Shown piece after piece: positions 1 through 53,956 of a DNA stretch of 53,956 nucleotides; positions within the stretch are counted from its first letter, which is position 1, and every line of letters begins with the position of its first letter. The notes below the pieces were generated by a model. That model saw only the letters and a list, made by a program, of their open reading frames with translations. It was not told the origin of the DNA and did not search any database. Source of the DNA: Bacillota bacterium (GTDB lineage Bacteria > Bacillota > Dethiobacteria > DTU022 > UBA8154); assembly GCA_012728375.1 (NCBI GenBank), contig JAAYFF010000007.1, positions 1-53,956 on the forward strand. The letters are read 5' to 3'. The position numbers and the translations under genes were made by a program.

Positions 1-246
1 GCGCTAACAGGAATGCCCATGTCCATGCTTTTCAAAGAAAAATTCCACTCCCTTGCGGGAAAACCTTTTCTACCGGAACTATACGACGGTATATCCCGTT
101 ATCTTCCGGCCAACCGCGACGGCAGGCTGTTTATGATCATGTTGGGCGGGATTTTTAACCTGCTCCCAGCTGCCCTGGTTATCATTGCGGTTGTTGCTCA
201 TATCCAGACCTTCATACGCCTTTATAAAGCCCGCGTCTTCATGTAA
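1..246 (+). CDS. C-terminal part of a membrane protein, possibly a CDP-alcohol phosphatidyltransferase (partial)
   Basis: The reading frame is open from the first base, so the gene starts outside the window; 81 codons and a TAA stop are visible. The segment ends in one long hydrophobic helix (from MIMLGGIFNL to VVAHI) followed by a short basic tail. The sequence RDGRLFMIMLGG before the last helix, and HIQTFIRLYKAR after it, resemble the C-terminus of CDP-alcohol phosphatidyltransferases, but the catalytic DG-x2-AR motif would lie outside the window. It converges with the minus-strand PHP gene, 30 bp away. The family is a guess; that it is an integral membrane protein is well supported. Confidence 0.5.
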   Translation, partial: ALTGMPMSMLFKEKFHSLAGKPFLPELYDGISRYLPANRDGRLFMIMLGGIFNLLPAALVIIAVVAHIQTFIRLYKARVFM

Positions 247-276
247 TCTTCGCGTTACCGACATTTTTTTAAGCGT

Positions 277-1170
277 CTATTTTCGATTAGAGTTACAGCC
301 GGCACGTTTTTCAGAGTACGGGGCAGCCTTCCGGCGATTAAAAACATAACTGACGAGTTTATATTCTTCCAGCAGCGCCTGGGCTTCATCCAGGTATTCA
401 CCCAGCTGCTCGAGGGAATGGGCATCAGAGCCAATCGTAAAAATCTTCACGCCTGCTTTAACAGCCAGTTCTACTATTTCCCTGGAGGGGTGGAATTCCT
501 TTAATCCCCTGCGGAAGCTGGAGGTGTTAATTTCCAATCCCATTTCCCGGCGCGCCATTTCCTTAAAAATCGGCTCGATAGCACCACGGTGAATGGTCAG
601 GATTTCAGAGCCAAATTGTCTGATGCCATAGCGCCGATAAAGATCAACATGGGCTATGGAGTCAAAAAGCCCTGTTTCAACCGCCTCTTTCAGGGTTGTA
701 AAATAGTCCGTGCGAACTTGGGATAAACTTCTCGTCTCAAAATAGCGCGGGCTTTCTTTCATGGAAGATATAGCAATGTGGTCCAGGCAATGAATGGCTC
801 CCAGGACAAAATCAAAGGGATAACTATTAATAATATCTTCAATCTCCCTCTCAAGACCCGGGCAGTATCCGATTTCGATTCCGGCTTTTACCTGGAAGCC
901 GTCCGCCCTGAATTCCTCCTGAGCTTGCGCAATGTCGTCAAAATATTTATCTAACCATGCCTTGTTATATACTGATACCCTTTTCCCATTCACAGCAGCA
1001 AAATTATCGATATCCTTTCGCAAGGGATCCATTTCAAGATGAGTAGTAAAACAAATCTCTTTCAGCCCCAATTTCATGGCCTGATAGCAATACTCCCTGA
1101 TGCCGACCGGAGAAGCATCTATCGAATAGTCCGGATGAACGTGATAATCGGTTCTTGCTGCTTTCATCAA
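277..1170 (-). CDS. PHP-domain phosphatase, histidinol-phosphatase (HisJ/HisK) type
   Basis: The 297-residue protein has the PHP metal-binding motifs: DYHVHPDYS near residue 8, FTTHLE near 41, GAIHCLD in the middle and GSDAHS near the C-terminus. Family members hydrolyse phosphate esters with a trinuclear metal centre; this length and motif set match the histidinol-phosphate phosphatase branch. No other his gene is nearby, so the substrate is not proven. The frame opens with TTG at 1170, directly followed by ATG at 1167; a GGGGGAAG ribosome site lies just upstream and fits either start. Confidence 0.8.
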   Translation of the reverse strand: MMKAARTDYHVHPDYSIDASPVGIREYCYQAMKLGLKEICFTTHLEMDPLRKDIDNFAAVNGKRVSVYNKAWLDKYFDDIAQAQEEFRADGFQVKAGIEIGYCPGLEREIEDIINSYPFDFVLGAIHCLDHIAISSMKESPRYFETRSLSQVRTDYFTTLKEAVETGLFDSIAHVDLYRRYGIRQFGSEILTIHRGAIEPIFKEMARREMGLEINTSSFRRGLKEFHPSREIVELAVKAGVKIFTIGSDAHSLEQLGEYLDEAQALLEEYKLVSYVFNRRKAAPYSEKRAGCNSNRK

Positions 1171-1191
1171 TGTTGCTCTTCCCCCTTTTAT

Positions 1192-1275
1192 TTAGTCCGC
1201 ATCAAGATTTTTTAATATCTTTTTTGCCAGAGGCTCTTTTATTTCATTATGACGGGGGACAGCTTCTATAGTGCC
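1192..1275 (-). pseudogene. hicA: hicA toxin 3' remnant
   Basis: Just past the hicB stop, in another frame, the minus strand encodes GTIEAVPRHNEIKEPLAKK and about nine more residues, then a TAA at 1192-1194. This matches the end of HicA mRNA interferases, whose C-terminus carries a conserved PRH motif. The N-terminal dsRNA-binding-like part with the catalytic histidine is missing, and no start codon serves the fragment. It looks like the 3' end of hicA joined to hicB by an internal deletion. It cannot make an active toxin. Confidence 0.7.
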
Positions 1276-1448
1276 ACAAGTATATCTGCTCTGCGATCTT
1301 CAAAGATTAACTTAATAGCATCACGCAAATTGTTTTTAGCTTCCTCTATTGATTCTCCCTGACCATTGGCACCGGGAACTTCAGGACATATTGCCCAATA
1401 GCCTCCCTCCGGTGCTGCCTCAATAATCGCAGTAAACTCACCCTTCAT
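1266..1448 (-). CDS. hicB: HicB-family antitoxin-like protein, truncated at its C-terminus
   Basis: The 60-residue protein has the HicB partial RNase H-like fold: an FTAIIEAAPEGGYWAICPE strand region, the PGANGQGES turn and the helix EEAKNNLRDAIKLIFEDRR. Normal members continue about ten to fifteen residues past EDRRxDIL; this one stops four residues after that point, where the hicA remnant begins in another frame. A GGGGG-type ribosome site precedes the ATG at 1448. The antitoxin fold may still form, but without HicA it has no known partner. Confidence 0.75.
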   Translation of the reverse strand: MKGEFTAIIEAAPEGGYWAICPEVPGANGQGESIEEAKNNLRDAIKLIFEDRRADILVAL

Positions 1449-1483
1449 AACAGTACCCCCCTTTTCATAACATATTATCGGTT

Positions 1484-1510
1484 AAAAGCTCCCTTTTTCA
1501 AGGGAGCTTT
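1484..1510 (-). terminator. Rho-independent terminator after tRNA-Ser(CGA)
   Basis: An inverted repeat AAAGCTCCC / GGGAGCTTT with an 8-9 base loop is followed on the minus strand by TTTT. It sits 12 bp past the tRNA 3' end and before hicB. The hairpin is nearly symmetric, so it could act in both directions. Confidence 0.75.
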
Positions 1511-1522
1511 AATCGTTATGGA

Positions 1523-1614
1523 TGGCGGAGAGAGTGGGATTCGAACCCACGAACGGGGTCAACCGTTACACGATTTCGAGTCGTGCGCCTTCAACCGGAC
1601 TCGGCCATCTCTCC
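1523..1614 (-). tRNA. tRNA-Ser(CGA)
   Basis: The minus strand starts GGAGAGATGGCCGAG and ends with TCTCTCC, discriminator G and an encoded CCA. The 7-bp acceptor stem is perfect. The anticodon loop reads CTCGAAA, giving anticodon CGA (codon UCG). A long variable arm, typical of class II serine tRNAs, lies between anticodon and T arms, and the T loop GTTCGAATC is canonical. Length is 92 nt. Confidence 0.95.
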
Positions 1615-1714
1615 ATGTGAAAGTAATTATACAATAGCCAAAACTGTTTGTAAAGGTAAGCGGAAAGGTTGGTCCAGCCTGTCACTACCCGTGCAGGAGG
1701 ATATTTTGGCCCGC

Positions 1715-2173
1715 TTATCTGCGCTCCTGGAAAAATTTTTTGAGGATCCCGGAGCATCTATCCTGGAGAACCCCCTCGGTAAATTCCAAGCGGTGGTTTA
1801 AGCGGGGATCGCAGAGCAGGTTATACAGCGAGACAACAGCCCCGGCCTTGGGATCCCTGGTGCCGAAAACGAGCCGGGAGACCCGGGCTTGAATGAGCGC
1901 GCCTGCGCACATGGGGCACGGCTCCAGCGTAACGTACATTGTGGTTCCCGGAAGGCGCCAGCTGCCCAGCAGGCGGCATGCTTCCCTTAAGACAAGTATC
2001 TCAGCATGCGCGGTGGCATCTTTCATTCCTTCCCGTCTGTTATGATTACCTGTCAGTATCCGCCCATCGTAAACCAGGACAGCGCCCACCGGAACTTCCC
2101 CGCACTTGTAAGCTTCGCCGGCCAGGTGCAGCGCTTCTTCCATAAAATGTTCATCAGAGCAGTGAGTATCCAT
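1715..2173 (-). CDS. tadA: tRNA-specific adenosine deaminase
   Basis: TadA converts A34 to inosine in tRNA-Arg(ACG), letting one tRNA read CGU, CGC and CGA. The 152-residue protein has the cytidine-deaminase fold with the zinc and proton-shuttle motif HAE (in ATAHAEILVL) and the zinc motif PCPMCAGA (in TLEPCPMCAGALIQARV). Length is normal for the family. Its expected substrate, tRNA-Arg(ACG), is encoded in this window at 13801-13877. The ATG at 2173 has only a weak ribosome site. Confidence 0.93.
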   Translation of the reverse strand: MDTHCSDEHFMEEALHLAGEAYKCGEVPVGAVLVYDGRILTGNHNRREGMKDATAHAEILVLREACRLLGSWRLPGTTMYVTLEPCPMCAGALIQARVSRLVFGTRDPKAGAVVSLYNLLCDPRLNHRLEFTEGVLQDRCSGILKKFFQERR

Positions 2174-2228
2174 TTTAATCAGAAGGCCCTTCTTCTCTCA
2201 AGTAAAATTGAACGATCGATATTTTATC

Positions 2229-2375
2229 GTAACTGCTCAGCCTAAGAGATAATCTGTTATACCGCAAAGCAGGGGGACGGTTCCATCGTCTTCCCACTTT
2301 CTAAGGTGCGGGGACACACCTCTTGCAGAGGAATGTCCCCAAATCTTCGCTTATACATTAACCTCTGAGCAGTTA
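2229..2375. repeat. MITE-like element, copy A (147 bp)
   Basis: The element is bounded by a perfect 12-bp inverted repeat, GTAACTGCTCAG and CTGAGCAGTTAC. Inside it carries AGAGATAATCTGTTATA, then GGGGACGGTTCCATCGTCT, then GCGGGGACACACCTCTTGC. The flanks show a possible 4-bp direct repeat TATC (TTTATC before, TATCTATC after). No coding capacity. Copies B (12817-12869) and C (29644-29753) share ends and parts of the interior. Confidence 0.75.
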
Positions 2376-2650
2376 CTATCTATCATTATAACATAGAAAA
2401 AGATAAGCACAGTTGCAGCCCGCGCGGTTTTTTTCTGCAACTGTGCTTTAATAATTCCCGGAGGTTTACTTTCAGGGTAGCAGTATTCCCCTTAACCGAT
2501 GCCTTCAAAATGAATAATTACTTAGGAGTGATTTTGGCGCTCCCTCCTGTCCCATGACAATTTAAAATAAACCACCAGTCGAACTTTCCACGTCCCTTTA
2601 AAGAAATCACCTTTTCATAGAACTTTTGCCACATACTTCCGGCAGCCTGT
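2376..2650. other. Non-coding stretch with one long hairpin
   Basis: I see no gene here. The one clear structure is an inverted repeat, AAGCACAGTTGCAG (2405-2418) and CTGCAACTGTGCTT (2435-2448), with a 16-base loop rich in GC then T. Neither side has a strong U-tract directly after the stem, so it is not a clean terminator. It may be a relic of a mobile element or a transcript end of the degenerate region to its right. Confidence 0.4.
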
Positions 2651-2877
2651 TGGCGAATCCCCTTTACCCCGGCAGGGGCAGTTCCCATAAATAAAATACA
2701 TAAGGGCGTTCCTGATGGGACCGCACCGTCAGGCGCTTTGGAAGCTATCGCTTTTCAAAGATTTCCGCGGCGCACTCCCGGTAGCCTTTTTTACGAATCT
2801 TCTTTACCCCGGGCAGGGGCAGTTCCCGTTAATAAGATACACAAGGGTGTTCCTGATGAAGATCGCATCGTCAGGCG
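2651..2877 (-). repeat. Diverged direct repeat (two ~87-bp units) from a ruined coding sequence
   Basis: Unit 1 (2651-2737) and unit 2 (2789-2877) align almost along their whole length; both contain GGGGCAGTTCCC and TTCCTGATG. On the minus strand unit 2 reads SPDDAIFIRNTLVYLINGNC then PCPG and a stop. Unit 1 gives IRNALMYFIYGNCPCRGKGD after one lost base and continues SPTGCRKYV. The shared GNCPC motif and the alternating frameshifts suggest a small Cys-rich coding segment that was duplicated and then decayed. Family not recognised. Confidence 0.5.
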
Positions 2878-3085
2878 ACCTGGGCACCACTTTAGACACT
2901 ACCTGCTGATACTGCAGCAGTTCACGGGGTAAAACTTCCCGTCTCACCCGTCCGCTCCCTGGATCGCCATGGCAAGATCCCGGCAGCAAAAACGTCTTTT
3001 CTTTTTGTGATATTCTATTTGTCAGCTTCCTAAACCTGGCCGGGGTAAGGAAGCCTTGCAAGCTTATACTGTTCAAGGAAGCCCG

Positions 3086-3472
3086 TCACAAAGGCCCCCT
3101 CGGTTCCGGTGCAGCTCTGGCCGGCGGATTGCCAAAGGGCCTCCGGTAACCGAATGCTTCTGTAAGCGTGAATTCCTCCAAGTTAAATGGGATAGGCGCG
3201 GATTCAGCGGCATATTCAACCCGGATGTAAGGAAGTTCAGTGCCGCTGCTTAAAACGTAAAACAAGGTATCATCCTTATTTGCCGGTTCCCAGTTGCGAA
3301 TGATATTTTTCCCGGCTTTACTCTGAATTCCGGCAGCAACGGCCTTCCTGACCCAACCGTCTTCCTCGCCGCCCGCTTTTGTTGATACCGCATACCAAAC
3401 CATTGCCGTCCCGCCGATTATGGCGATGGCCAAGCTGATTATGAAAATTTTAGCCAATATGCGCAATTTCAA
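3086..3472 (-). CDS. Hypothetical protein with one N-terminal membrane segment
   Basis: I chose the TTG start at 3472 because an AGGAGGTGA ribosome site lies directly upstream of it; the frame itself is open to 3550. The 128-residue product has an N-terminal hydrophobic helix (about residues 6-27, FIISLAIAIIGGTAMVWYAV), then a soluble, presumably extracellular part of about 100 residues with no family I recognise. It follows the signal-peptidase gene at 3557-4648 by 84 bp in the same direction, so it may be a substrate or helper of the secretion locus. It could also be processed by that peptidase. Confidence 0.6.
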   Translation of the reverse strand: MKLRILAKIFIISLAIAIIGGTAMVWYAVSTKAGGEEDGWVRKAVAAGIQSKAGKNIIRNWEPANKDDTLFYVLSSGTELPYIRVEYAAESAPIPFNLEEFTLTEAFGYRRPFGNPPARAAPEPRGPL

Positions 3473-3556
3473 ACGATTCACCTCCTGTATAACTGTACTC
3501 TTCTTCTTGACGCCGGGAACTGGGCCTAACTTAAAATAACTCTCTTTCAAGTAGAT

Positions 3557-4648
3557 TTATTTTTTTTCGTTGCGCCTCATTATGCAGCGGGAGACAGAAC
3601 GCACGTAAGGTCTCGCGGTTTTGTTGTTCAGATAACGGCTTAAACGTCCAATCGATTCGACTTTATTGAAGCGGTTGTGGCGATATTGGGCGTAGCCCCT
3701 TGGCGCTGTCGGGTTCCTACCGGGAACTGAAACCATCTTGTGCGCAAACATAATAATCGTCGCCGGCTCATTGTAAGGGCCGGAATAATTAGCGTTACGC
3801 TCACGGGAAGAATTATTTTTACTGTTTTTTCTTTTCTTTGTTCCCCCGTTTGCCGTTCCGCCGGCAGGCTGTCCGTTAATTTTCTTTAATCCTTTTGTTT
3901 TAACAGGAAGGGGCACTATCTGTGCAGGGAGTCCTGCATCTTCCGCTCCCGCTTCAACATTTATGATTTCAGTATTACCCTTTTCCACAAGCTGTTCCGG
4001 CAGGCTCGGAATAGGAATTTTTATTTCTCTTTTTTTCATCTGTGCTCTTATCTTGAACAAACTGCAAAGCTCAAAAATAATCAGCAAGATTGCCGGAATA
4101 ATGATCATACTTAAAAGGCCTGTCCTGGTCCCGGCAAAACTAATCAGATAACCAACTGCGGGAAGATAATATTCCACCTTTCCAATAATATTTTGCGCGG
4201 GCACGGGAATTGTATCATTGATTTCATTGGCATCGCCGCGAGTTGTAAAACTTAAGCCCTCTTCCCCTGCATGCACGCTGACAACCCGGTGAGTAATCAA
4301 TTCCCCGTTTCCGGCCGCGCTTTGAAAGGTAATAATATCTCCTGCAGCAACATTTTGCGGATCCATAGGCTGAACGAATAGAAGGCTCCCTTTATGAAGT
4401 GCGGGGTTCATGCTGTTGCTCCCGACGATATACAATTGGCGCCCCCATAAGGAAGGGTCTTCTCCCGTAATATTTTGCTGGACCATTAAAAAGACCAAAA
4501 CAGCCAGAAACAAAAAATAAGATGCTAAAACGGCCTTGAAGATGAATCTGGGAAGCAAAAACAGCCGTTTCCAGACTGCCTTCGGCTCTTTCTCTTTCCT
4601 CATTTCCTTTTCCAAACGATCATAATCCGCTATTGTGTCTTCCTGCAT
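3557..4648 (-). CDS. Archaeal/SipW-type signal peptidase I (S26B) with long basic C-terminal tail
   Basis: The 363-residue protein has a membrane helix at about 30-57, the catalytic serine in GSNSMNP (Ser79) and a histidine in THRVV (His120) where ordinary bacterial signal peptidases have lysine. That Ser-His pair marks the S26B (SipW / archaeal / ER) branch. RGDANEINDTIPV near 137-149 is the conserved downstream motif, and a second membrane helix spans about 177-195. The remaining 165 residues are hydrophilic and strongly basic, which is unusual; SipW-type enzymes are normally near 190 residues. It probably processes the SipW-type precursors encoded at 8.4-11.1 kb. AGAGGGG precedes the ATG. 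Confidence 0.85.
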   Translation of the reverse strand: MQEDTIADYDRLEKEMRKEKEPKAVWKRLFLLPRFIFKAVLASYFLFLAVLVFLMVQQNITGEDPSLWGRQLYIVGSNSMNPALHKGSLLFVQPMDPQNVAAGDIITFQSAAGNGELITHRVVSVHAGEEGLSFTTRGDANEINDTIPVPAQNIIGKVEYYLPAVGYLISFAGTRTGLLSMIIIPAILLIIFELCSLFKIRAQMKKREIKIPIPSLPEQLVEKGNTEIINVEAGAEDAGLPAQIVPLPVKTKGLKKINGQPAGGTANGGTKKRKNSKNNSSRERNANYSGPYNEPATIIMFAHKMVSVPGRNPTAPRGYAQYRHNRFNKVESIGRLSRYLNNKTARPYVRSVSRCIMRRNEKK

Positions 4649-4913
4649 TAGGTAACCCCTCTTTTCTATTATTTACCAACTGTAAAAACCGCTTTGGAAA
4701 TACTGTTACCTGCTCCGGGAATATTAATAAGGAAATATTTATATATATAATATTGGTAAAAAGTAAAAAATAATAAAAAGATAAAATATGCTCAGGCTAT
4801 TTATAGCTTATCTGGAAAATTGTAAAAATTCGCCATCCTGTATATGTATTTTTATTAACCCCAGGAAATAATTTTTATGTACTACCAAAAGAGTATCAGT
4901 ATAACCCGGAAGG
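4649..4913. promoter_or_regulatory. AT-rich intergenic region upstream of the signal peptidase gene
   Basis: These 265 bases hold no gene. The part from 4730 to 4800 is very AT-rich (long TATATA and AAAATAATAAAAAG runs) and lies upstream of the minus-strand peptidase gene, so it is the likely promoter region. I could not pick one convincing -35/-10 pair. The separation from the regulator gene suggests an independent transcript. Confidence 0.35.
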
Positions 4914-5564
4914 CTACCCTTTCCCTTGCTTTTTAAAAAGGCCTGCTTCAGTACCCAGACCGTGGGAAAATGCATAGAGAGCAGCCTGGGTCCGATCCTT
5001 CAGGTTTAATTTGTTGAGCAAATTGCTGATATGCTTTTTAACAGTGTTTTCGCTAATGCAAAACTCCCTAGAAATGGCACGGTTGCTGAGCCCTCTTGCC
5101 AGAGCCTGAATAATATCTTTTTCTCTGGCTGTCAGCTCTGCAAACGGTCCATTATTTTCCCGGCGGAGGATATCGTCCAAAATTTCCGGATCATAATAAC
5201 GCCTACCCCTGGCCACAATGCGAATGGCGGAAATAAATTCTTCCGGAAGAGCGCTCTTTAAAATGTAACCGTTTACGTTTTCTGCCATAACTGCTTGTAA
5301 ATCTTTTTTCGAGACAGAGGATGTGAGAACAATAATAGAGCAGGAAGGCAAAAACCCCTTTACCCGGCGGATTAATTCAAATCCGCTTTCTCCGGGCATG
5401 CTTATATCCACAATAACCAGATCGGGTTTTACCTTTTTGATTAACTCCACACCCTGGCTGCAGGACGTAGCAACACCTGCCAGCTCCAGATCTTTTTCCA
5501 GGCTGATGATCTGTTGAATTCCCCTTAAAACAAGAGGATGATCGTCAATAACAACAATTTTCAT
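4914..5564 (-). CDS. NarL/FixJ-type response regulator with LuxR HTH, no adjacent kinase
   Basis: The 216-residue protein has an N-terminal receiver domain: acidic pair IDD at 6-8, phospho-acceptor Asp53 in VIVDISMPG, and a conserved Thr in IIVLTSS. A C-terminal LuxR-type helix-turn-helix follows (about 143-205, ELTAREKDIIQALARGLSNR then ISENTVKKHISNLL). A GGAGGGGAGG ribosome site precedes the ATG. No histidine kinase is adjacent; its position between the two halves of the SipW/TasA-like locus suggests that it regulates the locus. Confidence 0.88.
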   Translation of the reverse strand: MKIVVIDDHPLVLRGIQQIISLEKDLELAGVATSCSQGVELIKKVKPDLVIVDISMPGESGFELIRRVKGFLPSCSIIVLTSSVSKKDLQAVMAENVNGYILKSALPEEFISAIRIVARGRRYYDPEILDDILRRENNGPFAELTAREKDIIQALARGLSNRAISREFCISENTVKKHISNLLNKLNLKDRTQAALYAFSHGLGTEAGLFKKQGKG

Positions 5565-6035
5565 GCGATCAATTCCTCCCCTCCGGATAGTAAAACAGCA
5601 ATAATAATCCTTGACATTTCACAGGGCACCCCAATCCCTTTTCCCGGACCGCCCTTTTGGCAGAAAATTTCTTCCATTTTCTTGCTAATTTATTCGTATT
5701 ACCCATGCTCAGACCCTGTTTCTCCTTTCGTGAAAAATCAAAAGCTTGTCCCAATAAGTTATATCAACGATTTTTCTTTATCCCTTGTGGGCTGTTACAA
5801 ATTTCTCAGCAGCTCACCATATATTAACAGGTAATTTCGACATTATTTAGCAATTATTGGAAACTTGATTAATGATTGATATTCTACCTTTTCAGAGCAA
5901 AATCCTTCCCCAAAAAAAATTTTCTATATTAAAAAAGTAAAAAAGAACCGCAAAAACGCAGGCTCTTTTTACTATTCATTATTAATATTTTGAAAAAGAA
6001 TTTTTCGGAATCATTAATGCTCACCTTCGATGGAA
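5565..6035. other. 470-bp intergenic region
   Basis: It separates the DUF5305 gene from the LuxR-type regulator. It contains the terminator at 5938-5968. The rest is AT-rich (5800-5930) and is the likely promoter region of the regulator. A 45-codon minus-strand frame (MGNTNKLARKWKK start) ends next to the regulator start, but nothing else supports it. Confidence 0.4.
5938..5968 (-). terminator. Rho-independent terminator after the DUF5305 gene
   Basis: On the minus strand AGAGCCTGC, loop GTTTTT, GCGGTTCT forms a stem with one bulged T, followed by TTTTTTAC. It lies about 70 bp past the stop codon of the 6036-7136 gene and would end the matrix-protein transcript. Confidence 0.7.
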
Positions 6036-7136
6036 TCATTTGGAAAGGCGGGCCAAATGTTTCCGGGGCGTATTATTGGCAGAAGAGAAAAAGGATTCTC
6101 CAAGATTGTATCTGTAAACATATTGTTCGGAAATAACAAAAAAGGAATGTTCGCTCTCCTCTTTCGTCTGAAAGTAAAGAATCGGCCTTTCAAGTTCATC
6201 GGCAGCTTTCACCATGTCTTCAAACGAACTTACCATCAGGACATTATGCTGGTTTAAAATTGGTATTTCTGCTGAGCATTTCACAACTCTGTCCTGATAT
6301 TTCTTTAAAATGCGGGACAGCTTTTGCCTTACAGCTTTATTTTTTTCTTCTTTGGCGACGGTCATCTGCACAATGAGCAGCAGAAAAAGGACTAGCAGGA
6401 TAGCAGACAAGCCAAAGCCTATCTTCGCCTCTTCAAAATAGGGGGCGTCTATCTTTCTGGCCGCTGTAATTTCACCGCTTTTAGTATCCTGAAGATTTCC
6501 GCTCACTGCAAACACTTTACCCTTTAGCGGAATAATCATTTGGGGGCTGGCTGCTTCTTCTACTGCCCCATCAGGAGTATTGGCAGTCAAGGCCACGTTG
6601 TAGGATACATTCAAATTAAGCACATCGGGATTAAAACCGATCTTTTCCGTTATTTCTTCCGCATAGGCATAGTACAGGGAAAAGGGCAATAAAATATCCT
6701 TCTGCAGGACGAAATCCTTCCCGTTGGCCTGAAAACTTTCCGGCGGATGAAGAATAAAGCTTTTTTCCCATACTGCATGGTTTTCCGGCCCTGTAGTTGC
6801 TTCCAGAGAAGCAATAACGCTTAACTCACCTTTTATCTCCGCCTCCTCTTGGGCAGAAAATTGGTAGGTAAACTTCGTCCCAATAGTATCGGTTAAGGCA
6901 GAAATGTATGCCCTGCCGGGACCGAGGGAGGGTTCATCGAACAAATCGTTTGGATGGAGATTGACCGTGTAATCAATGTTTGCCTCCTGACTGTAAGAAA
7001 ATGCCTGATATGTTTCCTCCTTCACAGAAGGCCGTGTAAAGCTCCAGTAAAGACCCGCCAATGCCAAAACTAGAAAAAAAATTAAAGTGCTGGTTAAATA
7101 TTGCCTGGTTTTTTTTCTGAGCACCTTTTTCTTCAT
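6036..7136 (-). CDS. DUF5305-type membrane protein
   Basis: The 366-residue protein has an N-terminal membrane helix (about 13-31), an exported beta-rich domain of about 200 residues and a second membrane helix near 240-262, then a basic cytoplasmic tail of about 100 residues. The extracellular part (FTYQFSAQEEAEIKGELSVI and WEKSFIL) resembles DUF5305, a family I recall as encoded beside SipW-type signal peptidases. It begins 24 bp after the peptidase gene ends, in the same direction, so the two are probably co-expressed. It may help peptidase or substrate handling at the membrane; that is inference. Confidence 0.7.
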   Translation of the reverse strand: MKKKVLRKKTRQYLTSTLIFFLVLALAGLYWSFTRPSVKEETYQAFSYSQEANIDYTVNLHPNDLFDEPSLGPGRAYISALTDTIGTKFTYQFSAQEEAEIKGELSVIASLEATTGPENHAVWEKSFILHPPESFQANGKDFVLQKDILLPFSLYYAYAEEITEKIGFNPDVLNLNVSYNVALTANTPDGAVEEAASPQMIIPLKGKVFAVSGNLQDTKSGEITAARKIDAPYFEEAKIGFGLSAILLVLFLLLIVQMTVAKEEKNKAVRQKLSRILKKYQDRVVKCSAEIPILNQHNVLMVSSFEDMVKAADELERPILYFQTKEESEHSFFVISEQYVYRYNLGESFFSSANNTPRKHLARLSK

Positions 7137-7160
7137 GCATTATCAGCTCCTTGTCTCGAT

Positions 7161-8348
7161 TTACCAATTACTATCCCGGCTCCGCGCCAACATGGTTATC
7201 CAGCCCACTTTCGGCACCTTATAAATCACTTTTCCAATCACCTGCTCAGGCAAAACGGGGTCCACATCCCGGTTGCGGTTGGCATCGCCCTTGGTCCATA
7301 AAACTCTTTTGCCCTCTTCATTCTTTCCAATCTCCACGACCCGGTGCGCAATTTTTATATTTCCGGACTTGAACTGGATCACATCTCCTACCTTTATCGC
7401 GTCAGCCGGGGTTTTTTTGACGATCACCACATCACCGATACCGATCTGCGGCAACATACTCCCGCTGACAATAGCCGTGGGGAAAATACTGAACACGCCC
7501 ACTGAAAACCAGATCAACAGCACGCTGGCCACGCTGGTCACCAGCCATGCGAAAAGACCCCCTGTATCCCTGGTTTTCCTCCTGGAGCGGTGAAATTCAC
7601 CCATTAAGAAATGGTGAATGATAATTAATCCAAGGATCGGAGCAATAGTGCCGGCAAGGGATTGGGTAATCCAGTCCAGGTCCGGCAGAATTGGCGAAAA
7701 CCAGCGAAATATCAAAAGGGCTCCCCGGTAAACCATGGCGGGCAGGGCACCGCCCCAGAAAGCAAGGTATGATGTCAGGACATTTTCGGATAGGGCAGGG
7801 AAAAAAATGCTGCCCACAAATTTTACCGCTTCCAAAGCATCCTTCAGGCCGGTAATCCTGCTTAAGGAAAACCAGAAAAAAGAATAACACAGGCTGATGA
7901 CGGCAATTCCCAAAGCCGGCCGTTTGCGAAAAAACATGTTGAGAAACCAGGCCCTGCTCAGTTCCATGCCTGCCGTCAGGAATCCCAAATAAACGATATT
8001 AACGGCGATCCCCCGGAAAGTGAGATCATAAGGGCTTTTTCCAAAACCGTCCAGCAGGCCGGCTCCAAAGGCGGTTAAGATTCCCACTGCAGCACTGATC
8101 AAGGCCAGCCAACAGAGCAGCTTTCTCCACCTCATCTTGGCTGCCCCCCTTGCCGGAGGAAATTTGCGGACCATGAAAGCTACGGCACCCCACAGCAGGG
8201 CAGGGATAACGTATGTGCTCCAAAAAACACCTGCTGCCTGTCCCAGGACCAAAAAATTCCGGCAATAAATAAAGACAATTAAAAGGGATAATATAATTGC
8301 TTGCCGGAGCTGCCCCGATTTGCATTTATCGCGCCATCCTGTCCCCAT
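7161..8348 (-). CDS. Multi-spanning S26B signal peptidase
   Basis: The 395-residue protein has about 250 residues of N-terminal membrane helices (roughly seven or eight) followed by a peptidase domain. Catalytic Ser297 is in VSGSMLP, His335 in IAHRVVEI, and the conserved KGDANRNRDVDPV lies near 350. As in the enzyme at 3557-4648, the Ser-His arrangement is that of SipW and archaeal enzymes. The long membrane part is unlike ordinary SipW. It stands between the acidic SipW-type protein gene and the DUF5305 gene in one probable operon. Confidence 0.85.
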   Translation of the reverse strand: MGTGWRDKCKSGQLRQAIILSLLIVFIYCRNFLVLGQAAGVFWSTYVIPALLWGAVAFMVRKFPPARGAAKMRWRKLLCWLALISAAVGILTAFGAGLLDGFGKSPYDLTFRGIAVNIVYLGFLTAGMELSRAWFLNMFFRKRPALGIAVISLCYSFFWFSLSRITGLKDALEAVKFVGSIFFPALSENVLTSYLAFWGGALPAMVYRGALLIFRWFSPILPDLDWITQSLAGTIAPILGLIIIHHFLMGEFHRSRRKTRDTGGLFAWLVTSVASVLLIWFSVGVFSIFPTAIVSGSMLPQIGIGDVVIVKKTPADAIKVGDVIQFKSGNIKIAHRVVEIGKNEEGKRVLWTKGDANRNRDVDPVLPEQVIGKVIYKVPKVGWITMLARSRDSNW

Positions 8349-8362
8349 AGTACCCCTCGCTT

Positions 8363-8983
8363 TTATTCAGTATCTGCCGGGCTGCTGCTCTCAGCGGAGG
8401 AACCGCCTTCAGCCGAGCTGGAGGAACCGTCTCCGGCACCGTCAGAGCCACCGCCTGAGACACTGTCCCCGGAACCCTCTGAAGGGGAATCTGCCTCCCC
8501 GGCATCATTGGAAGGCGGCGTTTCAAGATCCTGTGTCCCCGTCTCCGAAGCGGGAGGATCTGCAGATGTGGGATCGCTGGAGGTGTCCTTTGCGGGTTCA
8601 TCCCCAGCAGCACTTCCCGTATCCCCTTCTTCAGAGCCTGCTGCGGAAGATGATGCCCCGTCAGTTCCGGGCTCCCCTGCGGAAGACTCGCTTCCGGCAC
8701 CGCTTGAACCGTTACCTTGGCCGTCTGCCTGTTCGCCTTTCTCTGGAGTTTCCCCATTTGTCTCCGTTTGCGGCAGCCCGGCCCTACCTTCAATATTTTG
8801 ACCGGCTCCGTCCTCTTCTGCTTCCGTTATCTGCAAGGGGAGGGCCTCTTCCTCCGCCCGCCAGGTTCCGGTGGCCACGCTTCCTTTCATCAGTAGCGTA
8901 TCATGCCAGTCAGCCCTGCCGGAAGATAAGCCGAGCAACGAGATGAAGATACAAAAAAATAAGAGCATGATTTTGCCTTTCAA
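8363..8983 (-). CDS. Exported SipW-signature protein with acidic Ser/Gly/Glu-rich tail
   Basis: The TTG start at 8983 is favoured because AAAGGGGGAAAAAA precedes it; the frame is open further upstream to 9049. The 206-residue product has a signal-like helix (MLLFFCIFISLLGLSSG), then DWHDTLLMKGSVATG, which is the W-x-D-x-L / G-x-V-x-TG signature shared with the next three genes. After about 70 residues the sequence becomes a repetitive acidic tail of Ser, Gly, Ala, Glu, Asp and Pro to the end, with no folded-domain pattern. It lies 14 bp before the multi-spanning peptidase gene. It could be a flexible surface or matrix component. Confidence 0.7.
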   Translation of the reverse strand: MKGKIMLLFFCIFISLLGLSSGRADWHDTLLMKGSVATGTWRAEEEALPLQITEAEEDGAGQNIEGRAGLPQTETNGETPEKGEQADGQGNGSSGAGSESSAGEPGTDGASSSAAGSEEGDTGSAAGDEPAKDTSSDPTSADPPASETGTQDLETPPSNDAGEADSPSEGSGDSVSGGGSDGAGDGSSSSAEGGSSAESSSPADTE

Positions 8984-9105
8984 ACTTTTTTCCCCCTTTC
9001 CCGTAAACTTCACCGTAAAAACCAGGGGAAAGCAGCCGAAGACCGGCAACTTCCCCTTGATTTTTAACAGTGCACTTCTTCTCTATTGATAAAAGGTTCC
9101 ATTGT

Positions 9106-9771
9106 TTACTGGTTCCACTGTATAAAGTCCATCTCCAGAGTGAGGACAACGGTCCGGCCCTGGGTATCGTTAGGAGCATCCTCGCGCAACCTGAAGCGCA
9201 GACATTGGGGCTCCCCTTTTTCATCCACAGTGCCGAGCGAGATCCAGCCTCCCGGCTCCAACACCGCAGCTAAAAGCTGAGCTGAGGCGTTAATCCTTTC
9301 ATCCAGTTCCACCAAGGGGAACCACTCCTCGGTGATATCGGAAACAGCGTAAACGGTACCGCCGGGATTTTTACAAAAAGAGGCATCTACTTTTGCTTCC
9401 AGGTAATCTATTACCGGGTTTTGCGGATCGTCGAAGCTAAGGGTCGCGGAGTTCAAGCGCACGGGAATGCTGCCCGCGTTTTTTTTCACGGTATGCAGCC
9501 GGAAAGCAGGGCAACCCGGATATAAATTATCCAGTGTAAACTCCACTTTTTTGCCCTCCTCACAGATACGGGCATTTCCGCTCAAAAGCCCGGCCGGATC
9601 GGTCACGGGGACAGCGAGCATACTGGTTGTAAAGATGACGTTCACTTCACCCGTTGCCACGGTCCCGCCCACATTCAGCTGATCTGCCCAGGCCGCGTAC
9701 CCGGTCCCCATAAAAACCGCGAAAACGGTAAGAATAGCTATCAGTATTTTTATTTTCTTAATACCTAACAC
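9106..9771 (-). CDS. SipW-dependent (TasA/camelysin-like) exported protein
   Basis: The 221-residue protein has a basic N-terminus, a hydrophobic helix (ILIAILTVFAVFMGTGYAAW) and the signature WADQLNVGGTVATGEVNVIF. Beyond that it is beta-rich and ends in VVLTLEMDFIQWNQ, a C-terminal strand also found in the next two genes (DFVQWN, FFQQWSG). This layout is typical of TasA and CalY (camelysin) fibre proteins, which SipW matures. A segment NLYPGCPAFRLHTVKKNAGS corresponds to AYPGYVSQIDYTVTNNGS of the neighbour, showing that the proteins are paralogues. Confidence 0.8.
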   Translation of the reverse strand: MLGIKKIKILIAILTVFAVFMGTGYAAWADQLNVGGTVATGEVNVIFTTSMLAVPVTDPAGLLSGNARICEEGKKVEFTLDNLYPGCPAFRLHTVKKNAGSIPVRLNSATLSFDDPQNPVIDYLEAKVDASFCKNPGGTVYAVSDITEEWFPLVELDERINASAQLLAAVLEPGGWISLGTVDEKGEPQCLRFRLREDAPNDTQGRTVVLTLEMDFIQWNQ

Positions 9772-9782
9772 CGCCTTTCACT

Positions 9783-9836
9783 CCCCCTTTTGGAATAAGG
9801 GGGAATCCTGGGGAAAGGAAACCTTCCCCCAGGAAT
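9783..9836 (-). promoter_or_regulatory. Two stem-loops between two SipW-type protein genes
   Basis: On the minus strand TCCTGGGG...CCCCAGGA (9804-9836) forms a strong GC-rich hairpin with an inner GAAGG/CCTT extension. A second hairpin, CCCCCTTATTCC with AAAAGGGGG, follows at 9783-9803. Only short U runs follow. They may be a partial terminator or an RNA-stabilising structure that sets different levels for the genes on each side. Confidence 0.6.
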
Positions 9837-9857
9837 TTTTTACAGATTTATTGGCCT

Positions 9858-10475
9858 TCACTCGGCTACATAGTTATTCCACTGGACAAAGTCATAGGTA
9901 ATCGTGTAGGTGTAAGTGGAATTCTCTAAAGCATCATCGGTAACAATATGGCCTATTGAGCCTTCAAAAGTATCACCTTGATGGATCTGGCTGCCAATCT
10001 CTAAAACGTTAGGAGGCGGAGGGGGTGGGTTACCACAATCACAATCCCACCACCATTTCCAACAGCGAGGGCAGATGAATGCATAATTATCAACTTCCAG
10101 CCCGGCCGGATCGCCGCTGACAACATCAATGGTTTTGTTCTGCAGTCTTACCGGAACAGAACCATTATTGGTCACCGTATAATCAATTTGCGATACGTAA
10201 CCCGGGTAGGCATTCTCAATGGTAACAGTCATCGTTTTGCCGTCATCGGAAAGGGATACCTCAGTGCAACCAACATCCTTGGGATCATCTTCAGGGGAGG
10301 CGGGGTCGTCTGTGCCCTCCGGGTCATTGCTTACAGCTGAAGTGAAGACCACATCAATATCGCCGGTGGCCACCGTGCCGCTAACTTGCAGCTGATCCGT
10401 CCATGCGGCATAAGCCCCGCCGATGAGCCCGAAGGCCAAAACTAAAACTAACGCAATATACTTCACTTTTTTCAT
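9858..10475 (-). CDS. SipW-dependent exported protein with Cys/Trp-rich and polyproline insert
   Basis: The 205-residue protein starts MKKVKYIALVLVLAFGLIGG, then has AYAAWTDQLQVSGTVATGD, the SipW-type signal and signature. A beta-rich body follows with AYPGYVSQIDYTVTNNGSVP, as in its paralogues, ending in TYDFVQWNNYVAE. Near residues 135-155 lies an insert, CPRCWKWWWDCDCG, followed by six prolines; neither flanking paralogue has it. The four cysteines could bind metal or form disulfides. Ribosome site AGGAGAG precedes the ATG. It is probably a major fibre or matrix subunit. Confidence 0.8.
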   Translation of the reverse strand: MKKVKYIALVLVLAFGLIGGAYAAWTDQLQVSGTVATGDIDVVFTSAVSNDPEGTDDPASPEDDPKDVGCTEVSLSDDGKTMTVTIENAYPGYVSQIDYTVTNNGSVPVRLQNKTIDVVSGDPAGLEVDNYAFICPRCWKWWWDCDCGNPPPPPPNVLEIGSQIHQGDTFEGSIGHIVTDDALENSTYTYTITYDFVQWNNYVAE

Positions 10476-10598
10476 TCAATTCACTCTCCTAAATTTTTTT
10501 TTAAAATGCCTTTTCCCCTTAAACAACATGCAACTGCTTGAACATTTTTTTTAGACTCTCTGCCCCCCTACCACCACCTTTAAGACTTAATAATTATC

Positions 10599-11072
10599 TT
10601 AGCGGGGAGTACCGCTCCATTGCTGGAAAAAAAGCTCCAGGTCAAAGTTGTACGTTGTCAGCTCCTCTGCCTCATCCTCTTCCACCTGGACAAACACTTT
10701 TCCGGCAGCACTGTCCCCGTTTCCGCCAAGAATTCCCTGATCCGGCGTACCAGTCACTAAAAGCCCGGGGTCGCTGTTTTCTATCCTGGTATAGAACTCA
10801 AGAGGTACGCTGCCGCGATTTTGTACTGTATATTCAAAGGTCATCACATTCCCCGGACAAGCATCTTCTACAAAAATGGATATTGCTTTCCCGTTGTTTA
10901 CGATAGAAGCTTCCCCTTGCGAGACAGCCATCACGCTTGTAAAAACCGGGTCAATTTCCCCGGTGGAGACAACCCCCTCTATCCCCAGCCTGTCCTGCCA
11001 GGCAGCCGCGGCGGCGCCTATTATGCCAAGAGCAATGGTCAACGCAATCCATATCGATGCAGTCACCGCCAA
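10599..11072 (-). CDS. SipW-dependent (TasA/camelysin-like) exported protein, short form
   Basis: The 157-residue protein starts with TTG at 11072 after AAGGGGAAGG. It has a hydrophobic signal (IWIALTIALGIIGAAAAAW), the signature WQDRLGIEGVVSTGEIDPVF, the ACPGNVMTFEYTVQNRGSVP core shared with its neighbours and the terminal LELFFQQWSG. It is the first gene of the probable operon that runs down to the DUF5305 gene. Being the smallest, it may be a nucleator or minor subunit; no sequence feature proves that. Confidence 0.75.
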   Translation of the reverse strand: MAVTASIWIALTIALGIIGAAAAAWQDRLGIEGVVSTGEIDPVFTSVMAVSQGEASIVNNGKAISIFVEDACPGNVMTFEYTVQNRGSVPLEFYTRIENSDPGLLVTGTPDQGILGGNGDSAAGKVFVQVEEDEAEELTTYNFDLELFFQQWSGTPR

Positions 11073-11244
11073 GTTTTTTTTCCTTCCCCTTTTTTTTCTA
11101 ATGCCGGTTCACTCCCTTCCAGCGAAAAATATACACTTTTCTTAACTTTTCTAATTTGTTGCTCCGCTCAGTCACTTTTTAACATAACCTAATATATCAC
11201 CTTTGCCTCTTAAAACGGTCTTACCAATGTCTCAATACCGTCCC

Positions 11245-11280
11245 AAAAAAAACCTGCACTTTTCTTCAGAAAAATGCAGG
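11245..11280 (-). terminator. Rho-independent terminator after the BTAD regulator gene
   Basis: On the minus strand CCTGCATTTTTCTGA pairs with AGAAAAGTGCAGG and is followed by TTTTTTTT. It lies about 60 bp after the regulator stop codon and separates it from the SipW-type operon. Confidence 0.85.
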
Positions 11281-11337
11281 GGGCCTGCCTAGCAAGGCAA
11301 ATTTTCAGGAATCAGCCAACCGTCAGACATTAGGCTT

Positions 11338-12621
11338 TTATAATCCAAGAGCCGTTTTTCCCGTGGCTTCCATGGCTTTAAGGGGACTGGACGTGCTCTG
11401 CAAAATAATGTCACTAAAGAGGTGAACGTCCGCACAACGTTTTACAACACGGTCCAGCGCCTTTTTAGCCTGCTCGTGATTTAAACATTCAAGCATTAAA
11501 TAAAACTGATTTTTGTTCCAACGGCAAACGATGTCTCCTTTACGCAGATTTCTCCTTAACACTTTTTCCACAAAATCCATGGCCTCCGTCAATTTTTTTT
11601 CCTCAGGCACGGTAAAATCAGGATGGGTAAGTTCCAGGCACCCCCAGAAAACGGGCTGTTCGTTTCTCTCTGCTCTACGTTCTTCCAACCGATAGAGTTT
11701 AAGGAAGATATCGGGGTCACAAAAAAAAGCTCCCGCCTCGCTGCCGCCGGCAGAATGTCTCGCGGGCGTCGGCCAATCTTCGACCTGTGGCTTTTTGTAG
11801 TTTGTTATTTTTTTATAGAGGTCGCGCATGGCGACAGAGGGCTTCATGCCGGTTTCACGGTATAAAAGAGAGCTGGCATAATTGTAGTGGGTCTTTGCCA
11901 GGTCGCTTCTGCCTTCTTCCAGCAGCGCTTCGATAAAGCAGATGTGCAAATCTTCCTGGTAAGGTTCAATTAAAAAAGTTTTCTCGCAAACATTCCTGAG
12001 TTCCTGATACCTTCCGGCCTCCCTTAAAAGCTCTATTTGCTTGTAAACGCTTTCCAGATAAAGCCGATGATAATAATTGCGTACCGGGACAACCCAATCG
12101 TCATAAAAGCTTTCCGGCAAATAATATCCGTTATACAGGGAAAGAGCTTGATGATAAATATCGATTGCCTTTGCCGGCTCCTTGGAGGCTGTCATCCGGG
12201 CTTCGCTGCACAATTTTTTAAATTCATCCGCGTCCAACCAATAATTTGAAGACGGATTTAAAAAGTACATTCCCTGGGACATGATAATATATTGGGGATC
12301 TGAACCCGGAGGAAGCCCTGCCGCTAAAAAACGTCGCAGACGATAAACAAGATTGCGCAACGTGCGTTCAGGATCCAAAAGTTCTTCTTCAGGATAGAGA
12401 CTTTCCATCAGTTCTTCCGTTGTTTTGCCGCGGTATGAGAATAAATACTTGAAAAGCTTCCATAACTTGCTGGACCTTCCGGCATCCAAAGTAAGCAAAT
12501 TGTCTCCCCGTTTTACCAGAAATTGCCCTAAGGTAAAAATTTCCAGCCTGTCATATGATTGTTTTTTTTCCTTTTCATAAAAATTTTTTTCATGAATAAA
12601 CATATTCTGATGCCTGTCCAC
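11338..12621 (-). CDS. BTAD-family transcriptional regulator with GGDEF-like C-terminal domain
   Basis: The 427-residue protein has an OmpR-like winged helix (about 25-110, LEIFTLGQFLVKRGD then TLRNLVYRLRRFL). A bacterial transcriptional activator (BTAD) TPR-like domain follows (about 118-270). The last 120 residues have a GGDEF-like pattern: RRNLRKGDIVCRWNKNQFYL aligns with R-x2-D-x3-R-GGDEF-x-LL, but the signature is NKNQF, so cyclase activity is unlikely. It has its own terminator and sits head of the SipW-type genes, so it probably regulates them. The frame starts at GTG 12621; an ATG six codons in (12603) is an alternative. Confidence 0.82.
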   Translation of the reverse strand: MDRHQNMFIHEKNFYEKEKKQSYDRLEIFTLGQFLVKRGDNLLTLDAGRSSKLWKLFKYLFSYRGKTTEELMESLYPEEELLDPERTLRNLVYRLRRFLAAGLPPGSDPQYIIMSQGMYFLNPSSNYWLDADEFKKLCSEARMTASKEPAKAIDIYHQALSLYNGYYLPESFYDDWVVPVRNYYHRLYLESVYKQIELLREAGRYQELRNVCEKTFLIEPYQEDLHICFIEALLEEGRSDLAKTHYNYASSLLYRETGMKPSVAMRDLYKKITNYKKPQVEDWPTPARHSAGGSEAGAFFCDPDIFLKLYRLEERRAERNEQPVFWGCLELTHPDFTVPEEKKLTEAMDFVEKVLRRNLRKGDIVCRWNKNQFYLMLECLNHEQAKKALDRVVKRCADVHLFSDIILQSTSSPLKAMEATGKTALGL

Positions 12622-12816
12622 CTCTCCGGCCCCTTGTTTTAATAAGCCGCAAAGCAGGCCTTCTTCATTATAGAGAACAGCGCATCAATTATTTGTTTAA
12701 GCTTGTCATATAGAGTGCAAAATTTTCTGATAAAAACAAACAAAAAATCCCCCTTCTTAACAGGTTACTTTTCTTAAAAAAAGCATCTCCCCCGGGGAAA
12801 AAATAAAAAAAACGTC
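12622..12816. promoter_or_regulatory. Upstream region of the BTAD regulator
   Basis: No gene is visible. The region is AT-rich around 12690-12810, as expected for a promoter of the minus-strand regulator, but I could not fix a promoter. MITE copy B follows at 12817. Confidence 0.3.
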
Positions 12817-12869
12817 GTAACTGCTCAGAGGTTAATGTATAACGGATTATCTCTTCCTTACGCAGTTAC
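12817..12869. repeat. MITE-like element, copy B (53 bp, internally deleted)
   Basis: It starts GTAACTGCTCAGAGGTTAAT, like the right end of copy A read backwards, and ends TTATCTCTTCCTTACGCAGTTAC-like, matching the left end of copy A; the interior is missing. A 7-bp direct repeat AAACGTC flanks it on both sides (12810-12816 and 12870-12876). That is good evidence for insertion as a mobile unit. Confidence 0.75.
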
Positions 12870-12907
12870 AAACGTCATTTAAAAACCTTACTTATAATAA
12901 GTTTTAA

Positions 12908-13687
12908 TTACTTGCCGCTGCTGATAAATTCTCTAATCGCTTGAAAATATCCGTCGATATCCTCCGCCATGACCGTATTATGGTCCGCTCCCGGAATAAT
13001 AAGCAGCCGCTTGTCCGCGGATCCCAGCTCTTTTTCCAGGGTATAGGCCTCCTGGACGGAGACAAGGCTGTCCTGTTCCCCGTGAATGATCAGGGCAGGA
13101 AGGGTAATACGCCGGATTTTTTCCAGACATTCATCTTCAATAAGTTTCAGGTCCGCTTCGGCCATAGGGATCTGGAGCCGTCTCACAATGCGGGAAGCGC
13201 AGGGAAACCCGCTCTCAATGATCAAGCCTTTGATCTTTTCCGGATGGTTGCTGGCCAGTTCCAGCGCAGGAACGCTCCCCATTGACCGTCCCATTACCCA
13301 GATATCCTTCCGAAATTTGAAGTTGGAAAGCTGTTCGGAAACGCCCTTCAAGATGGGAAGGGCATCAGAGATAAGACCGGCAAAAGTCGGAATACCGCTA
13401 CTGGCCCCGTAACCGCGAAATTCCGCCACAATAAGGTTGGCATTGGCTAAATTAAAATAAAAGGGGGCAATTTCATCGTAATCGCTTGCCACCTCTCCGT
13501 TTCCGTGAAAATAGAGAATGGAGGGATAGTTTAGGTCAGCCATAAAAAAACGGCAAGATACATAAACATTTTCCTCCACGAGGATAGAAAGATCAAAAGC
13601 ATATTCAGGACAATCGCTCATCTCGCTGCTGGGGGAAAAAGCATATCGCAATATAATGGGCTGGTCAAGCAGATGATAATGTGACAT
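12908..13687 (-). CDS. Alpha/beta hydrolase
   Basis: The 259-residue protein has the alpha/beta hydrolase pattern: oxyanion-region YFHGNGE near residue 58, nucleophile Ser in GRSMGSVPAL, acid Asp in HGEQDSLVS and catalytic His in GADHNTV. The family includes serine esterases and peptidases; no substrate can be read from the sequence. There is no signal peptide, so it is probably cytoplasmic. The nearby genes (tRNAs downstream of serS, BTAD regulator) give no functional hint. Confidence 0.85.
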   Translation of the reverse strand: MSHYHLLDQPIILRYAFSPSSEMSDCPEYAFDLSILVEENVYVSCRFFMADLNYPSILYFHGNGEVASDYDEIAPFYFNLANANLIVAEFRGYGASSGIPTFAGLISDALPILKGVSEQLSNFKFRKDIWVMGRSMGSVPALELASNHPEKIKGLIIESGFPCASRIVRRLQIPMAEADLKLIEDECLEKIRRITLPALIIHGEQDSLVSVQEAYTLEKELGSADKRLLIIPGADHNTVMAEDIDGYFQAIREFISSGK

Positions 13688-13760
13688 AAAATTTTTGCCT
13701 CCTTATAAAAAGTAAAAAGCCTGATATTTTTGCCTATTATACCATAAAAAAAATAAAAAT

Positions 13761-13798
13761 AAAAAACCGGTACCTTCTTGTAAGGATGCCGGTTTTTT
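13761..13798 (-). terminator. Terminator of the tRNA cluster
   Basis: On the minus strand AAAAAACCGGCATCC pairs with GGTACCGGTTTTTT and a run of T follows. It starts three bases past the 3' end of tRNA-Arg, so it ends the serS-tRNA transcript. Confidence 0.88.
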
Positions 13799-13800
13799 GT

Positions 13801-13877
<77 letters not shown>

Positions 13878-13881
13878 ATGG

Positions 13882-13976
13882 TGGCGGAGAGAGAGGGATT
13901 CGAACCCTCGAAGCAGGCTTTTACCCACTTAATCGCTTAGCAGGCGACCGCCTTCGACCGACTCGGCCATCTCTCC
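13882..13976 (-). tRNA. tRNA-Ser(GCT)
   Basis: GGAGAGATGGCCGAG at the 5' end pairs with TCTCTCC at the 3' end, followed by G and an encoded CCA. The anticodon loop reads CTGCTAA, anticodon GCT (codons AGU, AGC). A long variable arm and 95-nt length fit a class II serine tRNA. Confidence 0.95.
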
Positions 13977-14011
13977 ATAATATCAATTTATTTATCAGTT
14001 TTCCTAGATCG

Positions 14012-14099
14012 TGGCGGAGGGGGTGGGATTCGAACCCACGGCTCTAAAAGAGTCACTAGTTTTCAAGACTAGCTCCTTAAACCGCTCGGACACCCCTCC
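14012..14099 (-). tRNA. tRNA-Ser(TGA)
   Basis: GGAGGGGTGTCCGAG at the 5' end pairs with CCCCTCC at the 3' end, followed by G and an encoded CCA. The anticodon loop reads CTTGAAA, anticodon TGA (codons UCN). It has a class II variable arm; 88 nt. It lies 82 bp downstream of serS in the same direction. Confidence 0.95.
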
Positions 14100-14181
14100 C
14101 GGCTCCGGTAACAGTCAGTATAGCACAGGGCTTCCTTTTTGTCAATAATCGTGCGACAAACAGCGATTAAACCGCAAATCT

Positions 14182-15465
14182 TCAGCCCGGACGGATAACA
14201 CCCGGATGGGAAGCCGGAAAATACGGCCGCAGGATCTGCGGGATTACCACGCTGCCGTCAGGCTGCTGGTAGTTTTCCAGGATAGCAGCCACGGTCCGAC
14301 CGATAGCCACGCCGGAGCCGTTGAGGGTATGCACATATTCCGCTTTGCTTCCCCGCTCGCTCCGGAAACGGATACCCGCGCGCCGCGCCTGGAAATCCCG
14401 GAAATTGCTGCACGAGGAAACTTCACGGTAAGCGTTGTAAGCGGGCATCCAGAGTTCCAAATCATATTTTTTTGCCGCGGAAAAACCCAGATCCCCGGTG
14501 CACATCAACATAACCCTGTACGGCAATTCCAGAAGCTGCAGGACTTCTTCCGCATCAGCCACTAATTTTTCCAGCTCTGCATTGGAATCTCCGGGAGCTG
14601 TAAATTTAACCAGTTCGACTTTGTTGAATTGATGTTGCCTGATCAGTCCCCTCGTATCCCGGCCGTGTGCCCCGGCTTCGGCTCTGAAACAGGCGCTGTA
14701 GGCAACATAGTAAAGGGGTAGCCGGTCTTTCTCAAGAAACTCGTCCCGGTGCATATTGGTCACGGGCACTTCTGCTGTGGGGATAAGCCAGTAATCGGTC
14801 CCTTCCACATGAAAAGCATCTTCGGCAAATTTGGGAAGCTGGCCGGTGCCTTGCATGCTTTGACTGTTGACCATAAAGGGCGGAAATATCTCTTTATAAC
14901 CGTGCTTCTCCGTATGCAAATCGAGCATAAAATTAATCAGAGCCCTTTCCAGCCGTGCCCCGTCCCCCTTGTAGAGGGCAAAACGCGTCCCCGTAATTTT
15001 GCCTGCACAGGCAAAATCCAGAATACCGAGGTCTGTCCCTACTTCCCAGTGCGCTTTGGGAGTAAAGTCAAACTTTGGGGGTTCCCCCCAGCGCCGCACC
15101 TCCACGTTGTCTTCTTCCTGAGCGCCGACGGGAACGTCGGGGTCCGGAAGGTTGGGGATGCTGAGCAGAATGGCTTCCACGCGGGCGTTAAGCTCCCGGA
15201 TCTCTTCATCCAATTCGCGCATGCGCTCGTTGGAAAGGCGCATCTGCTCCATCATCTCTCCGGTCTCTTTCCCTGCTTTCTTTAAAAGGCCGATTTCTTT
15301 GGAAACAATGTTGCGCCGGTGCTTCAAAGTTTCCGTCTCCTGGAGCAATTTGCGCCGTCTTTCATCCAACTGCAAAAATTCTTCCACATCCGCCTGCTCA
15401 CCTTTGGCTGCTATAGCTTTCTTAACCAGCTCAGGGTTTTCTCTTACAAAACGGGCATCCAGCAT
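14182..15465 (-). CDS. serS: Seryl-tRNA synthetase
   Basis: It charges tRNA-Ser. I place the start at ATG 15465 because AGAGGAGG lies eight bases upstream and the product then begins [17 protein letters not shown], as family members do; 427 residues is the normal length. The N-terminal coiled-coil arm spans about 28-100. Class II motifs are present: motif 2 region [20 protein letters not shown] and motif 3 [15 protein letters not shown]. Two tRNA-Ser genes follow directly, so enzyme and substrate are probably co-expressed. Confidence 0.95.
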
Positions 15466-15588
15466 TTTGGGTACCTCCTCTTGCAAACTCACTTCCATAA
15501 TTCATTAAGAAATTGCGACGACAAACCGTACTTAAGAAATCTGATTTTCCCGGCCTTCCAGCACTCTGACCTCTACCCTTCGCAGTAT

Positions 15589-17319
15589 CTACATCTCCTC
15601 GGGAGCAGAAATGCCTAAAAGCGACAATCCGTTGCTAAGAACGGTTCGCACACCCTGAATGAGCAGGAGTCTGGCTGTTTTGGAATTTCCCTCCGCAGTC
15701 AAAACCGGGCAGGCATGGTAAAATTTATTAAATTCCCGGGCCAGAACAACCAGATAGTGGGCCAGGATCGACGGCTTTAGCTCTTCCGCAGCCCTTTTAA
15801 TCTGCTCAGAAAAGCGGGAAATGGTAATAATAAGTTGTTCTTCTTCGGGAGCGGTTAAGTTTTCTGCAAGCGGCAAAAAAGAGAAAGCTGTTTTTCCCGG
15901 GGAGAAATTCCCGGTAAAGTCCGTTCCGGCGCGGCGCAGGATGCTACAAATGCGGGCATGAGCATATTGAACATAGGGAGCCGTCTCGCCGGAAAAATCC
16001 AGAACGCTGTCCCAATCAAACTCCACGTCCTTAATGCGGTCATTGAGCAGGTCCCCAAATATTACTGCTCCAAGGCCCACGGCCCGGGCCGCGCTTTCCT
16101 TATCCTCCAGATCAGGGTTTTTTTCCTGAATAATGCTGTGCGCCAGTTTGATACTTCTGTCCAGCACATCTTCCAGAAAGATAACATTACCCTCCCGGGT
16201 GGACATGCGCCCATCTTTAAAACGGATCAGGCCAAAAGGCACGTGGACGCAATTTTTTGCCCAGGGGAACCCCATAAGTTCCAGGATTTTAAACATCTGC
16301 TTGAAATGCAGGGTCTGTTCCGAGCCCACCACGTAAAAAAGCTTAGAAAAACGATATTTTTCGTAGCGGTAAATGGCCGCGGTAAGATCGCGGGTAATGT
16401 ACAGGGCTGCCCCGTCTTTTTTCTGCAGCAGGCAGGAAGGAAGACCGTAAGGCTCCAAATCGGCAACCAAAGCGCCCTCGCTCTCCTTGGCCAGGCCTTT
16501 TTCCCGGGCGAGCCGGATAGTCTCCTCCAGCATATCATTATAAAAACTTTCCCCAAGGTAAGAATCAAAGGAAATCCCCATAAAGTTATACAGCCGCTGG
16601 AATTCATCCAGGCTCAGCTTTCGAAAGCGCTGCCATATTTCCAAAGCTTCCGGATCGCCCTTTTCCAGCTCGCGGAATTTTAAGCGGGCTTCTTCATCCA
16701 ACTCGGGGTTTGCCTCTGCTTCTTTATGAAAACGAACATAAAGCTGAAAAAGGTACTGGACGGGCTCTTTTTCCAGAAGAGCCTGCTCTCCCCAGCGCTG
16801 AAAGGCCACAATCAGTTTGCCGAACTGGGTACCCCAGTCTCCCAGGTGGTTGATCCCCACCACCCGGTAACCCAATGACTTATAAAGCCGGTAAAGGGCA
16901 TTGCCTATTACCGTTGAACGCAGGTGCCCCACGCTGAAAGGTTTGGCGATATTAGGAGCGGAATAATCGATCAGCACGGTCTGTCCCTCTCCGTCGGACA
17001 GGAAACCATAATTTTCCCCTTTTTCCAGGGCAGCGGAAAGAACACCCGCGGCAAGGGCCGGACGGCGCACATAAAAATTAAGATACGGGCCGGAACTGAT
17101 CGTTTTTTCCAACAAGCCCCCCGGTTTTATCTGCCGGGCCAGGGCGGCGGAAATATCCTTTGGCGATTGTTTAAACCGCCGCGCCAGGACAAAGCATGGA
17201 AAAGCATATTCTCCCATTTCGGGCTCTGGAGGAATCTCCAGGTATGATTCAGTTTCTGCGGGAGACATCCCCGCCAAGGGAGCCAGCACTTTGGCTATTT
17301 CCTTTTTAAAGTTTAACAA
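15589..17319 (-). CDS. argS: Arginyl-tRNA synthetase
   Basis: The 576-residue protein has the ArgS N-terminal additional domain, the class I HIGH-type signature in SAPNIAKPFSVGHLRST (SVGH), a catalytic core, and the C-terminal anticodon-binding helices rich in YAHARI and LAREFNKFYHACPV. The start is TTG at 17319; no better start is visible and the ribosome site is weak. It is followed by serS after a 123-bp gap and then by tRNA-Arg(ACG), its substrate. No T-box is visible upstream. Confidence 0.93.
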   Translation of the reverse strand: MLNFKKEIAKVLAPLAGMSPAETESYLEIPPEPEMGEYAFPCFVLARRFKQSPKDISAALARQIKPGGLLEKTISSGPYLNFYVRRPALAAGVLSAALEKGENYGFLSDGEGQTVLIDYSAPNIAKPFSVGHLRSTVIGNALYRLYKSLGYRVVGINHLGDWGTQFGKLIVAFQRWGEQALLEKEPVQYLFQLYVRFHKEAEANPELDEEARLKFRELEKGDPEALEIWQRFRKLSLDEFQRLYNFMGISFDSYLGESFYNDMLEETIRLAREKGLAKESEGALVADLEPYGLPSCLLQKKDGAALYITRDLTAAIYRYEKYRFSKLFYVVGSEQTLHFKQMFKILELMGFPWAKNCVHVPFGLIRFKDGRMSTREGNVIFLEDVLDRSIKLAHSIIQEKNPDLEDKESAARAVGLGAVIFGDLLNDRIKDVEFDWDSVLDFSGETAPYVQYAHARICSILRRAGTDFTGNFSPGKTAFSFLPLAENLTAPEEEQLIITISRFSEQIKRAAEELKPSILAHYLVVLAREFNKFYHACPVLTAEGNSKTARLLLIQGVRTVLSNGLSLLGISAPEEM

Positions 17320-17534
17320 GCCGGCATCACGACCTTTAATGCTGTATTTAAAACCATTTGTTGTTACTACTTATTTTATCCTAAGAGCGCGGGGAAAACA
17401 ATCTGTTCGAGGGAAAAAATGGCCGGAGCACTTTTTGTTTAACATACCCGAAAAGTCATTTAATTAAGCAAGCTTTATTTGCGGGTAAATACAAAGGCAG
17501 TTAACGAAATTTTACAAGTAAAGACATATTTTCT

Positions 17535-19652
17535 TTACTCGGGGTTGATAAAAAAGGGGCGGCTGATTTCTCCGGAAAAATTGTACCCCCCCGGAGGGGT
17601 CCATACTTCTCCTTCAACCAAAAATATTAAGCGGTCAGGAGGCAGGTTTTCGCCCAATGTGAGGAGCAGGGCATCGGTAAAAAGTACTGCCAAAGCTTTT
17701 TCCTTGGGGTTTCCATCAGAGGGAAAAAGCTCCTTGAAAGAAGCATCCCAATCCAGAACAATTTCCTTTTTCTCAATGCGGATCTCTTTGAGCCGGGGTT
17801 TTGCTGAAAGAAAAGGATAACTCTCCCGCAGAATTTCGTTCACCAGGTCAACCGGTTTCATCAATTCGTCGGCTTCCCGGGGTAAAAGATAATAGCGATC
17901 GCCGGAGCGGTAAGGGAGGTAGAGGACGGGCTTTTTCCCCAGGCGATGGGGAGAAAATACTTTATCAATCATAAACCCTTCTCCGCTAAATACAGAAACC
18001 TTTTTCCCTTCCAGCAAAAACTGGATTCCCTGAACCGAAGAAAATTGGGAAAGGGTCCTTACCAAAGAATCAACCATACTTTGCACCTGTGTCGTACCGC
18101 CAAGCTTATCCAACTCTTCCGGAAGATCTACATAGGCAAGCCCTTCCTTTTCTGTGACATTAATGTGCACTTCTTTCGGGATCGTGCGTTTTAGACCGCT
18201 GGAGCTCCGGGGGCCTTTAATCAACTCGTTGACCGCACTCTGGAGCAGCTTGGGGGAGGCTTTTACGCTGCGGTTTACAGGGATAAGCTCCTGTGCCTCT
18301 TCATCAAAGAAATAAAGGGTCAGATAGCTTTCCCCTTCAGGCTTCTTAAAGCTTACCGGCCGGTAAAGCGTTTTTGTCTGTTCCCCCTCTTCAGAATTGC
18401 CGTTTTTCGCCGTCAAACCCTTGGCAACGGGAATTTCCAGAATAAACAGATTGCCGTCGCTCCCGGCCAGGACAAGAATGCTGCCGTCACCGGAAAGGGC
18501 ATTTTTTTCAATCCTGCTGGCCATCTCCACTTCTTGCAAAACATCCCCATAATTATCCAGCACCATTACCTTGCTGACATCTTCGCTGTATTCCTGCCAG
18601 GAGGAAGCGACGATCCTTTCACCGGTGCAAGAAACATCCAGCAAAGCTCCGCTGGGAATTCTGCGCTTCCAAAGAAGTAAGCCGTCATTGTTAAAAGCCC
18701 AAAGATTGTTGTTTCCCACTGTAAAGCCATTATAAGCCAAAAGATAGCGCCCTTCCTCAGTCAAGCCCAGCCAGTTGACCTCCTCTTCCCCGCAAGGCGG
18801 AAGAGACCACTTCAGCTCGGGAGATCCGCTTAAATTCAAACGGTAGTACTGCAATTCCTCCCCGTTATAAAGGACAAAAAATTTTCCTTCTGCAGAAAAG
18901 GCTGCCAGCCGGGCCTCCTTCTCCCACAACAACTCGCCGCTGCGGACAATTTTTATGGTCCCATTATCTGAATTTCCTTCTTCCAGGTAACAAACTTCCC
19001 CCCCAAAGGTGAAGTACAGTTCCTTTAACAGACCCGTATCTTTTTCCCAAAGAAGGGAGCTCCACTGATCAAGGCAATAGAGAATATATCCTTCTTCTTC
19101 CAGAACAGAGAGCGCCAGTTGGTCGCCTCTCCTGTTCAGGGCGAGGTGTTCTATCTTTCCCTGAAAACTTATTTCCCAGAGGATATGGCCGCTACTGTTT
19201 AAATAATAGACTTTTCCCTGTTCCGTCCCCACTGCTGCAAAAAGCCCGTCTTCCGCCAGCGCGGCACAAACGGGAAGGCCTTCGGTAACAATTTCCCAGC
19301 TGAGATTGCCCCGGCCGTCCAACCTGCTGACTGTTCGCGCTTCAGAGCTAAAAAGAATATCATCCCCGTTGTGGGAAACAGAAAGGGCAAAAATTTTCAT
19401 CTCCGGATTGGGTACAGAAAAACGCCCCCGCACAAGAGGCTCTCCCTGCAGGGCTTCTTGTCCCGCCACCAGCGGCTCAACCGGTTCTTCTCCGGAAGAT
19501 GACTGCGAATTTGGGCTGCATGAACATGAAAACAGACAACAAATTAAAAGATGTGTAATAAAAACAATTGCCACGCCTTTTCCTGTCAGAGGCCATTTTT
19601 TTTGCCTGAAAAATGTTCTTTTCGCAAACATTTTAAAGCACCCGTTCAACAT
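17535..19652 (-). CDS. Lipoprotein with beta-propeller and two GerMN domains
   Basis: The 705-residue protein has a hydrophobic leader ending in a lipobox LFSC (near residue 43), so it is probably a membrane lipoprotein. Residues about 85-410 form WD/PQQ-like beta-propeller repeats (NGDDILFSSEA, DGLFAAVGTEQG, SWQEYSEDVSKVMVLDNYGD). A GerMN domain follows (LYFFDEEAQELIPVNRSV then AVNELIKGP and YVDLPEEL), and a second, more diverged GerMN-like unit ends the protein. GerMN domains occur in spore-germination and forespore adhesion proteins. It lies 108 bp downstream of the histidine kinase gene, on the same strand. Confidence 0.75.
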   Translation of the reverse strand: MLNGCFKMFAKRTFFRQKKWPLTGKGVAIVFITHLLICCLFSCSCSPNSQSSSGEEPVEPLVAGQEALQGEPLVRGRFSVPNPEMKIFALSVSHNGDDILFSSEARTVSRLDGRGNLSWEIVTEGLPVCAALAEDGLFAAVGTEQGKVYYLNSSGHILWEISFQGKIEHLALNRRGDQLALSVLEEEGYILYCLDQWSSLLWEKDTGLLKELYFTFGGEVCYLEEGNSDNGTIKIVRSGELLWEKEARLAAFSAEGKFFVLYNGEELQYYRLNLSGSPELKWSLPPCGEEEVNWLGLTEEGRYLLAYNGFTVGNNNLWAFNNDGLLLWKRRIPSGALLDVSCTGERIVASSWQEYSEDVSKVMVLDNYGDVLQEVEMASRIEKNALSGDGSILVLAGSDGNLFILEIPVAKGLTAKNGNSEEGEQTKTLYRPVSFKKPEGESYLTLYFFDEEAQELIPVNRSVKASPKLLQSAVNELIKGPRSSSGLKRTIPKEVHINVTEKEGLAYVDLPEELDKLGGTTQVQSMVDSLVRTLSQFSSVQGIQFLLEGKKVSVFSGEGFMIDKVFSPHRLGKKPVLYLPYRSGDRYYLLPREADELMKPVDLVNEILRESYPFLSAKPRLKEIRIEKKEIVLDWDASFKELFPSDGNPKEKALAVLFTDALLLTLGENLPPDRLIFLVEGEVWTPPGGYNFSGEISRPFFINPE

Positions 19653-19760
19653 GTCTTCCCGGTAAGATAATCCTATAAGCCGCCTATTATCTTAATTGTA
19701 AAGGACAGGTGTTATACGAATGTTATCAAACTTTTAAGTTTACGCAATAACTAAAACATG

Positions 19761-21206
19761 TTACAATCCCATAAATTCGGCGGGCTCAGGGCTTTGGGGC
19801 TGTATGGAAGCATCAACAGGCAAGGAAAAGCAAAAGATGCTCCCTTTTCCCTCCTGGCTTTGTACACAAATTTTTCCGCCGTAATGTTCCACAATTTCCT
19901 TGCAGATAGCCAGGCCCAGGCCGGTGCCCCCCAGGTAACGGGAGCGGGATTTGTCAACCCGGTAAAAACGTTCAAAAATAAAGGGGAGGCAGTCTTGAGG
20001 AATACCGCATCCAGTATCCTCAATAGTGACCGCAACTTCATTATCCTTCCACTCTGCGCTTAGTTTAATCCATCCGCCGGAAGGTGTAAATTTTATGGAG
20101 TTATCCAGCAGGTTAAAGAGAACCCTTTTCAGGGCTTCCGGGGAAACATTAAGGAAAGGAAGGTTTGTGGGAATGTGCGTAAAAAATTGCTGCTCCTTCC
20201 TTTCCAGCCGAGGCCGCGTTACATCGATAACTTCTTCCAAAAGCAGGCCCAGGGAGATAATCTCCCGTTTGTCGGCAACTTCCTGACGCCGGGTGAGATC
20301 GAGGAGATCCTCCACCATGTAGATAAGGCGCTTTGTCTCCTGGTTAATGTCTTGCAAGAATTCCCTTTGTTCTTCAGGTTTCATCTCATAATTCAGCAGG
20401 GATTCCAGGCAAATATGGATGGAGGCCAGGGGTGTGCGCAGGTCGTGTGAAACATCGGCTACAAAACGCGTCAAACGCTGGTTCATATCTTTGACCCGTG
20501 CGGCCATGATATTAAATTGTTCGGCCAGACGGCCAATCTCGTCTTTGGAAGAAACGGCAATTTTCTGGTCCAGGTTTCCTTCAGCCATCTGCTGTGCGGC
20601 AACAGTAAGGTCCTTAATGGGCCCTGTCAGGTGATGAGCAAAAAGCACAACAAGTGTTCCGGCCAATAACATCGCTACAATGGTAGAATAAAAAAGAAGC
20701 CGGCGGACATCGGCCAGTGTTTTATGGACAGGCTCAAGGGAAGTAGAAAAGAAAACCGCTCCCTGGAGAAGGCCTTCCCGTTCGACGGGTACCGCCAATT
20801 GCAGGACCCACTGGGATGAAAGGGTGCTGTACTGAATATTTCGCCCGATTCCCCCCTCCAGGGCCTCTTTAATTTCAGGCCTTTCCAGACGGCTTCCCAA
20901 ATAACCGCCCACGCGCAAAGAATCCCCCAGAACGGTGTACTGGGGATTGACAATAATTACCCGGGCATTAAGTTGCCGGCTGAAATTTTCCGCTACACTG
21001 CTGAGCAGCACAGAATCCGCGCCATCCCGGAGGTAGGTAAAAATAAACTGGGCAGCAAGCTTTCCGGTTCGTTCCAGGTTTTCCTCCTCCGAGCTCAAAT
21101 AATACTGCTCCAGCATATTTAGAAGGATGATGCCGGTCGCAAACATGACCGCGACAATGACCAGGAGATACGTGATGGTCATTCTGAAGCGTATGCTTCT
21201 CCACAT
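19761..21206 (-). CDS. Membrane sensor histidine kinase (HAMP, HisKA, HATPase)
   Basis: The 481-residue protein has two membrane helices (about 8-28 and 167-190) enclosing a sensor domain of about 135 residues. A HAMP linker follows, then the phospho-acceptor His in VADVSHDLRTPLASI, the N box NLLDNSIKFTPSGG, G1 EDTGCGIP, F box FERFYRVDKSRS and G2 GGTGLGLAICKEIVEHYGG. All key residues are present. It lies 13 bp after the response regulator gene, so the two form a pair (WalK/PhoR-like architecture). The signal is unknown. Confidence 0.93.
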   Translation of the reverse strand: MWRSIRFRMTITYLLVIVAVMFATGIILLNMLEQYYLSSEEENLERTGKLAAQFIFTYLRDGADSVLLSSVAENFSRQLNARVIIVNPQYTVLGDSLRVGGYLGSRLERPEIKEALEGGIGRNIQYSTLSSQWVLQLAVPVEREGLLQGAVFFSTSLEPVHKTLADVRRLLFYSTIVAMLLAGTLVVLFAHHLTGPIKDLTVAAQQMAEGNLDQKIAVSSKDEIGRLAEQFNIMAARVKDMNQRLTRFVADVSHDLRTPLASIHICLESLLNYEMKPEEQREFLQDINQETKRLIYMVEDLLDLTRRQEVADKREIISLGLLLEEVIDVTRPRLERKEQQFFTHIPTNLPFLNVSPEALKRVLFNLLDNSIKFTPSGGWIKLSAEWKDNEVAVTIEDTGCGIPQDCLPFIFERFYRVDKSRSRYLGGTGLGLAICKEIVEHYGGKICVQSQEGKGSIFCFSLPVDASIQPQSPEPAEFMGL

Positions 21207-21219
21207 CTTTTTCGCCTTT

Positions 21220-21906
21220 CTAAACCTCCTTGAATTTATACCCTGTCCCCCAGACAGTTAAAATATAATGGGGTTCTGCAGGAGACTCCTCAATTTTTTC
21301 CCTCAGGTGCCGTATATGCACATCGACCGTCCTGGCGTCGCCGCAATATTCATAGCCCCAGATTTCCTCCAGGAGCATGTCCCGGGGAAAAACCCTGCCT
21401 GGATTTGAGGCTAAAAAGCTCAGCAGCGCATATTCTTTGGAAGTAAGAGAGACTTCCCGGCCCTTGACGCTGACTCTGTGCTTGATTAAATCGATCTCAA
21501 TGTCTCCTACTCTTACCATCTTATTATCTGAAAAGGTATGGTGCGCGGTGCGGCGCAGAATAGCCCGGATACGGGAAAGAAGCTCCCGGGTATTAAAGGG
21601 CTTGGTCATATAATCATCGGCACCCAGCTCCAGTCCGAGTATCTTGTCGATATCTTCATCCCTGGCAGTGAGCATAATGATGGGAACATCCGATTCCCGG
21701 CGGATTGTCCGGCATACCTCAAACCCGTCTATTTTGGGAAGCATCAGATCAAGTATTATCAACTGGGGTTCATCCCTGCTAACCGCTTCCAGAGCCTCTT
21801 CTCCGTCATAGGCCACAGTTACTATAAAACCCTCTTTTTCCAAACTGAATTTAAGGGCTTTGGACAGCGTTTTTTCATCCTCCACAAGAAGAATTTTTTC
21901 GTTCAT
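21220..21906 (-). CDS. OmpR/PhoB-family response regulator
   Basis: The 228-residue protein has a receiver domain with acidic pair ED at 9-10, phospho-acceptor Asp53 in LIILDLMLPK, Thr in IIMLTAR and Lys in DYMTKPF. A winged-helix DNA-binding domain follows (ALLSFLASNPGRVFPRDMLL and GDARTVDVHIRHLREKIEE). It partners the kinase that follows 13 bp later, and the GerMN lipoprotein gene may be a target. The start MNEKILLVEDE is standard. Confidence 0.94.
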   Translation of the reverse strand: MNEKILLVEDEKTLSKALKFSLEKEGFIVTVAYDGEEALEAVSRDEPQLIILDLMLPKIDGFEVCRTIRRESDVPIIMLTARDEDIDKILGLELGADDYMTKPFNTRELLSRIRAILRRTAHHTFSDNKMVRVGDIEIDLIKHRVSVKGREVSLTSKEYALLSFLASNPGRVFPRDMLLEEIWGYEYCGDARTVDVHIRHLREKIEESPAEPHYILTVWGTGYKFKEV

Positions 21907-22063
21907 TACCTTCTTCTCCCTCCGGGAAAAGTTTTCTGTACATCTTCACTGCATCTTCTCCCAGACCGGCCTTTTTTCGCGGGTCCTGGTTGAAAAGGCT
22001 TACCTGGCCTTGCAAAACGCAGCCACCGCTTTAATATAAAATAATGCCGGACCTTTTTCTTTG

Positions 22064-22708
22064 CTATTTTGTTCCGCGCATATCTTGCCATCTTTTCCTG
22101 GCCATGCGGATAATCCCGGCATCGGTAATGCTTTTATCATTAATAATTTTGGTAAAGTAAAGAATTGCCTCCCTATCGTTTCCCAGACGCCTGTTCAAAT
22201 CGCCCATAATATAAAGTGTAGCGGCCAGATTACCGATCTCAGCATCTTTTTCAAAAGCTTCTTTGTAATAGTGCAGCGATTCGGCCATATACTTTCTTTC
22301 CGGCTCCTCTTCGCCAAGAAAACGGTAAAGCCAAGCCATATGCAACGATAAGCCCGCCAGAAGTATGTTTTTTCCTTTTTGCAACAGCGCGCAGTCAATG
22401 GCCCGCCTGTAGGCCAAAATTGCCAGGTCAACACTGCGCTTGCCGCTAAAATCAATGTTAAATTTAAAAATTTTGTTTTGGATAGCCTCTTTAGAGCTCT
22501 CCCCGGGTTCCGCAAAATTTTCAGTAAAGCCGTAACCACAAAACGGACAAATATTGACATTATAAAAAAGCGGGTTTTCTCCCTTATAGTAAGTGCAAAA
22601 ATCAGTATCTACTTTAGAAACAACATATCTGCTTCTCCGCACTTTAGAGGTCTTAAAATTGTTGCCGCAGACCAGGCATGTCACGTTTTTTAAAAAAAGG
22701 TCATCCAT
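22064..22708 (-). CDS. DUF2225-family protein with zinc-ribbon motifs
   Basis: I choose ATG 22708 because GGGGGGAAG lies just upstream; the product then begins MDDLFLKNVTCLVCGNNF. The 214-residue protein has two CxxC pairs (CLVCGNNF and CPFCGYGF) that would bind zinc, then a helical TPR-like part (LLAGLSLHMAWLYRFLGEE and GDLNRRLGNDREAILYFTKI). This is the DUF2225 layout, common in Clostridia and of unknown function. Confidence 0.8.
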   Translation of the reverse strand: MDDLFLKNVTCLVCGNNFKTSKVRRSRYVVSKVDTDFCTYYKGENPLFYNVNICPFCGYGFTENFAEPGESSKEAIQNKIFKFNIDFSGKRSVDLAILAYRRAIDCALLQKGKNILLAGLSLHMAWLYRFLGEEEPERKYMAESLHYYKEAFEKDAEIGNLAATLYIMGDLNRRLGNDREAILYFTKIINDKSITDAGIIRMARKRWQDMRGTK

Positions 22709-22844
22709 TGGCTTCCCCCCAATCCCCAAGATAAGAAACTGCTATATTGCAAATTTTCAGCTCAGCCTATTTTTTTCGCGGGCTGCCATAACTCCTTAAT
22801 TCTTCATGCACCGGAGTTTTCCTTTAAATTTAAAAAGAGGCGAC

Positions 22845-22864
22845 GAAAAAAGCCCGGCGGGCTA
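22845..22864 (-). terminator. Rho-independent terminator after the pdxS/pdxT remnant
   Basis: On the minus strand AGCCC-GCC-GGGCT is followed by TTTTTTCG. It lies about 70 bp past the end of the pdxT remnant and would end the pdxS transcript. Confidence 0.75.
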
Positions 22865-22934
22865 AATCCGTCAGGCATATATTTTAAATGTAAAGGACTT
22901 CCGGCATGACGGATTACTTTATCTTTCCGGGGTT

Positions 22935-23180
22935 TTAAATTTCCGGCGGGAAAGTTGTTTTTTCCCCGGCTTCCCGGGTCATAATCGGAAAGTAACAGTG
23001 CAGGCACAAATCATCCGCAGGCTCGGGATGAAAAGCTGTAACAAAGAGGTTTTCCTGCTGTGATGCTACAACAGCATCTTTAAGTAAGAGGAGAGGATTG
23101 CACTTCCTTATCCACTAAGGTTCTCTGCGGGGCCCTGATAAATACCCCACAAAAGGCTTTTCTCCAAGTAAACGGACAGC
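22935..23180 (-). pseudogene. pdxT: pdxT remnant (glutaminase subunit of PLP synthase), N-terminus lost, frameshifted
   Basis: Directly downstream of pdxS the minus strand encodes pieces of the PdxT C-terminus in different frames. One frame gives GVFIRAPQRTLVDKEVQ, the family's FIRAP motif. A shifted frame gives LLLLKDAVVASQQENLFVTA then FHPEPADDLCLHCYF, the region with the catalytic His-Glu pair (HPE). A stop follows at 22935-22937. The N-terminal two thirds, including the nucleophile Cys, are absent: only about 12 bp separate the remnant from pdxS. This is a deletion plus frameshift, not a single sequencing slip. Confidence 0.8.
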
Positions 23181-23192
23181 AAGGGCCAAAAT

Positions 23193-24077
23193 TTATACTC
23201 CCCTGATCTGCATCTTTTCCATTTCATTTAACATGTTTATATCAAGGCCGGGCATTGCTTCCCCCAAGCCCCTGGAAACTCTGGCCACAACATCGGGATC
23301 ATCGTAATGAAGAGTTGCTTCAACAATAGCAGCCGCCCTTTTCTGGGGATCCGACGATTTAAATATTCCCGAACCGACAAAAATCCCGTCGGAACCCAGT
23401 TGCATCATCAGTGCCGCATCGGCCGGCGTGGCTATGCCGCCGGCTGCAAAGTTGGCCACCGGTAGCCTTCCCAGTTTTCTTACTTCCAATAAAAGTTCAT
23501 AAGGAGCGCCCCATTCTTTGGCCAAAGTCATCAGATCTTCTTCCGGAACATGCTGCACCTGGAGAATCTGCTCTGTTATCTTGCGCATATGACGAACCGC
23601 CTCGACGACATTGCCTGTTCCCGGCTCTCCTTTGGTGCGGATCATTGACGCCCCTTCGCCGATACGGCGAAGCGCTTCGCCGAGATCCTTAGCCCCGCAA
23701 ACAAAAGGAACTTTAAAAGCGTGCTTGTTGATATGGTAACGCTCATCCGCTGGGGTTAATACTTCGCTCTCATCAATATAGTCAACCCCCAAGGCTTCGA
23801 GGACCTGAGCCTCGGCAAAATGCCCGATACGGCACTTGGCCATAACCGGAATAGTGACTGCATCCATAATGGCTATAATCCTTTCAGGATCCGCCATGCG
23901 GGCTACCCCCCCGGCGCTGCGAATATCCGCCGGAACCCTTTCCAAAGCCATCACTGCCACTGCACCGGCTGCCTCAGCAATTTTAGCCTGTTCAGGATGG
24001 GTAACATCCATAATTACTCCACCCTTTTGTATTTCTGCCCTTCCCTTTTTTACTCTAAAAGCGCCAGCTTCTACCAA
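23193..24077 (-). CDS. pdxS: Pyridoxal 5'-phosphate synthase subunit PdxS
   Basis: PdxS makes PLP from ribose 5-phosphate, glyceraldehyde 3-phosphate and ammonia. The 294-residue beta/alpha barrel has both catalytic lysines, in VMAKCRIGH and [12 protein letters not shown], and the phosphate-binding [10 protein letters not shown]. The start is TTG at 24077 after CAGGGGGA. Ammonia normally comes from the PdxT glutaminase; here the adjacent pdxT is destroyed, so PdxS would need free ammonium or a pdxT elsewhere. Confidence 0.95.
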
Positions 24078-24228
24078 TTTATTCCATCCCCCTGTTTTTC
24101 AGACACTTATTAAGGGTAAATTTTTCCCCCCAAGGTTTTTCTGCGGTAAAACAGTTCATTTCTTAACAGGCTCGTCCTGCTTGTCTGAACGGTTCCCAAT
24201 ATCAACTTTCAGGATGTATTATCTCACA

Positions 24229-24252
24229 AAAAAAAAATTCTTTCAAGAATTA
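24229..24252 (-). terminator. Probable terminator after ddl
   Basis: On the minus strand ATTCTT-GAA-AGAAT is followed by nine T residues, about 45 bp after the ddl stop. The stem is short and AT-rich, but the U-tract is good. Confidence 0.55.
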
Positions 24253-24297
24253 CTCTTAAAAATAAAAGCCGCCGGTTTTGAAAAAACCTCTATTTAA

Positions 24298-25410
24298 TCA
24301 GGCGCGCTTAAGCAGCTTCTTTTTACGCTGGAAACGTTCTATGGCTAGGGTAATTAGCCTGTCAATCAGTTGTGGATACGGTATGCCTCCGGCTTCCCAA
24401 AGCTTCGGGTACATGCTGATGCTGGTAAATCCCGGCATGGTATTAATCTCATTAACAACAATCTTTTTTTCCTCCGGTTGGTAAAAGAAGTCGACCCGGG
24501 CCAGCCCGCTGCATTCTACCGCCAGGAAGGCCTCAACCGCACAGGCCTGAATTGACTCTGCAATCTCCGTTTCCAGCGGAGCGGGAATGAGGAGCCTGGA
24601 ACGGTTATCCAGGTATTTGGCCCTATAATCGTAAAAGTCGTTGCAGGGAATGATCTCGCCCGGAACAGAGGCGATGGGGCTCTCGTCCCCCAAAACGCTG
24701 CATTCAATCTCACGGCCGGAAATATACGCCTCGGCAATAACCTTAAGATCAAAGCGGAAAGCTTCCCGGATTCCCTGAACGAGCATTTCCCTGTTCGGGC
24801 ATTTGCTGATCCCTACGCTGGAACCCATATTCGCGGGTTTGATAAAGCAGGGGTACCCCAGTTTCTCTTCAATCTCCAGCAGAAGGGCATCCTGCTCCCT
24901 TTCCCATTGCCAGGCATAAAATGCCAGGTAATCGCCCACATTCAGGCCTCTGTGCCGGAAGAGAATTTTCATAAATTCCTTATCCATACCGACGGCAGAA
25001 GCGAGGACTCCAGCGCCCACGTAAGGAATCCCGGCCAGTTCCAGCAATCCCTGGACCGTTCCGTCTTCGCCAAAAGGCCCGTGGAGAACGGGAAAAACCA
25101 GATCCAGCGGAATAAAGCCGCTCCGACAAGGCTCTCCGCTACGCTCCAGTAGCAAAATCCCCGGGGAGGCGGGGTCGGTTATGATCGTCGCATAGGAACA
25201 ATCCCCGGGAATAATCTTTTTCCTGAGGGCCTCCATGGGGTTTCCTCCTGCCAGCCAGCGCCCTTCTTTACTTATTCCAATAGGAATAATATTGTACTTT
25301 TCCGGATCCATGGCCTCCATAATCGATGCAGCCGATTCCAGGGAAACTTCATGTTCCCCGGAACGCCCTCCAAAAAGTACGCCAACGTTTATTTTTTCCG
25401 GCATAACCAC
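24298..25410 (-). CDS. ddl: D-alanine--D-alanine ligase
   Basis: The enzyme joins two D-alanines for the peptidoglycan stem peptide. The 370-residue ATP-grasp protein has NVGVLFGGRSGEHEVSLES-like start (GGRSGEHEVSLESA), the ATP-binding stretch KPANMGSSVGISKC, RVDFFYQ and the Mg-binding EINTMPGFTSISMYPKLWEA. Length and motifs fit DdlA/VanA-type ligases. The loop sequence is that of D-Ala-D-Ala enzymes as far as I can judge, not of D-Ala-D-Lac ligases. Confidence 0.93.
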   Translation of the reverse strand: MVMPEKINVGVLFGGRSGEHEVSLESAASIMEAMDPEKYNIIPIGISKEGRWLAGGNPMEALRKKIIPGDCSYATIITDPASPGILLLERSGEPCRSGFIPLDLVFPVLHGPFGEDGTVQGLLELAGIPYVGAGVLASAVGMDKEFMKILFRHRGLNVGDYLAFYAWQWEREQDALLLEIEEKLGYPCFIKPANMGSSVGISKCPNREMLVQGIREAFRFDLKVIAEAYISGREIECSVLGDESPIASVPGEIIPCNDFYDYRAKYLDNRSRLLIPAPLETEIAESIQACAVEAFLAVECSGLARVDFFYQPEEKKIVVNEINTMPGFTSISMYPKLWEAGGIPYPQLIDRLITLAIERFQRKKKLLKRA

Positions 25411-25583
25411 CAGCCCCTTTGTTTAAACCTTTTTCAGCACTTCTATTATTCATATGCAATGTCACGCGCTGTCTTTCCATTTCCCATGTATTGTCAGGCA
25501 AAGACAGCGGAACCTGAGAAATGCCCTATCCTCCGAACCCGGCGCAGTTCTAAAAGAGTTTTCTTTAGCACACTATTATTAAC

Positions 25584-25610
25584 AGGCTCCCCGATTTTTC
25601 CGGGGAGCCT
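25584..25610 (-). terminator. Stem-loop after the EF-G-like gene
   Basis: AGGCTCCCCG and CGGGGAGCCT form a perfect 10-bp stem with a 7-base loop, 7 bp past the stop codon. No clear U-tract follows, so it may be a weak terminator or a 3' stabilising structure. Confidence 0.55.
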
Positions 25611-25616
25611 GCCTCT

Positions 25617-27710
25617 TTACTTGTCTTTCTCCTCTTTTGCTGCCTTGGCTGCAGCTATAATTTTTTCGCTCTCCTGGAAGGGAACCTCCTCGTAATGGGA
25701 AAATTTCATCTTAAAGGTCCCTCTGCCCTGGGTCATGGAGCGCAGATCTATGGCATAGGTGAACATCTCGGCCAGAGGTGCCTGCACCTTGATGGTCTGC
25801 ATACCTTCTCCGGGGACCATCCCTTGGATGCGACCTCTTCTGCTGTTCATATCGCCCATAATGTCGCCCATAAAATTTTCCGGGACAGTAATCTCTACGT
25901 CCATGATCGGTTCCAGAAGAACCGGATCTGCGTTTTCCATGGCACCGCGAAAAGCCATGGCAGCCGCAATCTTAAAGGCCATCTCCGAAGAGTCCACCGT
26001 ATGATAGGAGCCGTCGTAAAGGGCAACTTTAACGTCCACCACAGGGTACCCTGCTAAAACCCCTTCTTCCATGGCCTCCAGCACCCCTTTTTCAACTGCC
26101 GGAATATACTGGCGGGGAACAACACCGCCCACAATTCTATCTTCAAAAACAAAGCCCTCTCCCCGGGGAAGAGAATTTAATTCCAGGAAGACATGGCCGT
26201 ATTGCCCGCGGCCGCCGCTTTGTTTTTTATATTTACCCTCTTTTTTAGAAGAGCCCCGGATCGTTTCTTTATAAGGAACCTTGGGGGTGCTTAAGTTTAC
26301 TTCAATTCCGTATCTCTGCGCCAGCCGATCTACAATAACATCCAGGTGCGTGTCGCCCATACCGGAAATAATAATTTGTTTTGTTTCCGTGTTGCGCTCC
26401 ACGCGAAAAGTCGGATCTTCTTCCAAGAAGCGGGCCAGGCCTACACCGACTTTATCCTCATCTCCTTTTGATTTTGGCTCAATGGCAAAAGAAATAACCG
26501 GCTCGGGAAAGTCCATGGGCGGGAAAATGACAGGTGCAGCCTTATCGCAAAGGGTATCCCCGGTCGTGGTCACATTTAGCTTAACCAGCGCCCCGATATC
26601 TCCCGGGATGATTTCAGGTGTCTGAATCTGGGTTTTCCCCCGCATGAAAAAGATATTGCCCAACCGTTCGGCTTTTTCCTTGCCGGCATTATAAATCTGC
26701 GAATCTGCCTTCAGGACGCCCGAATAAACCCGCACATAATTAACCCGCCCCACGTACGGGTCCGCCAGAGTTTTAAAGACAAAAGCAGATAAAGGCTCAT
26801 CAGCGGATGGTTTGCGCGTCACCTCATCTTCTTTTCCGGGGATCTTGCCAAGTGGCGCAGGACGGTCTGCCGGAGAGGGCAAGGCGCTGGCAATGAGATC
26901 GAGGAGGGGCTGCATCCCCAGATTCTTTGTAGCAGAACCGCACAGAACGGGGATTATCTTTCCTTCCAGGGTTCCAATCCGCAAAGCTTTGTGGATCTCC
27001 TCCTCTTCCAGGGCTTCCTCCTCCAGATATTTCTCCATCAGGCTGTCATCCGCTTCAGCAGCAGCCTCGACAACCTTTTCCCTTAGTTCTTCCACTTTTC
27101 CCTGCAGTTCTGCCGGAATCTCCTCTTCACGGACTTTAAGACCGGTCCCATCCTCATAAAGAAGAGCTTTCATTTTGACCAGGTCCACCACTCCCCTGAA
27201 GGAATCTTCTTTGCCAATGGGGTACTGCAGCGGGAAAACCCTGACTCCAAAGTGGCTGCGCAGTTGTTCCAGGACGCTGTCAAAATTGGCATTTTCCCTG
27301 TTTAATTTGTTAATAAAAACCAGGCGGGGCAAGTTAAGCTCATCTGCATACTTCCATACTTTCTCCGTCCCCACTTCTACCCCTGAAACGCCGCAGACCA
27401 CGACAACAGCGCTGTCCGCAACGCGCAGGGCGGCCTGGACATCAGCAAAAAAGTCGAAGAAACCGGGAGTATCCAATAAGTTAATTTTAACGTTTCTCCA
27501 TTCCAAAGGTGCAAGGGCTGTTCCGATGGTTACCTGCCTTTTAATTTCATCGGCATCAAAGTCAGTCACTGTATTCCCGGCTTCAACTTTTCCCAGCCGG
27601 TTTACCGCACCGGAGGTAAAAAGGAGCGCCTCTGCAAGGGATGTTTTCCCCGCACCACCATGCGAGATAAGGGCCACATTGCGAATCTGATCTGTACTAT
27701 AACTTTTCAA
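25617..27710 (-). CDS. EF-G-like GTPase (fusA paralogue)
   Basis: The 697-residue protein has the five-domain EF-G layout: GTPase domain with P-loop SHGGAGKTSLAEA, DTPGFFDFF (G3) and INKLNREN (G4), then domains II-V ending in AEMFTYAIDLRSMTQGRGTF. The P-loop is GGAGKTS instead of the AHIDAGKTT of true EF-G, and G4 is NKLN instead of NKMD. That marks the EF-G-like (EF-G2-type) branch, whose role is not settled. It is not beside rpsL/rpsG/tuf, so the main fusA is probably elsewhere. Confidence 0.88.
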   Translation of the reverse strand: MKSYSTDQIRNVALISHGGAGKTSLAEALLFTSGAVNRLGKVEAGNTVTDFDADEIKRQVTIGTALAPLEWRNVKINLLDTPGFFDFFADVQAALRVADSAVVVVCGVSGVEVGTEKVWKYADELNLPRLVFINKLNRENANFDSVLEQLRSHFGVRVFPLQYPIGKEDSFRGVVDLVKMKALLYEDGTGLKVREEEIPAELQGKVEELREKVVEAAAEADDSLMEKYLEEEALEEEEIHKALRIGTLEGKIIPVLCGSATKNLGMQPLLDLIASALPSPADRPAPLGKIPGKEDEVTRKPSADEPLSAFVFKTLADPYVGRVNYVRVYSGVLKADSQIYNAGKEKAERLGNIFFMRGKTQIQTPEIIPGDIGALVKLNVTTTGDTLCDKAAPVIFPPMDFPEPVISFAIEPKSKGDEDKVGVGLARFLEEDPTFRVERNTETKQIIISGMGDTHLDVIVDRLAQRYGIEVNLSTPKVPYKETIRGSSKKEGKYKKQSGGRGQYGHVFLELNSLPRGEGFVFEDRIVGGVVPRQYIPAVEKGVLEAMEEGVLAGYPVVDVKVALYDGSYHTVDSSEMAFKIAAAMAFRGAMENADPVLLEPIMDVEITVPENFMGDIMGDMNSRRGRIQGMVPGEGMQTIKVQAPLAEMFTYAIDLRSMTQGRGTFKMKFSHYEEVPFQESEKIIAAAKAAKEEKDK

Positions 27711-27809
27711 AATGTTTTACCCGGCTCACTAAAAGGTATTTTAAAACTTACAACCCTGCCAGGAACCAGGTATACCTCCTCTCTTGTTTAGTTTTGCCGT
27801 ATGAATGTG

Positions 27810-28331
27810 TTATTTTGAGGAATCCTTTAAATTTGCTTTCCTTTTGACAAAATTGATAAGCCCTCCCGCAGCCATAATTTCCTGCATAAAAGGGGGAAAA
27901 GGAACAGCTGTAAATTTCCTGCCGCGGGAAAGCTCAACAATTTCTCCTTTGGCAAGATTTATTTCCACCTGGTCGTTCTCCTTAAGAAAAGCAGAAGCTT
28001 CCGGAGATTCCAGGATTGGCAGACCAATATTAATGGCATTCCGGTAGAATATACGGGCAAAACTTTCCGCAATGACACAGGCGACACCAGCTTCTTTTAT
28101 GGCCAAGGGGGCGTGTTCCCTGGAACTGCCGCAGCCAAAATTTTTGCCGGCAACAATTATATCTCCGGGGGTTACCTTGCGGGGAAAATCCGGGTCCGCA
28201 TCCTCCATGCAGTGGCGCGCCAGCTCGGCCGGGTCGGAAGTGTTCAGATAACGGGCGGGAATAATAGCATCTGTATCTATATCATGCCCAAAAGTCCATA
28301 CTTTTCCTTTCAAGAGGCTCACTTTAATCAA
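27810..28331 (-). CDS. leuD: 3-isopropylmalate dehydratase small subunit
   Basis: With LeuC it isomerises 2-isopropylmalate to 3-isopropylmalate in leucine synthesis. The 173-residue swivel domain has FGHDIDTDAIIPARYL and the substrate-binding KNFGCGSSREHAPLA. Length fits the short LeuD class shared by thermophiles, archaea and Clostridia; homoaconitase or dimethylmalate dehydratase paralogues look alike. The start overlaps the leuC stop by 8 bp, so translation is coupled. Confidence 0.92.
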   Translation of the reverse strand: MIKVSLLKGKVWTFGHDIDTDAIIPARYLNTSDPAELARHCMEDADPDFPRKVTPGDIIVAGKNFGCGSSREHAPLAIKEAGVACVIAESFARIFYRNAINIGLPILESPEASAFLKENDQVEINLAKGEIVELSRGRKFTAVPFPPFMQEIMAAGGLINFVKRKANLKDSSK

Positions 28332-29595
28332 CCCCCTTTATTTCATCGGGATGGACAATGCATCCGGCTATGGCCGATGCTGCAGCTACAGCAGGGCCCG
28401 CTAGATAAATTTTGCTCGTAGTATGGCCCATCCTGCCGACGAAATTGCGATTCGTCGTTGCCAGAGCCGTCTCTTCCCCGGCCAGAATACCCATATGACC
28501 GCCCAGGCAGGGGCCGCATGTGGGAGTGCTCACCGCAGCTTCCGCCTCGATAAAAATTTCCAGAAGCCCCTCCTGCAGGGCTTGCAGATAGACAGCCTGG
28601 GTTGCGGGGATAACGATCAATCGCACGTGAGGATGCACTTTCCTCCCCTTTAAAATGCGGGCGGCCACCCGCAAATCATCAATTCTTCCGTTAGTGCAGG
28701 AACCGATCACTACTTGATCCAAACGGATCCCGGCAACTTCGGAGACAGGTCGTGCATTTGCAGGGCTGGGAGGAAGGGATACCTGTGGCTCAAGGTCGCT
28801 GACATCCCACTCATATTCCTGAAAAACAGAAGCGTCCTCATCGCCCCTTATTATTTCATACGGTCTACGGGCGCGGCCTTTGAGATATTCTTCCGTAATT
28901 TTATCAGGGGGTATAAGTCCCGCTTTAGCTCCGGCCTCAATAGCCATATTGGAAATAGTTAAGCGCCCGTCCATGGGTAGCTCTCCAATAACCGGGCCGC
29001 CGAATTCCAGCGCACAGTAGCGTGCCCCATCCACCCCGAGTCGGCCGATGGTGAATAAAACAAGGTCCTTTCCCCCGATCCAGGGAGCAAGACGTCCCTT
29101 AAAATTTATGCGGATAGTCTGGGGAACTTTAAACCACAGCTCGCCCGTGGCCATGGCTGCAGCCAGATCGGTGCTGCCCACACCTGTGGCAAAAGCCCCC
29201 AGGGCACCATAGGTGCATGTATGGGAATCTGCTCCGATAATTACTTCTCCGGGTAAGACCAGGCCGAGTTCCGGAAGCAGGGCATGCTCGACACCCATCC
29301 GGCCGACCTCATAAAAGTGAACGATCCCCTGTTCCCGGACAAAACGCCGCATCACATCTACCTGCTCAGCTGATTGAATATCTTTATTGGGAGCAAAATG
29401 ATCCGGAATAAGGGCAATCCTTTCCCGGTCAAAAACCCTGCTCACACCTATTTTTTTAAATTCCCTGATGGCCACAGGAGCTGTAATGTCGTTTCCCAGG
29501 GCCATATCTATACGTGCGTTGATCAGTTCGCCGGGTGAAAGACGCTTTTTTCCCGCGGCCCTGGCCAGAATTTTTTCCGCCATTGTCTGCCCCAT
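28324..29595 (-). CDS. leuC: 3-isopropylmalate dehydratase large subunit
   Basis: I choose ATG 29595 because GAAGAGGAGG lies just upstream, giving MGQTMAEKILARAAG and 423 residues, the family length. Fe-S cluster cysteines are in VVIGSCTNGR and STPTCGPCLGG. GADSHTCTYGALGAFATGVG is the aconitase-family active-site signature. Its partner leuD follows with an overlap. The gene is separated from ilvH by MITE copy C, which may affect expression. Confidence 0.93.
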   Translation of the reverse strand: MGQTMAEKILARAAGKKRLSPGELINARIDMALGNDITAPVAIREFKKIGVSRVFDRERIALIPDHFAPNKDIQSAEQVDVMRRFVREQGIVHFYEVGRMGVEHALLPELGLVLPGEVIIGADSHTCTYGALGAFATGVGSTDLAAAMATGELWFKVPQTIRINFKGRLAPWIGGKDLVLFTIGRLGVDGARYCALEFGGPVIGELPMDGRLTISNMAIEAGAKAGLIPPDKITEEYLKGRARRPYEIIRGDEDASVFQEYEWDVSDLEPQVSLPPSPANARPVSEVAGIRLDQVVIGSCTNGRIDDLRVAARILKGRKVHPHVRLIVIPATQAVYLQALQEGLLEIFIEAEAAVSTPTCGPCLGGHMGILAGEETALATTNRNFVGRMGHTTSKIYLAGPAVAAASAIAGCIVHPDEIKGVD

Positions 29596-29643
29596 TCCCG
29601 AAAGCCTCCTCTTCAGAAAAATCGGGTCCAAATAATATCAATT

Positions 29644-29753
29644 GTAACTGCTGCAAGAGGTGTGTCCCCGAACCTTAGAAAGGTAGAAAGACGATGGAAC
29701 CGTCCCCTGCTTCGCTGTAATAACAGATTATCTCTTAAGACCTAAGCAGTTAC
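29644..29753. repeat. MITE-like element, copy C (110 bp)
   Basis: It is bounded by GTAACTGC and GCAGTTAC and lies in the opposite orientation to copy A. Read on the minus strand it has AGAGATAATCTGTTAT, GGGGACGGTTCCATCGTCT and CGGGGACACACCTCTTGCAG, as copy A has, but lacks the last 38 bp of A. I see no clear target duplication. It sits between ilvH and leuC within one operon. Confidence 0.75.
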
Positions 29754-29801
29754 TACTAATTTTACTATAAAAAAAAGTCCTTGTATATAATATCTTCTCG
29801 G

Positions 29802-30305
29802 TTAGCTTTTGCTTTCGCGGGTAATTTTGCTTCCCCTAAAAAGGGCAACTTTACCGGTGCTGACAATCTCTTTAATGCCAAATTCCTGCATCATCAGCAA
29901 AAAGGCTTTCAGCTTGACGTCATCTCCCGTAACCTCAATGATCATGGAATCAGGGGATAAATCAACGATGCGCCCCCGGAAAGTGTTTACCATCTGCTGA
30001 ATATCGGTTCGTTTTGCAGGCTCCGCTTTGACCTTCACCAGCAGAAGTTCCCGTTCCACAGACGGTTCATCAGTCAGATCGCTTATTTTCAGCACATTAA
30101 TTTGCTTGTTGAGCTGTTTAACGATTTGCTCAACCGTAAGGGGATCTGCATCCACAGTCACCGTCATGCGGGAGATTCCCGGCTCCATGGTCCGTCCCAC
30201 GGCGATATTTTGAATATTGTAACCCCGGCGGCTAAACAGCCCTGAAACCCGGGTCAGCACGCCGGGACGATCCTCCACCAGAATGGCCAGAATTCTCTTG
30301 CCCAT
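29802..30305 (-). CDS. ilvH: Acetolactate synthase small (regulatory) subunit
   Basis: The 167-residue protein starts MGKRILAILVEDRPGVLTRV, an N-terminal ACT domain (with GLFSRRGYNI) that binds valine for feedback inhibition, and has the C-terminal small-subunit domain (ELLLVKVKAEPAKRTDI and EFGIKEIVSTGKVALFRG). It follows ilvB by two bases, and the two products assemble together. Confidence 0.94.
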   Translation of the reverse strand: MGKRILAILVEDRPGVLTRVSGLFSRRGYNIQNIAVGRTMEPGISRMTVTVDADPLTVEQIVKQLNKQINVLKISDLTDEPSVERELLLVKVKAEPAKRTDIQQMVNTFRGRIVDLSPDSMIIEVTGDDVKLKAFLLMMQEFGIKEIVSTGKVALFRGSKITRESKS

Positions 30306-30307
30306 AA

Positions 30308-31981
30308 TTACTCACCCCCGATCATATCTACAATGGAAGTATTGGGCGCAACCATGGGCAGAACATTTTCCTCCGGGTCAACGTGGAAATCCATCAGCAC
30401 CGGGCCGGGGGTATTAAAGGCCTTTTTAATCACCGGACCCACTTCTTCCACAGCCGTAGCCCGGTATCCTTTGGCGCCGTAGGCCTCCGCCAGGCGGACA
30501 AAATCAGGGCTTCCGTCCAAGGAGGAATGTGAATACCGCCCTTCATAAAACATCTCCTGCCATTGCCGCACCATCCCCAGATAATGGTTATTGATAATAG
30601 CCACTTTAACAGGGAGCTGATAATGGACTGCAGTAGCCAGCTCCTGCAAATTCATTTGAAAACTGCCATCCCCGGCAATACAAATAACCAGCCGATCAGG
30701 GAAGGCCACCTGCGCGCCGATAGCTGCAGGAAAACCAAAACCCATCGTTCCCAGTCCGCCCGAACTGAGCAGTGTCCGGGGCTTTTTAAAGCGATAATAC
30801 TGGGCTGTCCACATCTGGTGCTGGCCCACATCGGTCGTCACAATGGCATTCCCGCCGGAATGGCGATTTAGTTCTTCGATAACGAATTGAGGTTTGATGG
30901 GACCGGATTCTTCCTGTTTATAGCGCAGCGGGTGACTATTTTTCCATTCTTTTACTTTTCTACACCATTCTTCTGTCTCCCCTTTTCTAAAGCGCTTCAG
31001 CATCTCCTTTAAAACCATGCGGATATCGCCGACGATGGGGATATGGGCAACAATGTTTTTCCCGATCTCTGCTGGATCGATATCGATATGGATTATTTCG
31101 GCATGGGGTGCGAAATGCTCAATTTTTCCCGTAACCCGATCGTCAAAACGGGCACCGACAGTTATGAGCAGATCAGACTCGTTAATGGCATGGTTGGCTG
31201 CATAAGTCCCGTGCATCCCCGGCATTCCCAGGAAAAGTTCATAATCGTACGGAATACTCCCCAATCCGGTTAGAGTCGTTGTTACTGGAATGGCCCCGCT
31301 TTGCGACAGTTCCAGCAACTCCTGGTGAGCTCCGGAACTGATTATTCCTCCTCCGGCATAAATCAGAGGCCTTCGCGCTTTTTTAAGCAGAGCCAAAGCT
31401 TTGGTAATCTGACCCGGGTGACCCTCATAGGTGGGCTTGTAACCGCAAATCTCCACACGATGGGGATAATGGAAATCGCCTATCTCGGCCTGGAGATCCT
31501 TGGGCAAATCTATTAAAACCGGGCCTTGACGTCCGGTAGTGGCAATGGTAAAGGCTTCTTTGAAAATAACCGGAAGCTCCTCAAGATCTTTAACTAAATA
31601 ATTGTGTTTGGTGATGGGCAAAGTAATCCCTGTAATATCCGCTTCTTGAAAGGCATCCGTGCCGATAAACGGTCTGGCGACCTGACCGGTAATAAGGATC
31701 AGTGGAATGGAGTCCATGTACGCCGTAGCAATGCCGGTTACCAGGTTAGTCGCTCCGGGGCCGGATGTGGCAATAACAACCCCCGGCTTTCCGGAAGCCC
31801 TGGCATACCCGTCAGCTGCGTGTACCGCGCCCTGCTCATGGCGTGTGAGGATATGTCTTAATCCTTTTTTATATATCTCGTCATAAAGGGTTAAAACAGA
31901 CCCACCCGGAAAACCAAAAACCACATCCACGTTCTCTGCTTCCAGGCAGGATAAAACCATCTGGGCTCCAGTCATTTTCAT
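30308..31981 (-). CDS. ilvB: Acetolactate synthase large (catalytic) subunit
   Basis: It condenses two pyruvates, or pyruvate and 2-oxobutyrate, using ThDP. I choose ATG 31981 because GAGGAGGG lies ten bases upstream; the product begins MKMTGAQMVLSCLEAEN and has 557 residues. The catalytic Glu is in TRHEQGAVHAADGYAR, the ThDP motif is GDGSFQMNLQELATAVHYQ to NN, and the FAD/ThDP domains are complete. It starts 4 bp after the ilvD stop, so translation is tightly coupled. Confidence 0.95.
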   Translation of the reverse strand: MKMTGAQMVLSCLEAENVDVVFGFPGGSVLTLYDEIYKKGLRHILTRHEQGAVHAADGYARASGKPGVVIATSGPGATNLVTGIATAYMDSIPLILITGQVARPFIGTDAFQEADITGITLPITKHNYLVKDLEELPVIFKEAFTIATTGRQGPVLIDLPKDLQAEIGDFHYPHRVEICGYKPTYEGHPGQITKALALLKKARRPLIYAGGGIISSGAHQELLELSQSGAIPVTTTLTGLGSIPYDYELFLGMPGMHGTYAANHAINESDLLITVGARFDDRVTGKIEHFAPHAEIIHIDIDPAEIGKNIVAHIPIVGDIRMVLKEMLKRFRKGETEEWCRKVKEWKNSHPLRYKQEESGPIKPQFVIEELNRHSGGNAIVTTDVGQHQMWTAQYYRFKKPRTLLSSGGLGTMGFGFPAAIGAQVAFPDRLVICIAGDGSFQMNLQELATAVHYQLPVKVAIINNHYLGMVRQWQEMFYEGRYSHSSLDGSPDFVRLAEAYGAKGYRATAVEEVGPVIKKAFNTPGPVLMDFHVDPEENVLPMVAPNTSIVDMIGGE

Positions 31982-31985
31982 CAGT

Positions 31986-33665
31986 TTAATTTCCCTCCTC
32001 TGCAGGCTTTTGCAGGGTCGCTCCTTTCCCGGCAGAAGTAACAAGCCTGGCATATCGTCCCAGGTATCCTTTTTTTACTTTCGGCTCCGGCAATTTTAGC
32101 TCGGCCTGACGCTTCTTCCATTCCTCGGGTGAAATACAAAGTTCGAGACGGTTTCCGGGAATATCTATTTCAATAGTATCCCCTTCCCGGACGAGGGCAA
32201 TGGGTCCTTTTTCCATGGCTTCCGGGGAAATATGCCCTATTGAGGCTCCTCTCGTAGCCCCGGAAAAACGGCCGTCAGTAATAAGGGCAACATCTTTGTC
32301 CAGCCCCATCCCGGCCACGGCAGCTGTCGGAGCCAGCATCTCCCGCATCCCCGGACCTCCCTTGGGCCCTTCAAAGCGGATGACAACCACATCCCCCGGT
32401 TTGATCTCCCCTGCCAAGATCGCCTGGACCGCAGCCTCCTCCTCATCAAAGACGCGGGCCTTTAAAGAACGTTGCAACATTTCCGGCGCAACAGCGCCCT
32501 GCTTAACAACCGCCCCACCGGGAGCCAGGTTGCCAAAAAGAATGGCAAGCCCGCCCTCCGGTTTGTATGGTGCGTCCAGAGAGCGAATAATGTGGCTGTC
32601 AGGAGCGGGAGCAGACTGAAAACCTTCTTTAAGCTTGGCACCGGTTACGGTAAGAAGTTCTCCGTCAATAAGACCGCCCCTGTCCAATTCTTTCAAGATC
32701 GCCTGTATACCCCCCGCCCTGTCCAGATCCTCAACAAAATGAGGGCCTCCGGGGCTCAGGGAACAGAGCTGTGGAGTCTTTTTGCTGATCTCATTGATCT
32801 CTTGCAGCTCCCAGGAAATCCCGAGCTCAGCAGCAATGGCAGGAAGGTGCAGGATGGTGTTGGTGGAACACCCCAGCGCCATATCCACAGCCAGGGCATT
32901 GCGAAATGCCCGGGGGGTCAAAATGGCTGAAGGCCGTAGATCTTTTTTCCAAAGTTCGACAATTTTCATTCCCGTTTCCTTGGCCAGCCTGAGGCGCCGG
33001 GCCATCACCGCGGGGAATGTCCCGTTCCCGGGCAGGGCCATACCTATGGCCTCGGTTATACAGTTCATGGAATTGGCCGTAAACATCCCCGCGCAGGAGC
33101 CGCAGCCGGGGCACGCGGAAAGCTCCAGCCGGCTGAGCTCCTCCTCGTCTATCTTACCGGCCTTGACAGCCCCTACCGCCTCGAAAACGTTGCTCAGGCT
33201 AACCGTCTTCCCCTGAAATTCTCCGGCCAGCATGGGGCCCCCGCTGATAAAAATTGAAGGAATGTCAAGCCTTGCGGCCGCCATAAGCATCCCGGGTATA
33301 ATTTTGTCACAGTTCGGGATAAAGACCAGGGCATCAAAACCGTGTGCCTGGACCATAGCCTCCACGCAGTCCGCAATCAGTTCCCTGCTGGCCAGGGAAT
33401 ATTTCATACCCTGATGGCCCATGGCTATGCCGTCGCAAACCCCTATGGTAAAAAATTCGACGGGAACGCCTCCTGCCGCATAAACCCCTGCTTTGACCGC
33501 TGTGGCAATTTTATCCAGGTGCACATGGCCGGGAATTATTTCGTTATATGAATTCACAACACCGATGAGCGGGCGCTCCAGTTCCGCGGGGTGATAGCCC
33601 ATGGCATAAAACAAAGAGCGGTGAGGCGCCCTTTCCAGACCTTTTTTAACTATATCGCTGCGCAT
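31986..33665 (-). CDS. ilvD: Dihydroxy-acid dehydratase
   Basis: It makes the 2-oxo acids of valine and isoleucine from the dihydroxy acids. The 559-residue protein starts [20 protein letters not shown], with cluster cysteines in [12 protein letters not shown] and [19 protein letters not shown], and the C-terminal motif [20 protein letters not shown]. All are typical. It follows ilvE in the same operon. The enzyme before it in the pathway, IlvC, is not encoded here. Confidence 0.95.
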
Positions 33666-33711
33666 TAAAATTATCTCCCCTTTAATCTTTAGTTATTTAT
33701 CTTCAAAGCTG

Positions 33712-34590
33712 CTAATTTACTTTAGTGCCGTTGTTTTGAGCATAATGATGATATTTTTCCATAAGCATTCTGGTCACTTTCCCGGGTTTGCCTTCGCCAA
33801 TGGAACGTTTGTCTACAGAAATAACAGGAATTAGTTCAGCAGCGGTCCCGGTCAGGAAACATTCTGCAGCCACATAGAGATCATGACGGGTAAACGGCGT
33901 CTCTTTTACCGTAATACCCGTTTCCCGGGCGAGATCAATGACCGTATTGCGCGTAATCCCTTCCAGTATTCCCACATAAACGGGAGGAGTAATCAGCACG
34001 CCTTTTTTATCTACGATAAAAATATTTGAACCGGAACCTTCCACAACATAACCCTGGGAATTTAACATAATGGCTTCCATCACCCCCGCCTGGGCGGCCT
34101 CCATTTTGACGAGGATGTTATTCAGGTAATTCAGCGATTTAATTCTCGGCTCGAAAGTATCGTTGCTGCGCTGACGGGTAGCTGAGGTAATTACCTCCAG
34201 CCCGTTGTCATAATACTCCTGGGGGAACAGAGAAATATGATCGGCAATGATAACAACGGTTGCGCCAAAGCATTTTTTGGGGTCAAGCCCCAGATCTCCC
34301 ACACCTCTGGAAACAACAATACGTATATAGGCATCGCTGAGGTTGTTTCTGCGCAAGGTCTCCAGCGTCGCCTTCTCCATCTCATCTATGGAAATAGGTA
34401 TTTTCAGCAAAATATGATGAGCAGATTCGTACAATCTTTCCAGATGCTCCCTCAGTTTAAAAACCTTCCCGTTGTAAGCACGGATCCCCTCAAAAACGCC
34501 ATCTCCATACAAATAACCATGGTCGAATACGGAAATGCGAGCTTCTTCCTTTGCCGCATAGGCTCCGTTAATATAAATCTGAACGCTCAT
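33712..34590 (-). CDS. ilvE: Branched-chain amino acid aminotransferase
   Basis: It transfers the amino group from glutamate to branched-chain 2-oxo acids. The 292-residue fold-type IV PLP enzyme has the PLP lysine in RIKSLNYLNNILVKMEA, plus GYVVEGSGSNIFIV and TGTAAELIPV, which are family motifs. It is the first gene after the T-box leader, so the whole ilv-leu operon is under its control. A GGGAGGTGAAGG ribosome site lies in the leader, though about 30 bases upstream of the ATG. Confidence 0.93.
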   Translation of the reverse strand: MSVQIYINGAYAAKEEARISVFDHGYLYGDGVFEGIRAYNGKVFKLREHLERLYESAHHILLKIPISIDEMEKATLETLRRNNLSDAYIRIVVSRGVGDLGLDPKKCFGATVVIIADHISLFPQEYYDNGLEVITSATRQRSNDTFEPRIKSLNYLNNILVKMEAAQAGVMEAIMLNSQGYVVEGSGSNIFIVDKKGVLITPPVYVGILEGITRNTVIDLARETGITVKETPFTRHDLYVAAECFLTGTAAELIPVISVDKRSIGEGKPGKVTRMLMEKYHHYAQNNGTKVN

Positions 34591-34663
34591 CTTTGGCCTG
34601 TTTTTCTGTTAGAAAAGCAGACCTTCACCTCCCTTTGGATTTTAAAGCTTCTTTTAAATTTTT

Positions 34664-34996
34664 ATAAAAAAGCTCCCTCATCCTTTTCAAGGGACGAAGG
34701 AGCTTTATCTCCGCGGTACCACCCTTCTTGCCCAAATTGCGGGCCACCTCAGGCACATTTCTCATCGATAACGGGTTTGCCGTCCAACCTTAGTTAAGGA
34801 GATGAGGAATAGATATATTTTCCATAATTTAAAAAAAAATCTATAGAACATCTATTCCCAATCTTCTTGTTCAGGCAGGAACTCCAGGGTGACGAGAAAG
34901 ACATCTTCCCACCGCCTTTGCAGCAACCGGCGGTTCTCTGTAAGGGTAAGAAAAGACTCCCCATATCCCCATCATTGTTTTACAGATATATAATTG
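34664..34996 (-). ncRNA. T-box riboswitch leader of the ilv-leu operon
   Basis: The minus strand has the hallmark T-box sequence AAGGGTGGTACCGCG (34712-34726), followed by a terminator. Upstream it has the Stem I features ACAGAGAACCGCC with a matching GGCGGT, and a long A/T-rich linker. Such leaders bind uncharged tRNA through a specifier codon and the NCCA end, and raise transcription on starvation. The operon makes an Ile, Leu or Val specifier likely; I could not assign the codon by eye. Confidence 0.9.
34665..34706 (-). terminator. T-box terminator hairpin
   Basis: On the minus strand AAAGCTCCTTCGTCCC pairs with the AGGATGAGGGAGCTTT side, with TTTTTT after it. The 5' arm overlaps the T-box antiterminator region, so tRNA binding would block it. 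Confidence 0.85.
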
Positions 34997-35002
34997 TTAT
35001 TT

Positions 35003-35032
35003 ATTATATATGCTGCAGAACTTCCTTGTCAA
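35003..35032 (-). promoter_or_regulatory. Sigma-A-type promoter of the ilv-leu operon
   Basis: On the minus strand TTGACA (35027-35032) and TATAAT (35003-35008) are separated by 18 bp. Transcription would start near 34996 and produce the T-box leader of about 330 nt. Confidence 0.85.
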
Positions 35033-35073
35033 TGAAAAACCTTATTTTCTCTTTATTTCTTTAACTATTTCCC

Positions 35074-36546
35074 TTACGCACAGGGATAAACAAAATGCTT
35101 CTCATCCTCTGACAAAAAAAGTGTCTCGTCCACGGCATAGAGATTTTCCAGTTTTAGTTCCTGTCGGGCTTCAGGCCGGGACATCCCTGCAGCCAATTTT
35201 TTTGAAATCGCCCCTTTTTTTCTCTGTTTAAAGAAAGCCATGGCTTGCTGGGGAAATAAAATATAGGTGAGAACATCTTCCTCTTTTTCCAAATAAGCCC
35301 CCAATTCTTCCCTCGCCTTATCCATCTGGGGCTCAAGGAGGTCTGCCGGTCTTCCCTGAAACGGTTCTTCATCTTTAAGGACTTTTTTCAGCAGATCCGG
35401 GTCCACTTCCCCGGGCGGTTTCCCGTAAAGACCCTTCAGGTAATTCTTAACCTCCGTCAGGGTAACCTTGTAGCGCTCGCCGGTAATAATGTTCATCACA
35501 GCCTGGGTTCCCACAATTTGGCTGGACGGAGTTACAAGGGGCGGATAACCAAGTTCCTGGCGAACGCGGGGAACTTCCTCATAAACCTTATCCATTAAGT
35601 GTGAAGCATTCTGGGCAGCCAGCTGGGAAGCCAAGTTGGAAAGCATGCCCCCTGGAATCTGATAATTAAGTACAGCGGTGTCAACTCCTATTTGCAGAGG
35701 AACCTCGTAATTGCCGCGGATCTTTTTAAAATAGTCATCAATATGGGCTATTAGTTCCAGATCCAGCTCAGTATCGTAAGGTGTACCCCGCAGGGCAGCC
35801 ACAATAGTGTCCACTGCCGGTTGAGATGAACCCTGCGATATACTTGATGTGGCCGTATCCACAACATCGCAGCCGGCTTCAATAGCCTTTAAATAGGACA
35901 TGGCAGCCATACCGCTGGTAAAATGAGAGTGCAATTGTACAGGAATTTTTATATTGCTCTTAAGTTTTTCCACAAGCTCGTAGGCATGATAAGGAGTGAT
36001 TAAACCGGCCATATCTTTAATGCAAAGGGAATCGGCACCTTTCTTTTCCATCTCCACAGCCAGATCTACAAAGTAGTCAATATTGTGCACGGGGCTGATG
36101 GTATAACTGATAGTTGCCTGAACATGTCCCCCGGCTGCTTTGACAGCCTGCATGGCCTTTTCCATATTCCGAATATCATTAAGCGCATCAAAAATGCGCA
36201 CAATATCAATTCCGTTTTTAACAGCCGCCTTGGCAAAAGCATCTACGACATCATCTGCGTAGTGGCGGTATGCGACCAGATTTTGTCCCCTAAGGAGCAT
36301 CTGCAGACGTGAATTTTTTGCATATTCCCTTATTTTTACGAGTCTTTCCCAGGGATCTTCGTTCAGATAACGCAAACAGGTGTCAAAGGTAGCGCCGCCC
36401 CATACTTCCAGGGAGTGGTATCCAACTTTATCTATCTCCGGTAGAATTGGAAGCATATCCTCGGTACGCATTCGAGTAGCCATCAGGGATTGGTGTGCAT
36501 CTCTCAGAGTAGTATCGGTTATTCCGACTTTCTTTTTTCTTTCCAT
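35074..36546 (-). CDS. pycB: Carboxyltransferase subunit (pyruvate carboxylase subunit B / oxaloacetate decarboxylase alpha type)
   Basis: The 490-residue protein has GITDTTLRDAHQSLMATR (metal- and substrate-binding), the lysine in DSLCIKDMAGLITPY and LHSHFTSGMAAMSYLKAIEA, then the conserved carboxyltransferase C-part up to residue 460. It is shorter than full OadA or PycB because the biotinyl domain (EAMKM motif) is absent. The biotin carrier would have to be a separate protein. No biotin carboxylase or Na-pump subunit lies in the window, so carboxylase and decarboxylase cannot be told apart. Confidence 0.85.
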   Translation of the reverse strand: MERKKKVGITDTTLRDAHQSLMATRMRTEDMLPILPEIDKVGYHSLEVWGGATFDTCLRYLNEDPWERLVKIREYAKNSRLQMLLRGQNLVAYRHYADDVVDAFAKAAVKNGIDIVRIFDALNDIRNMEKAMQAVKAAGGHVQATISYTISPVHNIDYFVDLAVEMEKKGADSLCIKDMAGLITPYHAYELVEKLKSNIKIPVQLHSHFTSGMAAMSYLKAIEAGCDVVDTATSSISQGSSQPAVDTIVAALRGTPYDTELDLELIAHIDDYFKKIRGNYEVPLQIGVDTAVLNYQIPGGMLSNLASQLAAQNASHLMDKVYEEVPRVRQELGYPPLVTPSSQIVGTQAVMNIITGERYKVTLTEVKNYLKGLYGKPPGEVDPDLLKKVLKDEEPFQGRPADLLEPQMDKAREELGAYLEKEEDVLTYILFPQQAMAFFKQRKKGAISKKLAAGMSRPEARQELKLENLYAVDETLFLSEDEKHFVYPCA

Positions 36547-36564
36547 AGATTTCCTCCTCTTCTT

Positions 36565-37926
36565 TTAGCGGCGGGCATATTCCGCTGCTGACCGGCCGGC
36601 CCTTCCGGCAAGAAAAATTGTCTCGCTTAAAGCCATGCCGGGAAGCATTCCTTCACCATGAAGACCCCCGGTAATCTCTCCTGCTGCATAGAGCCCCCGG
36701 ATAATTTTACCTTCGCCGTTTTTTATCTCCCCCAGGGGGGTAACGGAAAGCCCGCCGGGAGTATAATCAACACCGACTTTTACATAAGAAATATAATATG
36801 AAGATTGGAAAGAAAAGTGCCCGGCGGAAGCAGGAGGCTCTGTAAGCCCACAAAACGATGCCAATCTATCCGGGGTATTAATGAGCTGAAAATATTCCCT
36901 TTCTTCCAAACCCAGTGCAATCTTTTCAGAGACCAGTACAAAAGCTTTCCCTTCCGGAGACCTTAAAATAAAATCCGCAATTTCCTCCAATGAAACCGTC
37001 CCGGGTAAAACATGCCCTTCGCCGTTAATATAAAAAGTTTTATTGCTCTTTACCAAAGAAAATTCTCTAAAGTGCTCCTTAAAAGGATTATATAATAATA
37101 TTTTTTTATTTAAATAATCGGTCTGTAAAAAATCCGCTTCCAGTTCGAGGGCAAGCCTTAGCCCCTCCCCCTTTTCCTCAGGACGCAAAGAAATGAGATT
37201 ACCCTGCGGAAGATATTTATGGCGACTGAAAATATCCCCGCAATAGCCGCCGTCTGCCAGAATGGCTCCCTGTATGTAAAAGGGAAATGTTTCCCCTTTC
37301 TCGTTCTCCAAAATAAGCCTTTGGACCCTTTCCGGTGAACAATGAATTTCCCGTATCCTTTCACTGCGGAAAATTACTCCTGCTTTTTCTGCTTTTTCCA
37401 GAAGCAAGGTCTGAAACTTTTGGCCGGCCCCGGGAAAAGTAGAAAGATGGAAGTAAGGCTTTTCAGCGGGATCAGGAAGGCTGTCAAATTCGATTCCACC
37501 GTAATAGCGGGCCAATTCGTAAAATAAATGTGCTTCGCTGACAAAAGCCTCGAGCAATAGGGGTTCGGCTACGCCTTTTCCTTTTTCCTGAATTTCTTTT
37601 TGAAAATCTTCAGCGGTTAAGTCAATCCCACGTTCAAGCTGACTCGGTGTCGAGATAGCTGCCAGACCTTCCGCAACCAGAAAAGACGTATCCTCCAGAA
37701 GTTCCCTTCCATTGGAGAAAAGATAAACCTGGGCACCCGCGCCTGCGCCTTCCAGGGCCGATATAAGGGCAGCCGTAGTCCCTCCGATGACAGCAAGGTC
37801 CCCTCCCTGGGGAACTGAAGGAATTTCTTCACCTTTTTTTAACGTAATGTAAGATATAAAAAGAATGGAAAGAAAAAGAATCAGCAAAAGTGTAACCGTC
37901 GCTGAGCTCCCTCTCATCTGCAACAC
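36565..37926 (-). CDS. Membrane-anchored FAD-dependent oxidoreductase (FAD_binding_2 type)
   Basis: The 453-residue protein starts with a hydrophobic helix (about 10-27, VTLLLILFLSILFISYI) and then a FAD-binding fold, GGDLAVIGGTTAALISALEG, whose glycine motif is GGTTAA instead of GxGxxG. The C-terminal motif LYAAGEITGGLHGEGMLPGM to AL is typical of fumarate reductase-like flavoproteins. The helix points to a membrane or extracytoplasmic location. No FMN-binding or haem domain is attached, and no substrate can be named. Confidence 0.75.
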   Translation of the reverse strand: MLQMRGSSATVTLLLILFLSILFISYITLKKGEEIPSVPQGGDLAVIGGTTAALISALEGAGAGAQVYLFSNGRELLEDTSFLVAEGLAAISTPSQLERGIDLTAEDFQKEIQEKGKGVAEPLLLEAFVSEAHLFYELARYYGGIEFDSLPDPAEKPYFHLSTFPGAGQKFQTLLLEKAEKAGVIFRSERIREIHCSPERVQRLILENEKGETFPFYIQGAILADGGYCGDIFSRHKYLPQGNLISLRPEEKGEGLRLALELEADFLQTDYLNKKILLYNPFKEHFREFSLVKSNKTFYINGEGHVLPGTVSLEEIADFILRSPEGKAFVLVSEKIALGLEEREYFQLINTPDRLASFCGLTEPPASAGHFSFQSSYYISYVKVGVDYTPGGLSVTPLGEIKNGEGKIIRGLYAAGEITGGLHGEGMLPGMALSETIFLAGRAGRSAAEYARR

Positions 37927-37952
37927 CGGCCCTTTTACCCTTTATCTGCTTT

Positions 37953-40430
37953 TTACTCCCGTGATAAAACGGCAATATTAGCCACTTTATCCTCCGGGGA
38001 TAGGCGGATCAGGGTTACTCCCCGGGCATACCTGCCCTGGACGGGAACCTGGGAAATTTTTCCTCTAATAATATTGCCCCGGGCAGTAATGATAATAAAT
38101 TCCTCTTTCTTTTTCACCGGGTGAACGCCGCATAAAGAACCTGTTATCTTACCGGTTCTTATGGAAATAGTACCTTTGCCGCCCCGGTTTTGCGAACGAA
38201 ATTCTTCTATTTTTGTTCTTTTTCCATATCCTTTTTCCGTAACAAACAGAAGCTCAACATCATCGCTAGAAACCAGGCTCATCCCAACCACTGAGTCTCC
38301 ATCGGAAAGGGAAATACCTTTGACACCCCGGGCTGTTCTGCCTAAAGGCCGCAGCTGTTCCTCTGAAAAACGGATTAACAATCCATCTGCCGTGGCCAGC
38401 AAGACATCAACATTTTCTCCTGTTTCTTCCTGTTGGGTCGAAGCGTCTTTTTCCTCCAGCTCCTCAGGCGGCATTTTAACGCGCTTTACTGAAATCAATT
38501 CATCGTTTTTTTCCAGGACCAGGGCGATGAGGCCTGACCGCCGTGCTTCTGCATATTCTCTCAGCCTGGTTTTCTTTACAATGCCGTTCCTTGTCGCCAT
38601 AATGATAAAATCGTTTTCTCCATACTCGACAAGGGGAAAAACAGCTGTGATATATTCACCGCTTTCCAAGGGAAGGAGATTAATAATTGCCGTCCCCCTT
38701 GCCTGCCGGCCCGCTTCCGGAATTTCGTAAACCTTAAGGGGGTATACCTTCCCGTTGTTGCTGAAGCACAGAAGCAGATCCCGTGCGGAGGAAACAAAAA
38801 GATGCTCCACAAAATCTTCTTCACGGATGCCGTGGGCCATCATCCCCCTTCCTCCCCTGTGTTGGCTGCGGTATGTGGAAAGGGGGATTCTTTTCATATA
38901 ACCCTGATTGGTCAGCGTTATGACGACTTTTTCCTGCGGGATAAGATCTTCAACATCAATCTCTCCCTCATCCGGAACAATTTTCGTCCGCCTTTCATCC
39001 CCAAATTTCTTCTTAATTTCCTGGAGTTCCCTTTTAATTTCTCCCAGAATAAGTTTTTCGTCGGAAAGAAGTGCCTTAAGATAGGCGATTTCTTCCTTTA
39101 AGGAAAGATATTCCTCATCCAGTTTCCGGCGCTCCAGCGCTGTCAGCCTCTGCAGGCGCATATCCAGGATGGCCTGGGCTTGTTTTTCGCTTAACTTAAA
39201 TTCCTGGATCAGCCCGTCCCGTGCACTGTTCACATCCGCCGAACTGCGGATAAGATCAATAATGCGATCTATATGATCAAGGGCAATGCGCAGCCCTTCC
39301 ACTATATGAGCCCGATCTTCGGCTTTGCGCAGCAGAAAAAGGGAACGCCTGGTTACAATCACCTTTTGATGTTCGAGATATGCGCTCAGAAGTTCTTTGA
39401 GGCTCAGCACTTTCGGCCTGCCATCGTCCAGGGCCAGTAAAATAATGCCAAAGCTCTGCTGCAGGGGAGTGAATTTATAAAGCCGGTTCAAAATGACCTT
39501 GGGGCTGACCCCCTTGCGCAGCTCAATGACAATACGCACGCCATCGCGATCCGATTCATCCCTTAAATCGGCAAGCCCTTCAATCTTTTTTTCTCTAACC
39601 AGGTCCGCAATCTTTTCAATGAGTTTGGCTTTGTTTTGCTGATATGGTATTTCGGTAATAAGCAGCCTGTCACGGCCTTCTTTTGTTTTTTCGATAACTA
39701 CTTTTCCCCTGATCTTGATCGTGCCGCGTCCCGTTGTATAAGCTTCTTTTATCCCGTTAAAGCCTAGAATCTCCCCCCCGGTGGGAAAATCAGGGCCCTT
39801 GATAAAGGTAAGGAGTTCTTCAATAGAGATCTCAGGATTTTCAATTACCATATTCAGGGCATCTATTACTTCCGAAAGATTATGAGGGGGAATATTGGTG
39901 GCCATTCCCACAGCAATTCCCGATGAGCCGTTGACTAAAAGGTTAGGAAAGCGTGAGGGCAAAACAGTCGGTTCTTCCAAAGTCTCATCAAAATTTAAAC
40001 GGAAATCAACCGTTTCTTTGTCAAGATCCCTTAACATTTCCATAGCGAGGCGTGAAAGTCTGGCTTCCGTATAGCGCATTGCTGCCGCTGAGTCCCCGTC
40101 CATGGAGCCAAAGTTGCCCTGCCCGTCAACCATTGGGTAACGGGTGGTAAAATCCTGGGCTAAACGAACCATTGCGTCATAAACAGCCTGATCTCCGTGG
40201 GGATGATATTTCCCCAGCACTTCCCCCACAAGGCGGGCTGATTTTTTATGGGGTTTATCCGGCGTGAGGCCCAAGTCCTGCATCGCATAAAGAATGCGCC
40301 GGTGAACCGGCTTTAAGCCGTCCCTGACATCGGGAAGCGCCCGGCTAACAATAACGCTCATGGCATAATCTAAAAAAGAATTTTTTACTTCTTCATGAAG
40401 GGGAATAGAGCGAATTTTTTCTTCAAACAT
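37953..40430 (-). CDS. gyrA: DNA gyrase subunit A
   Basis: I choose ATG 40430 (product [20 protein letters not shown]..., 825 residues) because GGAAGG lies ten bases upstream. The DNA-cleavage tyrosine is in [15 protein letters not shown]. The C-terminal pinwheel has the GyrA box QHRGGRG and a second QNRGGKG. In the quinolone-resistance region the sequence is [17 protein letters not shown]: glutamine stands where E. coli has Ser83, while the second key site keeps Asp. It lies 171 bp downstream of gyrB. Confidence 0.96.
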
Positions 40431-40601
40431 ACCGTTTAAACCTTCCAAAATGTTTTCCTAACCTTTCCATGTAAAAATACTTGTAAGTCTATAATTGGCA
40501 GTTTCAAATTATTTTATCATATCTTTACCGCTAAAGAAAAGGAAAAAGCACAAACGCCCGGCAATAAAAGCGCTGCCCGGTCTTTATAAGCTCTTGAAAA
40601 C

Positions 40602-42802
<2,201 letters not shown>

Positions 42803-42845
42803 TTTTTCCCTCCTGATTTTTTATTCATCCCTTTAACCGGTGCTT

Positions 42846-43787
42846 TTATTTATAAAATATATTATAATCGTTATTATTCTCAAGTTTATCGACTTCTAAG
42901 TGCTTGAATAAACCGCCGAAATCCTTTAAAGCCCGAAATTCATCCTCCGGTTGAATGAGCGATGGCTCTTTTTCTGCAACAAAAACAATATAATGCAGAA
43001 TTATTTTTTTTAGTTCTTTCTTCTTTTCTTTATCGTGAAGGCCATCCTCTGTGCTTAACCTCATGATCTGCTCAAAATATTTTTTTCTGATTTTTTCTTT
43101 ACAGTATTGATATAATTCTTTGCGGGGAGGAAATGTATTTTTTTTAAGATCATTAAAAGTGAGCCACGGCCTTTTCTCGAAGAAAACTTCCAGTAATTTT
43201 ATCCATTTTTCGTATTCCCTGAAACAAAATAAACAGAGGTCTTCCCGTATTTCATTTTTATAACACGGCACACCGCATACCCGGCAGGAAATTGCACCTT
43301 CCTCCCGTTTAATCTTTTGCTGCAGGTAAGAATGTTTGCAAAGATCTCTAAATTTTTCTTTGTAAACCCAAGGGACCGTTTCCACTAATTTTTCAATCTT
43401 ATCTAATTCTTGCTGCTCAAGTATTATCTTTTTACCTGTTTTCCTATTTCCCGCAGAATTGCTTTTTTCGCTCGCATAGTTAATTTCTCTTTCTTGCTTA
43501 ACGCTTCCTGCATTGGTCATTTTGATTCCTTTAATTGCTTCAAAACCAATAATTTTATTAAAATCGTCCTTTATTTTTTCCCGGAGCATTGTCAGGTGAT
43601 ACAACCAATTGCTGTCGTAAACCTCAACCCACAACACTCCTCCTTTAAGGGCTAGAGGGCGGGCATACCGGCAAATATGTCTGCCAACTACTTCCGGCCA
43701 TTTTTGTAGCCATTTTTCTTGTCTGATTTGCTCCTGTAAGCCAATCTTTTCAAAATAAAAATCCAGTACCTTTCCAAGTTTATCCAT
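42846..43787 (-). CDS. DUF721 (DciA-like) protein with zinc-finger-like C-terminal extension
   Basis: The 313-residue protein starts with a DUF721 domain (about 1-95): LGKVLDFYFEKIGLQEQI, WPEVVGRHICRYARPLA and LWVEVYDSNWLYHLTMLREK. DciA, the same family, helps load the replicative helicase. The C-terminal 200 residues are unusual: they hold two CxxC pairs (CRVCGVPC and CLFCF) and long basic helices. Position beside recF and dnaN fits a replication or repair role. The family is clear; the function of the extension is not. Confidence 0.75.
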   Translation of the reverse strand: MDKLGKVLDFYFEKIGLQEQIRQEKWLQKWPEVVGRHICRYARPLALKGGVLWVEVYDSNWLYHLTMLREKIKDDFNKIIGFEAIKGIKMTNAGSVKQEREINYASEKSNSAGNRKTGKKIILEQQELDKIEKLVETVPWVYKEKFRDLCKHSYLQQKIKREEGAISCRVCGVPCYKNEIREDLCLFCFREYEKWIKLLEVFFEKRPWLTFNDLKKNTFPPRKELYQYCKEKIRKKYFEQIMRLSTEDGLHDKEKKKELKKIILHYIVFVAEKEPSLIQPEDEFRALKDFGGLFKHLEVDKLENNNDYNIFYK

Positions 43788-43805
43788 TTTTCTGCTCTTT
43801 AATTT

Positions 43806-44957
43806 TTAAATAACAGATTTTATCGTTCCTTCATGTATTTTAAAAAGTGAAAAGGGGATACCTTGCCCGATGAAGCTGTCATCAAGAATTTCATCAAGGG
43901 AAAAAGTGATAAAAGTTTGCTGGGCTTCCTGAAAAAGTAAAAAACATTGTTTTCTTCTTGTATGGTCCAGCTCGGAAAAAATATCATCAAGTATAAAAAT
44001 CGGTTTTTCAAAATTGCGGCTGTAAAATTGTATCTGTGCTGCTTTTAAGGAAATAATAGCGCTTCTTTGTTGTCCCTGTGAAGCAAATCGCCTTGCTTCC
44101 TTTCCTCCCATTAAAAAAGAGAAATCATCTTTATGAATACCCACAAGGGAAAAACCTTTTTCACTTTCCTCCTGCTCTGCTGCGGAGATTTCTCTTTCCA
44201 TCTCTCTTTCAATTTCTTTAAGCGTCCCCATAAGATCAGTTTTGATGGAAACGCCGGGCCGGTACTCCAGGGATAAACGCATATTACCTTTTTCATTGTT
44301 GTCGTTTTTAAATAAATGGTGAAAATTATGAGCGGCAAGCTGTCCCCATATAGAAAGAAATCGAGCTCTTTGCTGCAGTATGCGGCTGCCAAAGTAAGTA
44401 ATTTGTTTATTCCAGGGGACAAGAAGTTCACGGTCAATTTTTTTTTGCAGTCTATTTATTTTTAAGAGCCTGTTTTTTTGCCGCAAAGCTTTTTTATAGC
44501 GCTGAAGGCAATCCCGGTAAAACAAGCTTAATTGTCCTATCTCTCTGTCGAGAAAAGTGCGGCGTTCTTCGGGACCGCGTCTTATTAAGTCAAGATCATC
44601 GGGTACAAAAAAAACAATTGGACTAAAATTTAAGCTTTCGCCTTTTTGTATTAACCTCCCGTTGATTTTAGCCACTTTTCTTTTTTTTTCCAGTTCATAA
44701 CCCACTTCAACCTTAAATAATCTTTTTTTAAAAACAATATTGCCATGTAAAAAATAATACGGTTTATTCCAGCAGACCATATCGCTTTCTTTTAAGGTCC
44801 GAAAAGACTTTCCTTGGCATAAGTAATAAATTGCCTCCAGAAAATTGCTCTTTCCTTGGCCGTTGGCTCCTTGAATAACTGTAAGACCTGTCTGAAAATG
44901 GACCGTTTCTCTCTTTAAATTACGAAAATTTATAAATTGCAAATCCTTGACAAACAA
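43806..44957 (-). CDS. recF: DNA replication and repair protein RecF
   Basis: RecF is an SMC-like ATPase that helps load RecA at gaps. The product begins MFVKDLQFINFRNLKRETV if TTG 44957 is used, which follows AAAGAGGTG and matches the usual start; GTG 44966 is an alternative, three codons longer. Walker A is QGANGQGKSNFLEA, the signature is FASQGQQRSAIISLKAAQ, and Walker B is IFILDDIFSELD. Length 383 is normal. It follows dnaN by about 24 bp; the S4-domain gene (yaaA) often found between them is absent. Confidence 0.94.
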   Translation of the reverse strand: MFVKDLQFINFRNLKRETVHFQTGLTVIQGANGQGKSNFLEAIYYLCQGKSFRTLKESDMVCWNKPYYFLHGNIVFKKRLFKVEVGYELEKKRKVAKINGRLIQKGESLNFSPIVFFVPDDLDLIRRGPEERRTFLDREIGQLSLFYRDCLQRYKKALRQKNRLLKINRLQKKIDRELLVPWNKQITYFGSRILQQRARFLSIWGQLAAHNFHHLFKNDNNEKGNMRLSLEYRPGVSIKTDLMGTLKEIEREMEREISAAEQEESEKGFSLVGIHKDDFSFLMGGKEARRFASQGQQRSAIISLKAAQIQFYSRNFEKPIFILDDIFSELDHTRRKQCFLLFQEAQQTFITFSLDEILDDSFIGQGIPFSLFKIHEGTIKSVI

Positions 44958-44981
44958 GCAAGGCACCTCTTTAAATAATAA

Positions 44982-46136
44982 TTAAGAAACGTTTTTTTCT
45001 GTTTTAATTGGTAAAACGAGGTAACGGTACAGGTAAGAGTTATTATCTTCTCTTTTATCCTGGATAAAAACACAGGGACCAAGGGGGCCATTAAACTCAA
45101 TGCGAACAAGATCATCATCTAAAAATCTTAGCGGCTCCAAAAAAAATCTCGCATTGAGAAAAATTTCCTCAAGATTTTCCCCTTCTTTTTTATCCAATAA
45201 AATTTGCTCATCCATCCTTCCCAGCTCGGAGGCGGCTCGAACTATTAAATATTCATCGTCAATCTGCAATGAAATCATCTGGTTTAAACTTGATGACAGC
45301 AATGTCGCCCTTTGAATCATTCTAGCCAGCATTTCCTTGTTGACCAAAATTGCTGTGGAAAAAGACGGAGGAAAAACAGTTTTTAATTCCGGATATTTGT
45401 CGTCTAAGAGCCTGCTGGAAAAAATAAAATTTTTGTAGAGAATAATCAGTTCATTATCTTTAAAATAACATTGTATTTCTTCATCGGAATCTTCAATAAT
45501 TTTAACGATATCATTTAATAATTTTCCAGGCACCAATAATCTAAATGGTACAGTTTCTTTCTGCATTATATATTCTTTTTCATAAAGAGCCAAACGATAA
45601 GTATCCGAAGCAAGTGTGTATAATTTTTGCTCAACTCCGTCCAGTTCTAATAATACTCCTTTAAAACCCGGTTTTCCCTCATCCTGGGAAACGGCAAAAA
45701 TAACTCCTTTTAACATATGTATAAAATCTTTAGCTTTAAAAAGCAGGCATGACCACGAAGACCATTGTTCCTCTTCTGAAAATGGAGGATATTCCTCCGG
45801 TTCTATTCCATAAAGAAAAAAATTAGCTTTACCGCTATTTATTTCTAACCTAAAACTGTCAGGATCCATTTTAATTTCTACATCTTCTTCGGGTAATTGT
45901 CTTAATATATCAACAATTTTTTCCTGGATAACAATACTTCCTGTATCAATTATTTCTAAATTATTAATATTTGCTTTGATACTTAACTCGAGATTATTGG
46001 CGATAACAATAAGCTCTTTATCTTTAGCTTCCATAAAAAAGCCTTTGAGGATTTGCATGGGAGTTTTTATGGGAACAGCTTTTTGCACAACAGAAAAAAT
46101 TGACAAAAGATTTTCTTTGTTAGCTTTAAGGTGCAC
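44982..46136 (-). CDS. dnaN: DNA polymerase III sliding clamp (beta)
   Basis: I choose GTG 46136 because AAAGGAGGTAC lies just upstream; the product then begins MHLKANKENLLSIFSVVQKA and has 384 residues. Three clamp domains can be followed: GSIVIQEKIVDILRQLP, FKGVLLELDGVEQKLYTLAS-DTYRLA and a C-terminal FNGPLGPCVFIQDKRED. The C-terminus is YLVLPIK followed by seven residues. It lies 248 bp from dnaA with origin sequence between them. Confidence 0.95.
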   Translation of the reverse strand: MHLKANKENLLSIFSVVQKAVPIKTPMQILKGFFMEAKDKELIVIANNLELSIKANINNLEIIDTGSIVIQEKIVDILRQLPEEDVEIKMDPDSFRLEINSGKANFFLYGIEPEEYPPFSEEEQWSSWSCLLFKAKDFIHMLKGVIFAVSQDEGKPGFKGVLLELDGVEQKLYTLASDTYRLALYEKEYIMQKETVPFRLLVPGKLLNDIVKIIEDSDEEIQCYFKDNELIILYKNFIFSSRLLDDKYPELKTVFPPSFSTAILVNKEMLARMIQRATLLSSSLNQMISLQIDDEYLIVRAASELGRMDEQILLDKKEGENLEEIFLNARFFLEPLRFLDDDLVRIEFNGPLGPCVFIQDKREDNNSYLYRYLVLPIKTEKNVS

Positions 46137-46383
46137 CTTTGTACCTCCTTTAAAAATTTTTAACATTTAACTGTTATTTATAATATTTTTTTATAAAAAA
46201 GTAATAATAATATGTGCTGTGGATATTGTGAAAAATGAATTTAAAAGTGTATAAACAAGGGATTTTTTATGTGGAAAAAAGTTGATTTGTTATTAACATA
46301 AAAACATCTTTAATAAATTTAAGAATAAATTAACAAGTTTTCACATAAAATTAATAGTTTACAAACAAAGTTATCCACATAAA
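46137..46383. other. Origin-region spacer between dnaA and dnaN with DnaA boxes
   Basis: This very AT-rich gap has an exact DnaA box TTATCCACA at 46371-46379, and near-matches TGTGGATAT (46218-46226, box ATATCCACA on the other strand) and TGTGGAAAA (46270-46278). Runs of A and T dominate 46170-46340, suitable for unwinding. Together with the cluster at 47785-47828 it forms the bipartite oriC layout known from Firmicutes. Confidence 0.75.
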
Positions 46384-47766
46384 CTAATAAAAAAATAATA
46401 GGTTTTTAATCTCTTTGATTGTTCGCTTTAAATTTTCATCTTTCTTCAAGTCTGACGAAATTTTTTTATGAGCATGAATAACAGTAGAATGGTCTTTTCC
46501 CCCAAATTTTTCACCAATTTTTAAAAGAGGAGCATCTGTTAACTCACGGCAGAGATACATAGCAATTTGTCTTGGAACGGAAATGTTTTGGGTTCTTTTT
46601 TTTGATTTAATATCTTCTATATTAATTTTAAAATAATTGCTTGTTGTTAAAATTATTTTATCAATTGATAAATTTTTCTTTTTACTTGAAGAAAAGAAAT
46701 CCTTTAACGCCTCTTCGGCAAGGGAAAGATTGATCTGCTTGTCCTCCAGGGAACTGTAAGCTATAATTCGGATCAGAGCTCCCTCGAGTTCACGTATATT
46801 GGTTTCAATTTTTTGAGCAATAAAAAGAAGAACGTCATCGGGAATGATGATTCCTTCCCGTGAACTTTTTTTTCGTAAAATAGCTATCCTGGTTTCCAGA
46901 TCAGGAGGCTGGATATCTGTAATAAGTCCCCATTCAAAGCGGGAACGAAGGCGGTCTTCCAATGTGGGTATTTCTTTCGGAGGTCTGTCACTGGAAATAA
47001 CAATTTGCTTATTATTTTCATGGAGTGCGTTAAAGGTATGGAAAAATTCTTCTTGAGTTTGTTCTTTCCCGGCAAGAAATTGGATATCGTCAATGAGTAA
47101 GATATCTATATTTCTATATTTATTACGAAAATCAACAGTTTTATTGTCGCGGATAGCATTAATAAAATGATTTGTAAATTTTTCCGACGAAAGATATGCT
47201 ACTTTTTCACTGGTATTGTTTGAAATAACATAATGGCCAATTGCGTGCATAAGGTGAGTTTTCCCCAGACCTACACCACCGTAAATAAATAGAGGATTAT
47301 ATGCTTTGGAGGGGGATTCAGCCACAGCAAGAGCAGCAGCGTGAGCCAACCTGTTACTGCCTCCGATCACAAAACTGTCAAAAGTATATTTTGGATTTAA
47401 CCATTTACAAACCCCTGAAAGGTCTTTAAATTCAGCTGAATTATTTTTATTTGTCCGGTTAAAAAATTTTAAGGAAAAATCATCGGCATTTACCGAATCT
47501 TTTTTTTCATCAAACTCACTTTTTTGCGGAGTAACAAAGTATATCTGAAAATTTCCTATTTTCTCCATTACTTTGGAAATATTATTTTGATAGTGATTTT
47601 GAATCCAGTTTTTTGTAAAATCATTTGGAACTTCTACTATTAAATCTTGATCTTTAAGAGCAAGTGGTCTTGTTGTTTTCAGCCACGTCTCAAAACTGGG
47701 CTTGCTAAGCATTTTTTCCATTTCCGAAAGAAATGAGCGCCAGATTTCCGCCAAGTGCTCGTCCAT
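46384..47766 (-). CDS. dnaA: Chromosomal replication initiator protein DnaA
   Basis: The 460-residue protein has domain I ([20 protein letters not shown]), a variable linker, an AAA+ domain with Walker [19 protein letters not shown] and Walker [11 protein letters not shown], and the DNA-binding domain IV with [19 protein letters not shown] and [24 protein letters not shown] ribosome site precedes the ATG at 47766. It is transcribed away from the rpmH cluster. Confidence 0.97.
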
Positions 47767-47880
47767 TATACAACCTCCAGAAAGTTATTCACAAAACCTA
47801 ATGACTTATTCACATTTTTTGTGGATAAGTCATTAGAGGTTCTCAAAAGCACATAGATAATAACAAGAAAATGCGAAAGC
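47767..47880. other. Origin-region DnaA-box cluster upstream of dnaA
   Basis: Within 45 bp lie TTATTCACA (47785-47793), TTATTCACA (47806-47814) and TGTGGATAA (47820-47828, TTATCCACA on the other strand). All fit the DnaA box consensus TTATNCACA. The cluster probably serves both origin binding and autoregulation of dnaA. Confidence 0.85.
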
Positions 47881-48090
47881 TGCAATAAAGAAAAATCGAT
47901 TAAATAGGGGGTATGGCAAGCGGTTTTATCAACAAATGGATATATTTTTGCAAATTCAAATATTCAGCCGAAGTTTTCGATTGCCGCGATCATTGGAAAT
48001 TAACAATTTTGAAGGTATAAAAAGGGAATCTCCTTTCCTTTGTCAAAATATGTACACTACAACATCATCACAAAAAAGAAGGGGATTCCC
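47881..48090. other. AT-rich origin-proximal spacer
   Basis: No gene is visible. An imperfect inverted repeat, AGGGAATCTCCTTT (about 48023) and AGAAGGGGATTCCC (about 48077-48090), lies around the start of the transposase remnant and may be part of that element's end or leader. Confidence 0.35.
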
Positions 48091-48353
48091 ATGAAACAGC
48101 GTACTCTTCAATTCATTAAATATATTAACAAAATGTAACGATTTAAGCAATTCGTAAACAACCTTTCTGATGGGCGCATAATTCCTTTTATCTCCTTTAG
48201 CGATGTCATGCTCATGTTTTTTCTAGGAATTGCCACCCACCCTTCATTAACAAACTGCTTTGGCAAAATGTAATCGGTGTTATCCGGGGGAAACAGGAGG
48301 AGCATTATAATTTGGTCAAGGATGCAGAAGGTTATTTACAAAACGTCCTCTAA
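48091..48353 (+). pseudogene. Transposase remnant between dnaA and rpmH
   Basis: ATG at 48091 follows GAAGGGGATTCCC and opens MKQRTLQFIKYINKM, then an in-frame TAA. The same frame continues RFKQFVNNLSDGRIIPFIS then FSDVMLMFFLGIAT, as at the N-terminus of DDE transposases, up to a second stop. A shifted frame then encodes VIGVIRGKQEEHYNLVKDAE GYLQNVL and stops at 48353, like a transposase C-terminus. The catalytic core is absent. I judge it an internally deleted IS transposase; the family is not certain. Confidence 0.6.
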
Positions 48354-48361
48354 GGCGATTG

Positions 48362-48391
48362 TTGACATCTTTTTCATGAATAAGTTATAAT
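48362..48391 (+). promoter_or_regulatory. Sigma-A-type promoter of the rpmH operon
   Basis: TTGACA (48362-48367) and TATAAT (48386-48391) are separated by 18 bp, about 50 bp before rpmH. It would drive the rpmH-rnpA-yidD-yidC-jag string. Confidence 0.88.
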
Positions 48392-48441
48392 CAGAGCCAG
48401 AGTTTTACGTATTTGAGGATATTTTAAGGAGAGATTGGAAA

Positions 48442-48576
48442 ATGAAGCGAACATATCAACCCAAAAAAAGAAAAAGGCAACGTGTACATGGTTTTAGAAA
48501 GAGAATGAAAACTGTTTCTGGGAGAAAAATTATTAAAAGGAGAAGGAGAAAAGAAAGAGCTAGGTTAACTGCCTAA
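48442..48576 (+). CDS. rpmH: 50S ribosomal protein L34
   Basis: The 44-residue very basic protein starts [18 protein letters not shown], continues [19 protein letters not shown] and ends ERARLTA, the classic L34 sequence. AAGGAGAGATTGG precedes the ATG. It is the first gene right of the origin and is followed by rnpA after 13 bp. Confidence 0.97.
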
Positions 48577-48589
48577 AAGTGAAATATAT

Positions 48590-48946
48590 ATGAGCAACGC
48601 CAGTAAAGAAAATCTTTCATTGGGAAGGTTAAAAAAAAATTTCCAGTTCCAAAAAGTTTATCGGCAAGGTAAATCGTTATCTACGCCAACAACAATACTT
48701 TTTTACAAAAAAAATGGAGCTAAAAAAAATTACCTGGGAATATCAATTAGTAAAAAAATAGGAAACAGCGTCCAAAGGCATCGCTTAAAAAGGGTTTACA
48801 GGGAGGCATTTTTAAAGTTAAAAGGCGAAGTGAAAGAGGGCTATGATTTTATAATTGTGGCAAGAAGGGGAACAAGACAAATTTCATTTCATGATGCGGT
48901 TAACGATTTATGGAAAATTTTATCCCGGGGAAAACTGATCAAATGA
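48590..48946 (+). CDS. rnpA: Ribonuclease P protein component
   Basis: It supports the RNase P RNA in trimming tRNA 5' ends. The 118-residue protein has [20 protein letters not shown] and the RNR-type motif [13 protein letters not shown], then [12 protein letters not shown]. The ribosome site is weak (only AAAAGTG before the ATG), so translation may be coupled to rpmH. It overlaps the yidD start by 4 bp. Confidence 0.94.
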
Positions 48947-49263
48947 AAAGAATACTTTTATTTTTTTTAAGAATGTACAGTAATTATCTATCCCCTTTAT
49001 TTCCTTCACGATGCCGCTTTTATCCGTCATGTTCCAGGTACTGTATTGAATCTATTGAGAGATATGGTGTTGTCCGAGGCGCTTATTTGACAAGCATGAG
49101 GCTCTTACGGTGTCATCCTTTCAATCCTGGAGGGTATGATCCTGTGGTTAAATTTTACGGAGAAAAGGAAAAGCGGCGCCTAAAGAAAAGGAAAAGTAGA
49201 AATTCGATAGCTCTGGGAAAAAGGGGTTGGAAAAATGATCAACGCGCTGGCCGGTTATATTAA
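48943..49263 (+). CDS. yidD: Membrane protein insertion efficiency factor YidD
   Basis: The ATG at 48943 overlaps the rnpA stop (ATGA). The 106-residue protein starts [20 protein letters not shown] and has the signature [20 protein letters not shown] and [17 protein letters not shown] basic tail of about 35 residues follows, whose end overlaps the yidC start by 29 bp. YidD works with YidC at the membrane. Confidence 0.93.
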
Positions 49264-50044
49264 TATAATTCTTACTTTTTTTTATGAGCTGGTTAATAAT
49301 TATGGACTGGCGATAATTATGTTAACCGCAGTCGTGAACATAATTACCTTACCCTTAACACGAAAGCAACTTCAAGCATCAAAAAAGATGCAGGAGATTC
49401 AGCCTGAACTAAAAAAAATCCAGGAAAAATATAAACATGACAAAGAAAAATTAAACCAGGTAACGATGGATTTTATGAGGGAAAATAAAGTAAACCCTCT
49501 GGGCGGTTGCCTTCCTCTTCTTATCCAATTTCCTATTCTTATTGCTGTTTTTCAATTATTAAGAGAACCGGAACTGATTACCAAAACAACAACTGATTTT
49601 AGCCCATTTTTTTTATTTTGGGATCTAACCAAAAGTGATCCGTACTATGTGTTGCCCATTTTGGCAGCCGTAGCTACTTTTTTTCAACAGCTTTTGGTTA
49701 TCACTGATCCTAAACAAAAAATGATGCTTTATATTTTTCCTGTTATAATTTTGGTAATTAGCGTCAGTTTCCCTGCAGGTCTAGTTCTCTACTGGTTTAC
49801 AAACTCTATTTTTTCCATCGGCAATCATTTATTAATGAAAAAATCGAACAATCAGAAAGTAGAATTAAGCAGCGAAAAAATCGCAAAGGAAAAGGAAGAA
49901 GAAGTTCAAGCAATTGACAAACGTGCTGAAAGACAAGCCGGTAAAAAGGGAAAAACAAAAAAGGTAAAGGCAAAAATGCATGATAAAAGCCCAAAAAAGA
50001 AAATCTCCAAAGCAAAAAAGAAAGGGGCTGGAAAAAATAAATGA
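49235..50044 (+). CDS. yidC: Membrane protein insertase YidC
   Basis: The 269-residue protein has five membrane helices (about 4-24, 28-40, 90-106, 130-150 and 165-185). Key motifs are [18 protein letters not shown] with the hydrophilic-groove arginine, [20 protein letters not shown] and [18 protein letters not shown] lysine-rich tail ends it, typical of YidC/Oxa1 proteins that bind ribosomes. No lipoprotein signal is seen. Confidence 0.95.
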
Positions 50045-50664
50045 CATCTGTTGAAGTTAGTGCAAAAACAGTTGAAGAAGCCCTCAACGAGGCTATAAAA
50101 CTGCTGGGAGTAAAAAGGAACAATGTTAAGGTAGAAATTATTAGTGAACCTGCACAGGGTTTTTTAAAAATACTTGGCTCTAGAACTGCAAAAGTTAAAG
50201 TTAGTATTTTAAAAGAGCCGGGAGAATATATCAAAGATATTTTAAACGAAATATTGCATATGATTGGCTTAAAAGGGGAAGTAATTATTAGTAAAGAAGA
50301 TGATGAAAATATTTTTTTGGAAGTAAGAGGTGAAAAATTAGGTCTTCTGATTGGAAAGCGCGGCAGCACTCTTAATGATCTGCAATACCTGGCTAATGTT
50401 ATGCTGCACAGGCAATTTGAGTCCATAAAACACCGTGTAATTATTGACATTGAAAATTACCGGCAGAAAAGAAAGAGAGCTCTGGAGCAGTTAGCACAAA
50501 ATCTCGCCTTTAAAGCCCTTAAAATGAAAAAAGAAATTAATCTGGAGCCGATGACACCAAATGAGCGAAGAATTATTCATTTGGCCTTAAAAAGTAATAA
50601 AGATGTGGTTACTTACAGCAAAGGAGAGGAACCTCACCGCAAAGTTATTATTTCTCCCAGGTAA
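50041..50664 (+). CDS. jag: RNA-binding protein Jag/KhpB
   Basis: The ATG at 50041 overlaps the yidC stop by 4 bp. The 207-residue protein has a Jag_N domain (VEVSAKTVEEALNEAIKLL), a KH domain with GLLIGKRGSTLNDLQYLANV and an R3H domain with TPNERRIIHLALKSNKDVVT. This is the standard KhpB layout; it binds RNA with KhpA in related bacteria. Confidence 0.93.
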   Translation: MTSVEVSAKTVEEALNEAIKLLGVKRNNVKVEIISEPAQGFLKILGSRTAKVKVSILKEPGEYIKDILNEILHMIGLKGEVIISKEDDENIFLEVRGEKLGLLIGKRGSTLNDLQYLANVMLHRQFESIKHRVIIDIENYRQKRKRALEQLAQNLAFKALKMKKEINLEPMTPNERRIIHLALKSNKDVVTYSKGEEPHRKVIISPR

Positions 50665-50672
50665 AATTTTAT

Positions 50673-50715
50673 AACCGTCTTGACTATTAAGCTTTTCCGG
50701 TCTAGACGGTTTTAT
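50673..50715 (+). terminator. Terminator after jag
   Basis: AACCGTCT (50673-50680) and AGACGGTT (50704-50711) form a stem with a long loop, followed by TTATAT. It would separate the rpmH-jag transcript from mnmE. Confidence 0.65.
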
Positions 50716-50761
50716 ATATTAAGTATAGACACTATTTTTATGAAGGAGATTTTTTTAAAAA

Positions 50762-52168
50762 ATGGAAAGTGATACGATTGTCGCACTTTCTACTCCTCCG
50801 GGGGAGGGAGGAATCGGAATTGTCAGAATGAGCGGCTCGAATTCGCTAAATATCGCTCTTAAATGTTTTGTTCCCGCAAAATCCAAAAGAAAAAATGCAC
50901 CATCTTTAACCCCACGAAAGCTTACTTATGGTCATCTAGTGGATGAAAAAGGCAGCATTATTGATGAAGTTTTACTTTGCTATATGCCTGCTCCAAACAC
51001 TTATACAAGAGAAGATATTGTAGAAATTAATACCCACAGCGGGGTTTTGTTGGTAAAAACTATTATTAAGCTGCTCTTGAAAAACGGTGCCAGACTGGCT
51101 GAACCCGGAGAGTTTACAAAAAGAGCCTTTCTCAATGGCCGGATTGATCTTATTCAAGCGGAAAGCATTCTCTCCGTGATCCGGGCAAGAAGTGAGAAAG
51201 CCTTAAAAGCTGCTCAGAAAAGCCTAACAGGACATTTTTCCGAAGAAATTAAAAATATATTACTGGAATTACAGGAAATATTGGCTGAGATTGAAGCCGG
51301 TTTAGAATTTTATCAGGATGATCTGCAAGATGAAGTTGCCAATGAAGAAGTTCTTCTGGAAAAAGTTCGCAAGCTTGTTTCGAAAATTGAACAAATCCAA
51401 AAGAAGGGTGACAAGGGGCGAATATTCCAGGACGGGCTGAAAACTGTAATTGCCGGAAGACCAAATGTTGGAAAATCTTCACTTTATAATTTTTTATTAG
51501 GAGAGGAAAGGGCTATTGTTACAGAAATTCCGGGGACAACACGGGATTTGCTCATTGAATACGTAAAAATTAAAGGAATTCCCCTTAAAATTATTGATAC
51601 GGCAGGTATTCACAAAAAAGGTGAAATAGATCCCATTGAAAAAATAGGTATTACATACTCAAAAAAGGCCATCAAAGAAGCAGATTTAATTATCTTTATT
51701 CTCGACGCCTCCTTGGGAATTACAGACGAGGATATTTGGATTTACAATAATTTAATTGCCGAAAACGCTGATGCTGTCCTATTTCTGGCTAACAAGGTTG
51801 ATCTTGGCAGAAAAATTAACCGCGAAGTTTTTAAAGAAAAATTTAAAACGGATTTTTACATTGAAATTTCTGTCAAAACCGGAGAAGGGCTGAACAAGTT
51901 AGAAGACGAAGTTGAGAGGTTGGCTTTTTCAGGGGAAGCGATCGAAGAAGAAAGTATAATTGTGCTTCAATTACGTCAACAAGAATTAATAACTAAAGCA
52001 AAAAAACATCTGCAAAATGCAATGCAAGCAATGGAACGAGGAATTCCGCTCGATATTGTCAGTATTGATTTACAATTAGCTGTGGATACTTTCCATGAAA
52101 TGCTTGGTGAAAATATTGGGGGAGATCTGCTCGATAATATTTTTTCTAAATTTTGTATTGGAAAATAA
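50762..52168 (+). CDS. mnmE: tRNA modification GTPase MnmE
   Basis: With MnmG it makes the cmnm5U modification at U34. The 468-residue protein starts [20 protein letters not shown], has the folate-binding N-domain ([15 protein letters not shown]), a helical domain and the G domain: [14 protein letters not shown], the switch GTTRD, DTAGI and NKVD. It ends CIGK, the invariant C-terminus. AAGGAGATTT precedes the ATG. Its partner gene mnmG, usually next, is not here. Confidence 0.96.
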
Positions 52169-52190
52169 GGGAGAAAAATTCTGGGTGGAA

Positions 52191-52904
52191 ATGGAATTAA
52201 TAGAAGAAATACTTAACAGCGCTGCAAACTGGAATTTAAGGATTTCCAAAGAGCAGGCCTTTTTATTTAAAAAATATTATCAACTTTTGCTTAATTACAA
52301 TCAAAAATTTAATCTTACACGCCTTATTAATATGCAAGAGGTTTTGGAGGAGCATTTTTTTGATTCTTTAGCGGGTTTTTCTAACGGATTGGAACGAGCA
52401 GGAAACGAGCTTCTGGACCTGGGCAGCGGTGCAGGCTTTCCGGGATTGCCCATAAAGATTTATCTGCCGGAAATTAAGCTTTTTTTATTGGATTCAGCGC
52501 GAAAAAAAATTGTTTTCTTAAAAAAAATTGTTGCTGAACTTCAGTTGGATAATGTTTTTATTTTACATATGCGAGCCGAAGATTATGGGCGAAGCGAGAG
52601 AAGGGAAACATTTTCCTGGGTTACAGCACGGGCCCTTGCTCCTCTGAATGTGGCAGCGGAAATAGTTTTGCCTCTGGTAAAAAAAGGAGGTTTTTTTTGG
52701 GCTTTCAAGGGACCAAATTTTGCTAGTGAATTAAAAGATGCTGCCGAAATAATTAAAAGGTGCGGAGGGAACCTGGAGCAAATTATTAAATATTTTTTAC
52801 CACAGACTAAAAAAGAGAGATACCTGCTAATTTTTAAAAAAATAGCACCTACGGAAGAACGTTTTCCCAGAAGACCTGGTATACCTCAAAAGAGACCGTT
52901 ATGA
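52191..52904 (+). CDS. rsmG: 16S rRNA (guanine-N7) methyltransferase RsmG
   Basis: It methylates G527 of 16S rRNA. I place the start at ATG 52191 (MELIEEILNSAANWNLRISK, 237 residues); GTG 52185 is possible. Motifs are YNQKFNLTRL, the SAM-binding DLGSGAGFPGLPIKIYLPE and VTARALAPL. It starts 22 bp after mnmE, so the mnmG gene that normally stands between is missing. Confidence 0.94.
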   Translation: MELIEEILNSAANWNLRISKEQAFLFKKYYQLLLNYNQKFNLTRLINMQEVLEEHFFDSLAGFSNGLERAGNELLDLGSGAGFPGLPIKIYLPEIKLFLLDSARKKIVFLKKIVAELQLDNVFILHMRAEDYGRSERRETFSWVTARALAPLNVAAEIVLPLVKKGGFFWAFKGPNFASELKDAAEIIKRCGGNLEQIIKYFLPQTKKERYLLIFKKIAPTEERFPRRPGIPQKRPL

Positions 52905-52987
52905 TCTCTTTTTTAAATAATTTCCTTAATCTAACAAAACAAGAAGGAAGCGCCTTTTTCTTGTCGAATTGTTTTAGAGAAGTGTAT

Positions 52988-53001
52988 TTTTCCCGGGAAA
53001 T
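52988..53001. promoter_or_regulatory. Putative Noc binding site upstream of noc
   Basis: TTTTCCCGGGAAAT differs from the known B. subtilis Noc site ATTTCCCGGGAAAT by one end base. It lies about 37 bp before the noc start codon, so Noc may bind its own leader. Confidence 0.7.
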
Positions 53002-53038
53002 ATTTTTTCGGGAAAAAATTTGGTTACGGGGTGAAAAA

Positions 53039-53887
53039 ATGAAAGAACACTGGGGAAGGATATGGAGAAACAGGGATGAAAACAAAGAAAAGGGGACGGA
53101 ACAAATTGTAAATGTTCCTATTTCAAGTATAGTCTCAAATCCATACCAGCCCAGAAAGCATTTTGAAAAAGAAAAAATAGAAGAATTAGCGCAATCAATT
53201 AATACATACGGTTTACTGCAACCGATTATTCTAACCAAGGTAGATAATGGTTATCAAATTGCTGCAGGTGAACGTCGTTTTCTGGCTTGTTCCCTTTTGG
53301 GTTGGAAGGAAATACCTGCTATTATTAGAGATTATCAAAGTAGTACTTTAGCTGCTGTTGCCTTAATTGAAAATTTGCAGCGAGAAGATTTAAATTTTGT
53401 AGAAGAAGCTGAAGGGTACAAACGTCTTATTAATGAATTTAATTTAACGCAAGAAGTTTTGGCTCAAAGACTGGGAAAAAGCCAATCAACAATTGCCAAT
53501 AAACTTAGAATTTTAAAATTACCCGATGAAATAATTAATGAATTGAAAAAAGGAAAACTTACTGAAAGACATGCCAGATCTCTGTTAAGGTTAGAATCAG
53601 TTGAAAAACAAAGAGAAGCTTTAAATATTATGATCGATCTTGAATTAAATGTTAAAGAAGCTGACGCTCTTGTAGAAAAATTTATTCAGGAGGGACAGAA
53701 AAAAACAAAAAATCATAAATTCTTAAAAAAAGTAGTTATACGCGATATGAGAATTTTTTTAAATACAATTCGGCAGGCTGTCCAAATAATAAAAAAAGCA
53801 GGTCTTTCTCCGGAAGTTGAAGAAATTGATGAAGATGGTTTTTGGGAAGTCAGGATTCGCCTACCCAAAAAAGACAATGTTATTTAA
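53039..53887 (+). CDS. noc: Nucleoid occlusion protein Noc (ParB family)
   Basis: I choose ATG 53039, preceded by GGGGTG, giving 282 residues, the usual Noc length, and starting MKEHWGRIWRNRDENKE, a plausible amphipathic membrane helix. The ParB/CTP-binding domain follows (SNPYQPRKHF, AGERRFLACSLLG), then the HTH KSQSTIANKLRILKLPDEI; QSTIANKL is the Noc-type recognition sequence, unlike Spo0J. In the CTP-binding motif GERRxRA the second arginine is leucine here. The gene order after rsmG also fits noc. Confidence 0.93.
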   Translation: MKEHWGRIWRNRDENKEKGTEQIVNVPISSIVSNPYQPRKHFEKEKIEELAQSINTYGLLQPIILTKVDNGYQIAAGERRFLACSLLGWKEIPAIIRDYQSSTLAAVALIENLQREDLNFVEEAEGYKRLINEFNLTQEVLAQRLGKSQSTIANKLRILKLPDEIINELKKGKLTERHARSLLRLESVEKQREALNIMIDLELNVKEADALVEKFIQEGQKKTKNHKFLKKVVIRDMRIFLNTIRQAVQIIKKAGLSPEVEEIDEDGFWEVRIRLPKKDNVI

Positions 53888-53910
53888 TTTTTTTTGTTTT
53901 TAGCTAAATT

Positions 53911-53934
53911 GAGACCAAAACGGTCTCTTTTTAT
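53911..53934 (+). terminator. Rho-independent terminator after noc
   Basis: GAGACC-AAAAC-GGTCTC forms a short perfect stem, followed by TTTTTA. It lies about 25 bp after the noc stop, at the right end of the window. Confidence 0.85.
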
Positions 53935-53956
53935 CTTTTATTGTAGATTTTTTTAC

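Follow-up and report, generated by a model that had tools for sequence, protein, structure and literature searches.

What structure could be built by the exported proteins, signal peptidases and regulators that are encoded together at 3086-12621 of a 54-kb DNA stretch from an uncultured anaerobic bacterium? The window analyzed in this work is that whole stretch (53,956 nucleotides), and all the genes listed for the locus in an initial annotation were recovered on its minus strand, where every gene, terminator and hairpin described below is located. Fibres of the TasA type have been described in a few species of Bacillus and Clostridium and in some hyperthermophilic archaea. We conclude that the locus is probably a gene cluster encoding a surface fibre of the TasA, camelysin and archaeal bundling pilus superfamily, assembled by donor-strand exchange. 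The cluster most likely builds and anchors a cell-surface protein fibre that, judged from its sequence, is related to both the Bacillus TasA biofilm fibre and the archaeal bundling pili.

The initial annotation drew attention to a W-x-D-x-L...G-x-V-x-TG signature in four adjacent proteins, here termed A to D. When all open reading frames of at least 40 amino acids in the window were scanned with the strict pattern W.D.[LIV].{3}G.V.TG, it occurred in exactly four, at 10599-11072 (A), 9858-10475 (B), 9106-9771 (C) and 8363-9049 (D), and in no other frame. The accompanying PG...YTV.N.GSVP core and terminal QW motif are present as written in A and B, but C has a looser form (PG...HTVKKNAGSIP...QW). 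An independent profile, built only from other genomes, matched A, B and C with E-values of 2e-19, 9e-50 and 4e-29, and the same profile without the signal and signature region gave 2e-8, 5e-26 and 2e-17, respectively. On the strength of the four-frame scan and the independent profile, a chance origin of the signature was rejected. The earlier grouping of all four proteins into one set held in part: A, B and C each constitute a full subunit, A for instance combining a signal helix, a donor strand and a sandwich core, whereas D is not equivalent to them because it lacks the sandwich core. Among 15 aligned members of the family, positions W25, G38, P91, N103, G105 and Q198 are invariant.

The proposed homology to the TasA fibre family was borne out when the family profile was compared with the PDB. 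The best matches were to AbpX (9sj2, E-value 2.4e-19; 9rhp, 6.2e-14), with alignments that span the core, and TasA was also detected (5of1, 3.6e-5; 8aur, 4.9e-5). AbpX forms the ABP-like fibre of Pyrodictium abyssi (PMC11952670) and thus belongs to another domain of life than the bacterium studied here; the likeness nevertheless includes its donor strand, W-S-E-T-L-S-L-S-A-T-I-S-T-G. B alone matched AbpX in phmmer at 3.9e-6 with its W25 aligned to AbpX residue 2, and therefore the signature corresponds by alignment to the donor strand that peptidase cleavage would leave at the N-terminus. Each of A, B and C is predicted to carry this conserved strand directly after the cleavage site. In line with this assignment, residues 25-41 are unpaired beside a beta sandwich in the structural model of B (m7afb44896005, pLDDT 80). 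Foldseek searches with this model did not single out TasA (rank 20, E-value 0.03), and TasA was absent from the top 50 of a second structural search with it. A single archaeal camelysin-type protein used as query gave no useful PDB match.

B scored 25.4 bits against the cut-off of 19 for the SipW-dependent-type signal peptide (TIGR04088), C remained below it at 11.2 bits, and A and D were not listed, so that only B passes this SipW-substrate model. For the BsaA family (TIGR04090), B reached 12.4 bits against a curated cut-off of 60. The camelysin family Peptidase_M73 (PF12389) gave B 16.3 bits against a gathering cut-off of 22.5, with A, C and D not listed. This weak N-terminal match (E-value 0.009) is what could be cited for soluble secreted camelysin-like proteins or peptidases that form no polymer. 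We consider this very improbable, since the match covers signal and signature only, the core matches fibre proteins, and a soluble protein would have no use for a conserved donor strand. A sheath or two-dimensional surface layer, tethered to the membrane by D and the DUF5305 protein of the locus, would agree with several different subunits in one operon, with a membrane partner conserved beside the peptidase and with one weak profile match to the S-layer protein 9f8e (E-value 0.03). It is nonetheless improbable, as the solved structures with significant matches, those of AbpX and TasA, are of linear fibres (PMC11952670, PMC9674648). The multi-component fibre put forward in the initial annotation is retained as the probable product, and it may function as a matrix.

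B is probably the main subunit, because it matches the family best and because strong RNA hairpins follow its gene, which would favour its expression. These are two tandem hairpins in the gap between B and C (9780..9833, -38.4 kcal/mol, z -3.6), and across relatives such hairpins likewise follow the gene of the best subunit. The presence of an RNA hairpin behind the gene of the proposed main subunit is a new point of this analysis; we propose that the pair acts as an attenuator or stabiliser. An intrinsic terminator with a 12-bp stem followed by eight T was found between the BTAD gene and A (11253..11280), and a terminator-like hairpin with approximate limits at 5942..5973 follows the DUF5305 gene.

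The gene for D starts better at the TTG codon at 8983 than at 9049, which places it at 8363..8983. The protein contains a signal helix, a donor strand ending in TG-x-W and an acidic disordered tail. It was matched by the family over the signal helix and signature only (E-value about 2e-4), and the core profile found no sandwich in it, leaving the donor strand alone in common with A-C. D could be a decayed subunit; however, proteins of the D type recur before the long peptidase in relatives, including other genera, which speaks against decay. The occurrence of a donor-strand-only protein is new in this analysis, and it may serve as a TapA-like initiator or anchor.

Two S26B signal peptidases of different build were predicted previously, and both proved to have an intact Ser/His/Asp set. 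The archaeal-type signal peptidase model TIGR02228 (cut-off 51.85) gave 84.9 bits for the first (pep1, 7161..8348) and 108 bits for the second, SipW-like enzyme (pep2, 3557..4648). On the SipW equivalog NF046067, the scores were 119.7 and 64.8 bits, both below the cut-off of 190. pep1 has an N-terminal multi-TM extension of ~260 residues that matches no Pfam family, and its Ser297, His335 and Asp355 are invariant in 12 relatives. In pep2 the catalytic residues were read directly from the sequence, and the protein ends in a long basic C-terminal tail with 31 K+R versus 11 D+E. An aromatic residue at P2', as in TasA, is described as blocking cleavage by LepB (PMC10269814). If cut at A|xW, A-D would all have W at this position. 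The idea of dedicated S26B peptidases is supported. Next to pep2, the open reading frame at 3086-3550 probably starts at 3472 and encodes a 128-residue exported or membrane-anchored protein with one TM or signal helix (3086..3472). No match to it was found in Pfam or NCBIfam. We take the frame as a real gene because a relative from the same genus retains its extreme C-terminus, PEPRGPL; a homologue with the same C-terminus occupies the same place in locus L026. This protein is a possible further substrate.

The DUF5305 membrane protein (6036..7136) matches PF17231 over the full profile length (E-value 6e-33, 114.7 bits against a gathering cut-off of 29). Its topology consists of a TM helix (14-32), an external beta sandwich, a second TM helix (243-261) and a small cytosolic domain. 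The structural model (m24cff24370d2, pLDDT 85) resembles FnIII-like sandwiches such as V. cholerae RbmA (Z 9.1, rmsd 2.6, 112 residues aligned), but nearly equal scores were obtained for transglutaminase and other sandwiches, and the fold was therefore not used to assign a function. On the basis of neighbourhood and topology, we propose that this protein is a membrane anchor or assembly platform.

Comparison with other loci showed which partners are constant, the relatives being Bacillota MAGs. Among the 30 DUF5305 loci with sufficient flanking sequence, an S26B peptidase lay no more than 5 kb away in 29 and an exported partner was present in 28; for one archaeal phylum, DUF5305 adjoined an S26B peptidase in 24 of 30 loci. 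Relatives in which peptidases and signature proteins are unlinked were looked for, and the linkage held. The conserved core comprises the exported proteins, an S26B peptidase with the multi-TM N-terminal extension and DUF5305, whereas the BTAD gene, the histidine kinase and LuxR genes and the second peptidase vary between loci and are not constant companions of this core. The S26B-DUF5305 pair is a further new point. In Heliobacterium mobile, a relative that can be cultured, locus L051 contains A, two B-type genes, D, pep1 and DUF5305. A mainly sensory or checkpoint module, in which DUF5305 and a tail-bearing exported neighbour report secretion to the regulator and the fibre role of DUF5305 is secondary, would suit the gene order X - DUF5305 - histidine kinase - LuxR - S26B of type-II loci; the DUF5305 model, where a TM helix links an external part to a cytosolic one, would also fit. 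Many loci, including that of the window, have no kinase adjoining DUF5305, and the peptidase is the gene most constantly found beside it, which makes such a module unlikely.

Domain searches confirmed the DUF5305 protein, the LuxR-type regulator without an adjacent kinase and the BTAD protein. The NarL/LuxR-type response regulator (4914..5564) matches PF00072 (1.6e-23) and PF00196 (1.3e-18). A kinase adjoins this regulator in relatives but none does so at the window locus; when the missing kinase was sought elsewhere in the genome, the best match to the type-II kinase was 34% identical over the C-terminal part only, and no partner was assigned. The BTAD (SARP-like) regulator (11338..12621) matches PF03704 (E-value 1e-18, 68.6 bits against 22.1), with the winged-helix match, Trans_reg_C, just below its cut-off (22.3 against 26.2) and a weak GGDEF-like match at the C-terminus. 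BTAD genes precede A-B-C in L073 and subunit genes in L041, L042 and L027. Perfect 26-nt inverted repeats were noted at 2351-2376 and 12817-12842. An origin of the locus as a mobile element was rejected, because the repeat is MITE-like and present in 15 copies in the genome, and about one such pair is expected by chance.

Among known systems, tapA-sipW-tasA of B. subtilis shares a homologous sandwich subunit, an S26B-type peptidase and a donor-strand initiator. TasA subunits join through the N-terminal strand, residues 28-38 (PMC9674648), and TapA donates its N-terminus, of which residues 44-57 alone support biofilm (PMC10151520). In contrast to the window locus, this operon has one peptidase rather than two, the Ig domain is complete in TapA (PMC10151520) but absent from D, and DUF5305 was not found in the control genomes, B. 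subtilis among them. The contrast drawn with known loci, to which a single peptidase and one or two substrates were ascribed, was overstated: sipW-bsaABCRSD of C. perfringens comprises genes for a two-component system and for four proteins that are putatively secreted, and its product is a proven extracellular polymer (PMC7395162). That locus also resembles ours in having a terminator after the main subunit gene, but as described it has one peptidase and no BTAD gene, and the window proteins fail the BsaA model. Archaeal DUF5305 cassettes (L058, L171, L174) contain camelysin-type exported proteins, two S26B peptidases and a short exported protein in which G-x-W follows the donor strand. The DUF5305 gene comes last in L058 and L174; for L171 it occurs on the same stretch of the genome. 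Their long peptidase has 285-361 amino acids, the second is placed differently from that in the window, and no BTAD or LuxR gene was seen in these three cassettes. The locus is thus not unique and represents a kind of fibre locus that clostridia and archaea have in common; this kind is widespread but apparently has not been studied.

In the proposed mechanism, A, B and C would be exported by Sec and cut just before the signature by pep1, perhaps by pep2 for some substrates. The freed N-terminal strand, (A-)W-x-D-x-L-x-x-x-G-x-V-x-T-G, would complete the beta sandwich in the subunit that follows. D could fill the last open groove without being able to accept a strand; as a donor that is no acceptor, it would have a TapA-like part in starting, capping or tethering the fibre. 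DUF5305, encoded adjoining pep1, may act as membrane anchor or assembly platform, and the BTAD and LuxR-type regulators would set expression. More tentatively, D, the long S26B peptidase and DUF5305 might together constitute a membrane machine dedicated to the assembly of donor-strand fibres in Firmicutes and archaea, with cleavage coupled to assembly and a donor-strand-only protein starting or ending each fibre.

If true, such a machine would be the counterpart of the chaperone-usher pathway in cells without an outer membrane. The locus represents a second, broad build of TasA-type systems in anaerobes, with constant partners that had no assigned function, namely DUF5305 and, in bacteria, the N-extended peptidase. 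DUF5305 thereby gains a testable role, and the donor-strand idea can be tested in a minimal natural form on D, which amounts to a secreted donor strand carrying a tail. This type of surface fibre may be common to anaerobic bacteria and ANME-type archaea.

Ten minus-strand genes occupy the segment at 3086-12621; they are transcribed in the order BTAD regulator, exported proteins A, B, C and D (8363-11072), a long S26B signal peptidase with a multi-TM N-terminal extension (pep1), a DUF5305 protein, a LuxR-type response regulator, a second S26B peptidase (pep2) and a 128-residue protein. With a strong terminator (11280-11253) following BTAD and a terminator-like hairpin following the DUF5305 gene, a single operon probably spans A to DUF5305, and BTAD, LuxR and pep2 are probably transcription units of their own. 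Residues 351-399 of the BTAD regulator (11338-12621) show weak GGDEF-like similarity (PF00990, 24.6 bits versus 23.8). Downstream of the 128-residue gene lies a 51-nt direct repeat (88%; 2667-2717 and 2808-2858), and the locus is flanked by a 26-nt perfect inverted repeat (2351-2376 and 12817-12842) belonging to a MITE-like family with ends GTAACTGCTCAG and 15 genome copies at up to 3 mismatches.

Within the window, the pattern W.D.[LIV]...G.V.TG is confined to the four ORFs A to D, which bears out the common signature reported in the initial annotation; a profile search of the source genome found no further family members. Using a profile built from twelve relatives, all from other genomes, we obtained strong matches to A, B and C that persist once signal and signature are removed; on sequence grounds, the three thus have a real core domain in common. 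Invariant residues in a fifteen-member alignment are W25, G38, P91, N103, G105 and Q198 (numbering of B, the proposed main subunit, 9858-10475). AlphaFold predicts B (pLDDT 80) as a signal helix, an unpaired stretch (25-41) and a beta sandwich.

The TasA homology proposed initially was recovered when all PDB sequences were searched with a profile that includes window sequences, the matches being AbpX (9sj2, 2.4e-19; 9rhp, 6.2e-14) and TasA (5of1, 3.6e-5; 8aur, 4.9e-5). AbpX was also matched by B alone (3.9e-6), with AbpX residue 2 opposite W25. Fold searches with the B model did not single out TasA. In TasA, each subunit is joined to its neighbour by the N-terminal strand (residues 28-38) that it donates (PMC9674648). 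Given this mode of joining and the position of W25, the signature of A-D is best read as a putative donor strand. In the 9rhp construct the donor-strand stretch is located at the C-terminus, as in a self-complemented form by our own reading. Curated cut-offs for camelysin (M73) and BsaA were not reached by the window proteins.

Both peptidases pass the archaeal-type signal peptidase model, as first annotated, and both score below the cut-off for the SipW equivalog. An alignment of pep1 with eleven relatives shows invariant Ser, His and Asp and numerous invariant positions in the N-terminal extension; a Pfam search with this extension gave no match. TasA is reported to have an aromatic P2' residue, to be poorly cut by E. 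coli LepB and to be cut by SipW (PMC10269814). Provided that cleavage occurs at A|xW, all four window proteins have W at P2', so the donor-strand reading would also account for the special peptidases. DUF5305, of which the literature searched made no mention, has a predicted layout of TM, external sandwich, TM and small cytosolic domain.

Protein D matches the family over approximately its first 42 residues only; its signal helix and donor strand are followed by 164 acidic Ser/Gly-rich residues (38 D+E, 3 K+R). D-type proteins recur just before the long peptidase in seven other loci (L041, L042, L051, L054, L056, L059 and L065), and in L027 and L062 this position is taken by a longer exported protein with a similar tail. 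The short archaeal exported protein before the long peptidase has G-x-W after the donor strand, as do D and several bacterial counterparts. The TapA N-terminus is donated to TasA, and its secreted residues 44-57 alone support biofilm (PMC10151520). From this build, recurrence and analogy, we infer that D may start, cap or tether the fibre.

Two tandem hairpins (12 and 10 pairs; 9780-9833; -38 kcal/mol, z -3.6) stand behind B and lack a T-tract. A terminator predicted downstream of bsaA in C. perfringens gives rise to two transcripts, a short one of sipW-bsaA and a long one (PMC7395162). Across 21 loci, junctions following the best-scoring subunit gene had lower z-scores than the others (median -3.8 versus -0.45; p 1e-6, paired p 1e-4); these p values are optimistic because the pattern was spotted before testing and the loci are related. 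Strong hairpins right behind the main subunit gene occur at the same position with differing sequences in L073, L042, L041 and L052. The hairpin could be a device for surplus production of the main subunit. The same C. perfringens locus, sipW-bsaABCRSD, contradicts the earlier limit of one or two substrates for known loci (PMC7395162).

Among the genomes searched, DUF5305 was present in 15 of 76 from the class, in 36 of 398 from the phylum sample and, within the phylum to which the ANME-type archaeon with L058 belongs, in 76 of 296. S26B lay within 5 kb in 48 of 57 loci read; eight of the other nine are truncated by a contig end, and in L029 the peptidase is broken up, yet was detected by genome search. 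Well-flanked loci had S26B in 29 of 30 cases and an exported partner in 28, and in the archaeal sample S26B lay within 1.5 kb in 24 of 30. The N-extended peptidase is directly upstream of DUF5305 in 26 loci.

Two gene orders recur: type I (subunits, D, pep1, DUF5305, plus BTAD or HK/LuxR) and type II (X, DUF5305, kinase, LuxR, S26B). The window combines the type-I core with the LuxR-S26B end of type II, the kinase being absent, an arrangement kept in L026 of the same genus. Another genome of that genus, G001, has neither DUF5305 nor subunits, so the distribution is patchy. Six type-II-like loci (L030, L045, L046, L047, L133, L136) encode X, an exported protein with an acidic tail, then DUF5305, histidine kinase, LuxR and S26B; the family profile found no TasA-like subunits there. 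Few bacterial loci encode a second peptidase (the window, L026, perhaps L056); three archaeal cassettes do as well. These cassettes (L058, L171, L174) combine multiple camelysin-type exported proteins with two S26B peptidases and a short G-x-W exported protein, with DUF5305 next in L058 and L174. BTAD, LuxR and the second peptidase do not always accompany the conserved core. BTAD is also upstream of A-B-C in L073. It also neighbours classical sipW-type camelysin genes in L076 and L077, where DUF5305 is missing, and so may regulate such loci generally within this group.

The window subunits fall by sequence in the same superfamily as those of TasA and AbpX fibres, and the system would work alike. 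The window locus is a real, conserved fibre locus, encoding a predicted fibre.
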